The translations under genes and the position numbers were made by a program. Of a DNA stretch of 64,000 bases, positions 1 through 64,000 are shown in pieces. The notes below the pieces were generated by a model. That model searched no databases, was not told the origin of the DNA, and saw only the letters and a list, made by a program, of their open reading frames with translations. This DNA is from Bifiguratus adelaidae. Taxonomy: Eukaryota; Mucoromycota; Endogonomycetes; Endogonales. Numbering within the stretch: position 1 is the first letter of the stretch; the number at the start of each line of letters is the position of its first letter. The stretch spans positions 1 through 64,000 of the forward strand of contig MVBO01000036.1 in the NCBI GenBank assembly GCA_002261195.1. Direction: 5' to 3'.

Positions 1-2673
1 ATTCTATGGTTGTCACGAAGATATTCCAAGCGAGCCTAGGATATACAGGATTTAGCGCCAGATTGAGAGAAGAGCAAATGAGCACCACTTACCTTCAAGA
101 TGCGAGACTCTGTGTACTGATAGGGTATACCAAACATAATTACAGCGCGTCCGTAGTTGTGATCAAAATCGATGCCTTCAGATACCTTGCCTCGAGCTAC
201 AGAAAGCAGAATGGCACCTCGGCCATTGTCACACGCTTTTCGATAATTCTCCAACGCCAAGCTGGTTTCAGCTGCATCTGGAGTCTCGACAAAGATGAGT
301 TTGTGCTTCCACGCCTCCGTCAACATGCCCATATCATTCCACATAGACACAATCTGCTCCATATACAGGTAGCTGGGGAAGAAGCCCACAATACCGTCCG
401 GCACAACTTTGGCAAATTCGACAAGAATATTACCAAAGTTCCGGACTACGGCCAAGTCTGTACGGACCTCAAATCGCGAACTGATGGCCACTTGATCAGA
501 TCCTCGAGTGATGACCTGCGAGGGATATCTAAGCCTGCGTTTTGGAATGACTCGATGAATAAGCTTACCAATGGCAAGAAACAGTTTCTCGTGAGTGTCA
601 TGGTATAACTCTGTGAGATCTTGGGAGCAAAGTCAAGGATTTTGGGATAAATGTCGAGAGGTGAAAGAGTTCCCGAAGTGATGACCACGGTGCTGAAACG
701 TTCAAAAATGGGTTTGATTGCGAGCGATGCATCCAAACATCTACATGTAACATTAGGAAACGAATCTCCTGCCCACTGGAGACCTACGTGAAGTGGAAAA
801 TTGGGTTAGGCACCGTTGCAACGTCAGATTCGAAAGGTTCCAGTATAAGCAGGAAACCTATGATCAAGGTTTAGCGAAACCAACGACCAAGCCGGAGTAT
901 CCTACCTTTATCATAGGTCGCCACCAAAGTCGCAAAGGCTGCAACACGCTGGAGCGCAGAATATTCGTCGAGATCTGTCAGCTCCAGGGTCCTTACGAGG
1001 CTCGTCAATCGTTCGGCGCAGAAACGGAGTGGCTTCTTCTCAATGAAGGTGACATCCTTCAGATGCTGCAAGAACGATACCGGGGTTTCCGCAACCACGT
1101 GCATGACACGCAACCTAGTCTGCAAGTTATTAGTCTCAATATACCAAGCATGGAGTTGAGGTTTTCTCATGCTGACCTTCAAGTATTCCACAAATCGCCG
1201 AAGGAAAGCGACAAAGTGCTCCGCCCGCCGGATATTTCCTGGAACAGCTTCCTGAAGTAGATCGTCGGGTAACACTATGATTTGCGGATGTTTGCTTCAT
1301 GATATCAGTTCGTTATCATCAAAACTTACCTGGATTGGCCATGAATGTGTCTTCATCTCGCTGCTGCTGCATATCTCTCAACCCTGCGGCAAACGTATAA
1401 GCAGCCTTGCTGATGTACATTCACAATATCGTACCTGCCACGAGTTTAGAATATTCATTCTTCAACTTTTCTGCATCTGTTTTTTTTACTCTAGACGCGC
1501 GTAAGTTGCTAGATCGAAGTCTTTCGCATGCAACACTTACTCTTCTATACGGTCGGCAAGATGTTGAACACTTCGAGCACTAGCATCAAGCACTGGTCTT
1601 GTCAAGTCAATACTGAGTGACTCGATGCACACGTTATCTAAAGCACCCCATCAATACTGGATGAAGGCGAATCAAAGCGGGGTTTTGCACTTACCGATAT
1701 TATGAGCCTCGTCAAAGACTACAATACAATCCTTGGATAATTCTCGCGAAACCAATTCCGCTACTTTGGGATCCAAAAGGTAGTGATACGAGTAAATGAC
1801 CGTATTGGCAAAGTGTATCTGCCCGTGTACTCGCGTTAACATCTATGCCTCATGCTACCGCGGCACTTACCAAACGTCTACACATGTAATAAGGGCACAA
1901 GGTCATTTCCTTGCCAAACTGTCGTAAATCGTCCAATGTGTAGATGCCAGAGGTCAACACAGGGTTCTGAGCGGTTTCCAAATTCTGCAAAAGCCATGAG
2001 TCTCCATGTATCCTCGCGCATCGTTTCCGCCTCACCTCGTAAAAATCACAAGTTTGTGCTGACGAATTCACTTGGCCCGCTTCTCGAGCTTCTTTGGTCT
2101 TCTCACGCATCCAAGAGGCCGTCAAATTGCGACATTTTGCATCCACCGTCTTGCCCTTCTTCTCCTTGGAGACCGTGGGATGTAGACAGAGATTCTTGCG
2201 ACTCGTGAGGCCAATTCCCAGGTATTCTTCCTCCAAACCATGGGCTTTCCGATACGCCATCAGTCGCTTCAATTCGGCAAGTGCTTTCTCGATCTCTGGT
2301 ACTGTTCGCGAACAGTAAATGAGCTTGCGTTGGTCATTGTGATGCTGAGACACCTGAGTACAGCAACAGGCACTTTTGGCCTACATACCTGTTGGTAGGC
2401 TATAATGAGAGACAAGAGGGAGACTGTTTTGCCTGTCCCCGAAGGCATTTCAAGCATGCAATGGCCCTGGACTATGCATGAGTACCAGACCGCGTGAAAC
2501 GTCCATGCATTACCTTGGCGTCCAATGCGCGCTTGAGATCGGACATGTACCGATACTGCTCTGGATATATCTTCTCATAGGGGAAGTATACCTCTACTTC
2601 GTCCAAGTGGAACCTGATTGAACCGAGTCAGCGTTGCTAACCCAAGCATGCGAGGCATATAGACTTACTTCAT
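1..2673 (-). CDS. RAD3: RAD3/XPD/ERCC2 DNA helicase, 3' end beyond the window
   Basis: 5'-3' DNA helicase subunit of TFIIH, used in nucleotide excision repair and RNA polymerase II initiation. Seen: Walker A (MPSGTGKT), a DEAH box in VVFDEAHNI, cysteines of the Fe-S region (CDFYE, then TLCPYYMC), an arch-domain stretch, and helicase motifs ending in ARLEYLRDN at 1-35. About 15 exons are visible. The first codes only ATGAA (2669-2673) and is followed by GTAAGT; splicing to 2613 gives the family N-terminus [14 protein letters not shown], which fixes the start. Roughly the last 100 residues lie beyond the left edge. The gene begins 57 bp from the 3' end of the next gene on the same strand. Family assignment is very secure. 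Confidence 0.96.
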
Positions 2674-2730
2674 GGAGAGGACAATGAACAAATTGGACAA
2701 AATCAGTCTCTATGTGCTGCGGCATGTTTT

Positions 2731-4792
2731 CTATCGATCGAGAAACTTTACATGAATGTATCTAGCACGTTCATACTCTTCTGCTCCATCCTCTTGGTCA
2801 TTATTGACGATCCCAGATCCATGCTTTATCTTGGCATGGAATCCAAAGTCATGAACAGCATACCCGTAATCGAGTGGCGAATGGCTGAGAAGGCGAATAA
2901 ATCGGTATCCGATTTCGAGGATTTGGAAGCCGCACTCTTGATATCGCTTGCTTGTCGCGGTGTCGTACCTCTCTCGACAAAGTAGCTCAGCCTCAAGTGA
3001 AACCTATGGAGGATGTGAGCAAGGAAGAGAGTGACAATCCAAGGCAGCTCACCCAATCCTGGCCGTCAAAGGATATTTGGACCTCGAGGTCGTCAAAATA
3101 GGTTCTGTCATGCGCTAAGAGTAGACGATAGGTGACAGGAACAGGCATCGCTCTCAGCAAATCGAGGCCAATGTAATCGTCACTTTGGATATCTAGGTGA
3201 GGTATCAGAGTGTGTCTCAAGTGGTGCATCGAAATGCGTTTTTTGCTTTACCTGCTAGACTGATCCATGCCGATCCATCGTCCCCATCGACAGCGCGTGA
3301 ATAAGGATGTTGTGTAAAAGATTGAGAATCAAACTGATTGTCGTGATGGTCCTCTGATTCTGAAATGTTGACGTGAGGCTGGTAGTGGAAAAGGCGAACA
3401 TCTGGGAAGGAATGCTTGTTGGCGAGGAACAGGCAACGGTCATTGTGACAAGGTGAGCTGAATGGCCGAGTCAGCGACCAAGGGTTCAAAAGATTCGATT
3501 TCTCTGCCCATTACTCACCGGACATCCCGCTGATATAGCGTGGGACTGAGTTCCTCTGTTTGAAATATGCCATTGTCCTGCTCTAGGTTGGCGAATAACC
3601 GTTGTAAAGCTTTATGCTGCACGGATGTCAGTCACGCTTATCAGCGCAGCCAGCCAGCGCAATGTCAATACTCACCATGTAAATTTTGTTTCTGATCCGC
3701 CCATTTCCTGCACTAAAGGCGTTCTCCTGAGGTAACTCGTGCAACGTATTCTCAAGCTGATAAGGCACCTGATTCATGTAGGTGGTAAAGTACATGTCCC
3801 CGAATGCGAACTCGGTAGGATCCATGCCGGTCAATGACGCAAGTTTAAGGAACCGTACCACGTTCTCTCGGGAGACGAAAGCTCCTGTGCCAACCCAAGA
3901 GAAGCAAGCGTGAAGATTAACGTCTAAGACGCAGGATGAGCGAAAGAAACAAATGCGCCTGATGATAACTACTCACTGTCATTAAAAAAACACCACTTCC
4001 AATTGGTGAGACTATAGACGTCAGCGTTTGTATCGGTATGGATGAATTGAGGAAAGCGGAGAAAATTGGCATACATGCTTCGCAGAGCAGGTACTATCCA
4101 ATCGTCGTCTTGGAAATAACAATAGGGGGTAGAGGCAGCCGCACATGCCATATATCGTGCAATGAAATGCATATTGCCGGGACTGTTATAAATGAGTAAT
4201 TTGGAGCGTGGACAAGCGGAAGTAGCAAACATCTACGACAATGTTAGATCCGAATCCGGGCGTGTGTGTATGCCATGCTTACCTCTTCTGTCAGAACAAC
4301 CTCCTGATTATTGTTCCAAATCATGACATTCTTGAACATGTCGTACCGACATAGTTGCTTGACAATGAGCTTCATATTCTCGAGTCTCGACCAGTTCAAG
4401 AGGATAGCCGTCGTCTCTCCCTTGCCGTCCATGGGGTATATGTCGTCTAACAGGTCTACTTCCGGCAGACCGAGATCGTGCATAGGCGGAGGTCGATGTC
4501 GTCCAGGAGACCTCCATACGGAAGCCACGAGGTGTACCCAGTAGATTACGAGTAGGAATAGGCATACATAAAGGACGATTCGCTGCCTGGGAGTTGCCCG
4601 CTTGTAGGTTTTCCGGAGCTGAATCTCTGCAGATTGAAGCCTGCGTCGTATCTGGCTCTCTTGCCAAAACTTTTGCAAATGCGAGGGTATCCTGTGTTGG
4701 AATGGGTCTGAAATGATGTTGATGTGCAAGCCATGGCGTGGATGCTTCCTTTGAGTGTGTAAAGGCAGTGTCTTTTTCCCCTTGTCACTCAT
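2731..4792 (-). CDS. Type II membrane glycosyltransferase-like protein with C-terminal discoidin-like domain
   Basis: Seven exons (4283-4792, 3977-4232, 3676-3884, 3519-3616, 3252-3457, 3053-3192, 2731-3003) total 1692 nt, giving 563 aa. A basic N-terminal tail is followed by one membrane segment (IVLYVCLFLLVIYWVHLVASV, near residues 90-110), as in Golgi type II enzymes. The lumenal part resembles fungal glycosyltransferases: ILLNWSRLENM, then NNNQE, then a DxD-type FQDDDW motif. The last ~190 residues look like an F5/8 type C (discoidin) fold: AVDGDDGSAWISLA, then VQISFDGQDW, then GYRFIRL. An in-frame upstream ATG at 4963 would add 57 residues, but that DNA is CT-rich leader-like sequence, so 4792 is preferred. 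Donor, acceptor and linkage are unknown. Confidence 0.8.
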
Positions 4793-4986
4793 GCTCCATC
4801 GGGATGTCGGCAAATATTTCTCGAGAATGAATAAAACTTTCAAGAAAAACAGCAACAAGCAGCGAGAGAGTAAGTGATGAAGAGTCTGAGGAGGTAACAG
4901 CTGTTGGAATATAAGAGCAGTACAGACAGAGAGAAAAAGAGAAAGAAGGGTTTGAGGATCCAATATCTGAGTACTCCTTGATCTAA

Positions 4987-5394
4987 TGCCAAGAGTTATC
5001 CAGAATACAGTCTATGCCATAACTATACCGGGTTTGTACATCCTTTGATTGCATTAGAGCAGTGTCTTCTTCTTTCGGTTGACTTGTGTGGATCACAGGT
5101 CCCTTGCTGGTCTTTTTGACTGGCTGCCTCTCGTCTATTTCTTGGACATCAAGTGCTGAACGGCACTCGTTGATAGCCATCATCTTTGGTGGTTATGCCA
5201 AATGGATCATCTTCCTCGTCTTTGCAATGGCCCTATTCCCTGTCCTGTTCCTTGTCTACCATTACATCCTTCATTACCCTGATCATGCAAAATGCATTCA
5301 GCCAGAAGCACTCTTCTACACTCACCAACTCAAAACTCCTGTCTGCCGCAGTCCATGGTCCATTTCCCCTCTTTTGACCGTCAAATTGCCATAA
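4987..5394 (+). CDS. Possible small membrane protein, doubtful
   Basis: The gap between the divergent glycosyltransferase and SPB4 genes holds two opposed short reading frames. On the plus strand ATG at 4987 can splice (donor after ACCGG, acceptor CACAG near 5100) into a frame with two hydrophobic segments (around GPLLVFLTGC and KWIIFLVFAMALFPVLFLV). On the minus strand 4983-5183 is a hydrophilic frame of 66 codons. Neither resembles a family I know, and the plus-strand tail after residue ~85 looks like untranslated sequence. This may be only a shared promoter and leader region. No function can be given. Confidence 0.25.
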
Positions 5395-5415
5395 TTTTTT
5401 TTGTCTGAGTGAGCC

Positions 5416-7652
5416 ATGGTTGACGGTTACGCATGGAAGACATGCAAACCTCGACTAAGCACTCATGTGTAAGTAAAGGGTATAGAGTGAATGTATAACT
5501 CAATGTATGCGCTAGTCTCGAGAGAACGAGTGCGCTAGGGTATACAAGCATGACACCGACACAGGCAGCAGCTATACCAAAGTTTCTGGGAAATCACGAT
5601 GTGGTAGTCAAGGTAAGAGCGGGCGGTTTGGGAGGCATTTATTGAAGCAAGGCGCTGATTTTACAGATAGGCGCCTACTGGATCCGGCAAGACCTTAGCA
5701 TTTGTCATACCCATCATTGAAAAGATGGCGAAATTAAAACTGCGTCCAAAGGCCATTGGGGCCCTCATTATCACGCCTACAAGGTGATGGTTATATCGGC
5801 CTGTGATGGTGATGATCGCTAAAGTCATAGTAGGGAGCTGGCCGAACAGATTGGAAAGGTGATTGATGACATGACGAGCGGACATCCACTGCGGGACGAT
5901 CAATTGGCACACCAGCTACTGATAGGCGGTGAGAGTCAACAGCAACAGATGGAAGAATGGAATTACTTCAAGGAGAAATCACCTAAAATCCTGATTGGAA
6001 CGCCCGGACGACTGAAGCACTTTTTGCGACGATCCTCGAATGCCAATATTTTTTCTGCTGGCGTGTACACCAAAGAACTTGAGATTCTGGTCTTGGATGA
6101 GGCAGATCGACTCTTGCAGATGGGATCATTTAGAGATCTTGAAGACATTATACGAGATTTACCCAAACAGCGACGGACAGGCTTGTATTCCGCGACGGTG
6201 GGCGACGATGTTCAAGGATTGATTAAGGCAGCTGGTTTGCGCTATACGGCCATCATTGATGTCAAGGTTGAGAACGTTCAGGAGGGCTCTGTACAGCTGA
6301 CACCTGCCACGTGAGTAGCTGTGCGCTTTTTGCATTCGTGCCTTTCTGACCCTTCTCAGATTACAAATTGGATATATTACATGCCATCCATCCCAAAAGC
6401 TATCACAAATGCTTCGCCAAGTACAACAGCAACTGTCGATTCCACAAGAAGAGGGCGGTGCGCGCAAATTTATTGTTTATTTTGCTACGCGCTCTTCCGT
6501 CGATTATTTTTACAAGGTTTGTCTGTTGTTCACTGCAGAAGTGACCATTAACCCTGGTGTAGCTCCTCTCTAGATTACCCGCATTGAGCGATTGTTTGGT
6601 CAACTCGCTCCATGGTGAACAGACGACGAAACGACGAAACATCACCTACACCAGCTTCAAAAACTTTGTTTCCACGCCCGCCAAAATGGCCGCCATTCTA
6701 TTGTGTACGGATATAGCCGCCCGCGGCCTTGATATTCCCGATGTCGACTATGTCATTCAAGTCGATCCACCACAAAATCCCGATTTCTTTGCTCATCGAT
6801 GTGGAAGAACGGCCAGAGCTGGAAAGTCGGGCACGGCCGTTGTGCTGCTTAATCCCAACGAGGTCTTGGCCTACGTGACATTTCTCAAAGATTTACGACA
6901 CGTACCTATGGAGCCATTTCCTTATCTCACATCCACCCTGGAACCTCTCTCTTCTCCTCCATCTCCCGCTGACGATACCGCCAATCTAGAGTTATTACGA
7001 CAACTACGCACCATTGTCCTCACCGATAGAGATTTGCACGATTTGGGTCAACGAACCTTTCCAAGTTACATTCGATCCTACACCTCCCATGACCTCAAAG
7101 CCATCTTCAATCTGGACGAGCTGGACATTCAAGATGCCGCCAACGGATTTGCTCTGCTCAAGGCAAGTGTCGCAAGTCGATAGAGAGCCAGCAAGGACTG
7201 ACACCTTATCTTTTATAGATGCCCAAAATCAGCGAATTACGCGGCAAGTCGTTTGAACTGGATGCGCCAACCGTCAATGTAAGTTTCGATATCCCTCTTT
7301 TGCCATGTTGACACCCGAACAGTGGGACACCTATGCCTACCTGAACAAGGAACACGAGGCCAAACGCCTAAAGGAACTCGCCGAACCAAAACCCGAACGC
7401 GCACCGCAACCATTCAAACCCAAGAAAGCATGGTCTCGACAGGCGGAAGCCAAGGAGAAGAAGATGCAGCGGAAACTCAAGCAGGAGCGTAAACGCGATG
7501 CCAAGCGGCAGGAACGATCTAAACGGGATAGTGATCAAAGCGAGGATGACTGGGATGAGTTGGCCAAGGAGGAACGGATGGCCAAGAAGTTGAAAAAGGG
7601 CAAAGTGGATCAAGCCGAGTTTGATCGGTTGGCTTTTGGCGAGGACGAGTGA
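5416..7652 (+). CDS. SPB4: SPB4/DDX55 DEAD-box ATP-dependent RNA helicase
   Basis: RNA helicase needed for late pre-60S maturation in the nucleolus. Eight exons (5416-5468, 5516-5612, 5671-5783, 5834-6310, 6360-6516, 6563-7162, 7219-7278, 7323-7652) total 1887 nt, 628 aa. Motifs in order: Q motif region ([13 protein letters not shown]), [49 protein letters not shown]. The C-terminal part [14 protein letters not shown] followed by a Lys/Arg-rich tail is the SPB4 signature that separates it from other DEAD-box proteins. The short first exon restores the family N-terminus (W-K-x-x-K-P-x-L-S). The intron at 7163-7218 uses a GC donor (AAG|GCAAGT). It converges with the next gene, 136 bp apart. Confidence 0.94.
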
Positions 7653-7788
7653 TTGCCTATTCACGACTTTAATGACCCGTCATGGCCTTTCGATTTGTGT
7701 GTACAGTTCCGGACCGTATGTTACATTACGCCTATTAGACCTTATTGTACAATGCCAACGCCTAGAGGACGTTATACCCAACACACGC

Positions 7789-9429
7789 TCAAACATCGCG
7801 AGAATTTCTCTTGATGCTGGATTTGCTATCGTTGGAGGTGACCGTGTTGGAACGGGATTTCAGGCCGCGTGAGAAAGTGAAGCTTGACCGTTTCGGACTG
7901 GTATTGTCGCTTGGCAATCGAGTAGAGCTCACGGAATGTATTGGACTCGGTCCGGTCTTGTGGCTATCAGCGGCCGCGGAGAATTCTCCTGCCGCTTGGG
8001 ATTGTCCAACCGTGGTGGTGGTCATGGTTTTGCTGGGTAAAAGTGTGATAGGCGCTGGCGGGGGTATCATTGTGGAAAGGCGACGCAAGGATCTGACGGA
8101 TGGCATGGGTGGTGTTGGCGCTGGTGAAAGCGGAGGTGACCGAAGTGAGTTCATTCCGTTCGTGCGAGCCTCAGGTGGACGAATCCCGGAAATTATATTG
8201 TATCGGCGTACATTCGATGGACTGGGTGATGGCGGCTCGTCGCTCGATGGGTTATTTGCTCCCTTAACATCCTATTGAGCAGCAAATGTATGAGATATTT
8301 TGTTCAAATGCTGCCGCCCTTACCTTGGGAGCTTCTCGCTGTAGTTTGGCCAAAATGTCCACCCCATCCACTCGCATTGTCTTGCAACCAGTATACCGTT
8401 GCCATTGCACAAGAGCGACCTTGATTTTCTGCGTAATCTGCATTATGTTAGCATGCTGAACTTTACCTGCAGGGTGCTTACATTCTCCACGTCGGCTGCT
8501 TGCTTTCCTGAATCCACCCCTCGTCGAAGTATTTGCCGTCGTTTGACTTGATGACGGATCGAAGCATACAAAGGCCTTGCAACCTTGAGATTCTCCAAGA
8601 TGCGCGACAGCTCAGCAGGATCATTAACTAGAATCACATGAGACTTTTTGTGCAATATGGACATGACCCGTATACCGACAATTTTCTCCAAGGTTGATAC
8701 GGAATTCCCGCCTGTCAATTTCAAGCTCTTGTACAAGATCATCAATGTCTCGTAGCAGTTTATCAATGCCTTGTACGCCTACTTTTGTAGACTTTGAGGG
8801 CGGAGATCTTTGATAGACTCCTGCGGCACTCGAGGGCCTGGCAATGCATGATGGTGTCACAGTCTGCTAGGTTGACATCCCGTAAGCATCTTTGACATGC
8901 ATGGGCAAGGCACAGGGCATACATGAACAACACTTACCGAGTTAATGGGTTCCGAAAGCTCCAAACTATCTAACCTTTCCTCCGCATCCTCGGTAGTGCC
9001 ATAGGACGACGAGGAGGTGGAACGAAGCAGGTTCCAGGTCACGTAATTACTCTGCTGGCTATTTGGTCTACTCGAGTACCCTTGTTTTGCCTTGCTTGCC
9101 AGCTGAGAGATCTCTGGGACATCGCAACCGAGGTCGGCTAGCGTGCTCTCGATGCGTTCAGTCTCTTTCTCTAGACCTTCGATGTTCCCAGATATGGATT
9201 CGAGATCGCGTAGGAGGTCATGTAGTTCAGACGTTTTCGCTAAAAGCCGCTTCCGTAAGTGTCTCAGGGACTGTGTTGACTAGGCGTCCGTCAATACCGA
9301 CGTTCAAGGACGAGTACCACAAGAACCAACCTCCAAAAGGCGCGAATTAAGTCTTGCAATCTCTGCTTGCTGCTCTATGGCATCAAGAGATTGCGATGAG
9401 TGAGGTCGCTCTTGTAAGGTTGTCTCCAT
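7789..9429 (-). CDS. Coiled-coil protein with Ser/Pro-rich tail, unrecognised
   Basis: Six exons (9331-9429, 8938-9279, 8701-8866, 8482-8627, 8324-8437, 7789-8271) sum to 1350 nt, giving 449 aa. Residues ~15-110 form a heptad-rich coiled coil (Leu/Glu/Arg rich, e.g. LRDLESISGNIEGLEKETER). A middle region (~155-290) has a second helical part with IDDLVQELEIDRREF and LAKLQREAP. The last ~160 residues are disordered and rich in Ser, Pro and Thr, with basic C-terminal SSIKRNSRDV. This suggests a cytoskeletal or scaffold role, but I do not recognise the family. The start is the only ATG upstream of the coil in frame; the first intron begins with GTTGGT. Confidence 0.75.
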
Positions 9430-9904
9430 CTGTAGTCAGACTTCACCACATCCTGAACACGACAAGGATTGCCACTTTTGGTAAATGGCAATTCCAAGCA
9501 AAAGCCATTGTGCTGAAGGTGAAAGCGCTATATCACGTCCATTGCACTTGTAGGATTGTCGAAAGCATGACGATGTGAAGAAGACCAGAGGATAAGTATA
9601 TTTATCCAGTCAATTCGTAGATGGTGGATATCGTACACTCTTCTTGCGTGGCAGACATGTATCCTTTCACCGTCATTCATCCGCTGGGCCTAAGAAGGAT
9701 ATAACACCGGATGGTTGCACACGTAGGCAGATGTGGGTATCCACACAGCACAACGCCATGTTTGCGGACCCTCAGATCAATGACCTTGTCACCCCTTGCT
9801 CATCCAACCCCTTAGCACGTCTTTTTCATTTCAATATAAAGAGCAAGCCATGGAGGGTCACGTACGGCTTGCCTCTGTTCGAAAGATAGCGCTCATTGAT
9901 CACC
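9430..9904. promoter_or_regulatory. Divergent intergenic region, 475 bp
   Basis: Separates the start codons of the coiled-coil gene (minus, 9429) and the SHD1/F-box-like gene (plus, 9905). No convincing coding frame was found. It presumably holds both promoters, but I recognise no specific element. It is much longer than most divergent gaps in this window. Confidence 0.4.
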
Positions 9905-11240
9905 ATGACAGCTCATGCGAGTGAGTAGAGGCAGAGCTTATCATCATTCTTTTCCATGAGACTCATCGTTGTTCTACCCTCTAGTGCGCGCGTGGAAGGC
10001 AGCAGATGGCCGATTTCAGCATCATGGTTCATTCTTGGAAGTATTCAACGATAACAAAGTCAAAATCAGGAAGGAGAATGGCATTGTCATTGCCATTCCC
10101 TTTGCGCGATTGAGTGAGGAAGACAAGCAATATGTTCTCAAGAGACAGCGATCGTCCTGGCACGAACGCCCCCCCACAAAAGTTACTCTCGATGATGATC
10201 AGCCTCTGGGCATGTACATGGCCGCTTATGCACAAGAGAAGACCTCTCAGGAAGAAGTGGTAGAAGATCTCAAGGTCGGAAAACCGCATCCCAAAGCCAG
10301 ATCGGAATTGGAACGAAAACGCGTGAGCAAACATCCAGAGACGTCGCGTCCGGTGGCACGTCCAAAGCCTCAAGTAGCCTCTATTCCTTCCGTACGTTTC
10401 TCCTTTCTCCAAATGCCACAGCTAGCGAATGGTGACCCCTCGAGCATATCACTGCCCGTGCCTCTCGTCCCTGTCCCGCATCGATCATCCGCCTTGCCCA
10501 ATCCACCGTGACTAGTCAGAGATACAGTAGTACCGTCCGCGGGATTGATGGGCCCCCCTTCCATGATACCTAACCACCAGACCGACAACACAACGTATGG
10601 AGACCTCAACTCCATTTTATTGCAGCATACCATCACCCATTTGGATGTGGAATCCAAGCGTCACCTCTGGAATACCTGCACCTCCATGCGCGCGTTTCTG
10701 GCCCATCACCCCGCATACTGGCATACCCTATGGTTCCGACCCGAGCGACAGGTGAATGATGGTACGATTGGGAGTTTTTTGTCCTGGTGTCTGTCCAACT
10801 GCATCAATCATCATATTCAACACCTCGATTTGGATGATGCCCAAATGACGGCCATGTCGGTTGTCGCGGTTTTGCAGACCTGTACCTCGCTTTCGGTTCT
10901 CTCGATACGCCATTGCATGGCCATGGGAACGCAAACATTGGCTTCCTTATTGGTGGAGAAGGCGATCGCAGGCGATCTGTCTTGTGGAGCATTGACGGCG
11001 GTGTACCTCAAGGGATGTGACTATAGAGGCACGCCAGATCCACGTGTGCCGTTGCATGTGACGTCTGCAAGTATGGGTCGGGATGTGGGGTTAATTGGAT
11101 TGTCCTTGTGCAAGATGGCCGCAAGGGAAGTCCAATTTGATGTGTACCTTTGTCGTACGTGCGATGTGGCACCTTGCGAGCGCGGCAATGACGGTATAGG
11201 TTGTCAAAAGAATGCGGTGTCGAATGGGTCATCTCTATGA
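9905..11240 (+). CDS. SHD1-like domain joined to F-box/LRR-like region, probable single gene
   Basis: Exon 1 (ATG at 9905) splices after ATGCGA to 9987, giving MRAWKAADGRFQHHGSF and IPFARLSEEDKQYV. This is the pattern of the SLA1 homology domain 1 (SHD1), which binds NPFxD-type endocytic sorting signals. After a basic, Pro-rich linker the frame stops at 10511. A second open frame runs 10551-11240 with an F-box-like start (ILLQHTITHLDVESKRHLW) and leucine-rich segments (HLDLDDAQM, LSVLSIRHC). The two frames can be joined by an intron such as 10429-10515, but the exact donor is uncertain. They could also be two genes only ~40 bp apart. The partner and function are unknown. Confidence 0.5.
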
Positions 11241-11274
11241 TACATGCAGGAATGAGGATATGTTACATGTGCGT

Positions 11275-12732
11275 CTATAAGTCAGTAAAGAAGCCACTCA
11301 ATTGATTCTTGCCTCCTTTTTGCTTCTTGGAAGGAGCTGGTTTCGATGGCTTTGTCCTCTTGCCCTTCTTGGCAGAAGGCGCATCCGAGTCGCTGGAATC
11401 TGAGTCGCCCTTGATATTAGCAACGGTAACGCTTTCTCCAACAGCCTCTTGCTCCTCATCCTTATCCTCTTCTGTTTCTTCTTGCTCATCGTCATCCTCG
11501 TCAAAAAGCCATTGGACGTCCCAGAGTCGGACAGATTGGTCGTGAGAACAAGAGCCCAAATATTTTTTGTCGTGAGACAGATGGATACGCTCGATCGGAA
11601 AGTCCTCTCCATGATCGCCAATGATGCCTAGAAGTTTGTTTGGAAGTATAGAGACCACGCTGGATAGCCATGTGATTTAGCGAGACTAGATACAAATGCA
11701 AGCTTCTTTGGACATACCGAATAATGCCATCACTGCTTCCAGTACACACGGTATCCTCATCAATCTTGACAATGGTATCAATCGAATTGGGATGACCCAG
11801 GAATCGGTCGGTGATATCTCCCCAGTATCCGTACGAAAAGAGGTTGAGGATGCCTTCCTGTGACCCAACCACAGCTTTTCGCCCATTCTTTACAAGCCAA
11901 TTGACATGTTAGCAAAAGATTGCCGCAAGGCACGGTGACACGGCGGTACTTGCCTTGACCACTTCCACACTTAGCAGCTCATCTTCCAGGTTATCACTCA
12001 TAGCCGCCACGTTAGGTTTCCGAATATCCCATACTGACAGGTACCCATCACCGCCCGTAGCAATCAATTGTCGTTTCGTATCCACCCATGACATGTCTGA
12101 TATAAAGTCTGAATGTTCGCTGTAAGTTTGAACAGCTTCGGGTTTCCGAACATCCCAAATCTAATAAAGTTTTCAATGAAGCATTCGAAGAGCCTGTATC
12201 TCCATACCCACCTTGATGACGCCGGCGTCGTCACCGGTGCCGAGCATGTGATCTCCAATCTTGACCAACGTATTGATGGGATGTCTGTTCAATTGGTAAA
12301 TACACCATTCCCATGGTGGGCATGCGGTTGCTTACTCATGCGCGCCTGCTTTTTTCATGGTCACCTGGACCGTCTCCACATCAATGGCTTGCAACGACTT
12401 GTCCTTGGAAATAGAATAAAGGACTAGACAACATTGGTCAGCCGATACCAATCCAGAAAGCCTGTTTATCATCGCAGTACATACCAGAGCCATCGGAACT
12501 AAACTCCAACCCACGACATGACTTTTTGTGAGGCTTAATGTCAAACACTTTTGTATTGTTCACGCCATAGTTGAAACTAGCAGTTGTGTGAGCATGCGTT
12601 CTCATGATGCTCCATTACCTACCAGTGCACATGTCCAGTGATCAGTCCTACTGCAATCAAGTCTCTCTCGGGGTGAAAACTAAAGTCAAACACATGATCG
12701 TCAAAGCTTAAGGTCGAGGCCTCTTTGGCCAT
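11275..12732 (-). CDS. JIP5: JIP5/WDR55 WD-repeat protein, ribosome biogenesis
   Basis: WD40 beta-propeller protein of the JIP5/WDR55 family, nucleolar and needed for 60S/rRNA processing in yeast. Start at 12732 (MAKEASTLSFDDHVFDFSFHP, the family N-terminus). WD-type repeats follow across several exons (e.g. GDGYLSVWDIRKP, VLYSISKDKSLQAIDVET, LGSCSHDQSVRLWDVQ). The C-terminus is an acidic stretch (EDDDEQEETEEDKDEEQ), then Lys/Pro-rich sequence ending in GFFTDL, matching the FF(A/S)DL end of the family. Its start codon is only 18 bp from the modelled stop of the shugoshin-like gene on the same strand, so the two transcripts probably overlap. Confidence 0.88.
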
Positions 12733-12750
12733 AGCAGAAAGGAGGCTTTA

Positions 12751-14146
12751 TTAACGTAAGAACAATGGCTTTCTTGGCTTGCTTGGCTTGCTTTGTTTCT
12801 TGGGTTGTATGGAAGATGGATGAATATGAGGATGGCTGGGTCAAGATTGGATAGAGTCAATGATGTAGAATGAAGGAGTTGTCCATTGGACTTACCTTGT
12901 GCCGTTGTTGGAAGAATTGAATGTGGGATGGATTTGACGTCGGGTTCGTTTGGGTGGGCCTACTTGCTTGTCAACATGCTACATCAAATCTCCATGGTAC
13001 CGGGAAGCGGACTTACCACCCTCCATGTTTTCGTGACTTAGGGGTTCCAATGGCTTCCTGACCAGTCCTGGCCGTTTGCGCATCTTTTCCTTGTCCTGCC
13101 TATCTTTGACGGCCTCATTGGTCATTTTCGGAGTCGATCGATTCGCTTCTGATTTCACCGCCAATGTCGTCTTCTTGGACGATGCCATTGAGCGTGGCTC
13201 TGCCTTCTGGCCCGAGTTTGTCGTTACTGGCTCCTTGACGTGGTCACTGTGCAAGGTGGTGTGAGAATAAGGAGTAGCAATCCGATGTGTCGAGGGTTCT
13301 TCATCCAAATACTCTGTGATGGAATGAAGTCTAGTGCTGGGAGTATACTTGACAGAGTACTAAGGAATGTCACCATACGGTCAGTGCTATCCTTGAGCTT
13401 CTCACCTTGCTTGGTTTTGGCTTGTCCGGCAGGATTTTCAAGATCATGGACTCTGGGACGTGATCGACATGCGTTTTGATGAAACTGTAGGTAGAGTCGT
13501 CCGTCGGCTCCGGCGGAAGGATCTCAGACACGTGCTCTATCACCAAGATTCAACACCAGGTTAGACATCAAGCAACGTTCATCGGTATCCCTCACCTTGA
13601 ATGCTCGCGATAGTTCGGTTGAGTATGGTCGTTTGATCCGCATTCTTGTCCCAGTCGGCCGTGAGTTTGGCTAATGTCTGTGCTGTTTCAACCAGCGTCG
13701 TGAGCTTTTCCTATAAGTATGGGCTACGTTTATACCAAGCACGTGGGAACACCTCTCGTCCACCCTAGATCGTATTCCATACCTTGTATGCGTCGAGTTT
13801 GCCACGATAAGTCGACTCCATGGTCGACAATTGCTCCTTGAGTCGATCGATGGTCGTCTTTTGATTCATCGCCTCTTGCTTCAGGGCAAGGTTTTCCGAC
13901 ATGAGCTTTGAAATCTTGATCTCTGCCTTCTTGGCTTGCAACGCATAAAGCGTATTGGTCCTAAACCGTCGTTATATCCCCCACTCGAGCAACCCAGTCG
14001 AAAATTATAGACCATGCGTAGCAGTCTCATACCTTGTCAGTTGCTTGTTTTGCTCGAGATACTTGCGCTTCACTACAAGATCAACCCCATGAGACAAGTT
14101 TAATGAATGCCAAAAGCCATCAACCATCATCCTTACCTTCATCCAT
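12751..14146 (-). CDS. SGO1: Shugoshin-like centromere cohesion protector
   Basis: Shugoshins protect centromeric cohesin by recruiting PP2A. The N-terminus (ATG 14146) reads MDEVKRKYLEQNKQLTRTN, then AEIKISKLMSENLALK. The pattern of basic residues, QN, TN and an SEN-type coiled coil is that of fungal shugoshins. The coiled coil runs for ~90 residues, followed by a disordered middle and a basic C-terminal part with KRPGLVRKPLEPL and GPPKRTRRQIHP. The canonical C-terminal SGO motif is only weakly recognisable. About eight exons are inferred. The last one ends in a Lys/Ser/Pro-rich tail with TAA at 12751, within TAATAAA, which may also serve as poly(A) signal. The 3' end is the least sure part. 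Confidence 0.6.
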
Positions 14147-14204
14147 GGGCAATGTTCACAAAGGAACGAAGTGTATCCAAAAGTGAAATTTCGCCCTCTT
14201 AATA

Positions 14205-14930
14205 ATGGGCGTAGCGCCAAGCAAGTCCAATGAACCATTTATCGTTAGAGAAGGCACCACAGAGACAGCAACGTTTGCTGCGGGATGCTTTTGGTGAGGA
14301 ATATGGCCCATGTAGACATGCAAGATATCTCAACGCGGTTGGGCAGGGGAGTGGAGATGATGTTTGGGATGAATTTCGCTGATCGAGGCGTAGATATGAG
14401 AGTGTGATACATGGGAGACGACAAGGAAACGACAAGCTATAGGGAGGTAAGCTACCATTTCGACGCCAGTCCTCTCGATCAGACGTTATGACCGGTTTCT
14501 CATAGGTGGCCTTGGGCCGGACAAAATTTGCCGAAGCGCTTCGAGTCTATTATAATCCCAACAACGTGACGTATAAAGAGCTCGTCGAGTACTTTTACAG
14601 GATACACGACGCTACATAGGTCAATTGGTAGGGTCCAGATAGATGTCCGCAATACCGATCGGCCATCTTTGCAACACGCCTCAGGAAAAAAAGGAGACGG
14701 TGCTTCGTGTGACCAAGCGGATGAATGAAACCAAGCCATTCTATCAAGGAAAGCAGATTGCGACCCTAATAATTTGGGCGGTCCATGGGTGGAAGCCAAG
14801 GGAGCGCATCAACGGTATTTGATGAGGAACAAGTTCGGATATGAGGTGAGGATTTGATCCTATTGCTCCATCGGCAATGATAACGTCGAGTATTGACTCA
14901 TTGTTTTCAGCGCCCGTCTCACAAGTGGTG
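14205..14930 (+). pseudogene. Peptide methionine sulfoxide reductase A (MsrA), decayed
   Basis: MsrA reduces methionine-S-sulfoxide. Exon 1 from ATG 14205 reads into ETATFAAGCFW, which holds the catalytic cysteine motif GCFW. Exons inferred: 14205-14293, 14347-14446, 14506-14845, 14911 on, with intact GT and AG sites. Later family blocks are clear: ALRVYYNPNNVTYKELVEYF, then GPD, QYRSAIFAT, then AHQRYL and an end like GYExPSHK. The frame is broken by TGA at 14405 (in the VGYxGG block), TAG at 14617 and 14629, and frameshifts near 14672-14690 and 14765-14785. Splice sites and most residues survive, so decay looks recent. It is divergent from the shugoshin-like gene with 58 bp between starts. 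Confidence 0.8.
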
Positions 14931-15063
14931 TTTTTTTTTACCCATATTACTCTTGATCTCGTTCCATCCATTGTTCTCTGCACAAATGCACTGTAACCCT
15001 GCCGCAGTATACGTGACTTGTAAATTGAATGGGCCGAAAAAGGTGCCAACGTTTCTCTCACTC

Positions 15064-18000
15064 ATGGTTAGGACAAGGCGGCGGTCCACGGGGCGCACGT
15101 CCAAGAGCGCCGATGATGGCTTGGAAAAGAGCCATGGTGGGTCTGTCAATGCTGCCAAAGACAGAGCTAGCAAGGGCAATAAACGGGGACAACCGGCTTC
15201 AACAACAATCGACAGACAGACATCAAAAAGCCGTAAACGCAAGACAAAAGATACAATAGGCAGCGACAACGAGAGTCTTGATGTCGAGAACGAACAGCCT
15301 GAATCGGCGAGTGCGCCGCATGGCGATGGAACGCAGGTGGATCAAAACATTCCGCCCGACACCAAATACGACGTCTACTTTCCCAGTGACATTGAACAGG
15401 ATCAAAACACCGAAGCCTTGACCATTTCTTCATCGTCATCCGTCAGAGAAATCACACCAAAAGCCGGACAGAACGGTCGGCACAGACAGAGTCCATCAAG
15501 AGACGATAGCGTTGAGGACACGGATGATGATGATTTGATGGAGTTTGTTCCGATTCCTATGCCAAACAAGAATGGACCGCCCGATCCGAGATATGAAGAG
15601 GAACGCGTCTTCGAGCCGGCGTATATAGTGAAAGATCGTCCTGCCCGAAAGCGGCGGAAACCCTCGCCGCCCAAGCCGGACAAGACCCCTCGCTCGGGAC
15701 AAAAGGATCCTAGCCAACCGTTCGAGATCGAGGACGATGATACAGCGCCAGCCGTGGACGCCAAGGAGGATGGTACAGCCAGCTCCGATGTCAGCGATGA
15801 TAGCGATAACGAGATGGAATGGGAAACGGTCTATCCGCCTCCTCAACAGGAGACTGAAGAAGGTGAGAAGATGGATCAGGGCACCTCACGATGTGCTTAC
15901 AGGCGTTTTAGCTTTAGCCTCTGGTATGGAAGCAGCCGAGTCACGGAGTTACAGAGATGTACAGATTACCTTTGAAGCTCCAAAGATGGAATACAGGTGA
16001 GTGCGATATAAAGTTTCATAGTGATCGATGCACTGAACATGTCCCCTTAGAAAAGCGAAAGGCATGACAAAAGGAGATCGACGTGCCCGGAAATTAGCGC
16101 ATCAGACACATCTGCTTTGTCTCCTTGCCCACGGAATGATTCGGAATCGCCTGGCCTCGCATCCTGAAGCAATGGTAGGGCCAACCACATATTTGGCGCT
16201 GTATTGATGGCATTTCTAGGCGCATGCTCTATCTATCATACCTCAACGGTTACAGTACATGTTTAGCGCAGACCATATCAACAATGCCACGCCTATTCCC
16301 ATTAACGAAGGTACTTCGCGCAAGAAGGGCAAACAGACCGAGCGTTCTGCACAAGACCGTCATCTGGCACTCATGGAGGCCGTAAAGGCGGCAATGACAT
16401 GGTGGAGAGATACCTGGTTTCATATCGTAGCCAGAGGCGTTCGCAGTCGGCAATGGATGGAATATGGCGAAGGTGGCATCGAGGGTTTGGCCGGTTTGGA
16501 TCCAAATGAGCGCGAGGTAAATCAAAGCCAAAGAGGAGTATTATGGCGGCTATCCCTAACGACTTATTGCATAGAATGAGGAAGACAAACAGGATGTAAT
16601 CAAAGATATGGATGAGTTCATTCACATAATGACTTCAGTGCGACGGGGCGATCGTGACACTGCCGCACAATTGTTCGCCTCGGTCTTGCGCATCATGGGC
16701 ATTGAAACCCGACTCGTGTGCTCTTTGCAAGCCGTGTCCTTCTCCTTTACTGGGGACACGGCGGCTCTGAGGAAGAAGGATAAAGATAAAGAAAGAGACA
16801 CCAATGGTTCGACGTCGACAAAGAAGAAGAAGAAGGAGAAGAAGAGGGAACAGGAGCATCAGGAGAGTGACGACCTGCAAAAAGACAATGACGATGAAGA
16901 CGAATCCAACAACAGCAGCAACCACCGATCCTCTGTTCCCTTGCGAACGAGAGCTCCCCGCCTCACAACGCCACCACCTTCCAAGCGACCAACAACGTCT
17001 ACAGCCATATTCAAACAAATCAATCGACAATCCATGGAAAAGTCCGGTCAAAACCAATGGACGCATGCGCTCTCACCAGCACCCATCTGGTGGTTGGAAA
17101 TCTATTCTGAACATATCGGAGAATGGATCACCGTCGATCCAATCCGGGGATTTTGCAACCAGCCGAACCAAATGGAGCCTGTCGGATCCTCCTCTCCAGA
17201 AAACATACTGTCCTATGTTGTTGCCTTCGAGCAAGATGGTGATGGCGTGCGGGATGTGACGAGCCGGTACAGTTCTTCATTTACGGGACGGACACGCAAG
17301 CTTCGACTGCCACCACCCACCAAAACCGACATGGAGCAAGGATTTGGGGATTTTTGGGAGGAAGTAACGCAGGCTCTAAAACGTCGGAAACGGGCCAAGC
17401 GGGATGATGTCGAGGTCAAACAACTTCAAGGTCAAACAGACGAAGCCATGCCGACAAATATGGCCGGATTTAACAATCATCCGCTGTAAGTGATAGCATC
17501 CAAGCCATTGCGCAGAGTTTGTAACCTTGTCTTTTCAGCTATGCGCTTGAACGCCATTTGAAACGATACGAAATCCTGTATCCACGGGAGCCGGTCATAG
17601 GCCATTGGAAAGGCGAACCCATATATCCTAGAGCCAATGTCAAACGTCTCTGTACGGCCGAAACATGGCTCAAGGAAGGCAGAGTAGTCAAGGTGAGTGG
17701 ACTTGTTTTAAGGCCCTGCACACGCCATGCTTACATGCTTTTGCAGCCTGGGGAACAACCTCTAAAGCATGTAAAGTCTCGAGCGATGACCATCAATAAG
17801 AAACGCCAGCAGGAAATGTCCAAGCTTTACGATGACCAAGATATTGAAGTTGGCCTTTACGGAGACTGGCAAACGGAAGAGTATCAACCGGAACATGTGG
17901 TCGATGTATGGATTGCCCCGTTTTCGCAACATTGCGAGACTCTAATCAATCTCCTCAGGGAATCGTGCCTAAGAATCGGTACGGAAATGTGGATTTGTTC

Positions 18001-18523
18001 AAGCCATCCATGTGTCCCATTGGCGGTGTTCATTTGCCTTGTGAGTATCTTATTGAGTCACCTGGTGGATACTCATCCTCTTCCCCAGACAATGGTATAG
18101 ACAAACTTGCCAGGCAATTGGGGGTAGATTATGGTGCGGCCGTCGGAAGTACTTGGATCTTGCGACTTTAAGCCATACTCACTCCTTGTTCTCCAGGTTG
18201 GTTTCGAGTTTCATAAACGTGCCGTGCCGCTCATAGAAGGCATTGTGGTCGCTCGCGAGAACGAACAGTTGGTATTGGATGCCTTTTGGGAACATGAACA
18301 TGTGCAGGCGAAAAAAGCCGAGACGAAACACGTCAAGGACATTTATGCGCGGTGGAAGCGGTTACTTCAAGGCATCCTTATTCATCAACGATTGTCCGTT
18401 GAATATGGACATCATGAAGGGCTCACTAATATGGCGCCAGCAAAACAGGAGACGTCTGCCGTCTCGTCTGTCGTTGGAACGCCAACTGACACCCGAGGAG
18501 GTTTCATCCCTGACGACGAATGA
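15064..18523 (+). CDS. RAD4: RAD4/XPC DNA damage recognition protein
   Basis: Recognises distorted DNA and starts global nucleotide excision repair, in complex with RAD23. Start MVRTRRRSTGR at 15064, followed by ~280 disordered, acidic and basic residues. Then the transglutaminase-like domain (around MTWWRDTWFHIVARGV, FASVLRIMGIETRLV, WWLEIYSEHIGEWITVDP) and the beta-hairpin domains: HPLYALERHLKRYEILYPR (BHD1), GLYGDWQTEEYQP (BHD2) and NVDLFKPSMCPIGGVHLP into VGFEFHKRAVPLIEGIVVA (BHD3). A Lys/Asp-rich low-complexity insert (16770-16920) splits the transglutaminase fold. Several introns. It converges with ATG6, 149 bp apart. RAD3, another repair factor, lies 12 kb away, probably by chance. Confidence 0.94.
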
Positions 18524-18672
18524 TGGCATATTATGGGCATCGGAGGGTTTCAATATGGCATTTGGTATCGTGAATTACATTTAGTATACACATGTACAAT
18601 TAATCTGATAATACCCGGTAATACAATGTGTTGGTGACGCGATCGGCTTCCTCTATGTCTATGATGCCGACT

Positions 18673-20440
18673 TTAACTTGCAGGCGCGGTGTTGGAACTC
18701 GCAAAGGCAAGAATCCACTTTGCGTTGGTCAGCGTGTACTTGAGTGCTCTTGTCCATACTTCGTCTTGATTGAATTGTAATTTGATGGACGCATCGCCGA
18801 TTTTGTCTTTGTTTATCCTGAGTTAACAGAGGTCAACATGTGTTGATGGTCGCCAGCAACGCTAACCTGTACGGTAGTTTGAGATTTGGATCCTGAGACT
18901 CGGCATAGTCACCAAGTTGTTGCAGACAGTTGAGAAAGGCAACCATGGCCATTTCGAATCGTCGATTCATAAACATGCGTCCAAAGGCAAAGTCACCCGA
19001 TCCATACCTGGCAAAAAGCGATGAGGGGGTGCGATAAGCAAAGGCACTTACAATTCATAGACAGCCCGGTCGCCATCGATCTTTTCAATCTTTGAGAACG
19101 AACCTAGAGGTATCAAACGGTAGCTACCGAAGAACAAAAGGTTGGCTGTGAACTGAGCATATCCAAGAACCTACGTTTCAAAGGTGAATTTTAGTTTGTT
19201 GGCGACGGTATAAAGCAACAGTAAGGTCTGACCCCAAGCAGCATTAATTTCACTCCAATCCACCTACATAAACGTAAGTCGTGCGCGCAAATAACAGCCA
19301 GAGACACTCTTCTTACCGGTTGACTTGGCAGTCGACCGAGGCGAAAGGAGTTGATGGTGCCGAAATGACCGTCATGTCCAATGTTGAACGTGTCATTGTA
19401 TACATTGGTCTTTTGAAGTTTCTCCAATTGTTTGCAATCATGATCAAATTTCATATTGACACTGTCGCGTTCGTTGTGGAAATTGGATAATTGTAAATTG
19501 AAGCTGTTGTAGTCCTGCCAGTATCTAGAAGAGGCGGTATAAATAATGGAACCTCCCTCAAATAAATTCGGTAGACAGACTTACTTTTCTTCCATCTCGT
19601 CAAGTTCTTTGCTTTCCTTCTCCAATTCGGCTAATTCGATTTTAAGCGCCTCCGACATCTTTTCAGTCTCTTCGAGCGACTTGATGGCTGCTGCTTCTGC
19701 TGCTTTAATCTATAATTAAAGACACGTATACCGTCAATGATAAGCGCCAAAGTGAACGTGAGTGATACACACCTCCGCAATCTCCTTCCGAAGCCTCTCC
19801 TGGTCCTCATCAGATACCATGTTCGCGTTGACCTGTTTCAAAAAGTCGATATAACAGTCTCGCTCTTGTGCTGCCTCCTCAAGTTGCTTGTTCATGATGC
19901 TGCTTAACGCATCCGTGCATTCTTGGCAGAGGGGATGATCAATCTCGGACTTGGCGGACATGATATCGAACAACTTGTTGGCGACTTTGAGAGGATGCGA
20001 GATGCTGCCACTTCGCTGTATACTGTCGGCAGAAGCATCCTTTTGCGCATCGTTTGAAGGTGGAGTGATTTGCGACTTTGAAAGGACGATAAAGGAGTCT
20101 GCGCCAACGTTCGGCCCCTCCTTGGCAGCGAGTCCCGATAGTGGCTCCAAAAGAGGCCCAACTGTACGTCGAGACGCTTCTTGTTGCCCCTTTTCAATGG
20201 CTGCTCTCATAGACGCATCCATGAAGGGAGGTTGTTGCTTGTCATTGCTCTTGTCGGATATCAAAGGACCTACAACTTGCTCAGTCCTTATGTCGCCACG
20301 TTTGCTCTATTCTTGCGACATGACTTACCAACCAATAAATCCACGGCTGCTGGGTTCAAGTCGAGTAAGGAATTGTCCAACTTGAGCACTTGCTTGCACC
20401 GCTGACAGGCAATGACCTCCGGAACTCGTTTCGTGGCCAT
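18673..20440 (-). CDS. ATG6: ATG6/Beclin-1/VPS30 autophagy protein
   Basis: Regulatory subunit of the class III PI3-kinase (VPS34) complexes for autophagy and endosomal sorting. The N-terminus has the CxxC pair ([20 protein letters not shown]). A long linker follows, then coiled coil ([44 protein letters not shown]), then the evolutionarily conserved/BARA domain ([42 protein letters not shown], here split by an intron, then [14 protein letters not shown]). It ends [14 protein letters not shown]. Start 20440, only 51 bp from the CSM3 start on the other strand. Confidence 0.95.
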
Positions 20441-20491
20441 GGCTAAGTCGAATCAATAACGGGAAATTGACGCGCGCGTCTTTTTCTTGCT
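20441..20491. promoter_or_regulatory. 51-bp divergent gap, ATG6/CSM3
   Basis: The whole space between the start codons of ATG6 (minus) and CSM3 (plus). Both 5' leaders and core promoters must overlap here or lie within the opposing coding region. No TATA-like box was seen. Confidence 0.5.
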
Positions 20492-22001
20492 ATGGACGCG
20501 ACCTTGAACACCTCGATGGACATTGACGGAGCGGTGACGAATGTTGTTGCAAATGCACCTGTAGACGACATGGACGGGATAGAGTTGCAGTCCAAGCGCG
20601 CTCCTTATGTCAAAGTGGACGAGGGACTGTAAGTTTTGACGAAGCTGGCCAAAACGGGTGTATTCAATTCTGTCCTGTAGCTTACTTGGACCAGCTGGAC
20701 TTCCCAAGGTCAAGAAACTTGGACCTCGCTTAAAGTATCTGGGCAAAGGCCACGAGGTGAGCGAGAGGTGGTGAAAATCACCCATGATCCAAGGGATACA
20801 GGCTAAGGACAATGTCCGATCAGGTGGAGGACTTGAGGAAACTCTTAAACTTTTACAAAATGTGGGCTCACGAGCTACATCCACGACTCAAGTTCCAGGA
20901 TTTCGTCAAGGCCGCTGAAAAGACCTGTCGATCAAAACGCTCTCGAGTAAGCGTGACCAACAATCATTCCTTCAATTCCTGACACACCCTGCAGGTTTAT
21001 TTGGAAACATGGATCAAGGAGAGCAAAAGGTCCTCACAAACAGGCCACTCCATCTCAGAGATGGAACGCATGACCATCGCAGATGATGCACCACCTTCCT
21101 CCAACGACACTGCGGGTCATGGCCTGTTTTCCAAAGTCAGGGTATGTCTATTGAGGTGGAACAACCCTTAGAGTCTAACACTGACCCTATCGCATAGGAC
21201 GTTGCTGTTGAAGAAGAAGATCTTCATGTAGCAAAGCCCCTCGACATCCCTTCGCCTATACTACCGCCTTCACCACCACGATTCATCTACAATGCTACCG
21301 ACTCGGACATTGAAGAAACAACTCGACCGCGTGCTCCAGTTGCCGAGTCCCGTCCAGGACCTGTCACTATCCAATCACCTGAATTACCACCCTCTCGCGA
21401 CATTAGAACACCGCAACATGAGCGATACTTGAGCACGCTGGATTTGAGTGACAATGAGTACGATGACCAGGTCAAACTAATGTCAATGTCAATCTCCCAA
21501 TTCAAGCCAAAATTCAACTTTTCACCATCGTCCTCACTCACACGTCCTACACCTCGATCGGCTGGAGATCTCGAAGCGCAGGATGATGGCATAGTCCATG
21601 AACAAGAGAACCATGAACCGGCCAATGAAATTGAAAGACCTGCGGCATCGTCTCCGAAACAGAGGTCCTTGTTTTCGCCACGCCGTTTTGAACTGACGGT
21701 TCGCAAAGAGTCACGAGTCTCGGCGGAAGACGAAGACGAGGACGGAGAACCAATATTCAGCGCCTCTCATGCGGATCGTCTCGAACAAGGGCCGTCGGAT
21801 GGCAGGCCGCTCTTTTTCAGAAAGCCAAACATATTACCTCCAAGCGGCAAGGTATCGCAGCCCATGGATCTGGCTGAGCAGATTCGAAAGAAGCGCAAGG
21901 CCGCTCTAGAAAAGTTACGAGCCAAGCGTTTGACTGAAGACGCCGCAGAATTCGGCAGTGATCTCACAAACACCTTGTCGAATGATGATGCAGACCTCTA
22001 G
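20492..22001 (+). CDS. CSM3: CSM3/Swi3/TIPIN replication fork protection subunit
   Basis: Partner of Tof1/Timeless in the fork protection complex (S-phase checkpoint, fork pausing). The conserved Swi3 domain sits near residues 45-135: LLGPAGLPKVKKLGPRLKYLGKGHEVEDLRKLLNFYKMWAHELHPRLKFQDFV is split over three exons, followed by a basic helix ending VYLETWIKE. The remaining ~270 residues are disordered, with SDNEYDDQVKLMSMSISQFKPKF and a Lys/Arg-rich helix (AEQIRKKRKAALEKLRAKRL) near the end. Start 20492 is the first ATG in frame. It converges with NHP2, 121 bp apart. Confidence 0.88.
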
Positions 22002-22122
22002 ATGGGATCCCGAGAAAACACCACAAGTCCTGTAAATAGAAAAGTCGCCAAGAGTATGGTCAAGAATGTGCGCATGTTTAAATGTCAATGTACAAGTTTT
22101 TGAATCCTTTCATTGTGCGTGT

Positions 22123-22782
22123 CTAGTATTGGACGCGCTCATCCTGGACAACGAGTCAGTTGACGCCTACAAGTCAACCAGAACACTTACCAAAGCCTTC
22201 AACTCGTTAAAGCATTCTTCGTAGGCTTCTTTATAATCGGCAGCGGCTGACATGTCCTTCTTCTTTCCTCCCAAAACCACCATTACACAGCTTGTCGGAC
22301 GCTTGGTCGCACCAGCGGTACCGAGCTCCTCCTTGCTGGTCACAAACACATAAGGCACGCTATTATCCTCACAAAGCACCGGTACATGCGTTATCACGTC
22401 TATAGGAGAGATGTCTCCGGCAATAATGACAAACCTAGATACTGTTTAACCCTTGATAGAACACTTTTGCTGTTGCTCTACTCACCCCTTTTCCCCTTTG
22501 CGAAGACCCTTCACGACTTCCTTGACACCCCGTTTCACATGCTTGGCCTTGGAGGCTGTACAAACAAACGATCGTTAGCGTCTGATGCAGCACTTGTCCG
22601 TCGCATCACTCACCCTTCTTGACCGTCTTGAGCAGTTTTTTGGTCAACTTGTCAGCAGCCAACGGATGAGCGATCGGTGACAAGAGAGTAGGATCCAATG
22701 GCCTCTCATCCTCTACCTCAATCTTCTCCTTCTTCTCCTTCTTCTCCTTCTTTTCCTTCTTCTCCTTCTTGTCTTTGGCCAT
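22123..22782 (-). CDS. NHP2: NHP2, H/ACA snoRNP protein (L7Ae family)
   Basis: Core protein of H/ACA ribonucleoproteins that pseudouridylate rRNA. A Lys/Glu repeat N-terminus (MAKDKKEKKEKKEKKEKK) is followed by LSPIAHPLA, then the L7Ae fold: KHVKRGVKEVVKGLRKGEKG, FVIIAGDISPIDVITHVPVLCED, and PYVFVTSKEELGTAGATKRPTSCVMV. A short final exon gives the end DERVQY. An upstream in-frame ATG (22791) adds MFFT; the second ATG (22782) fits the family better. It shares a 33-bp divergent gap with VPS52. Confidence 0.94.
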
Positions 22783-22815
22783 GGTAAAAAACAATCACAC
22801 TCAAAAAAGCCACTT
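22783..22815. promoter_or_regulatory. 33-bp divergent gap, NHP2/VPS52
   Basis: Only 33 bp lie between the two start codons. The promoter of each gene must therefore extend into the other's transcribed region, or leaders are almost absent. No motif was recognised. Confidence 0.5.
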
Positions 22816-25519
22816 ATGGACTTTGACGCGCAAGTAAGTAAAGACTTACGGCTTTAGGGTGTATTGGGTGAAAGGATCAAGAGTGATGCTGATGCATATG
22901 GTCTAGTCTGACTTGGAGGATGAGGAAGTGGAAAACTTGGACTTGTTGGAAGCTTCGTTTGATGAGGTGACCAACAGTATTACAGCGTTTCAAGAGGATG
23001 AACAAGTCAAGGAAGCGCTGGCACGGGGAGTGGACTTGCGGCAGTATGCCAAGGAAGTGGAGCAAGAGTTGGGATTGCATGAGAATGAACATAATAGGGA
23101 TTGTGAGTAGGGGTATTGTCGAGGGAAGCTTGGAGAGGCTGAACGCATACCGATAGACATGGAATACGTTGCCTCATTTGTGACTCTGGATAGTGAAATC
23201 AAGGTAGGCTTTCTCTTCTTTTTGCGAAGAGATGGGAACTGACTACGACATGCTTACAGTCATGCGATGCCATTCTGGAGAATATGGAGGACCTATTGAA
23301 CGCGTTTCAATCGGATTTGGGCACCATTAGTAGTGAAATTCAGACATTGCAGGAGCGATCGTCTCACATGAATATCAAGCTAAAGAATCGCAAGGTTGTG
23401 AATGATCAGCTGCAAAGAGTGCTTGATGGGGTGGTGCTGGCCCCATACATGATTAGGTAGGCGCTTGAGCATGATGGCCGGGGCCTCTTGGATGGCTGGG
23501 CTCACATGTCTTGACAATTAACAGAAAGATCTCCGATGCCGAGGTGGATGAGGTGTGGCTTCAGTACTTGCTTGCTGTCAACCGGCAGATGGCTTTTGTA
23601 CACGCCAACAGGCACAAGAAGGTCAAGGCGATCAAAGACATTATGCCGGAAATGGAGCGACTCAAATTCCGGGTAAGTTGGACTGTGGGCATGCCATGCT
23701 ATGCTGAAGCTTGCTCATGCTGCCATGGGTATAGGCGATCACCACGATACGAGATTATTTTATCGGCAAAATTCGCTCTCTACGTGTCCCTAATGCCAAT
23801 GTGCAGATTGTGCAACAATCGGCCTTTCTCAAGTACAAGGAGCTTTATGCTTTTGTGGCATCCAAGTACCCACCTGTTGCAGAAGAGATTCAAACGGCCT
23901 ACATGTTTACGATGCGTTGGTATTTTTCCAGTCATTTTGAACGATATGCAAAGGGGCTCGGCAAACTGCAGGTGCGTTGTCGGCCATCTGAAACGGTGCG
24001 GGCCATCTGACTCTCTTTCCTTCTCTAGACAGTTGTTGCAGATAAGGCGGATCTGCTGGGCTCAGAAGAGACACTTAGGAAACGTGAGTCATCTATTAAC
24101 TGAGAACTACTGGTTGCTAAATCACGCTTTCCAGCTGGCATATTTAGCACGGCCAAAACAAGGCTAAAGGACAAGGCAAATGTTTTCGCGCTGGGAGATC
24201 GTATTGATATATTACGACAAACGGATGCTGGCGTTATCTTGCCCCATGTCGCGGAGGACAAGAATCAGGCATGTCACCCAACTTTGCCTTCTCTTCGTGG
24301 CACGATGCTTATCCATTCTTTAGCGTTACTCTTATGAGCAGCTGTTTCGAAGCTTCAACCTGACGCTGATTGACAATGCCAGCTCGGAATACTTGTTTCT
24401 ATACGAATTTTTCGCGAAACGAGATGAAAAGAGCACAGCTGATCTAGCAAAAGATATTTTCCAGGAAATCTTTGCATCCACGGAAAAGTTGGGATACGTG
24501 AGTGAGAACATTGACTTGTTGATGTGGAGGACTGACTTTCTGCACCTAGCAACTGCTCAAGCAATACGTAGACAATACCTTGGATGCCATTGGGATTCTC
24601 TTGTGCATTCGCATCAATACCACCTTGGCTATGGAGCTTCAGCGACGACGAGTGCCAACGCTCGAAAACTACACAAATTCCCTCAACATGCTCTTGTGGC
24701 CTCGATTTACGCACATCATTGATCTTAATGTCGAGAGCATGCGCAAATTGGCACAATCGAAGCAGATCCTCCAAGGCAGCAACGAAATCCATGCTCATTC
24801 CATTACGCGCCGCTATGCCGAATTCCTCGCTTCCATATTTACCCTCAACGAAGACCACGACGATCAAATACTGAATAATAGCGTTAACCGATTACGAACC
24901 GAATTTGATCAACTGCTATCCAAAATGTCCAAAGAGATCGCCGGCGACAAGAATCGACTCGTCTTCCTCATTAACAACTACGACCTCATCATCTCTGTCC
25001 TTTCCGAGATTCGCATCAGGGCCACTGAATCCGAATTGGACCATTTGCGAAAAACGCTGGCTAATTACACCTCTCAATATGCAGAGGAGGAACTGAAACC
25101 TCCTTTTGGGTCCATGATTGCGTTCCTCAAAGAGGCAGAGGCAAGGAATGACGATGATGTATTGGATTTTGATACCAGTGAGTACATGCTATTCCCCACC
25201 CGTCGTTCACATCCCAATGACTTCGCACCCCACAGGTGAGATGGACGACATCACCAAAGACTTCAATGCGACCTGGCGTCAAAAGATTTCCAACATTAAC
25301 ATTTCCATCATTCAAAACTTTTCCAATTTCAAGAACGGCACGACTGTCCTTCATGCCACATTAGGACAATTGGCCATGTATTATACCCGATACAATGTAT
25401 TATACGAAAAGAAGGTGACCGAGGAGCGAAGGATGAACCGGAACATGCCATTCAAGGTCCATCCAGTCGGTGTGCAGGCGGTAATGGTAGAGATCAAGAA
25501 ATTTCGGTCCAACTTTTAG
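22816..25519 (+). CDS. VPS52: VPS52, GARP/EARP tethering complex subunit
   Basis: Subunit of the GARP complex that tethers endosome-derived vesicles at the trans-Golgi. A six-codon first exon (MDFDAQ) joins SDLEDEEVENLDLLEAS. Conserved Vps52 blocks follow: YVASFVTLDSEIKSCDAILENME, a coiled coil (LGTISSEIQTLQERSSHMN), APYMIRKI, then AFLKYKELYAFV and TMRWYFSSHFERYAKGL. C-terminal blocks include LIDNASSEYLFLYEFF, LQRRRVPTLENYTNSLNMLLWPRF and LTLIDNA. It ends IKKFRSNF. About ten exons. The RCH1-like gene starts ~48 bp downstream on the same strand. Confidence 0.93.
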
Positions 25520-25567
25520 CCATATCCATAAAGGGAAATGTGATCTTTCTGCTGGCGGCTTTTCGAG

Positions 25568-26816
25568 CATGGCCACGACAGTGACCGTGACCATAGAAGC
25601 TGAGGAGTCTCGGGAGTCTATAGAGCTCAAAAGAACATCAGACTGTAGAGCAGGTTTCACACAGCAAAGCTTCGCCGCCGACATTAGACAAGCATGAAGA
25701 AAGCACGCGGACATGGCGGGACCGACTCAAGCCGTATGTGAAACCTTATTGGTTTCTAGTGGGTCTAGGTGTTATGATAGCTCTAGCTTACGCTGTGCCT
25801 GACGTTGGCAAGAGCTACGGAGCCCTTCAATCTCAATACACCATCAAATGGGGAGCAGTCTTTGTGATCTTTCTACTCTCTGGTCTATCCCTCCGCACAT
25901 CTGTTCTTGCCAAGGAGATTCTCAGGGTGCGCCTGCATCTGCTAACTCAAATCATCTCACTCGTTCTTATACCCTGCTTTGTGTTCGGCGGACCCTCTTT
26001 TTCAAGAAGGTGAATCTCAACATCAACACCTACTTGATTTCCGGTATCCTTATCGCTGCATGTTGCCCAACGACCGTATCATCCAACGTGGTGATGACCA
26101 AGAATGCCCGAGGTAATGAATACGTGGCTCTTATGAATGCTGCGTTGGGTAATGTTCTGGGTATATTTATATCGCCGCTGATGATAAGCGCGCTCTCGGA
26201 GAACCACGGACAAGGAGGCGGCTTGGATTTCAAGTCGGTCATGCTCAATCTTGGATGCACCATCTTGGCACCTCTCGTCATTGGCCAAATCATTCAATAT
26301 ATTTGGCCAAAGACGGTATCTAAATACTACAACAAGCTTCACTGTGGCATCCTCAATCTCGTCATGCTTCTCCTCCTCGTATTTTCCATCTTTTCCGACG
26401 CCTTTGCCAACCATACCTTTGATGAATTGCGCGCCGTCGACATTATCGCCGTCCTTATCACTAATGCCATCTTCTACACGCTTTATTCTTTATTTTGCAT
26501 GTTCATCACACGTCTTCCTTGGCCATGGCCGTCCAGTATCATCTCCAAGCTTCGGTACTCACGACCAGATGCTGTAGCGGTCATGTACTGTGGAGCAACC
26601 AAGACAGTGGCCATGGGTGTGCCGCTCATTAACGTCTTGTACAAGGACCAGAATCCTGGATTGGTGGATCTGTTATCAACACCGCTTGTCATGTATCATA
26701 TTGAGCGGATGATTATGGGGTCTATTGAGGTTAATATCTTGTTAAAGTGGGTAGAATGGGGAGAACGCCGAGATCAAAGGAGCCAAGAGACTGGCAATGG
26801 TCAAAGTATCACGTAG
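25568..26816 (+). CDS. RCH1/SLC10A7-like membrane transporter, with apparent frameshift
   Basis: Member of the SBF-like (bile acid:Na+ symporter-like) family; fungal RCH1 dampens plasma-membrane calcium uptake. About ten membrane segments, e.g. PYWFLVGLGVMIALAYAVPD, GAVFVIFLLSGLSL, LISGILIAACCPTTVSSNVV, and AVMYCGATKTVAMGVPLI. CPTTVSSNV and the CGATKT block are family hallmarks. The reading frame changes near 25985-25996 with no credible intron: a 26-nt GT-AG candidate exists but would delete conserved residues. The N-terminal part (ATG 25568, MATTVTVTIEAEE) also fails to join cleanly to the frame at ~25650. Either single-base errors or real damage explain this. Confidence 0.8.
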
Positions 26817-26930
26817 TCATTTTAATGAATGAATTTCATGACGTCACTAATTTTTACCTGGCCTCGCTCGGTGGCTATCTTGCGCCATTGAGTGCAGAGG
26901 GAAATCTTCCTTTCGAGAGCTCTCCTTATC

Positions 26931-29639
<2,709 letters not shown>

Positions 29640-30500
29640 TTAATCAGCGCGCAAGTCCATGCCAACTTTCGCGGTTACGCAGGTCGCGACCTATCGGTCA
29701 TGCAAGGGCTTTCGGGGTGATCTCTTGATGATGATCCGCGAGGCATTGTTTACCCTTCGGTAATGTGGCGCTACGAGGAAGACTGTTTGGAGGACCCGAG
29801 CTTTAAGCTCAGAAGGCCACATTTGACATTTTTTCTGGGCCTTTCTAAGGCAACCCACCAAACCAGGGTTGAGAACGTTTCTAAGGGAGGCCAATATAGT
29901 GTCCCCTTAGTAGCACGCGCTCAGAATTCCGCTTAAGCCGATATCCCTAGAACATGATTCAAAATTTCTAATGGCCCCTGTTGACTACAATTGTAGAAGA
30001 TGAATAGAAAGGATAGAGTGTATCTGTGGGCTATAACCAATTGCACTCAATTCACTGGTTGCGCTCTTGTCATACTTGAGGCAGTTCACCCATGATCTGT
30101 GGTTGACCAATTTGGGCAAAATGCTTAAGTGTTATACTTTGACAATGGGCCGAGATCTTGCCTCGCGTGTAAAGGCCGATGCTTGTAACCTCAAGACCGG
30201 GCGTTCTTTATGTTTTTCAGACAAATGGGATCAAAATTCGCACTCCTGTTGAGGTCCCATGATGGCATCCCATAGCTGCGTCTCATTGAAGGTAACGACC
30301 AAATACGTCTAAAACCGGTTTTAAACGGCCAAGCACTGAACGGCAGTTGGTTACAGCAGGTTTGACAAGATATTCAACTGGATGGGAGAGTTGAATCGCT
30401 TCTACTAGTTCCTCTCGCTTAGTGTCTCTTGGTCAGTTCTTAAGGCGATACAGTGAGCCATCTCATACCCTGGTGCGCCAGATCTGTATCACTCTTAAAC
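29640..30500. other. 861-bp gap with no recognised gene
   Basis: Between SAL1 and the RasGEF gene on the same strand. It holds only short frames (for example 30067-30252) with no family resemblance, and no repeat or tRNA that I could see. It is long for this compact region and may hold promoter sequence for the RasGEF gene or a decayed element. Confidence 0.4.
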
Positions 30501-33500
30501 ATGACCCTGCCCGAGGATCGTTTCCAAGACCCAGAATACGACCCTGGACCTCTTAAAATATACCAATCTATTGAGGGTTCAACCACAGTTCGCGCGCTTC
30601 ATAGCTATTTTGCTGCGGACACCGAGCAGGTGACCTATCTATCCTTCCAAAGCGGGCAAACCATCAAACTCCTGTCCAAAGACGAGTCTGGGTGGTGGGA
30701 TGGCATCTGCAATGGAAAGAGGGGATGGTTTCCCTCCACCTATGTACAAGAAGCTGAAGAGGAAGGTAAAATGAATGTGCATGATGTCGAAAATGCGACA
30801 TTGCCGCAGTTGGTGAGTATGCTGAGCGTGGCCATTAGACGCTTACACAGATATTGATATGATGTTCTAGGAGAACCATAGTACAAGTAGGAGGAAACAC
30901 ATGAGAGTGGCCACTGGCTTGCCTGTTTCACCGTTACGAGCTACCACTTCCGATGCAGGGCTGGCTTTCCGCCTGACATTGGCTCGTACGGCATTGTTGG
31001 AGGAACGACGTCGTCCCGACCTCTTCTGGACATCGCCTCCTCCAATGCCAAAATACCCCACGAGATCAAATCCTGACTGGGTGAATAGTGGTCTCAAACG
31101 CAAAGCGGCGTCTAGTTTAGGGCGATGTTCGAGCACTTCAAACAACCACGCGCCGAAGCATTTGGGAAGCCTTTTGCAGGGCAGCAGCCATCAATACTGG
31201 AGAGTGCTCAAAGACAGGATCTTCAATGCGTTCACCAATCTCAATGCCGTTCAATTGGACGACAATGCCGAGATTGCTTTCATCCTCAGCGAGATCACGG
31301 AAGCCGTGAACGCCGTCTTGTCGATTCCATCGGGTAACAGCCTGTCGGCGGAAATCCTTCACAAACGCCGTTCACGTGTTGAAGAGGCATTGAATGCTTT
31401 TCTTTCACGCTGCAAGTCGGTTTTCAAATCTGCTGGCAGTATGCCAACGTACAGCATCCGACATGCCGGTGAAGTCGACGAGGTTGTTTCTATGGAGCGT
31501 CGTCTGGTCATCAAGGTCGAGCAGTTCATTCAAGCGGCACAGTATTTCACTTGTCTGTCGCCTAATGCCTCCAAACCATCTTCGCCCGAGCAAATGGCAG
31601 ATGCAGTCGTTACAGTCAGTTCACGGCCACAAAATTTGTCCGATACACTCATGTATCTGAACGAGAACATGGAAGCGTGGAAAGAGATCGGCGAAGATTG
31701 CATGCAGTGGGAAACCAAACCTGTCTCAAAGACCAACATATTCTTTCAGCCACTACACAAATTCACAGGGTTTACGCATCAAGAGCTGGATGCTTTGGAC
31801 GAGTTACAGGAGACGGTGACAGAATCTCTCAGCATATTCTTTGATTTGCTGCGGGACAGCGATCCACCTCCATTCGAAGAAGCAAGCGTTTGCGTGATCG
31901 ACATTAGCAATTCTCTCACGGCTTTCCTTCAACTAATTATTGACTTGCTTGGCAAGGCCGCTCAATGTCATCTGCAAACCTCAGATCATACTTTAGCCAT
32001 ATCCGACATTCGCGAAATTTGGAAAGAAATCTACTTTACTCATTTGGAGACCATTGAACTCGTCAGATCATCCGCCGTTGCCGCAGATGATGCAGAGAAG
32101 GGACCTATTTACTCCAATGTCCTGGAACAGTATCGACAGGTCAAGGACAAAATCTTGATATGTCAACAAGTATGCCGCCGATTGATGAACAGACAAGATC
32201 GAGATCCCATTGCACACTCGGGCAGAGATCTTCCGACGCATCTTGCAAGCGAGACATCGAGAAGCATGATGGCCTTGCCAAAACGTTCGTCTTTCCTGGC
32301 TACCAAGGAGCAGGAAATGACCATGATGTTTGATTTGGAAGCAGAGATGGGATCTGGAGATGAATTCGATGACCACATGGAGGTTTTGCAATCAAAAGCT
32401 AGCGAAACGATCAGGCTCGGAACAATGAAGAAGACTGATCCAAAGGAGGGCCAGAACGAAAAGCATACCTCTGCTGGATCATCCGTCGCCAAAACTTCTC
32501 CTCTGTCCGCTTCATACTATCTACCTCCTGCCGTTACAACGCCACGACCCAAGCGATCGTCATCCCTAAGCCAAGGCGCTACGCCTGCCATTGCCGGAGA
32601 AGGCAAGCCTGCTGCAGCTGCCAACATGCGTGATCCATCCCCGGAGGATAAGCCATCACGCCCTGAAGCAAGATCTGCTACAGCAGCCCTGGCCGAGTTT
32701 CTCTTCAACACTGGCCCTGAAGACTTTGTGGGGAGAACCGCCTCCGTTGATGACTTTCCTGCCATACCCGAACGAAAATCAAGCAGCGGTGTACTCAACA
32801 AAAGTCGTCTTTCTCGGATGAAGAGCGTAAAGATGCACCAACGAAGCAACCCCGAGCTACGTGTCCGGACGGCTGATACACTTACTGGTATAACACGCTC
32901 CAAGGCAGATAAGTCCACGCCATTGATGCCTCAGTCTCCTGACAAAGATGCTACTTCGTCAAAGGTAAGTCAGAATGGACTCAAAGTACTCGTCATCTCA
33001 GTCCTGTTTAGGCTGCCATGGCAGTCAAAGTATTAGGCATGGCCACGCCAACTACCCAAGATATGGTATTCAATGCTGAAGGTCAAGTCATGGGAGCGAA
33101 GGTCGAGGATCTTGTTGTGCGCTTGACGCTTCATGACAAGTCTCCCGGTAAGCATTGATCCCTTTTCCTCCAATCACACTGATGCTTACGTATCTTGCAT
33201 TGCTCGTAGATCCAGAGTTCAGTAACGCCTTTCTGCTCAATTTTCGCCTATTCATTCAACCTATTGACTTTGTCGCGCTCCTTTATGACCGCTTCAATAT
33301 CTCTCCTCCAGAGGGCATCGCTGAGGATGAGGCTGAACTCGCTGTTTGGAAGGATCTGGTGCAGACACCTGTGCAATTAAGGGTATACAACGTCCTCAAG
33401 AACTGGCTTGAGAACTACTTTGACTACCAGCAAGACTACTTCGCTGAGGAGTACATTACCTCTTTCGTCGCTGGCCCTCTCTCTCAATACCTTCCGGCAC

Positions 33501-34551
33501 CTGCGAAGAGACTTTTGGGTTTAGTGAAAAGGAAGTTTGCTTCCCGAACCTCGATGAGTTCACCAAGACAGCGGCTGTTGCAGGAAGCAGCCGGGACTAA
33601 TGAGGAGCTACCCATGTCAATCGATTCTGCTGCCAAAGCCTCCCGACTCTCAAGGATCGAGTCATTGCCTCCGCCCAACTCTGTATCTCCTCCACCTTTG
33701 GTGGCGAAGCTTACCTTGAGTGCAATGAAGGCTTCAACCACCCTCCTTTCATTTAACATCATGGAGCTTGATCCTATCGAGCTTGCTCGCCAACTGACTT
33801 TGATGGAATGTGCCGCATTCTGCTCAATTCGACCGAACGAGCTCATCGGACAGCATTTCAACAAACAAGAACACGGCCTAGCTCCAGGCATTCGCGCAGC
33901 TGGCAATCTCAATACAAAGATTGCAAGTTGGATGACTACCTTAGTGTTGTCTTATGAGGATCCCAAACATCGAGCGGCGCTACTCAAGTACTTTATTCGG
34001 GTCGGAGAGGTCTGCTTGCAGCTACACAACTTCAACACACTCATGGCAGTTCGATCTGCATTGGATTCATCGAGTATTAGCCGTTTGAAAAGAACTTGGG
34101 AACAATTAGGCCAGAAATCCAAGCAAGGTTTCGATGGAATGTTGAAGGCGACGGACTCTAGTCGAAACTTTGGAGACTACCGCAATAGCTTGAAGCAACT
34201 GGTTGCTCCCTGTCTCCCTTTTCTAGGTCTCTACCTGACCGATCTCATCTTCATAGACGTAAGTTACCGGCACCTCTAGTTGCTGGCTGCGATTGATCAC
34301 GTCTATATCTTTAGGAGGGCAATCCAGATACCCGCATGGCTCCCAATGGACAAGAACTCGTCAACTTTGATAAATACGTCAAGACGGCACGCATCATTAG
34401 CGACATACAACGTTTTCAGATACCATACCCTCTTCGCAACGTGCCTGCCATACAAAACTATTTGTTTGACGTCTTTGAGCACGTCGAGACAGATCCCGCG
34501 AACTTGTATAATAAGAGCATCCAGATCGAACCACGCGAGGAAGAAAAGTAA
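30501..34551 (+). CDS. SH3-domain Ras guanine nucleotide exchange factor (CDC25-like)
   Basis: Activates a Ras-type GTPase. ATG 30501; about 1,275 aa in five exons. An SH3 domain spans residues ~27-85 (VRALHSYFAADTEQVTYLSFQ, then GWWDGICNGKRGWFPSTYV). A long helical and disordered middle follows. The RasGEF N-terminal domain starts near VVRLTLHDKSPDPEFSNAFLLNFRLF. The catalytic domain has LELDPIELARQLTLMECAAF-type sequence (here IMELDPIELARQLTLME), NLNTKIASWM, RVGEVCLQLHNFNTLMAV, SSSISRLKRTWEQL and PFLGLYLTDLIFID. It ends with the typical FQIPYPLRNVPAIQNYLFD. SH3-RasGEF architecture matches fungal CDC25/BUD5-type exchange factors. It converges with DNMT2, 35 bp apart. Confidence 0.92.
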
Positions 34552-34586
34552 GATGGTAGCCATCTATGTGTAGAGTATTGTACATG

Positions 34587-36187
34587 CTATATTCCGCTTT
34601 TAAATAGAACACACCGCATAAGCTCTGAGACCACCCAGCAGTTCAAGCTATTCCCTAGCAACCTATATCGCTGCAATTTGGTGATGTTGCAAGGGAATTC
34701 CAAGGTGGTGGTCATTGAAGGAGTCGTGTAAGGTCTTGGCCCTGTAGATCCTGCTTGGGTAGGCGGGCCATGGTTGTTTAAAAGATTCAACACAGGTCCA
34801 TCTTTGATGGGAAATGCATGTAATCGAGCAATTTCCGTCGGGGTGAAAAAGCGAATGCCTAAATCCAGCAGGGATTCAGGTTTTGCAAAGTCGTATTGGT
34901 CAAACTATGATTATTAGCCTGGCTGGGCATTACGATGAGAAAGACCTACCTCCAGATGTCGAGTCTGTAGTAATGAGCCACTGGACATGAGGTGATGGGA
35001 ACCATATGCCTAATCACCGATGCGTTAGCACGAAAGTAGACTAAAGTTTAGGTCGCTGACCTTCGTAAAACAAGCGCATCTCCTGTCCGTTGCCTTGACA
35101 AAGTCTAGGCATCATTCGCTGTTAACACGAGGATGTCCTACATCCATAGTCCTTACCAAATCGAAAATTGTGTCTTTTCAAAATCCAGGCATCCGGTACT
35201 TTGTACTCTTCCTCCTTCCCGGATTCGTCCAAATAGTTTCGTAAGGGTGCAATCGGAAATGGTGACGACACCTCTGTTGCGATAGGCCATTCTGTGAAGG
35301 TGTTTAATCGATCGTGCCATGGATCACTTGAAGCTTGGGTGTCTATGCGTTTCGCCATGAGATAATATCTTTTTCGATCATTGGGAATGCCGAATTGCAA
35401 CGGAGTCAGCAAGCACTCGTCTACACAAAATCCAAGTGAAAAGAGTGTCTCCAGCAATATTTGACGACTTCTGGATGTCTGTATTGCTATCGTCAGCGGT
35501 TTCCGCGCCTCAAGAGTCGATGAATTTGGCAAGATTACTCACGTCAAATCCTGGAACATTTTCAAGGAAGAGATAAGTCGGTACGCATTTAATCTGCCGT
35601 AAGAGGTTGACCAGATGCAAAAGGCCTTGCGCTCTTGAGTCCTGATCATCTAGCTCCTTGCCACCCCGCGTGTACGGCTAAACACATTTAGCATTGACAT
35701 CCTGATCTGCGGGGATATAGAATGCTTCTGTATACCTGACATGGTGGACTGAGGAGCCAGCCTGAAGCTTTATATCTACAAAATGCATCTTGGTGAGGCC
35801 AAGTCTATGCACTTACGGCATAAATCACCTGTCAATGTCTTGTGGGGTAAGCGTCTCGATACTTTTCTAAGCAATGGCCTGTTATTTGAGATTTCCTGGT
35901 TGCCAAGAGCTAGTTTTCTATACTATCGATACATACTGTGCTAGGAGCTTCGCCAAAGTTGTGCTTGTATACACCATTGGCAACTTCATTCACATCAAAA
36001 GACCTAACGACCTTGGCTTGTACTCTAGAGAGTTCCAGTGCAAATCGCTGCGACAAGAGACCAAAAGGGTCAGATCAGACACCAAACCGACCTCGAAGGC
36101 AAGCATGACATGGTCATACTACGTCTTGAAGCACCCTTTACTACTCACCAAACCTCCAATGCCACTGAAGAATTCCAAACACTCCAT
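34587..36187 (-). CDS. DNMT2: DNMT2/TRDMT1 tRNA (cytosine-38 C5) methyltransferase
   Basis: Methylates C38 of tRNA-Asp. Exons rebuilt by eye: ATG 36187 gives MECLEFFSGIGGLRFALELSR (SAM-binding motif I). Then SFDVNEVANGVYKHNFGEAPST, SIETLTPQDIDR, and motif IV WLLSPPCQPYTR with the catalytic cysteine. LFLENVPGF is motif VI. QFGIPNDRKRYYLMAK follows, then the Dnmt2-specific CFTKAYGSHHLMSSGSLLQ block and RYRLLGNSLNCWVVSEL. All catalytic motifs are present, so it should be active. About nine exons. It is divergent from ARS2 (159 bp) and lies ~3 kb from the queuosine-salvage gene. Confidence 0.94.
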
Positions 36188-36346
36188 CCTTCTATTTCAT
36201 CCCGTCACTTGCTACTGGTGAGTGACCCTTTACACGCTTTGCTTCTCTTGTGTGCCTACTGCACTCGCTTGAAAAGAGCATGGCGCGCGTTGAATTCCCT
36301 TCTCATGTGCCTTGTGCTTCTTTCAGTTGAGTCATCAAGGTTCCGC

Positions 36347-38669
36347 ATGGACATGTCAGATGACGAGCGCGAAGGGCGCTATAGGCCGCGAGAACGCTTT
36401 GAAAGAGAGCGCAGCTCCCGTGAGCAGTCTGGTTCCTGGGACGATAGACGGCGACGGCGAAGTAGATCCCCACACGAAGGTAAGTAGGCACCCCGTTGTG
36501 GTGAAGTAGCGTTGTTACTAAGACTCGTGCTTCCCCAAGGCCACAGGAAAAGGCGTCGGCCTGTATCGCCTCATGGATGGGCAGATGTTGATCGCAAGGA
36601 CCGCTTTGGACGCGATTATTCTAGATCATATGAAGGTGGCCGCGGACATTATTCCAATGGTAAGGAGAATCCCATTGTCGCTCAGCTGAAGTCATCGACT
36701 CACTCCTTTACATTTGAAGACGACGATGTACCCATTGGGGATGATGGGTATGGTCTATGGACAGATGGCTTGTTCATCAAAGACTGATCCGTTAATGTTG
36801 CAGACCACCGATGATTCCGTTAGAAGATCAAGATTTCCTGGTATCCTTTGACTTTTTCCGCCAATGGTACCGCTCCACCACACGACACAGGCCCACAGAT
36901 CAGGAGTATCAGACAGCATACGATGAATACAAGCGCAAGTTTGAGAAGAGGCAATTGTCAGTATTCTACAACCAGCACAAAGATGACGTTTGGTTTAAGG
37001 ACCTATATGATCAAGAACGGCGTAATGAACGCAAGACTCGTTTGGACGAACTCAAACGATCAAATTTCGATAGATTCCTGGACCATCTCTCAGCAGGAAA
37101 GCTCGACCACATCCTACTGGAAAAGTCTGCTATGGCAAAGAAATCGGACAGCAAAGTCGATGATCAACCAGGTCTGGGCGTTGACGAACCATCTGCCGTC
37201 GCTAAGCGACTATACATCAAAACCATCCCACCGAGAATTAGTTTTTCGCAATTGGAGAGTGTATGTGAAGTGGCCATGTTGGCCAGAGATTGAGCTCATA
37301 TTTCGTCTTTGGTAGGCATGTCAAGAAATGGAAGGATTTGAATATTTGGCACTGTCGGCACCCTATGCTCAGAAAAATTACCACCGAGTAGGCTGGATCG
37401 TATTCAAGGATGGTACCGACATGGAGGCCGCGCTAGAGCACGCAAAGAAGCTAAACGTGTGTATGAAAGAAAAGCCTCGAGTGTCCTGGAAATGCTAAAC
37501 ATGCTCTAGATTGATAATTTTACCTTCTTCATCGGACGAGACTCGCCACAACTTGCGCAAGCACCACGCTGGTTGACCGGTCTTGCAGCAAAACGCGATC
37601 GCTTGGAGCACGATCTTAAACAGGCACAACGTGTTGCCGAACAGCTCGACGCTGAAGTTGGTTTATTGGGTGTGGACAAGGTCATCGAGAGAGCAAAAAT
37701 TGCGGTCGAGGATTTTGACGCGGATTTGGATACCGACGTGTACCAACGGTTAGCATTGGCGAAAGAGTTGGACCTGGTGTTGGAGTACCTTCGTCGGGTC
37801 CATTTCTTTTGCTACTATTGTGCCAGCACAAACGAATCTGCAGAGGAATTACAGAGGCGATGTCCTTGGCCCCATTATCGATTGGTCAAGGACGACGACG
37901 ACAAGAGCGCGAGGAGTACAGAGCCCAAAAGTAGGTCATGGCAGGTTTTGGCTCGATATTCACACAAGATGTAGATATACATTACTTGCAAGGATTGGAT
38001 GCCAAGATTGCTTTGCTTTTCGACGAACGGACGAATGACAAAATCACAGCTGAAGGTGGGCGCCTTCTGGAAGAGTAAGATTGAGCTGTATACATGCGTT
38101 ACCGCGGATGATTGATTCATGATGACAGCGCACTCCTCCCATTCATTAGAGAACATTCGGCCAAGGAAGGAGAAGACGAGTACAAATGTACGCTCGCCAA
38201 TTGTACAAAGGCATTCGTGGCTGAAGAATATCTGGTGAAGCACGTTCGGTCCAAGCATCCCGATGAAATTGCTGATCTCGTGCGAGAGGTGGAAACATTC
38301 AATAATTACGTCTTTGACCCGAATCATCTCACCCCAGAGAAGGAACGAGCAACGAAGCGTGGAAAAGAGGGAAATCAGCCACCCATGCCAACGCCTTTCA
38401 TGCCAATGCCAATGCCTCCAGGCGTCATGCCCTTTGCTATGCCAGGTTTTGCACCCTTTCGGGGCTTTCCTATGCCCGGCTTCGACATGGAAAAAGCTCA
38501 AGCTGCTTGGGCTGCTATGATGGGCAATGTGGGTATAAGTGCACGTAATGGTCAAGGTAGCGGTCGTGGACGACCACAGACGATGCCTACTATGCCGGGC
38601 GATCCCAGGCAAATGAAATCATATCGCGACTTGGATGATCCCAGTGCAGAAGCGGATGATCTATGGTGA
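36347..38669 (+). CDS. ARS2/SERRATE-like RNA-processing protein
   Basis: Cap-binding-complex partner that couples Pol II transcripts to processing or decay. An Arg/Ser/Asp-rich N-terminus (MDMSDDEREGRYRPRERF) is followed by the SERRATE_Ars2 N-terminal block (PLEDQDFLVSFDFFRQWYRST, YDEYKRKFEKRQLSVFYNQHKDDVWF). An RRM-like middle has YIKTIPPRISFSQLES and GWIVFKDGTDM. A C2H2-type zinc finger follows (YKCTLANCTKAFVAEEYLVKHVRSKH), then a Met/Pro-rich tail ending DDPSAEADDLW. Start at ATG 36347, near the last acceptor upstream. In other eukaryotes ARS2 links to small-RNA pathways; an RdRP gene is also in this window. Confidence 0.92.
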
Positions 38670-38755
38670 CATGCTACTAGTACGCATGGAGAAGGGTTCC
38701 GGATGTATATGTAGTAATGTACAAGAAGATGTTCATGCGCGCTCTTGCGCCTTGC

Positions 38756-39261
38756 TTAATCCTCGTCAATGTCGTCTTCGTCTCTTTGTAGATCTCGGGC
38801 CTGCATCCTCAAGGCTTCCTTTAAGCGAACGGACTCGGGGACCACATCTAAGACTCATCAGTATACACTCGTGCGATTACGGGCTTCCATCAGGGGGACG
38901 TACCTGCGAGAAAGGCATAGTTGCGGTCCTCCTTGACCAGGGACACTGTGACAAAGGCTCAGTACAAGTAGCGATAGAAGGCCCTAGCCGATCCCTACCC
39001 AGATCCTTGTAAGCGACGGCTTTCCGTTTCTGAGACAGAGCCTTCTGATAGGCCGCGACGGCCAGTTGGCGTGTAAACAGTTCCTGCAGGTGATCAGCTG
39101 GATCGCCTATACACCTTCATAGCATCACTTACTGTAGCTGCAGCAATCAAAAACGTAGAGTCGGCGTTAATCATGTTGACATCCTTGTCTTCCTTGATGA
39201 TGCGCTTCACACGTGCTAGTGGCAGTTGTGTCGTGCCTACGGCGAGTCCTTGCTTCTCCAT
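38756..39261 (-). CDS. Histone-fold protein, CHRAC1/DPB3-like
   Basis: Four exons give about 121 aa. The histone fold reads TTQLPLARVKRIIKEDKDVN, INADSTFLIAAATELFTRQLAV, KRKAVAYKDL. After it come VSLVKEDRNYAFLADVVPE and an acidic end (RDLQRDEDDIDED). FLADVxP and the acidic tail fit CHRAC15/CHRAC1 and fungal Dpb3/Dls1, which pair with a second histone-fold subunit in DNA polymerase epsilon or ISWI remodelers. POLE4/Dpb4-type or NF-YC-type alternatives fit less well. The start at 39261 lies 28 bp from the start of the queuosine-salvage gene. Confidence 0.82.
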
Positions 39262-39289
39262 ACGCGTTCAATGCAAAATTACGCGTTAA
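39262..39289. promoter_or_regulatory. 28-bp divergent gap, CHRAC1-like/QNG1-like
   Basis: The two start codons are 28 bp apart. This region must act as part of both leaders; no motif was recognised. Confidence 0.5.
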
Positions 39290-40471
39290 ATGGCGTTTCT
39301 TGACGTGTCTCAGTGTGAAGCGATAGCTACAGCTAGTGGCGTGGAGGTATGAGCACCGTGTCGTGTTTTAGCTTGTGCAAAGAGTAACTTGGGATACCTT
39401 TGAAATGTCTTCCAGGTGAATCAGACCGCCAGTGATGCATTCGTACGTGACCTGGATGTCGGGGACCTCAAGGTCGACGAGCCGATACGGTTGCCACTCA
39501 ACTATGATAGCATCGAGGCAGAGATCAACCTGATATCTCTGGTGGATCTACTGAACGTTGGAAGCGGATACGATGATGTACTGGCCAAATTGGCGGGGCG
39601 AGAGTAGGTGATGGATATCGAGAGTGTGACAGGGTGCTCATCGAATATCAGCGCTTTCGACATGATACGGTTTGGCTGCATGTCGATGCACATCAGTGGA
39701 ATGTCGCTACAAGCTTCTGATCTGAAAAAGTTGACGGTGATAGATGTTGCCGAGACATTTCAAATCCCAGTAGATCAAGATGTGCATCCAGAAAATATGC
39801 CCTTTCTCACCATGACCGAACCTACGGCGGCTGTTCCTTTTGCTAAACAGCTCACGACCGCCTTGAACGATCTTGGAAGTGCGCTGGTGGATGCACATTG
39901 CAAGAATTTGGCCACATTTATTTTCAGCAAAAGTGTTCCGGTTAAGGATGGGAAGCCATCGGCGGCAAAGATGGTCGACGAGGTATGAGACTCACTGCGT
40001 CGAGCCCATTAACGTTCATACTCATGATCTGGTCAGCTGGCTCGCTTGTTGCCAAGTTTCCGAGACGAATTCACTGCAAACGGCTCAACATGCTACTTGT
40101 TGCGCAACATTCAGGCACTAGTCTACCATCTTTACACGCGCTTTAAGCAAGTGTCTCCCGATCATTTCGATTATGCCGACTTGGACGCATTAACAGCTCT
40201 CGTGGATCATGTTGTCCCCATGGTCCTCGTCAAACGCAAGATTCTCACATTGCCTGCCGCGTTGCAAGACAAAATTGACCGCAAAGAATTATTGAGTCGT
40301 GAAGAAGCCGGTGCGATCCGCGCGGGTGCTGTCGCAGCCATTCATACGCTAGCCAAGCACCTACAACAAGTGAAAGGTGTGGCCATAACGGATATAGCCC
40401 TGGGCATTTACATCTCAAAACTTGCGCAGGATCAAACACCTCGGCTACACTGCAGAGATGGTTCTTTTTGA
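39290..40471 (+). CDS. Queuosine-salvage nucleosidase family protein (Qng1/DUF2419)
   Basis: The family releases queuine from queuosine 5'-phosphate so it can be re-inserted at tRNA position 34. Exon 1 (MAFLDVSQCEAIATASGVE) joins VNQTASDAFVRD. Conserved blocks follow: INLISLVDLLNVGSGYDDVL; AFDMIRFGCMSMHISG (after a GT-AG intron that removes an apparent stop); SLQASDLKKLTVIDVAETFQIPV; LNDLGSALVD; then LARLLPSFRDEFT, and DALTALVDHVVPMVLVKRKI, where the family usually has ADYRVP. The N-terminal half and the PSFRDE block make the family secure. Exact substrate use is inferred. About 340 aa. Confidence 0.8.
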
Positions 40472-40515
40472 CAAAATAATGTACACTAGTGATGCCTGCA
40501 TGCGCCAAACAAAAA

Positions 40516-41388
40516 TTATAACTTGGCTTTCTCGCCCGGAATGAGATCCAATTCAAGCCATTGAGGTTGACCCCAACTGGCGCGTTCCTGAAACATGCTG
40601 CGTAATTGAACCACATCGCCCGCTTTCCTAGCGTTTGCCGCACATCGTGCCTCGTCTTGTTGCGATATTGGATGTCCACACAATTCAAAGACTTTGATCG
40701 GCGATACCGTTTCACCATTCATACGCTGTTTAAAGACCAAGGTGGACAGGGCAATGCAGGCCACATCATAATCACGATGATGCGTACTAGATACCGATGC
40801 TTGATCATCCGATGAACGCGCTTTGGGTACCACAAACCGATGTTCGACAAAGAGCCATTTTTCGTCCCAGCAAAAGATCCGACTTTGAATGGTGTATCGC
40901 TGTAGAACAAGGATTTCCTTCTTGAACATGGTCACTACTCCAGCATTCGAGCATAGGATGCCAATGTGCGGATCAAGCATGATTTGTGGAAAGAGATAGT
41001 AGAGGATACGGATGCGACTAAAGTCTAGAAGCTTATTGAAGGAACTATATGTGGGGTCAATGACACGTATTCGCAGCAAAAGTCTTGGACTGACCTGTTC
41101 GTCATGTGGCTATTGTAATCCAAATCATCCCACCAGCACCGTTCATGCTGGTTCACAATGGTAAAGAGGTCTAAGAGCGCGTCAAGGTGGACCGAACCCT
41201 TTCCCTCACGCCTGCTTACCTAAAGGCTCTAGAATGTATTGTTTGGCTCTGGAAAATACAGAACGAACCAAAAGGTACGAGCGCAACGTGTAACTTAGCG
41301 GAAGCGACTTGAAGTGAAGTGCATAGAGCACTAAAAGTGGGCTAATGTACCCCACAAACTGCCGTGACATGACCATGACCTTCTCCAT
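40516..41388 (-). CDS. THEM6-like hotdog-fold thioesterase with N-terminal membrane segment
   Basis: N-terminal hydrophobic anchor (QFVGYISPLLVLYALHF), then a 4HBT-type hotdog domain: CWWDDLDYNSHMTN, FNKLLDFSRIRILYYLFPQ, VVTMFKKEILVLQRYTIQSRIFCWDEKWLFVEHRFV. The DxDxNxHM-type motif is the hallmark of this acyl-CoA thioesterase-like group. The C-terminal ~70 residues are charged and end in LIPGEKAKL. Probably an ER or mitochondrial membrane protein acting on long-chain acyl-CoA; the substrate is unknown. Start 41388. It shares a 48-bp divergent gap with another hotdog thioesterase. Confidence 0.8.
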
Positions 41389-41436
41389 TTACACGTGGAA
41401 TTTTACAATTGTCCCGTTGGCGTAGAGCGGGCGCGG
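41389..41436. promoter_or_regulatory. 48-bp divergent gap between two thioesterase genes
   Basis: Lies between start codons of the THEM6-like (minus) and ACOT13-like (plus) genes. No motif was recognised. The shared gap would allow co-regulation. Confidence 0.45.
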
Positions 41437-42226
41437 ATGGCATCGCACAAAGTGTTGCCTTTTGTTCAAAAGGTCTGGAAGGTGAGTTGAACCTACAGCT
41501 GAATTGCGCGCGCTCATGGTACCTCTAGGCATTTCAAGATAATGCAGGCCATGATGCCAGAGTCTTGTCCGGTCTCAAAGTCGTGGACGCGACCAAGGGC
41601 CGAGTCCACTGTCGACTCCCGGTAGAGAAGGGTCATTTGGTAGGGTGATGGTGCAAGTGGTTTGTGCTGTGTCTGACGCCCTGGTTTGTAGAATCGAGTG
41701 CAAACGATCCATGGAGGGGTTTTGGGAACCATTGTAGGTCTTGGTAGCATTGTTCTCGGTGATTACTCACGCATTTGTATTGGACGCTTAGGTGGATTCT
41801 GCAGGTATAGCATCATGACAGACTTGCGCGCTTGTGCATGAACTCATCACTCTTCCTGTGTCCATGTAGGCTCGCTTGCTGTAGCTTCCTCAGGCACGTC
41901 GCATCTCAGATCAACCCGTGACCGTTGGAGACTGATTTGCCATCCTTAGGTCTCTTTGCAACCGGTGTATCGACTGATCTGAATGTGACGTATATCGCAT
42001 CCGCCAAGTTGGGCGATGTCCTTGACATTGACGCGCGATTGATCAAGCTAGGCAAGACATTGGCATTTACAGATGTGGAGATTCGCAACGGTGACAAGAT
42101 CGGTAAGCGAGGATATGCCATACGTACATGATATTCTGTTAATTCAATGACCCAGTCGTTCAAGGCAGACATACCAAGTTTGTTGCGCAAGCATATCAAC
42201 ATGAGCTCAACGAGAACATAGACTAG
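41437..42226 (+). CDS. ACOT13/THEM2-like acyl-CoA thioesterase
   Basis: Hotdog-fold thioesterase of about 160 aa. MASHKVLPFVQKVWKAFQDN is followed by VLSGLKVVDATKGRVHCRLPVEKGHL, then NRVQTIHGGVLGTIVDSAGSLAVASSG. The HGG motif with following Asp is the active-site block. LFATGVSTDLNVTYIASAKLGD, IKLGKTLAFTDVEI and VVQGRHTKFVAQAY complete the family pattern. The intron at 41894-41949 appears to use a GC donor (TCAG|GCACGT); without it the frame stops. It ends ENID with TAG at 42224-42226. Likely mitochondrial or cytosolic acyl-CoA hydrolase. Confidence 0.85.
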
Positions 42227-42266
42227 ACTATAGACGTGAGGTCATTCTACAATACCAATAAATCAG

Positions 42267-42782
42267 ATGAAAACACAAGAGACCGAGCACATTATGTTCC
42301 ATGGACATAAAGCCTGGTTTAGCGAGCGCACTTCTAAAGCGACCCGAGATGCATGGAGTAAGCCATCAATGCTGCAAAGATGCTCTGACTCATTCTGAGC
42401 AGTCGCCGAAGGAGGAGACGTGGTGACCGACTTGACAGTGGCCCAGCAAACCGGCGTGGCTCTCTACTTTGATGACAGACCAAGGTAAACACTAAACATT
42501 ATAAAGTGTCAATCCTCATCATGACCCAGCAATTCGGTATCCATTGCCTTTCATCCATCCTGGATTCATGACACCATCCGCGTTCGATACTGGCAACCCT
42601 TTATCCATTATGCCTGTAAACCCAATTCCAGGTTGAACAAGAAAATTTCGGTGCGAGAGCCCTTCACCATGACGCAGGACCAGTGGTACGCTCATCTCAC
42701 CCATCAACAGGCTGTCCATCTTCTAGATCACGTCCAGCCCTTTTCGCCCGGTCATCATGGCCATCATGCCAGTACACTGTAA
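42267..42782 (+). CDS. Small BRCT-like protein, unrecognised
   Basis: Three exons give about 135 aa: MKTQETEHIMFHGHKAWFSERTS, then IAEGGDVVTDLTVAQQTGVALYFDDRP, then SNSVSIAFHPSWIHDTIRVRYWQPFIHYA. The order (hydrophobic start, GG-V motif, W-I-x-D/x helix) resembles a single BRCT domain of the RAP1/XRCC1 sort, but the match is weak. The tail is His-rich. It follows the ACOT13-like gene by 40 bp and precedes YPD1 on the same strand. No function assigned. Confidence 0.5.
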
Positions 42783-42913
42783 ATCACGTGAATAGACGTG
42801 TACACATGACGTCAAACCCACAGCTTTGGGAAGAGCGTCACCGATGACGTCAACAAAGAACGGAGGAGAACAACTTGGTCGCGCACTCAAACGAGAAGCG
42901 CTTGCCTTGCGAG

Positions 42914-43610
42914 ATGTCGGCTTCGAAGGTGAGTTTGCGTAGCATCGCCTTGTTTGGCCATTGTGGCTTGTACTTGGGATCTTATGAGCACACACATTAT
43001 AGCCCAGTGAGACCGGCCGCACGTCCGTTTCCAATGACGCGTCAGAGCCTGATTCGGCCACTTCCACCTCCTCGACTACCACTTCTACAGCTCCTACCAA
43101 AGCATCTGAATCGGCTCCAGACGTTTCAAAAGGGAGTGCGTCACAGGCATCGTCAGACGAGTTGATAGACCATGCTACGTTTGATCAATTATTGGAAATG
43201 GACGAGGAGGATGACCACGACTTTTCACGGTCTTTGGTAGAAAACTACTATGAGCAGGCGGAAAGTACCTTTGTGGACATGGACAGGGCCTTGTAAGTGC
43301 CAAATAAGGGTGTGCAGGCATGCATGTTACACATTGACACGGTGGATCTAGAGAGAAGAAGGATATCGGCGAACTGTCTCGTCTGGGACATTTTCTCAAG
43401 GGATCATCTGCAGCGCTAGGCCTGAAAAAGGTCAAGGCTTCATGTGAAAAGATGCAACACTATGGCAATTGCAAGGAGGAGGATGGAAGTGGGAGCATTA
43501 GCGAAGAAGAAGCGGTCGAACGTATCACAAAACTGCTGACGACAGTGAAGGCCGAATACCAGGAAGCTCGCGATTACCTTGTCAAGTTCTATGAAGACTT
43601 GGAGGCGTGA
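42914..43610 (+). CDS. YPD1: YPD1-like histidine phosphotransfer (HPt) protein
   Basis: Relays phosphate from hybrid histidine kinases to SSK1/SKN7-type regulators in osmotic and oxidative stress signalling. Three exons. A Ser/Thr-rich N-terminus of ~60 residues precedes the HPt four-helix bundle: IDHATFDQLLEMDEEDDHDF, SLVENYYEQAESTFVDMDRAL, and the phosphorylated-histidine block LGHFLKGSSAALGLKKVK, then CEKMQHYG. Start ATG 42914 (MSASK) joins PSETGRTSV after a GT-AG intron. All key residues, including the His in GHFLKGSS, are present. Confidence 0.93.
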
Positions 43611-44064
43611 GTCTACCAATCAATTTACAGTATATTTGTCACTCTAGAATGGTTTCAAGATGGACCTTGCGTGGATTTCATGCTGGCAGATTGGATGCGT
43701 TTTTTTCTCCATTCTTTCCTCGTTCCTTTTTCTTTCATCCTTTTCACTTAAGTGGCCTTGTTTCGGTCGGCATGTGCTTCTTCTGTCAATGCTCTTATCT
43801 TTCATTGTCCCTCTGCCATCCAATCAATGTGGCTCATCACTATCGCTCTAGAAAACCTCGCTTGTTTCAAGTTGGCTACATTGCACAAGGATTCCCGTTG
43901 AATAGTAAAACAAGTGCACGTGGTTTCAACAGAAGGTTACAACTTACAAAACTCTAATACAATTTTCTATACAATGCGACATCTCTCCTTATCTCGTTCG
44001 CGAATCCCCTTGTTGATTCGAGGTTCATTGGCCACGGATATGGATCGTGAAAGCGTCTCAGCGC
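43611..44064. other. 454-bp convergent gap
   Basis: Between the stops of YPD1 (plus) and the small basic protein gene (minus). T-rich in part. Short frames here look like untranslated sequence; no gene or repeat was seen. Confidence 0.4.
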
Positions 44065-44452
44065 TTAATACGTCGCCTTCTGTTGCTTCTTGACCTGTCG
44101 TCGCTCATCACGTTTAGCCACCTTAGTCAACTCACGGTCCTCATAGGCCAACGCCTTTTCCAGCACCTTTTTGCTTCGGGCGTTCTTCTTGGCGCGGGTT
44201 GTTGTACGAGCTTTAGGTTTGAGGGATGTGGTGGAGCGGACGGTGAGGAGGTGAAGTGCTTTTTGGGTACGGAGTTTGCCTGTGGGGTGGTTAGAACGAT
44301 GTTGGACATGACGCCATGGGCTTGCCTGATTCTTCTGTTTCGTCGTGATGGTTCACGATGCGTGTCTGACGTGGTTGCGTAGCTGGCGTCATGTGAATAT
44401 CGCCATCCGAAACGGTCGTGTTGACCTTTTGTTTCGGTCGAGATTTGCCCAT
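44065..44452 (-). CDS. Small basic nuclear protein, possibly ALB1-like
   Basis: Two exons (44326-44452 and 44065-44279) code about 112 aa. Start MGKSRPKQKVNTTVSDGDIH; the C-terminal half is very basic (KPKARTTTRAKKNARSKK, then KVAKRDERRQVKKQQKATY). Composition and size fit small nucleolar/pre-60S export proteins such as ALB1, but sequence similarity is too weak to name it. The intron 44280-44325 has a GC donor (TCAG|GCAAGC) and a CACAG acceptor; splicing it keeps the frame open to TAA at 44065. Confidence 0.55.
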
Positions 44453-44497
44453 GATGACTTGGAAAACAGACAATGATTGCCAAATTTGCTTTATCTG

Positions 44498-46883
44498 CTA
44501 TTCTACAAGGTGGATTGGGTACGCTTTGTTCGGTTGGTTGGGCGAGGGTAGTGACCAATGGTCTTGACCAGTGCAGGTTTTTTGAGAGCAAGCAAAGCTG
44601 AGAGCACGATTAGAGGAGTAATGCATGGTAGGACACAACGTACTCTTATCGAGAGCTAGTTCAATCTTGCAACGAGTGCGAATCATGGCAAGCAAAGGCC
44701 ATGTTGCTTGCTCTCCTTTCAGGATCCAGTAGTCGAGCGATCGGCTTGTAGGATTGGCTAGCATCGTTTGTACATCCTATGATGGGATACGGTCAATGGT
44801 CGCGGAACAATAAATGAACAAAGACCTACAGCGAAATTCAGACTCGGTGTGATGGTAATGTTGCCAGAGATGGGCTCGCTGATGAGACCTTGTAGAAATC
44901 TCGGTAGTGCACGCATTTGATCGAGCTGATCGACATACATGTCAGCATTGTAGCACATACGCATGTAGGTGCTCACCTGCCACATGCGACATCGGAATTC
45001 CGCCGACAGGACATGGCTTAATCGCATCAGCACACTCTCGCTTTGACCGGGGGTATTGCGCCTCAAGAATGGTACAACGTAGGGATTGGCTTGGGAAACG
45101 ATAAAGTGATTCACATTGAAAAGCTCTGCAAGCCGTGAGAGCGATGTATCGCTTTCAGCCGACGTAGCCTCTGTCCATTTGTTCCATGTAATTGCTGTCA
45201 AGGCAACGTCAGCTTATCGAATAGCTACAGGGTGACAACATACTTGAAGGACTCCATTGGACAATCCGACCAGTCTTGTCTTTGGCCAGCAATTCGACAG
45301 AATCATATAGACCGAGTGACGCGGTAGAGGCACATGCCGCGCTCCGAATAAGCTTGTCCAGCAGTGAGTATTGCGGTCACTTTGCGAAATTCGAGCTCAA
45401 TACTTACCACATTCGGTGCAGTGAGGTAATTCAAGAATTGAGGCACTTCAAATTTTCGCGTCGAGGAGACGGTAATGTTGAGAATGCGATTGGTCCTAGC
45501 ATAGGCTTCCTATACGGTACCAGAGTTTGTAAGCTGACCGAAAAAATGCATAAAGCCACCTACTTCGAATGTCAAATCTCCAACATTGGATTTCACACAA
45601 TCCTCGAGCACTCGAATATCCATGAGATAGCCTGCAAAAGACAAGATGAGTGTCCTGTCGCAGTCAAAGACATCATCCACAACGTGCCATGCTTTAGAAA
45701 TCGAGCTATCTTCCTTTTGGCTGTTCCTGTAGTGCCTTTCCTTGAAAATGCCGTCAGATTGATACCATCGGACTGGAATATGTGCTGCAAGGTGAATCAG
45801 CAAGAGCCTTTTGGAAGTACCGGTTCACTTTACTCACGGGGAGCTCGTCATCGGTATGTATACAGATCAGGGCGGCAATGAGGGAACCGACAGCACTGCC
45901 GCAGATGATTCGCGGGAGCAGGCCATGTTCTTGGAGCGTCTTGACAACTCCCAAATGATACAATCCTGCATGCATGAGTTTAGCTGGGGTCTAGATGGTG
46001 GAGTACAGTCTTACCAAAGGTGGCACCTCCGTAGAGCACCAATGCAGAACATCCAAAACTTTGCCTGGTGTTGCTGAAAAAATCCAACTTTTGCTGTTTC
46101 GAAATATCAGGAAAGTCGATTTCGGCAATATAGCGAATCTGAGCCACCACTTCGTCCATGTACTCTTCAATCAAATGCTTTGTGCTACTCTTGGTTAGAA
46201 GAATGCTTGTCGGCAAGTCGCGGTTGTCTTACCCTAAAGCGGACCGACTAAAGAGTCGTACATCGCACATGCCGCCAAGATTTCGCAGCAATCCTGATGA
46301 ACAACAGGATGAGTCATGACCATATCAGAGGCACACAATGCACCAATCTCATCAAGTCAACCTTACCTGAACGAAGATAGTATATCAGGGCCAATGCATC
46401 GCCACTCTCACGAACTGCGCGAAGATGCAACAGTCGGCCATGGATAAGCTTGTAATCATACCATTTGCTGGCCGCATTCGCCTTCCATAGATCGTTGCCT
46501 ATCGCAGGTTAGCCGACACTGTTGTAAGCAGACGCTATTATACATTACCTAGATATCTAAAATGCCATGCCATGAGAGGCAAGAATAAGAGGCAAAGCCT
46601 AAGCTCAAACATCCTCTACTCACGTATCAAGTACTCTAGACTTGCTCTGCCACTCTTCATAGCTAGTGGAAGCGTCTATGGCTTCCCGTAGTTTATCCTC
46701 TGGTCGTTTTCGCTGTAATGACGTCCATGCTCTCTATACCATAACCATGAGCTCGATGAAGGAATGCTCAACACATCAGATACTTGCATGTCCCCAGTAC
46801 TTGCCCACTTCAAGGAACAGGCAGACAATAGCCGTCAAGAGATAAGTCACCGTGTCAGCTGCACCTCGCAACTTCACAGCCAT
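44498..46883 (-). CDS. Patatin-like TGL-family protein with altered catalytic residues
   Basis: Resembles the DUF3336/patatin triacylglycerol lipases (TGL3/4/5, SDP1). Blocks: [10 protein letters not shown]-like N-terminal helix, [27 protein letters not shown], oxyanion loop [25 protein letters not shown], then [47 protein letters not shown] and [21 protein letters not shown] are also family blocks. The nucleophile motif GxSxG reads GSAVG, with Ala in place of Ser. The block that usually holds the catalytic Asp-Gly reads [10 protein letters not shown]. The oxyanion loop is intact. Hydrolase activity is therefore doubtful. Start 46883 is inferred; the first intron phase is uncertain. Many exons. 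Confidence 0.82.
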
Positions 46884-46903
46884 TGTTCCATGGTGAATAT
46901 CCG
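46884..46903. promoter_or_regulatory. 20-bp divergent gap, TGL-like/RsmH-like
   Basis: The shortest start-to-start gap in the window, if both start codons are right. A later start for the TGL-like gene would widen it. Confidence 0.35.
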
Positions 46904-48248
46904 ATGTTGGCCAAGCATACGCCTGTGCTCTTGAACGAAGTCTTGTCGTGCTTGAAGCCTCGACATGCTGAGGTGTATTGCGATGCTACGTTTGGAGGAG
47001 GTGGATACGCCAAAGCGGTGCTTGGTAAGTGGCTCTAATGCTTGTTCACAAGGTCGCTGATGCATGTGTAGACGCATGTGAGTGTTCGGTCGTCGCGGTG
47101 GATCAGGATCCCGTAGCGTTTGCAAAGGCTTGCGAAATGTCACAGCAACCGGAGTACAGGTGGGTATAGCTGTCCATAAGCTCGGGATATAGACCTTTGC
47201 TTGTACACAGAGGCCGTTTGCATCCAATCTATGGAAGGTTCGGTGATATACATAGGCTGGTCGAGGAACAGCTCCAGCGATCGTAAGTCCGTCAGGAACG
47301 GCATGATGACACAATGCTGGCTGATGCTGCATGAGCAGGATTCATTTTGATGGCATCATGTTTGACATTGGCGTCTCTAGTGGACAGGTACGATCTAGAC
47401 ATATTGTCATCGCGAATTCAATGTTACCATGACAGATTGACTTGCCTCACCGAGGATTTTCGTACCGCTTCAATGGACCACTGGACATGCGCATGTGCGC
47501 TGGAGATATACTCAAGGAAGTAACAACCTATGATTCACAAGTGGTGATGAAAGCGGTGTTGGAGCAAGAGGAACTATTGAAACATACCATGACAGCTTTT
47601 GAGGCTGTGAACTACTATTCCGAGGACCTTTTGGCCAATATCATTTACCAGGTAAGCTCACCATCAATTCAGATCCGCAAATCTAAGTAATTCTGTCAGT
47701 ACGGGGGAGAACGCATGTCTCACAAAATAGCTCGAGCCATAGGAAAAGCTCGAACAAAGGACATGATCAGAACAACGACGGAGCTTGCGGACATAATTCA
47801 TCGTGCAGTTCCAGGTCCACGTTGGAAGCGAGGCGACGACGATCAATTGCGCAACGCCAGTGCACGGACATTTCAGGCTCTTCGGATACACGTCAATGAT
47901 GAGCTTGGGGAGCTTCAGAGGGCTCTACGCTCAACCAAACAGTTGCTGAAACCGCAAGGTCGACTCGTTGCAGTCACTTTTCATTCGCTGGAAGATAGGA
48001 TCGTCAAGGATTTCCTAAAGAAGAATGATGGGCAGGAAATATTGGAGTCGACATGTAAGCGCACAAAGACATGATTACTTGCGTTGAATCTAACAGATCG
48101 GGTTTAAGACGCACAAAACAATTGGCGATTGGTCAACAAAAAGGTGATACGTCCGACAGAAGAGGAGGTGAATTCAAACGCTCGAAGTCGGTCAGCCAAA
48201 CTACGTGCCGCGATCTTGGTGCCAAAGGAAGGAGTTACGATTGGATAG
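46904..48248 (+). CDS. RsmH/MraW (METTL15-type) rRNA (cytosine-N4) methyltransferase
   Basis: Bacterial-type enzyme that methylates C1402 N4 of 16S rRNA; the eukaryotic form acts on mitochondrial small-subunit rRNA. Start [19 protein letters not shown] at 46904, then the SAM motif [14 protein letters not shown]. Further blocks: [86 protein letters not shown], and [14 protein letters not shown]. The C-terminus is restored by an intron ending TTTAAG, giving [24 protein letters not shown]. Several spliceosomal introns exclude bacterial contamination. No clear mitochondrial presequence is visible with this start. Confidence 0.9.
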
Positions 48249-48342
48249 GCTGCGAATATGTCTTTATACCCTTTTCGTTATCGCATACACCGCAAAATAT
48301 GTTCAGTCGCATTGTGATTCCAACACTTGTACAATACTTTAA

Positions 48343-48366
48343 TTACACTGGCTGTAGAATAATGTA
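48343..48366. repeat. Left 24-bp direct repeat of the accessory island
   Basis: Begins TTACACTGGC and ends AATAATGTA. It matches 55642-55665 in the same orientation at 23 of 24 positions (T/C at position 7). On the minus strand it reads YIILQPV and a stop, the same as the end of the small gene at 55642-55898; the mismatch changes a Pro codon CCG to CCA. It lies 94 bp after the RsmH stop. Confidence 0.7.
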
Positions 48367-48376
48367 GATTATTCAG

Positions 48377-48819
48377 TTGACACTGTCCTGGCCGCCGCTT
48401 CCCGTGTCCGCACCCAGTCTTCTGGTGTTTCAACGAGTGGTCATACAGACTCGCCTTCGAACGGTTGAAACAAAGTATCCTGAAGCATTCAGTAGTCACG
48501 CAGGCACTCAGGTGTATCACGGAGCGCAGAATTATAAGTTAGAAGAATTGGAGGAGAGACTAATCGCTACGTGCAACGTTTCGATGAACGTCAACTCTGA
48601 ATGAAAGACGGATGTCTCTTAGGGCAAGCACTCATCGCGAGATTGTTCTATCCGCTTCCCATTCATCATGAAATTCGCAGCAGTTACGAGGCATACATAT
48701 ATGGCACTGCACAACCTCCATGGCATTTTGCCGTTGAGTTGCCGGAGAACGTATGGTTGGACGTTGCCAGTGGTTCCCTAGTTGCCATAATTCAGCTTAG
48801 TTGCTATTCGCTTCTCTAA
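48377..48819 (+). other. Two short open frames at the left end of the island
   Basis: Frames 48377-48604 (ending KYPEAFSSHAGTQVYHG, then LEELEERLIATCN) and 48601-48819 (YEAYIYGTAQPPWHFAVELPE) are adjacent and in different frames. They look like protein-coding remnants by composition, but I recognise no family, start or splice pattern. They may be the debris of an element gene. Confidence 0.25.
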
Positions 48820-49780
48820 CTTACAGTGATCTTGTTTAATCTCCAGGCGTTGTCCCAGTGTTACAGTATGCCGAGCAACAATAAAACGCCACGGACAAAT
48901 GTATTTGACATGAATGAAGAGGAAACAATACCTTCTTGTCCGATCGCTTCCTAGCCAGCCAGTCGCATAGCCTTTCCTTTGTTCTTATTATCGAATGTAG
49001 GAAATTTCGTACGTTCTAGGAGCTGCACAGCTGACTCATCGCGAACTCATATCACAATACGCAACGATTCCTTTGCGAACCTTCTGCGCCTTGATCGTCT
49101 ACGCAAGTCTGAGTGCTCTGAATTAGGGAACAGATTCAGGGTGAAGTGAGCGTGAAAGATCACTTGCAGATCGTACTTTGATGTTTTAGCTTTCTTTGAA
49201 AGCTTCGAGTGGCGTCGTTAGGGGATTGCAATGATTTTATGCAATGGAACTAAAGCCATTCAATCGCTGCCTCATTGTCGTCAACGTCTGAAGAGCGTTG
49301 CAGTGGGCTCCTCGGAGATGCTGCAACCTGCTGAATAATCTCTATTCATGCATGCTGGCGAATAGCGAGCGAACCACGGCGGATGCCATAGCGAAGTGCC
49401 GATCTCTTAGCCAAGGGTAATCGTCCCGGCGGTATACCCTATTCGGAAAATGGTTGTCTCTCCCATTGGGCGAGCATTGGAGGCGTAAATTTGAAAACCT
49501 TCCAAATATCATGCGGCGTCCAAGATTATCAGAGGACCCAAGCTTTACATGACAGGTAATTATCAATTCGAGCTGCTTCCTCGGAACAGCAATACAAAGA
49601 TATAAATGTAGGGCTTTTTCTCTCTTTCATTTAACCCGCGTCCCTCAGCATTCAACCTTGGTCTAATCTAGTCATCTCCGTTATCATATCTCAAGATATC
49701 AAAGTCTCATCCCTCATTCCATCAATTGTCAACCTCATATATCATTATATACTCCTTCATCTTCACTTCCCAATCCCAAA
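48820..49780. other. Non-coding stretch before the reductase gene
   Basis: About 960 bp with no convincing frame. Its last ~180 bp are promoter-like: a TATAAA box at 49601 followed by CT-rich sequence up to the ATG at 49781. Confidence 0.4.
49601..49606 (+). promoter_or_regulatory. TATA-like box for the reductase gene
   Basis: TATAAA 180 bp upstream of ATG 49781, followed by a CT-rich tract (CTTTTTCTCTCTTTC). The pattern is common in filamentous ascomycete promoters. Confidence 0.4.
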
Positions 49781-50897
49781 ATGCCCTCCATCCTCCTCAC
49801 GGGCGCCAACAGCTTCGTCGCTGCACACATCCTCGACCAGCTCATCCGCGCCGGACACCAAGTCACTGGCTCCGTGCGCAGCGCCTCTAAAGGCAAGCAA
49901 ATCCTCGACCGGCATCCCGAATACGCAGGCCATCTGGACTTCGTCATCGTAGAGGATTATGCGGCCGAAGGCGTCTGGGACGAGGTCTTCAAAAGCCATG
50001 ACTTTGACTACATAATCCACACTGCGGCGCCCTTGCTGGACAACCCAGCGAATACCGATTTCGATAGGGACTTTTTGCGGCCGAGCGTCGAGGGGTAAGT
50101 GCCATTCATTATTCGTCTCCCTCATTCCACTCTAATCATGGATGAAAATACTAATCTGATGGCTCGACAGAAACACGCAACTCCTCCGCTCCGCCCAAGC
50201 GCACGCACCAAACCTCAAATCCATCGCCGTAACCGGCTCCATCAACAGCATGACAACGGGCCAAGACGTCAGCACGCGCACATTCACATCCGCCTCCTGG
50301 TTGCCCCTCACCATTGCCGACGCCCGCAAAGCCCAGGACCCGTATGTCTCCTACTGCGTATCCAAAGCCGAAGCCGAGAAAGCCATCTGGTCGTTCATCT
50401 CCTCCTCCAAACCACACTTCTCTGTCTCCGTGCTACTTCCCGCACTGATCTTCGGCCCGCCCATCCAGCCGCTGACGAGTCTCAAGAATCTGAACTATTC
50501 GAGCAACGTGTTTTACTCCCTTTTTAACGGAAGCACTGACGTTGTGCCGTTAACAAGTTTCGGGAGCTACATCGATGTGAGGGACTTGGCGGACGCGCAT
50601 ATTAGGAGTTTGACGACGCCAGCCGTTGCAAACGCGCGCTTCTTGATAGGCGGGAAGAAGTACAGCTCCTTATTGTCCGTCACAGTGTTGCGCTCTCTCC
50701 CGGAATTTCAAACCCCTGAGATGAAGGCCCGCTTGCCGAAGGATCCGGAAGTGCCGGAGGTGCCTATGCAGCTACATCTCGGGGATGTCGAGGAATGGAA
50801 TAGTAAGCTCGGAATGAAGTTGAGGACGGCGGAAGAAACGTTCGGTGATGCTGCGAGGAGGTTTTTAGAGTTGGAGGCTAAGCTGGGAAGGAACTGA
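49781..50897 (+). CDS. NAD(P)-dependent reductase, extended SDR (GRE2/DFR-like)
   Basis: Rossmann-fold reductase of the dihydroflavonol reductase/methylglyoxal reductase group, about 346 aa. MPSILLTGANSFVAAHILDQL is the nucleotide-binding motif. DYIIHTAAPLLDNP, a serine in TGSINS, and the catalytic YCVSK (YxxxK) follow; VLLPALIFGPPIQP and YIDVRDLADAH are family blocks. Two exons (49781-50094, 50171-50897) with a 76-bp intron. Strong C/G bias at third positions sets it apart from backbone genes. The substrate is unknown; such enzymes reduce aldehydes or ketones. It converges with the FAD oxidoreductase gene. Confidence 0.88.
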
Positions 50898-51696
50898 GGT
50901 GCTGGGAGGTTATTGGGGATGGGACAACAGTAGTGTAAATCGTAACACGGAATGCAGGAAAGGAGAGCATACAGTGTATATGATAGGTTGAATGTGCATG
51001 CATACGGAAACCGCACGAGCGCAAACTACCTAAAGAAGCCTGTGTGCTCGCAGCTTCGCCATCGCCGCCGCGCTCACCCTCATCTTCCCCTACGAACCGA
51101 CAATCGGACGCGGTCCTCGCTTCACCACCGCCAAGTCCACGGGCAGCGCCCGTTGAAGTTAATAATGACGACCATATACATCAGAGGCCCATCACGTAGC
51201 CATGCGGTGCAGCGCGCAGAGTCTTGACCGCACTTGCTTTTAGGCAGTGGCTGAGAGAGTGTGAGGGTTACTTGCGTGTATTGGTTGGGAATATCTCTCA
51301 TCTTATGGTATATCATGTTCTAGTGAAATCATGCTGACTCGTTTCGCTAGTCGTGCGGTGTGGAAGTGGGAATGCGAGGGAGTGAGTGAGATTGCATATA
51401 TTCGTACGATATGCGATGCAGCCATGGGACTTGGTTTTGGATCTGGAGTGGTGCCGTCAGGGTCGGGTTGGTCACTTGGATGATGCTTTTATGGATCGGC
51501 GGGGAATTGGTTTAAATATGTCTTCATGAGACAGCTGGATGATATACCTCTACGGTGCGCAAGGCACAATTTGAAAGCAAAGAATATGAGATTACATACT
51601 GCAACTCACACCTAAGCTCAATGACCTGAATGGGCTGATGCCTCTACACAGCATCATGTTTCCATAGCTATCGAGCATGGCGTGTTTCTTCTTGTT
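50898..51696. other. 799-bp convergent gap inside the island
   Basis: Between the stops of the reductase (plus) and the FAD oxidoreductase (minus). No gene, repeat or RNA was recognised. Confidence 0.4.
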
Positions 51697-52950
51697 TTAT
51701 TCGGTTTTGTTATATATATTATTGTACGTCGCCAAAGCCTCCCTTCTCAACTCTACTGGATCCTGCCCGACAAACCTATTTACATCCACACTCTGCCTCA
51801 CGCTCTCATCCACAGCGCTCCCCGCCATCATATCCGCAACCAACCTCGCGCATCCGCCGGCATGCGTGATCCACACCCCTGATGCAACCCAAAGCCCCTG
51901 CACATCCCTTACCGGTCCCGCAAGCGGCAGCCCGTCGGGTGTCACAGCAAAGACGCCATTGAACGGCTCGATCTTCCTTCCATCCGCATCGACGTCGAAA
52001 GCTTTCCTGGTATCATCAGGAAAGAGAGTCATGGCCTTGCGAATGACGGAGTCAAAACTCGGCTCCCAAGCAGCTATGGCGGACGCAGGGAGAGACTCGA
52101 CGTCTAAAGCGATGGGGGCATGGTCGTATGACCCAAAGCCATCGAACGAGCCGTGATCGCGCGCATACACGTGCCGTTCCGGCCAGCGGACGAACGGGCT
52201 CGCGCGTGCGCTTTTCGGCCGTTCGGGGCAATGCACGTATGGATGCGCGACGGGGACGATAGGGAGCTCGATCCCTAGTGGGCTGAGGAGTTTCCGGGTC
52301 CAGATGTTGGTCGCGAGGATGAGTGTATCGGCGGTGAGGGAGCCAAGGGAGGTTGCGAGGCCGGTGATGCGATTGTTGTCTGTGAGCAGTGAGATGGCTG
52401 AGGCATCGAGGAATAACACGCCCTGCTCTCTGGCGCGGCGGCGGTAGTGGTCTACAATGGTGCCTGGATTCGCGGTCCCGTCTTGCGGGAAGTACAGGGC
52501 CTGGGATGCGGACTCCGCCTTGTGCCACATGGGCGCCAGCTCCGCCGCTTCCGCAGAGGTCAGTATCTTCGCGGGCAAGTCCGCATCTTGAGCGAGCTGA
52601 AATCTGCGGTGGAGCGTGGAGATGCCGTCTGGAGAGGATGCGATTTCTAGGCCGCCGACGGAGTCGAACCCGCCGGTAATTTTAAGATATGCGGAGACGG
52701 ATTCCTTGGCCAGTTTCGTGAGTGAAGGGAGCTCATTCAGCTGCCCGACAAAGCCGGGAGCGTGTCCTGTGGAGCCTTGGAGACAGGTCGAGTGGAGGGT
52801 ATGGTCGAGGAGGACGATTTGGGAGGTTGAGGATTCGCTGATGTAGGCTGCGAGAGCGGAGCCAACGATCCCGGCGCCGAGGATGATCGTTCGGTGATGG
52901 CGTGATGAATCTCTGAGTCGCGTGAAAAGAGCTTGGGCTTCGGAGTCCAT
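51697..52950 (-). CDS. FAD-dependent oxidoreductase (DAO/dimethylglycine-oxidase-like)
   Basis: Single exon, 417 aa. The FAD-binding motif is TIILGAGIVGSALAAYI, followed by STGHAPGFVGQLN, typical of dimethylglycine/sarcosine oxidase-like proteins. Later blocks: TADTLILATNIWTRKLLSPLG, PFNGVFAVTPDGLPLAGPV and GLWVASGVWITHAGG. It lacks the C-terminal folate-binding (GCV_T) domains of full dimethylglycine oxidases, so it is a short form or a different amine oxidase. GC-rich codons and no introns contrast with the intron-dense backbone. Substrate unknown; likely an N-methylated amine or amino acid. Confidence 0.88.
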   Translation of the reverse strand: MDSEAQALFTRLRDSSRHHRTIILGAGIVGSALAAYISESSTSQIVLLDHTLHSTCLQGSTGHAPGFVGQLNELPSLTKLAKESVSAYLKITGGFDSVGGLEIASSPDGISTLHRRFQLAQDADLPAKILTSAEAAELAPMWHKAESASQALYFPQDGTANPGTIVDHYRRRAREQGVLFLDASAISLLTDNNRITGLATSLGSLTADTLILATNIWTRKLLSPLGIELPIVPVAHPYVHCPERPKSARASPFVRWPERHVYARDHGSFDGFGSYDHAPIALDVESLPASAIAAWEPSFDSVIRKAMTLFPDDTRKAFDVDADGRKIEPFNGVFAVTPDGLPLAGPVRDVQGLWVASGVWITHAGGCARLVADMMAGSAVDESVRQSVDVNRFVGQDPVELRREALATYNNIYNKTE

Positions 52951-54335
52951 TTTAGAGGATGTATGCGTCGATGATCGTAGATAGACAGTTTTTGCGAAGA
53001 AGAGGTCAGAAAAACCTAATCAACATCGTTTAGCGGATCTATGAGGGGTGATCTTCGTGATACAAAGACGATGAAATTAATCCGCTCGGACTGCCTAGTG
53101 GAAGCACGTGTCTGTGAAATCCGGGAGAGAACATCCAAGCTTTATAACTTGGGAATGGGTACTTCAGGAACAATTACTCTCCGCTCGCTTCATCAGCTTC
53201 GAAACAACGCAGATCTACTTCCGCACATCTGACGTCGAGCAACGTGGAGAGGGGTCATCCAGTTTCACAGTAAAAGATAACATAGGTTATCTGAATCCAA
53301 GGGCCTGGCGCGACATGCGCATGAAAAATATCAAGCTGGTGTCAGGCTCTTCTGACCAGCTGCCTGCTTATTCCGGTCGCGCACATCGATATCAATCGCT
53401 TTCGAAAGACCAATATTTGGCCTGTCTCTGGCAAAGAGAATTTTGCTCACGGCCTGCTTTGGTACATCGAACGGGGAAATCCCAGGGAAATTTCCTACGA
53501 CATAGATAGAGCACCGACTTGGGTCCTGGGCCTCTGTGGATTGGCCAATAATGGTTAAGCATACACAGCGTAAGGATCCAGAATACAAGGAGTATACGTA
53601 TCTGTCTGTTTTAGATGCCTCCACAGAGCCCGCTGGCCACGATCCTCCGGGACAAGTGAAGTCGGGCCTTTTTTGCTCTTGTCCGGTATATTGATCCCTT
53701 ACAAGGGCGGCAAGATGATTCGACGCCAAAATCTACACTCTCAAGTGGTCTATCGATACAAATACTCTCTCTGCCGTCTGGATGTACCGGATATGAAACT
53801 GTGATATAATGCTGACAGGATCCTGCCGGAGCTCATAGGAGCTGATGAGGATGCCTTTTTACTGCACCTTAAGGAAAGCTTTGCTATCGTTTTGAGAAAA
53901 GTCGAAAACGAAAAAGAAACCTATGTCCGTATTGGCTCTGTTGTTTGGCCAGGTGGCCTAAAATCAGGCGCAGATCGACCACATGAGAGCCTATTAGGAT
54001 AATTTGAGCAAAATCTTTGTTCGCCCACTTTGGCGACGAATCAGGTCCAATAAGGAATCGTGCCCTAACTCGACCATAAGGAATATTCAGTTCAATACGA
54101 GGTGGTTTATCGCACTATCGCATTGGAGGACTTGGACAATTAGTGCTGCGCCACGCGGTGGCGCTCTTGGCCAGCCGCGATGAAATGTAATCGGCTGAAG
54201 CTCGCGAACATTATCTTTCCAAAGTGCAATTTATCCCTTCATCCTGTTAATCAATGTCTATAATGATATGGTATATCCAGGGTTCAATCCATATACATAG
54301 ATCCTTGGTTTTATGAAGGATGCCACCTTCGACTT
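52951..54335. other. Non-coding stretch with FAD-gene promoter
   Basis: About 1.4 kb with no supported gene. On the minus strand TATAAA at 53141-53146 lies ~190 bp upstream of the FAD oxidoreductase ATG and may be its core promoter. The remainder is AT-rich with only short random frames. Confidence 0.4.
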
Positions 54336-55140
54336 TTGTTGGTTTGGGCACTGGATGACTTTCAAGTCTTTAATGTCGTTCTCGTGGGTCTTCCATCACC
54401 CGGCTACAGATCTGTAGCATTGAAAGACTTGAGAGATATTCGTCTTCTTGTTCTGAACGCTGGAAGAGATACTGACGAGCTCTCCTGTCACCTTACCTGT
54501 ATCTCGCTCGACGACCAACCAAGTTATGAAGTCCTTTCATACGTTTTGGGGAGATCCTGCTAAAACTCGGCCGATCATGTGCTCCGACGGCACTCCTCAA
54601 AATTACCGTAAATCTATACACTGCTCTAGGGCACCTCCGTGATACTGATTGATAACGTCCGTTATGGGCTGATGCTCTATGCATTGACCAACAAAACCTT
54701 GTTGAACGAAGCCATCAGGTGCAGATGATGACGGATATCTACACCAATGCAGATCAGGTTCTAATCTGGCTTGGAGAGAAGACGCAAGACGTCAGCGAAT
54801 TCTTCGAGTCTGTCCAAGAGGGCCGTGCCTTCTTCCCGCCAATTGAGAAGCTAAAGCAGTAAAAAGCACCGAGTCCGATGGTCGTTCATCTGCCCTTTAC
54901 AAGCAAGTCATGAACTCTTCTGTGATTGCGGACAACGCGAGACTACTAGAGGAAGGTGCAGCAAGTCTCTTCACCCACGACTGACAGCTTTGCTGCGTCA
55001 TCCATGGTTCGAGCGAAAATTTCTTTATCCAGGAAGTAGTTTAGGCTAAACGAGCGCTTGCACTCTGTGGCGACACGTCATTGTCTTGGGAATATATCGA
55101 GGAGCTTGCGTTGAATATGAAACTACAAGGTGTTATCACA
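54336..55140 (+). pseudogene. HET-domain (heterokaryon incompatibility) gene, broken
   Basis: HET domains act in fungal self/non-self recognition and cell death. Fragments in order but in different frames: IRLLVLNAG, CHLTCISLDDQPSYEVLSYV (usual SYVWG is SYVLG here); [38 protein letters not shown] and [17 protein letters not shown]; then LLRHPWFER, IQEVV, AKRALALCGDTSLSWEYIEEL. Several stops and frameshifts separate the blocks, and no open frame spans more than one. Large HET families are typical of filamentous ascomycetes and also occur in some basidiomycetes. It is a relic, not a working gene. Confidence 0.75.
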
Positions 55141-55641
55141 GGGGCGTCAGAGATCATGCAAATGGCCCTATAATTTCATTCTACTCTAAAACTTCCAGTG
55201 TACTGACTCGCGGGATCGAATCATTGCTGTTTTGGGTCTCGGCCTGTGATGTCAAGCTGGAAGATGAAGATCCTGCAGAGTTTGCGCCTAAGCCTAACTA
55301 CTATCTCAGCCCTGTTAACGTTGCAAAGCGAAACCTTACCTTGCTTGTCAATCTCGGGTGTAGTCGTCATACTTTTCGGGGGTATTGAAAGGTATCCAAT
55401 ACTTGAGCAAATTGTTCACACTTCATGATGCAAAGTCGAGTTCAATGAATAGCAATGAATCGAGTAGAATGAGAAGCGGCAAATGGTGTGAAACGGGTCA
55501 GCCATTAACGCCCGAGGAGCAGTTCCAAAATGGGAATACCTAGAAAGACCACCTTGAAACGTCACCAATATAACTTGGAACAGGGAAGAGGTTGTTGAAG
55601 CTAATCGGCTGGTCTTCCTCATCCTCGTCCATATCCGTCCC
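55141..55641. other. Non-coding right end of the island
   Basis: About 500 bp between the HET relic and the right direct repeat. Short frames only; no inverted repeat or recombinase remnant was recognised. Confidence 0.35.
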
Positions 55642-55665
55642 TTACACCGGCTGTAGAATAATGTA
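55642..55665. repeat. Right 24-bp direct repeat, within the 3' end of a small gene
   Basis: Begins TTACACCGGC and ends AATAATGTA; direct copy of 48343-48366 with one mismatch. On the minus strand it is the last seven codons and stop of the small tail-anchored protein gene. Confidence 0.7.
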
Positions 55666-55898
55666 AAATACCACCATGAGAAATGAAAAGACCAACGTGA
55701 ACAGCACCGTCTAAGGGGTAATGCTGTTAGTCCGTCAGCTTAGCGTCCACGAACCTTGGAAATGGTACAACTGTCCATTTGGTAAATGCAGGGAAGAGCC
55801 TGCTTCATCAAGCTAATTGACCGCTCGCTATTGTCATCTTCATCGTCCCTGTCCAGCCTGTAGGTATCGCTTTGCTCAAGTCGTTGATAAGCGTCCAT
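55642..55898 (-). CDS. Small tail-anchored membrane protein, 70 aa, unrecognised
   Basis: Two exons (55755-55898 and 55642-55710) joined by a 44-bp intron (GTTCGT to TTAG); 213 nt in total. Start MDAYQRLEQSDTYRLDRDDEDD, an acidic, soluble N-terminal half, then a single C-terminal hydrophobic segment (TVLFTLVFSFLMVVFYIIL) with only QPV after it. This is the layout of a tail-anchored protein of the ER or mitochondrial outer membrane. I do not recognise the family. It is divergent from CWC24 (128 bp). The right repeat of the accessory island is its 3' end. Confidence 0.6.
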
Positions 55899-55969
55899 GC
55901 TTCCGCTCACTCCACTGCCAAATCCTCAAAAGGGACTGATCACGTGACCAAGTTGGAGCCGTAAATTAA

Positions 55970-57020
<1,051 letters not shown>

Positions 57021-57141
57021 CCAATGGTGTATGTATAGACTGTGTAGATATAAGAGTTGAGCCATTGTCTGCTCTCAGCCAATCAAATGCGCTTAAAATG
57101 ACGAATAGCAGATCATCGCTCGCTCCCTCTTTGCTTACACA

Positions 57142-57891
57142 TCATGACCTTACAGACAGCTACCAATATCACCTGGCACGCCGGTGCATTCACTCGGCAG
57201 GAACGCGAACAGATTCTCGGTCAAAAGGTAGACATGTACTTGATGGACCACTGACCAGACTTGGGCTGACACTCACCTCGCTTTTCAGGGTCTCACTATA
57301 TGGTTTACTGGTCTATCTGCCTCGGGTAAATCCACGATTGCTACAGCACTAGAACAGAGCTTATTGCATGCCGGTGTGAATGCTTACCGACTGGATGGAG
57401 ACAATATTCGCTTTGGACTCAACAAAAACCTTGGATTCGGATCTGCCGATCGCGCCGAGAACATTCGTCGTATCGCCGAAGTAGCGAAATTGTTTGCTGA
57501 TTCTACGGCTATTGCGCTCACGGCGTTTATCTCTCCCTACGTGGCTGATCGAGATGCTGCTCGTCAATTGCATGTGGAAGCTGGTATTCCCTTCATTGAG
57601 GTGTTTGTGGATGCGCCTTTGGATGTCGTCGAGTCTCGGGATCCCAAGGGTCTCTACAAAAAGGCCAAGGCTGGAGAGATTAAGGAATTCACGGGTATCT
57701 CTGCTCCCTATGAAGCTCCACCCAAACCCGAAGTGCACATTCGAACGGATCAGGTGGATGTGGATGGTGCTGTCAAGGTAGGTGGACAGGCGAGAGTTGT
57801 GTTGTCATGCTAACGCGTACATTAGGTTATTCTCAGTTATCTCATAGAACAAGGCCACCTTGATGCCTTCAAGGTGCAAGCCAAACAATAG
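57142..57891 (+). CDS. MET14: MET14 adenylylsulfate (APS) kinase
   Basis: Makes PAPS from APS in sulfate assimilation. Exon 1 [21 protein letters not shown] joins [16 protein letters not shown], the P-loop. [46 protein letters not shown] and [21 protein letters not shown] are all family blocks. It ends [16 protein letters not shown]. Three exons, about 205 aa, complete. Confidence 0.96.
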
Positions 57892-57896
57892 AGAAC

Positions 57897-57902
57897 AATA
57901 AA
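57897..57902 (+). terminator. AATAAA poly(A)-like signal after MET14
   Basis: AATAAA six bases after the MET14 stop codon, 76 bp before the DSC3 start. Confidence 0.4.
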
Positions 57903-57977
57903 GAGACATCTTATAGACTTCTCTCTCCGCGGGCCTAATTTTAAGTTCCCGTTCTTAACACTACAGGATAACATGCT

Positions 57978-58915
57978 ATGGCAGAAGCCATTGCAAACCC
58001 TCTGGAGGTGCATTGTCGCTTTGGCGATGGAAGCGACGTAACGCTCACTATCTCACTCTCTTGGAATATCGCGCAAGTCAAGGAAAAAGTAAACTCAGAA
58101 GCTCTGTGCGGATGTTCACTGACACCTTGCTGTAGCTCAAGGAAACGAAACCTAGTATACGTGACAACCACCTTCGCTTGATTTACCAAGGCAGGGTCTT
58201 GTTGGATCACCAAGTGCTTAATGCATGTCAACTCGTCATTGGACCCGACTCGCCCATCTACTTTCATATCGCCGTAGCAGACGCAACGTCCGAAGCGTCC
58301 AATGTAGGTAGATCCGCTTCGGCCCATAGACCGTGCCGACGGAAGGGTACGTCGTTTGCTCACCTAGTCCATAGTCTCAGCCTCAGCTGACACCCTCGAC
58401 GGGATTCGATCGATTGCGAGAAGCCGGCTTTTCAGATGAGGACATCGCCAATCTTCGACGTCAGTTTCATCGATTTCATGGCACCTCGGGATCAGGTAAA
58501 ATAATACGAAAGCTGTGATACGCAGTGGATCCATGGACTTACCGGACATACCTTTATAGAGTCCACGGAGCAAACGAGGCGGTTAGAAGATCAGTGGATG
58601 GACAATGCGTCGGAAACCCTGCCGGATGGAAGTAAGTTGAGCAGCCAAGAAGATTGTGACTACTAAGCCTAGGGTAGCACCGCATGGTACCTATAACGAG
58701 CTCGTGTGGGGATTAATGTTGGGCTTCTTTTTGGGATTGATGACCCTGTTTTGGTTCAGAGAGCATGTCTTTTCACGCAAGCATCAATTAGGTATGAATG
58801 TCGCGGCCAGATGGAGTGGAGGCTACCGACGTCTTGCTCACTGATCTATTCCACAGGCATCATTTTCGGTCTATTAATCAATATATCGTTTGGTGTCTTG
58901 TATGTATACTACTAG
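57978..58915 (+). CDS. DSC3: DSC3-like subunit of the Golgi Dsc E3 ubiquitin ligase
   Basis: The Dsc complex acts in SREBP cleavage and Golgi membrane protein quality control in fungi. The N-terminal ubiquitin-like domain has EVHCRFGDGSDVTLTIS and HLRLIYQGRVLLDHQVL, with an intron between. The DUF2407 C-terminal half follows: GFDRLREAGFSDEDIANLRRQF, LEDQWMDNASETLPDG, YNELVWGLMLGFFLGLMTLFWFRE, and a last membrane segment IIFGLLINISFGVLYVYY. Two membrane segments and the domain order match DSC3. Several short exons, about 220 aa. Confidence 0.85.
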
Positions 58916-58974
58916 AGCCAGCGTGTGTGCGCACACCCAAGTTCCTTGTATATTTTATATTTTCAATGTACAAC

Positions 58975-60590
58975 CTACAATTTGGCACCCATGGCTTGTC
59001 CCATCTTGACGGCTTGTCTTACACCAAGATCCAACATGATTTCCTCTGAACCACCGGGAATAGCATAAGCCCGCACCTCACGGTACAATCGCTCAATTTT
59101 TTCGGCTTGACCACCCCGTGTATAAGCGAGACCACCCCAGATTTGAGCGGCTTCCCGAGCACAATACTCAAAGGTCACCGTACATTGAGCCTTGAGAAGG
59201 GCAATAGGACCGCCTAGACGGAGAGGTCGAAGGTGTGCGGGCATCTTTTCGGTTTGATACATGAGATTCTCCATCCATCCGTGTGTGGCCTCGACTTGTC
59301 GAATCATGTGTGCGAGCTTGTTACGGATGACCGGGTGTTCAATCAGGGTCTTGCCAAAAGTCTTGCGCTTGTGGGCGTACTTGAGTGACTCCTCAACACA
59401 GATACGGGCCATGCGGTTGGCTTGAATACAAATGCCCATACGTTCGTGATTGAAATTGTGCATAATGTGCTTGAAGCCATTATTGAGCTTGCCAATCAAG
59501 TTTGATTTGGGAACCTTGACGTCCTCAAAGGTAATGTAGGCTGTACCGGATGCCCATACACCAGAGCATTGCATCTGACGGGTCGTGACACCAGGCATGG
59601 TACGCTCAATGAGGAGCAACGAGATGCCTTCACCGGTGCGGCAAGCGGTCGTGAAGAAATCGGCATATACACCGTTAGTGATCCACTTCTTCTCGCCATT
59701 CACCAACCAATAATCGCCCATATCCTTGGCCTCACATTTGAGACCAGCCACGTCACTACCAGCGTAAGGTTCAGTGATGGCCAGAGCGCAAAACTTTTCG
59801 CCGGCAATACATGGCTTGACGCACTTGTCCTTGACTTCCTTGGTAGCGAATTGAATGATGGGTGGCAATCCAATGGTCAATCCTCCGATCAAGGCCCAAA
59901 CGACGCCGACAGAGCCACATCGAGCGATTTCATCCGTGACAATGAATTCATGGAAGGCGTCAAATTGATCAAACTTGAGACCAGCGGGTAGACCATAGGT
60001 CATGTACTCTTCTGGAATGTGGCAGCCCATGGTAGCAGCAAAGACACCAGCCTTGGCGGCCTTGACAAAGACTTCCGGAGGAACCTTTTTGGCCTCATCC
60101 CACTCATGACAGTAAGGCATGATTTCCTTGTCCACAAACTCCCGAATATGCTTGCGGACGGCTCGGTGAGTATCGTTGTAGTAGGGACTACACCCATGCG
60201 TCAGTGTCCTCCATGCCATCATGATGTTTCACTCTAGCCCCGCACGCACCTGTACCAATCCTGATACCACATGGGATCCCCAAATGGAATCATGTCTCCA
60301 AACTGATCATCGGTCGCCAACATCGAGTTCTCCGACTTCTTCTCTACTTGAGCAGATCCAACCGTACCAATCTCCAAGCCAGGTCCAAACTTGGCCATGA
60401 TGGCCGCATTATGAAACTGGTCAAACTGTTTCGAAGCGTCGGTGCCTGCAGCTCTCAAGAGGACCTTCTTGCCACCTGGATGCTCATCCAAGAACCTTGT
60501 GACATCGTAGATTTTGCCGTGAATAATGAGCCAGGCTGATTCAGCAGTGTTGTGCTTTGCAACCTCGTCTACCGTGTATGTTTGAGCCAT
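58975..60590 (-). CDS. Cytochrome b5-acyl-CoA dehydrogenase fusion
   Basis: Two exons. An N-terminal cytochrome b5 domain (residues ~3-80) has heme ligands in FLDEHPGGKKV and FDQFHN. An acyl-CoA dehydrogenase domain (from ~125) has LAITEPYAGSDVAGLKCEA, YWLVNGEKKWITNG, the AidB/ACAD-like RMGICIQANRMARICVEESLKYA, KRKTFGKTLIEHPVIRNK and IWGGLAYTRGGQAEKIERLYRE-type end with IPGGSEEIMLDL. About 515 aa. The gene has only one intron. The ER- or mitochondria-related electron path is unknown; heme to FAD transfer within one chain is possible. It converges with DSC3, 59 bp apart. Confidence 0.92.
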
Positions 60591-60713
60591 ATGAGAGAGA
60601 GAAGTGGAAAAAGCATGTGATTACGAAATTCCCTATGAAGTAAGCCAAATTAATTTATATCGTTCGAGATCGCCTATGTACACCATGGCACGCTGTTGTG
60701 CTCTGCCTGCCTT

Positions 60714-62126
60714 CTACTCTACATTATCTGCCTCATGAATGTGGAGAGGACTCAGAGTACGTCGTTGTACCTTGTGCATCTGGGTGCCTTCAGCTTCAAG
60801 TTCACGTCGTAATAACTCTTGAGACATGGCTAATCGACGTATACTGTCTTGTTCAGAGGCATCGGCAAATGGATTGGAGAGTGCGGTCAAGGGGATTGGG
60901 CCCGGTCGGTGGGCACCTTGTAAAGGTGTCCAGCCATTTTCTGCCAGCGAGTTCTTCTCTGAAAGATTGCTAAGGCTGTTGTTGTTGTTGGAGCGATTGT
61001 TGTACATGCCAGCCGCTGCTCCAAGCATCGCACCGTCCGATCTGACAGATGCTTCGTCGTAAGTTTTGCCTTTGCCTTCTCCTTCTCCTTTTTCACCCAA
61101 CATTGCTGCGCCGGGATCATGGTCGTGGCTGGTTTGAGTAATGCTGGATTCACGGTCGACGAGCTGCACAGGTCCATGTTGGCGATGTTTGCGATAGGCA
61201 AACACAGCCCATATGAGCGCAATGCAGGCGATAACGAAAACGACGCATGCTGCAACAATGACACCAATAATCCACGCGGCAAGTTTGCCATTGTTTACAC
61301 CTAGCATGGCACTAGAAGAAGAGATCGATAACGTTGAAGAGGCGGTGGTCGACGAATGGCCCGTGGAATCTGCGGATGAACTCGCCGTGCTACTGTGGGC
61401 AGCAGAACTGCTCTTTACCAAAGGAGGTGCTTGCTCTACGATAAAACAACATGAGCCATCAACGCGTGAACGGGATAAAAGTCCTTCTACACTTACGAAC
61501 TAAGTTGAAAATGTTTCCTTTGGGAAAGATGCTGTCTGGATCGTTCAACTCCGTCACCGGATCCACGACGTTATTCGTCGTTATAAACACGCGTGCACTC
61601 CATGTTTGATTGGCTGACCCAGGTGCTAATGTTGGAATGTGTGAATTTTTAAACCAGGCATCGGTCACTTGCACCGTGTATTGTCCATAATTATTAACTT
61701 GTGTAAAGTTGTATAGTGGGTAGTTGTTACCATTCTCGTAAAGAAATAGCCAGATGTCGATGAGGGTAGTCGTTGCGTACGCTGGGAATCTGGGACGAGC
61801 GTCAACATCGACCAAAAATGATACCAGACAATAGACCTACCTGTTGAACCATAGAAATTGATAAAAGCTGCCATTTTGCCATGTTGCCCCGGCAGCGGGA
61901 GCACAAATATTGTCTACATTGCCATCTACTCCACATGTGGACGTTGTCAAGGTCGATATGCTCGCACTGGCCGACGCAGCTGCTGCTGAAGTTCAATATT
62001 AGGATGAAACACTCGTTCCTGGAATAGAGGTCATTCTTCTTTACCTTGTCTTCGCCAAACTGTCTGGCTGGCATAGCGGGGTATCACTGAAAGCACAAAT
62101 ATCGGTACCAGAGATATAAACCTCAT
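60714..62126 (-). CDS. Secreted-entry, Ser/Thr-rich single-pass membrane protein
   Basis: A signal peptide (MRFISLVPIFVLSVIPRYAS) is followed by an Ala/Ser-rich stretch and a lumenal domain with CGVDGNVDNICAPAAGATWQNG and WLFLYENGNNYPLYNFT. A Ser/Thr-rich stalk (HSSTASSSADSTGHSS) precedes one membrane segment (LAAWIIGVIVAACVVFVIAC). A ~150-residue cytoplasmic tail has basic YRKHRQH, NNNNSLSNLSEKN and PLQGAHRPGPIPL. The layout matches fungal cell-surface sensors of the Mid2/WSC kind and similar hypothetical proteins, but the ectodomain is not a WSC domain. About 395 aa in four exons. Role at the cell wall is inferred only. Confidence 0.75.
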
Positions 62127-62258
62127 ACCGAGCGATGCGTCCAACCCTGCGAGCAGGTGTTGCACGACGACTAGACAGTGAAAGGACAAAAATCCCCTGA
62201 CTCACGTCACAAATAGACGTTCATTCTAAATTTGGCACGGCCAAAATGGCATTTAAGA

Positions 62259-64000
62259 TTAAGCATCGAAATCGAGGATTCTAGCCAGTCCAGTCAAATC
62301 ATCTTCTGCAATCACATTTTCATCTTCTGTAGTGTCCAGCATGCCATTGACTGCCTTGGTTGCTTGTTGGGATGGTTGTACGATGAGCTGGCGATTCACA
62401 ATGGAATAGGTCGGTCCAACGTCGTCCATCACCGCATCATGGTCCTGTGTGACGAAGGATTCTTGCACGCCAGCATTATCTAAATCCAGCTTAGCTAGCC
62501 ATTGGGCACTTGGACTATTGTCAACGTCCATCTCAGACATGGATGTCTCCACCACAAAACCTTGATTGGCTTGGTTCTCATAACTCTCGACAATTTTCGC
62601 GGTCACCTGCAGAATTTCGGTGTCATGTGGACCTCGCCGATGAAGATGAGCCATGGCACACAGGATATCATCCAGTACCCAGGGAAATGAAATCATGGCA
62701 GCTTGATCACGCCTGACCGATAAATTGGTCGCACCACTGTACATGGGCGTTTGTTCGAGCGGATGATAGGTAACATAGTACCACGCGGACGCCATTGCGT
62801 ATGTGATTGCTGTGTCTGCTTTCTCCACTCCGTGATCGGACGTGCTAGACCCATGTGTCTCATTAGCAACTTTATCTTGGAAAATAGTGCGATAATATCG
62901 CCGTAATTCTATGGATGCCTTCATGGCTGATCTTTTGATTTCGTGATATCGCTTCTTGTTGGGCTGCTTCAACAGCTTGACCAAATAGCCGGATATGATT
63001 TCGCATTCGGTGTCGACACCATATTGGTTCATGATGGAGCGCAAAGCGTGGTCGTACCGTCTCTTGAAATCCCTAGCTTCTCTCACATATCGCTCAAAAC
63101 CTGGCCAAATCAAGCGCGGATCGAAAACAAACGCCGTCTCCATGTCATGCTTGTAATTCTTGTAATCGCTAGAATTCACAGAACGGAAAATGGACCCGAG
63201 CACCTTCTGCGAGGGGTATGTGACATTCTCTGACTTTTGCATAAAGTCGGGATACTCTCGGACTCGAAGCTCAGGATCCAGTAGCGCGGGACGACCTGAT
63301 TTGGGAAAATCTGTCGAGTTTGTGCATGTGAGTTAATGTCGTTGGATGAAGAACATTCCTTTCCCGTAATACTTGCCTACTGCTACCGAATGAAGCTGCG
63401 CCAAACGTATACAATGTCCATCTCTAGCTCCATTGGTTGATTTGTCCGCTCGAGCTAAATGCGCGTTGGCAATGATGCCGAGATTGTCATTGACAATGTA
63501 CTGCACGTAAAAGTGCTGGATGTCAGTGATGGTAACTTTCTCTTTGACAACTGGCTCTGGAGGGTGGTAGTCCATGGGAGGATGATCCCGTCTAGGCGGT
63601 AATAGATTCTGATCCCATATGACGCTGGGAGAGATAGTCAGGAAAAATGACATATTAAAGGTAATCCCAACTTACGTGTAGTCGTCCCCATCCAGATCTC
63701 CACCACTACACATGCTCGGGACATCTCGGTCTCCCTTTTGTGAGAAAACAACGACGTTCGTCAAATACATTAAGTCTTCGCGCCGAACGGCTTTGACCAC
63801 CCTTACATCACCGGGATGGAAGCATGGGTTGCGGAATACGATACACTGGCCTTGAATGACCGTTCGCATTTGATTGTTTCCAGGGGTCGCAATCTGCACG
63901 AAAATTTCGTCTTCTTCAAGAACACCGACTTCGTCCAAGACTCCGAGTAAGAATGCTCCGTCTGGCACATGAATTTTGGCCTTTTTCTTGATGTCTTTAA
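62259..64000 (-). CDS. Cellular RNA-dependent RNA polymerase (RNAi type), 5' end beyond the window
   Basis: Makes double-stranded RNA for silencing (QDE-1/RDR family). The visible part starts within the catalytic core: VPDGAFLLGVLDEVGVLEEDEIFVQI, FRNPCFHPGDVRVVKAV, YLTNVVVFSQKGDRDVPSM and the catalytic SGGDLDGDDY near 63680-63715, followed by an intron. The C-terminal helical domain runs through FDPRLIWPGFERYVREARD to DLTGLARILDFDA at 62259. The DLDGD metal-binding triad is intact. The N-terminal portion lies to the right. With DNMT2 and ARS2 it suggests active RNA-based regulation in this fungus. Confidence 0.93.

What the first reader, a model, noticed from the sequence alone, without database searches (positions are those of the whole stretch)
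48343..55665. 7.3-kb accessory island bounded by att-like 24-bp direct repeats at the 3' end of a protein gene
Seen: 24-bp direct repeats with one mismatch; the right copy is the final coding segment of a small gene, the left copy is orphaned 94 bp after RsmH. The mismatch is synonymous (CCA/CCG). Content between is gene-poor, GC-biased and intron-poor, unlike the backbone. Removing it restores a compact convergent RsmH/small-gene pair. Inference: a site-specific integration in which the element carried its own copy of the gene end, as integrases do in tRNA or protein genes of bacteria. The element class is unknown and no recombinase was found.
Basis: partly seen in the sequence, partly recalled or inferred. 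Interest (0 to 1): 0.82.

Follow-up and report, generated by a model that had tools for sequence, protein, structure and literature searches.

The report
Repeat-bounded inserted island in soil fungus
A 7.3-kb stretch of chromosome in the soil fungus Bifiguratus adelaidae lies between two copies of a 24-letter sequence found nowhere else in its genome, and was likely inserted there as one piece, possibly from an ascomycete fungus, by what would be an ordinary DNA-break repair event rather than a dedicated integration enzyme.

Summary
In detail: 48343-48366 and 55642-55665 are 24-bp direct repeats with one mismatch and sharp edges. They are the only copies in the 18.6-Mb draft genome at up to 3 mismatches, and the only non-simple pair of at least 20 nt (at most 1 mismatch) in the 119,750-base contig. 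The contig is from Bifiguratus adelaidae (Mucoromycotina). The island holds an intact reductase/epimerase gene, an intact dimethylglycine-oxidase-like gene and a decayed HET-domain gene, but no recombinase domain and no terminal inverted repeats. The 'small gene' said to be duplicated at its end has no detected homologue and stays unproven. All 78 named relatives among the 120 listed for the oxidase are Dikarya; a flanking gene matches Mucoromycota. The two intact genes are GC3 outliers. Against cross-phylum transfer: a vertical-like tree is not rejected (p-AU 0.235), and HET genes occur in other Mucoromycotina. Best reading: one inserted segment with a 24-bp target duplication from staggered-break repair. 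The att/integrase interpretation is not supported. An empty site could not be sought.

The parts
48343..48366 (.). left copy of the 24-bp direct repeat, 94 nt after the RsmH stop codon
55642..55665 (.). right copy of the 24-bp direct repeat, one mismatch to the left copy
48367..49780 (.). left stretch of the island; no Pfam match in any of six frames at E 0.1, no DNA copy found elsewhere in the genome
49781..50897 (+). intact NAD(P)-dependent epimerase/reductase gene (GRE2/ketoreductase-like, 346 aa), predicted intron 50095-50170
   Evidence: Pfam PF01370 on the first exon; PDB relatives incl. GRE2 and ketoreductases; frame and GC3 0.72
51697..52950 (-). intact FAD-dependent oxidoreductase gene (DAO, dimethylglycine-oxidase-like, 417 aa)
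   Evidence: PF01266; 1pj5 N,N-dimethylglycine oxidase; listed named relatives all Dikarya; trees; GC3 0.675
54426..54823 (+). decayed HET-domain gene, with two in-frame stops and a frame change
   Evidence: HMM match 54593-54823 with 1 TGA and 1 TAA; similarity to other HET genes of the genome in two frames
   Evidence: frames, splice signals; no Pfam match; no homologue found
47715..48248 (+). last exons of RsmH, the left host flank gene
   Evidence: PF01795 on ORF 47715-48074; sequence
58975..60222 (-). acyl-CoA dehydrogenase ORF, right host flank, used as the taxonomic marker
   Evidence: 100% identical over 97% of the query to BZG36_02702 of Bifiguratus adelaidae on a 119750-base contig; other named hits among the 120 listed are non-Dikarya apart from one plant-labelled record

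Best explanation
The segment 48367-55641 lies between two sharp-edged copies of a 24-bp sequence found nowhere else in the genome, and was likely inserted after RsmH in a Bifiguratus adelaidae ancestor as one linear piece, the repeat being predicted to be a target-site duplication made when a staggered double-strand break was filled in during end joining. Shown: the repeat, its uniqueness, its sharp edges, the content, the GC3 bias of the two intact genes, and the absence of detected recombinase domains and terminal inverted repeats. Inferred: insertion as one event, the polarity (empty site with one copy), the end-joining mechanism, and a foreign source for at least the oxidoreductase gene, whose nearest named relatives are ascomycetes (Leotiomycetes by weak to moderate support). 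Whether the HET gene decayed before or after the insertion cannot be told. The two intact genes would be the only working cargo.
For: The repeat pair is unique genome-wide and is the only non-simple pair in the whole contig. No similarity beyond shuffles continues past either edge. Two intact genes inside have GC3 4-7 sd above 15 host ORFs. The oxidoreductase has no paralogue at E 0.001 in the genome, and its 78 named relatives among the 120 listed (of 334) are all Dikarya, whereas the named hits among the 120 listed (of 6279) for a flanking gene are Mucoromycota and other non-Dikarya, apart from one plant-labelled record. The 121-row quick tree places it in a 13-row set with 5 Leotiomycetes and 7 unnamed rows (SH-aLRT 95). 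No recombinase domain in six frames. Literature passages describe fill-in of staggered breaks as a source of short duplications (PMC8355091; PMC7407515; from mammalian cells and rice, so by analogy) and a foreign segment in yeast joined by end joining (PMC3053389).
Against: No empty site was seen. A 24-nt templated filler copied from one edge would leave the same pair of repeats without any insertion. With named rows only, a tree holding all Ascomycota together and the query with Basidiomycota is not rejected (p-AU 0.235). Codon log-likelihood ratios of the island genes lie inside the host range. HET genes are reported in other Mucoromycotina (PMC5604411) and occur at 4 other places in this genome. 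Other stretches of the island have host-like GC. The break-repair paper read in passages used overhangs of 43 nt or more, longer than 24. The breakpoints of the wine-yeast foreign segment showed little or no shared sequence and no such long duplication in the passages read.
Confidence: 0.45

Rival explanations
1. Templated filler: a small break 94 nt after RsmH was repaired with a 24-nt piece copied from a site 7.3 kb away. The genes between are native or of mixed origin and were never inserted as a unit.
For: Short duplications from ectopic donors are described as a break-repair outcome (PMC7407515 passage). Sharp edges on both sides fit equally. Much of the island has host-like GC.
Against: Such pairs are otherwise absent in the 119,750-base contig, and this one falls at both ends of a stretch whose two intact genes are GC3 outliers.
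Confidence: 0.27
2. Site-specific integration by a tyrosine recombinase at a 24-bp att-like core, the element having since lost its recombinase or been mobilised in trans.
For: Long near-identical direct repeats at both ends; the right copy with the next base has 5-bp inverted ends (TTACA...TGTAA, sequence). A review notes tyrosine-recombinase transposons in Mucoromycotina (PMC10386755 passage).
Against: No recombinase domain in the island; no Phage_integrase match in the genome; no second site with the repeat; the gene said to be targeted is unproven.
Confidence: 0.08
3. Degenerate small Starship-like element: cargo left after loss of the captain.
For: Unusual cargo with direct repeats; the repeat begins TTACA, as does the reported Nebuchadnezzar target TTACA(N5)AAT (PMC12153272 passages).
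Against: The rest of that motif and TTAC(N7)A do not match at the repeats. Reported direct repeats are 2-12 bp and elements under 15 kb were filtered out. No DUF3435 in the island. No inverted terminal repeats.
Confidence: 0.03
4. Misassembly or contamination: the island is DNA of another fungus joined in by the assembler.
For: Draft assembly in 286 contigs; the oxidoreductase's named relatives are of other phyla.
Against: Both joins carry the same 24 bp, and the longest exact match between the copies is 17 bp, shorter than the word lengths usual in short-read assembly (recalled). One contig carries both flanks.
Confidence: 0.07

Closest known systems
End-joining insertions and duplications at staggered breaks (rice natural insertions, Vaughn and Bennetzen 2014, seen only as a citation inside PMC8355091 and PMC7407515)
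   Same: A short direct duplication of target sequence, no recombinase, arbitrary length and place.
   Different: Those passages speak of small duplications and of insertions of 10-1000 bp; here 7.3 kb with two intact genes lies between the copies.
Foreign region B of wine yeasts (Zygosaccharomyces bailii segment in S. cerevisiae, PMC3053389, passages read)
   Same: A multi-gene segment from another fungus set into a chromosome, with insertions attributed to nonhomologous recombination.
   Different: Region B junctions show little or no shared sequence (2-3 nt at four junctions), several sites and circular permutation; here one site and a 24-bp duplication. Foreign origin is less certain here.
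Starship elements of Pezizomycotina (PMC12153272, passages read)
   Same: Cargo between direct repeats.
   Different: No captain found, no inverted ends, 24-bp repeats, 7.3 kb only, host in Mucoromycotina.

Membership tests
Starship | captain tyrosine recombinase (DUF3435) at the 5' end | tested here: not met
   no such domain in a six-frame Pfam scan of the island; genome search also empty but without a working control
Starship | direct repeats of 2-12 bp, terminal inverted repeats in most, size typically 20-700 kb | tested here: not met
   24-bp repeats, 7.3 kb, no inverted ends; ranges from passages of PMC12153272
att-site integrative element | own site-specific recombinase | tested here: not met
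   none in the island; none in the genome by PF00589
att-site integrative element | same core at other integration sites or in a free form | tested here: not met
   only two copies in the genome, both here; free forms not testable
end-joining insertion with target duplication | direct duplication with sharp edges and no element-specific termini | tested here: met
   a templated filler would meet this too
end-joining insertion with target duplication | empty site with a single copy in relatives | not testable with these tools
   no relatives of this genome are held; metagenome scans are capped at 0 by the tool description
horizontally acquired segment from Ascomycota | gene tree nests the gene within the donor group, with support | tested here: inconclusive
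   SH-aLRT 95 in a quick tree for a set with Leotiomycetes and unnamed rows, but the AU test does not reject the alternative (p 0.235); epimerase not placed
horizontally acquired segment from Ascomycota | composition unlike the host | tested here: inconclusive
   GC3 is 4-7 sd high, but codon log-likelihood ratios lie within the host range

The most novel reading that the evidence does not exclude
A multi-gene chromosome fragment passed from a leotiomycete-like ascomycete into an early-diverging Mucoromycotina fungus and was captured whole in a staggered break, leaving a 24-bp target duplication that marks both junctions: a readable scar of how cross-phylum gene transfer enters a fungal chromosome without any mobile element.
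Probability: 0.22. Interest if true: 0.7.

Novelty: new member of a known kind. Interest (0 to 1): 0.4.

Why it matters
How foreign DNA physically enters fungal chromosomes is rarely visible because junctions decay (general knowledge). If this is one insertion with a preserved target duplication, both junctions can be read to the base, and the polarity can be tested with a single relative of Bifiguratus. If the source is an ascomycete, it would also show a gene pair of ascomycete type in an Endogonales fungus.

Tried and rejected
Tandem repeats in 46000-58000: none. tRNA target: no tRNA gene found in the window. Other copies of the island in the genome: none by DNA. Paralogues of the oxidoreductase: none at E 0.001. 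Paralogues of the epimerase's second exon: two distant ones at 34% identity. Phage_integrase and DUF3435 in the genome: none (the DUF3435 control was silent). Reverse-transcriptase matches: 17, none of them in C214. Terminal inverted repeats: best scores within shuffles at 60 and 300 bases; the 150-base score was reached by 10 of 200 shuffles and I do not count it. HET as a mark of ascomycete origin was dropped after PMC5604411. My early guess that the host was a pezizomycotine was wrong; some searches showed Bifiguratus. An argument that the HET gene decayed before the insertion was dropped on checking: three lesions in about 400 nt are not more per base than one mismatch in 24. The small gene: no homologue, though the oxidoreductase of the same contig also shows no own annotated copy among the hits listed, so absence from the annotation is weak. 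Whether relatives keep RsmH next to the right flank could not be tested.

Limits of the tree work: only the 120 best of 334 oxidoreductase hits are listed, and all 120 went into the tree (quick method, long-branch warnings). One search used 31 of the 120, one search used 30. In one search test B the ninth Leotiomycetes row, P0102, which falls elsewhere, was left out of the group. Assignment of named fungi to Leotiomycetes, other Ascomycota or Basidiomycota is recalled, not looked up.

Full report
The repeat. Positions 48343-48366 and 55642-55665 hold 24-bp direct repeats with one mismatch. The left copy starts 94 nt after the RsmH stop. With up to 3 mismatches the sequence occurs twice in 18,628,366 bases, both here. 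The window holds no other direct pair of at least 20 nt with at most one mismatch; of 10 Markov controls one held one such pair, of 20 nt. Over the whole 119,750-base contig 4 direct and 4 inverted pairs of that kind were found, and this is the only one that is not simple sequence. In six fetched stretches (59,001 bases, each searched by itself; 20,000 of these bases are from this contig, 4,000 of them overlapping the window) one AT-rich pair was found. Similarity stops at both edges, and neither inverted ends nor shared subterminal sequence stands out from shuffles.

The organism. The acyl-CoA dehydrogenase ORF at 58975-60222 is 100% identical, over 97% of its length, to BZG36_02702 of Bifiguratus adelaidae on a contig of 119750 bases, the length of the window's contig. 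The taxonomy is Mucoromycota, Mucoromycotina, Endogonales. The other named hits among the 120 listed for this gene are Mucoromycota and other non-Dikarya, apart from one plant-labelled record. No left-flank protein was searched for its relatives.

The content. Between the repeats lie an epimerase/reductase gene with one predicted intron, a 417-aa FAD oxidoreductase nearest in solved structures to dimethylglycine oxidase, and a HET-domain gene broken by two stops and a frame change. A six-frame Pfam scan at E 0.1 shows nothing further except GDP_Man_Dehyd, a relative of Epimerase, below its cut-off. No part of the island has a DNA copy found elsewhere. GC3 of the two intact genes is 0.675 and 0.72 against mean 0.539, sd 0.032 and maximum 0.596 in 15 other long ORFs of the window; some of those ORFs may be spurious. 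A codon log-likelihood ratio does not set the island genes apart.

Origin of the oxidoreductase. The five nearest, at 55-63% identity, are unnamed. A 121-row quick tree holds the query in a 13-row set with 5 Leotiomycetes and 7 unnamed rows (SH-aLRT 95) and warns of long branches. In a 32-row careful tree the query again falls among unnamed and Leotiomycetes rows, with deeper forks not starred. In a 31-row tree of named rows it sits beside 8 Leotiomycetes at 69/50, inside a weak 12-row set that also holds 3 other Ascomycota (73/85), and a tree with all Ascomycota together and the query beside Basidiomycota is not rejected (p-AU 0.235). Transfer from an ascomycete is therefore the likelier but unproven source. 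If the unnamed rows come from Mucoromycotina, the transfer would be older than this species.

HET genes. Five HET matches exist in the genome, one of them in the island. Passages of PMC5604411 report HET genes in Apophysomyces and Lichtheimia, so the HET remnant does not mark a foreign source. Its lesions do not date the insertion.

Mechanism. No recombinase domain is seen in the island, and no Phage_integrase match in the genome. The DUF3435 search was empty but its control rang nowhere. Passages read in PMC12153272 give Starship repeats of 2-12 bp, sizes of about 20-700 kb and a captain in every element; this locus fails those. Fill-in of staggered breaks gives short duplications (PMC8355091 passages, overhangs of 43 nt or more), and a foreign yeast segment is thought to have been joined by end joining (PMC3053389 passages). 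The simplest account is insertion of one segment into a staggered break with fill-in of 24 nt. The main rival, a 24-nt filler copied from a distance, cannot be excluded without an empty site.

The small gene. The predicted two-exon ORF at 55898-55642 (minus strand) has, by eye, a plausible branch point and acceptor but a weak donor. It has no Pfam match and no homologue was found. The att-like reading rests on this gene, so it is weak.

Prior work. Of 17 papers naming Bifiguratus adelaidae with 'genome' (listing only) none is titled for such an island. Passages of three papers on early-diverging fungi did not mention it. This is not proof of absence from print.

Noticed in passing
L012, L013 (C28:1-20000) and L014 (C206:134000-143999): Three of the four other HET matches lie within about 1.5-13 kb of reverse-transcriptase matches on the same contigs.
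   Followed up: partly
L014:165-1430: An ORF beginning like a sensor histidine kinase (recalled likeness) has GC3 0.64, above the 15 host ORFs of the window, and lies about 3.8 kb from a HET match.
   Followed up: no
window 53250-53950: Translations upstream of the HET remnant recall the C-terminal part of HET proteins (recalled motif; one search found no match there to other HET loci of the genome), so a C-terminal piece would precede an N-terminal piece in the same direction, as in a cluster or a circularly permuted insert.
   Followed up: no
window 48343-48347 and 55642-55646: The repeat begins TTACA, the first letters of a reported Hephaestus-family Starship target, but the rest of the motif does not match.
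   Followed up: yes
window 51697-52950: The intact oxidoreductase has no own annotated protein among the listed hits, although a neighbour on the same contig does: it may be missing from the public annotation.
   Followed up: no
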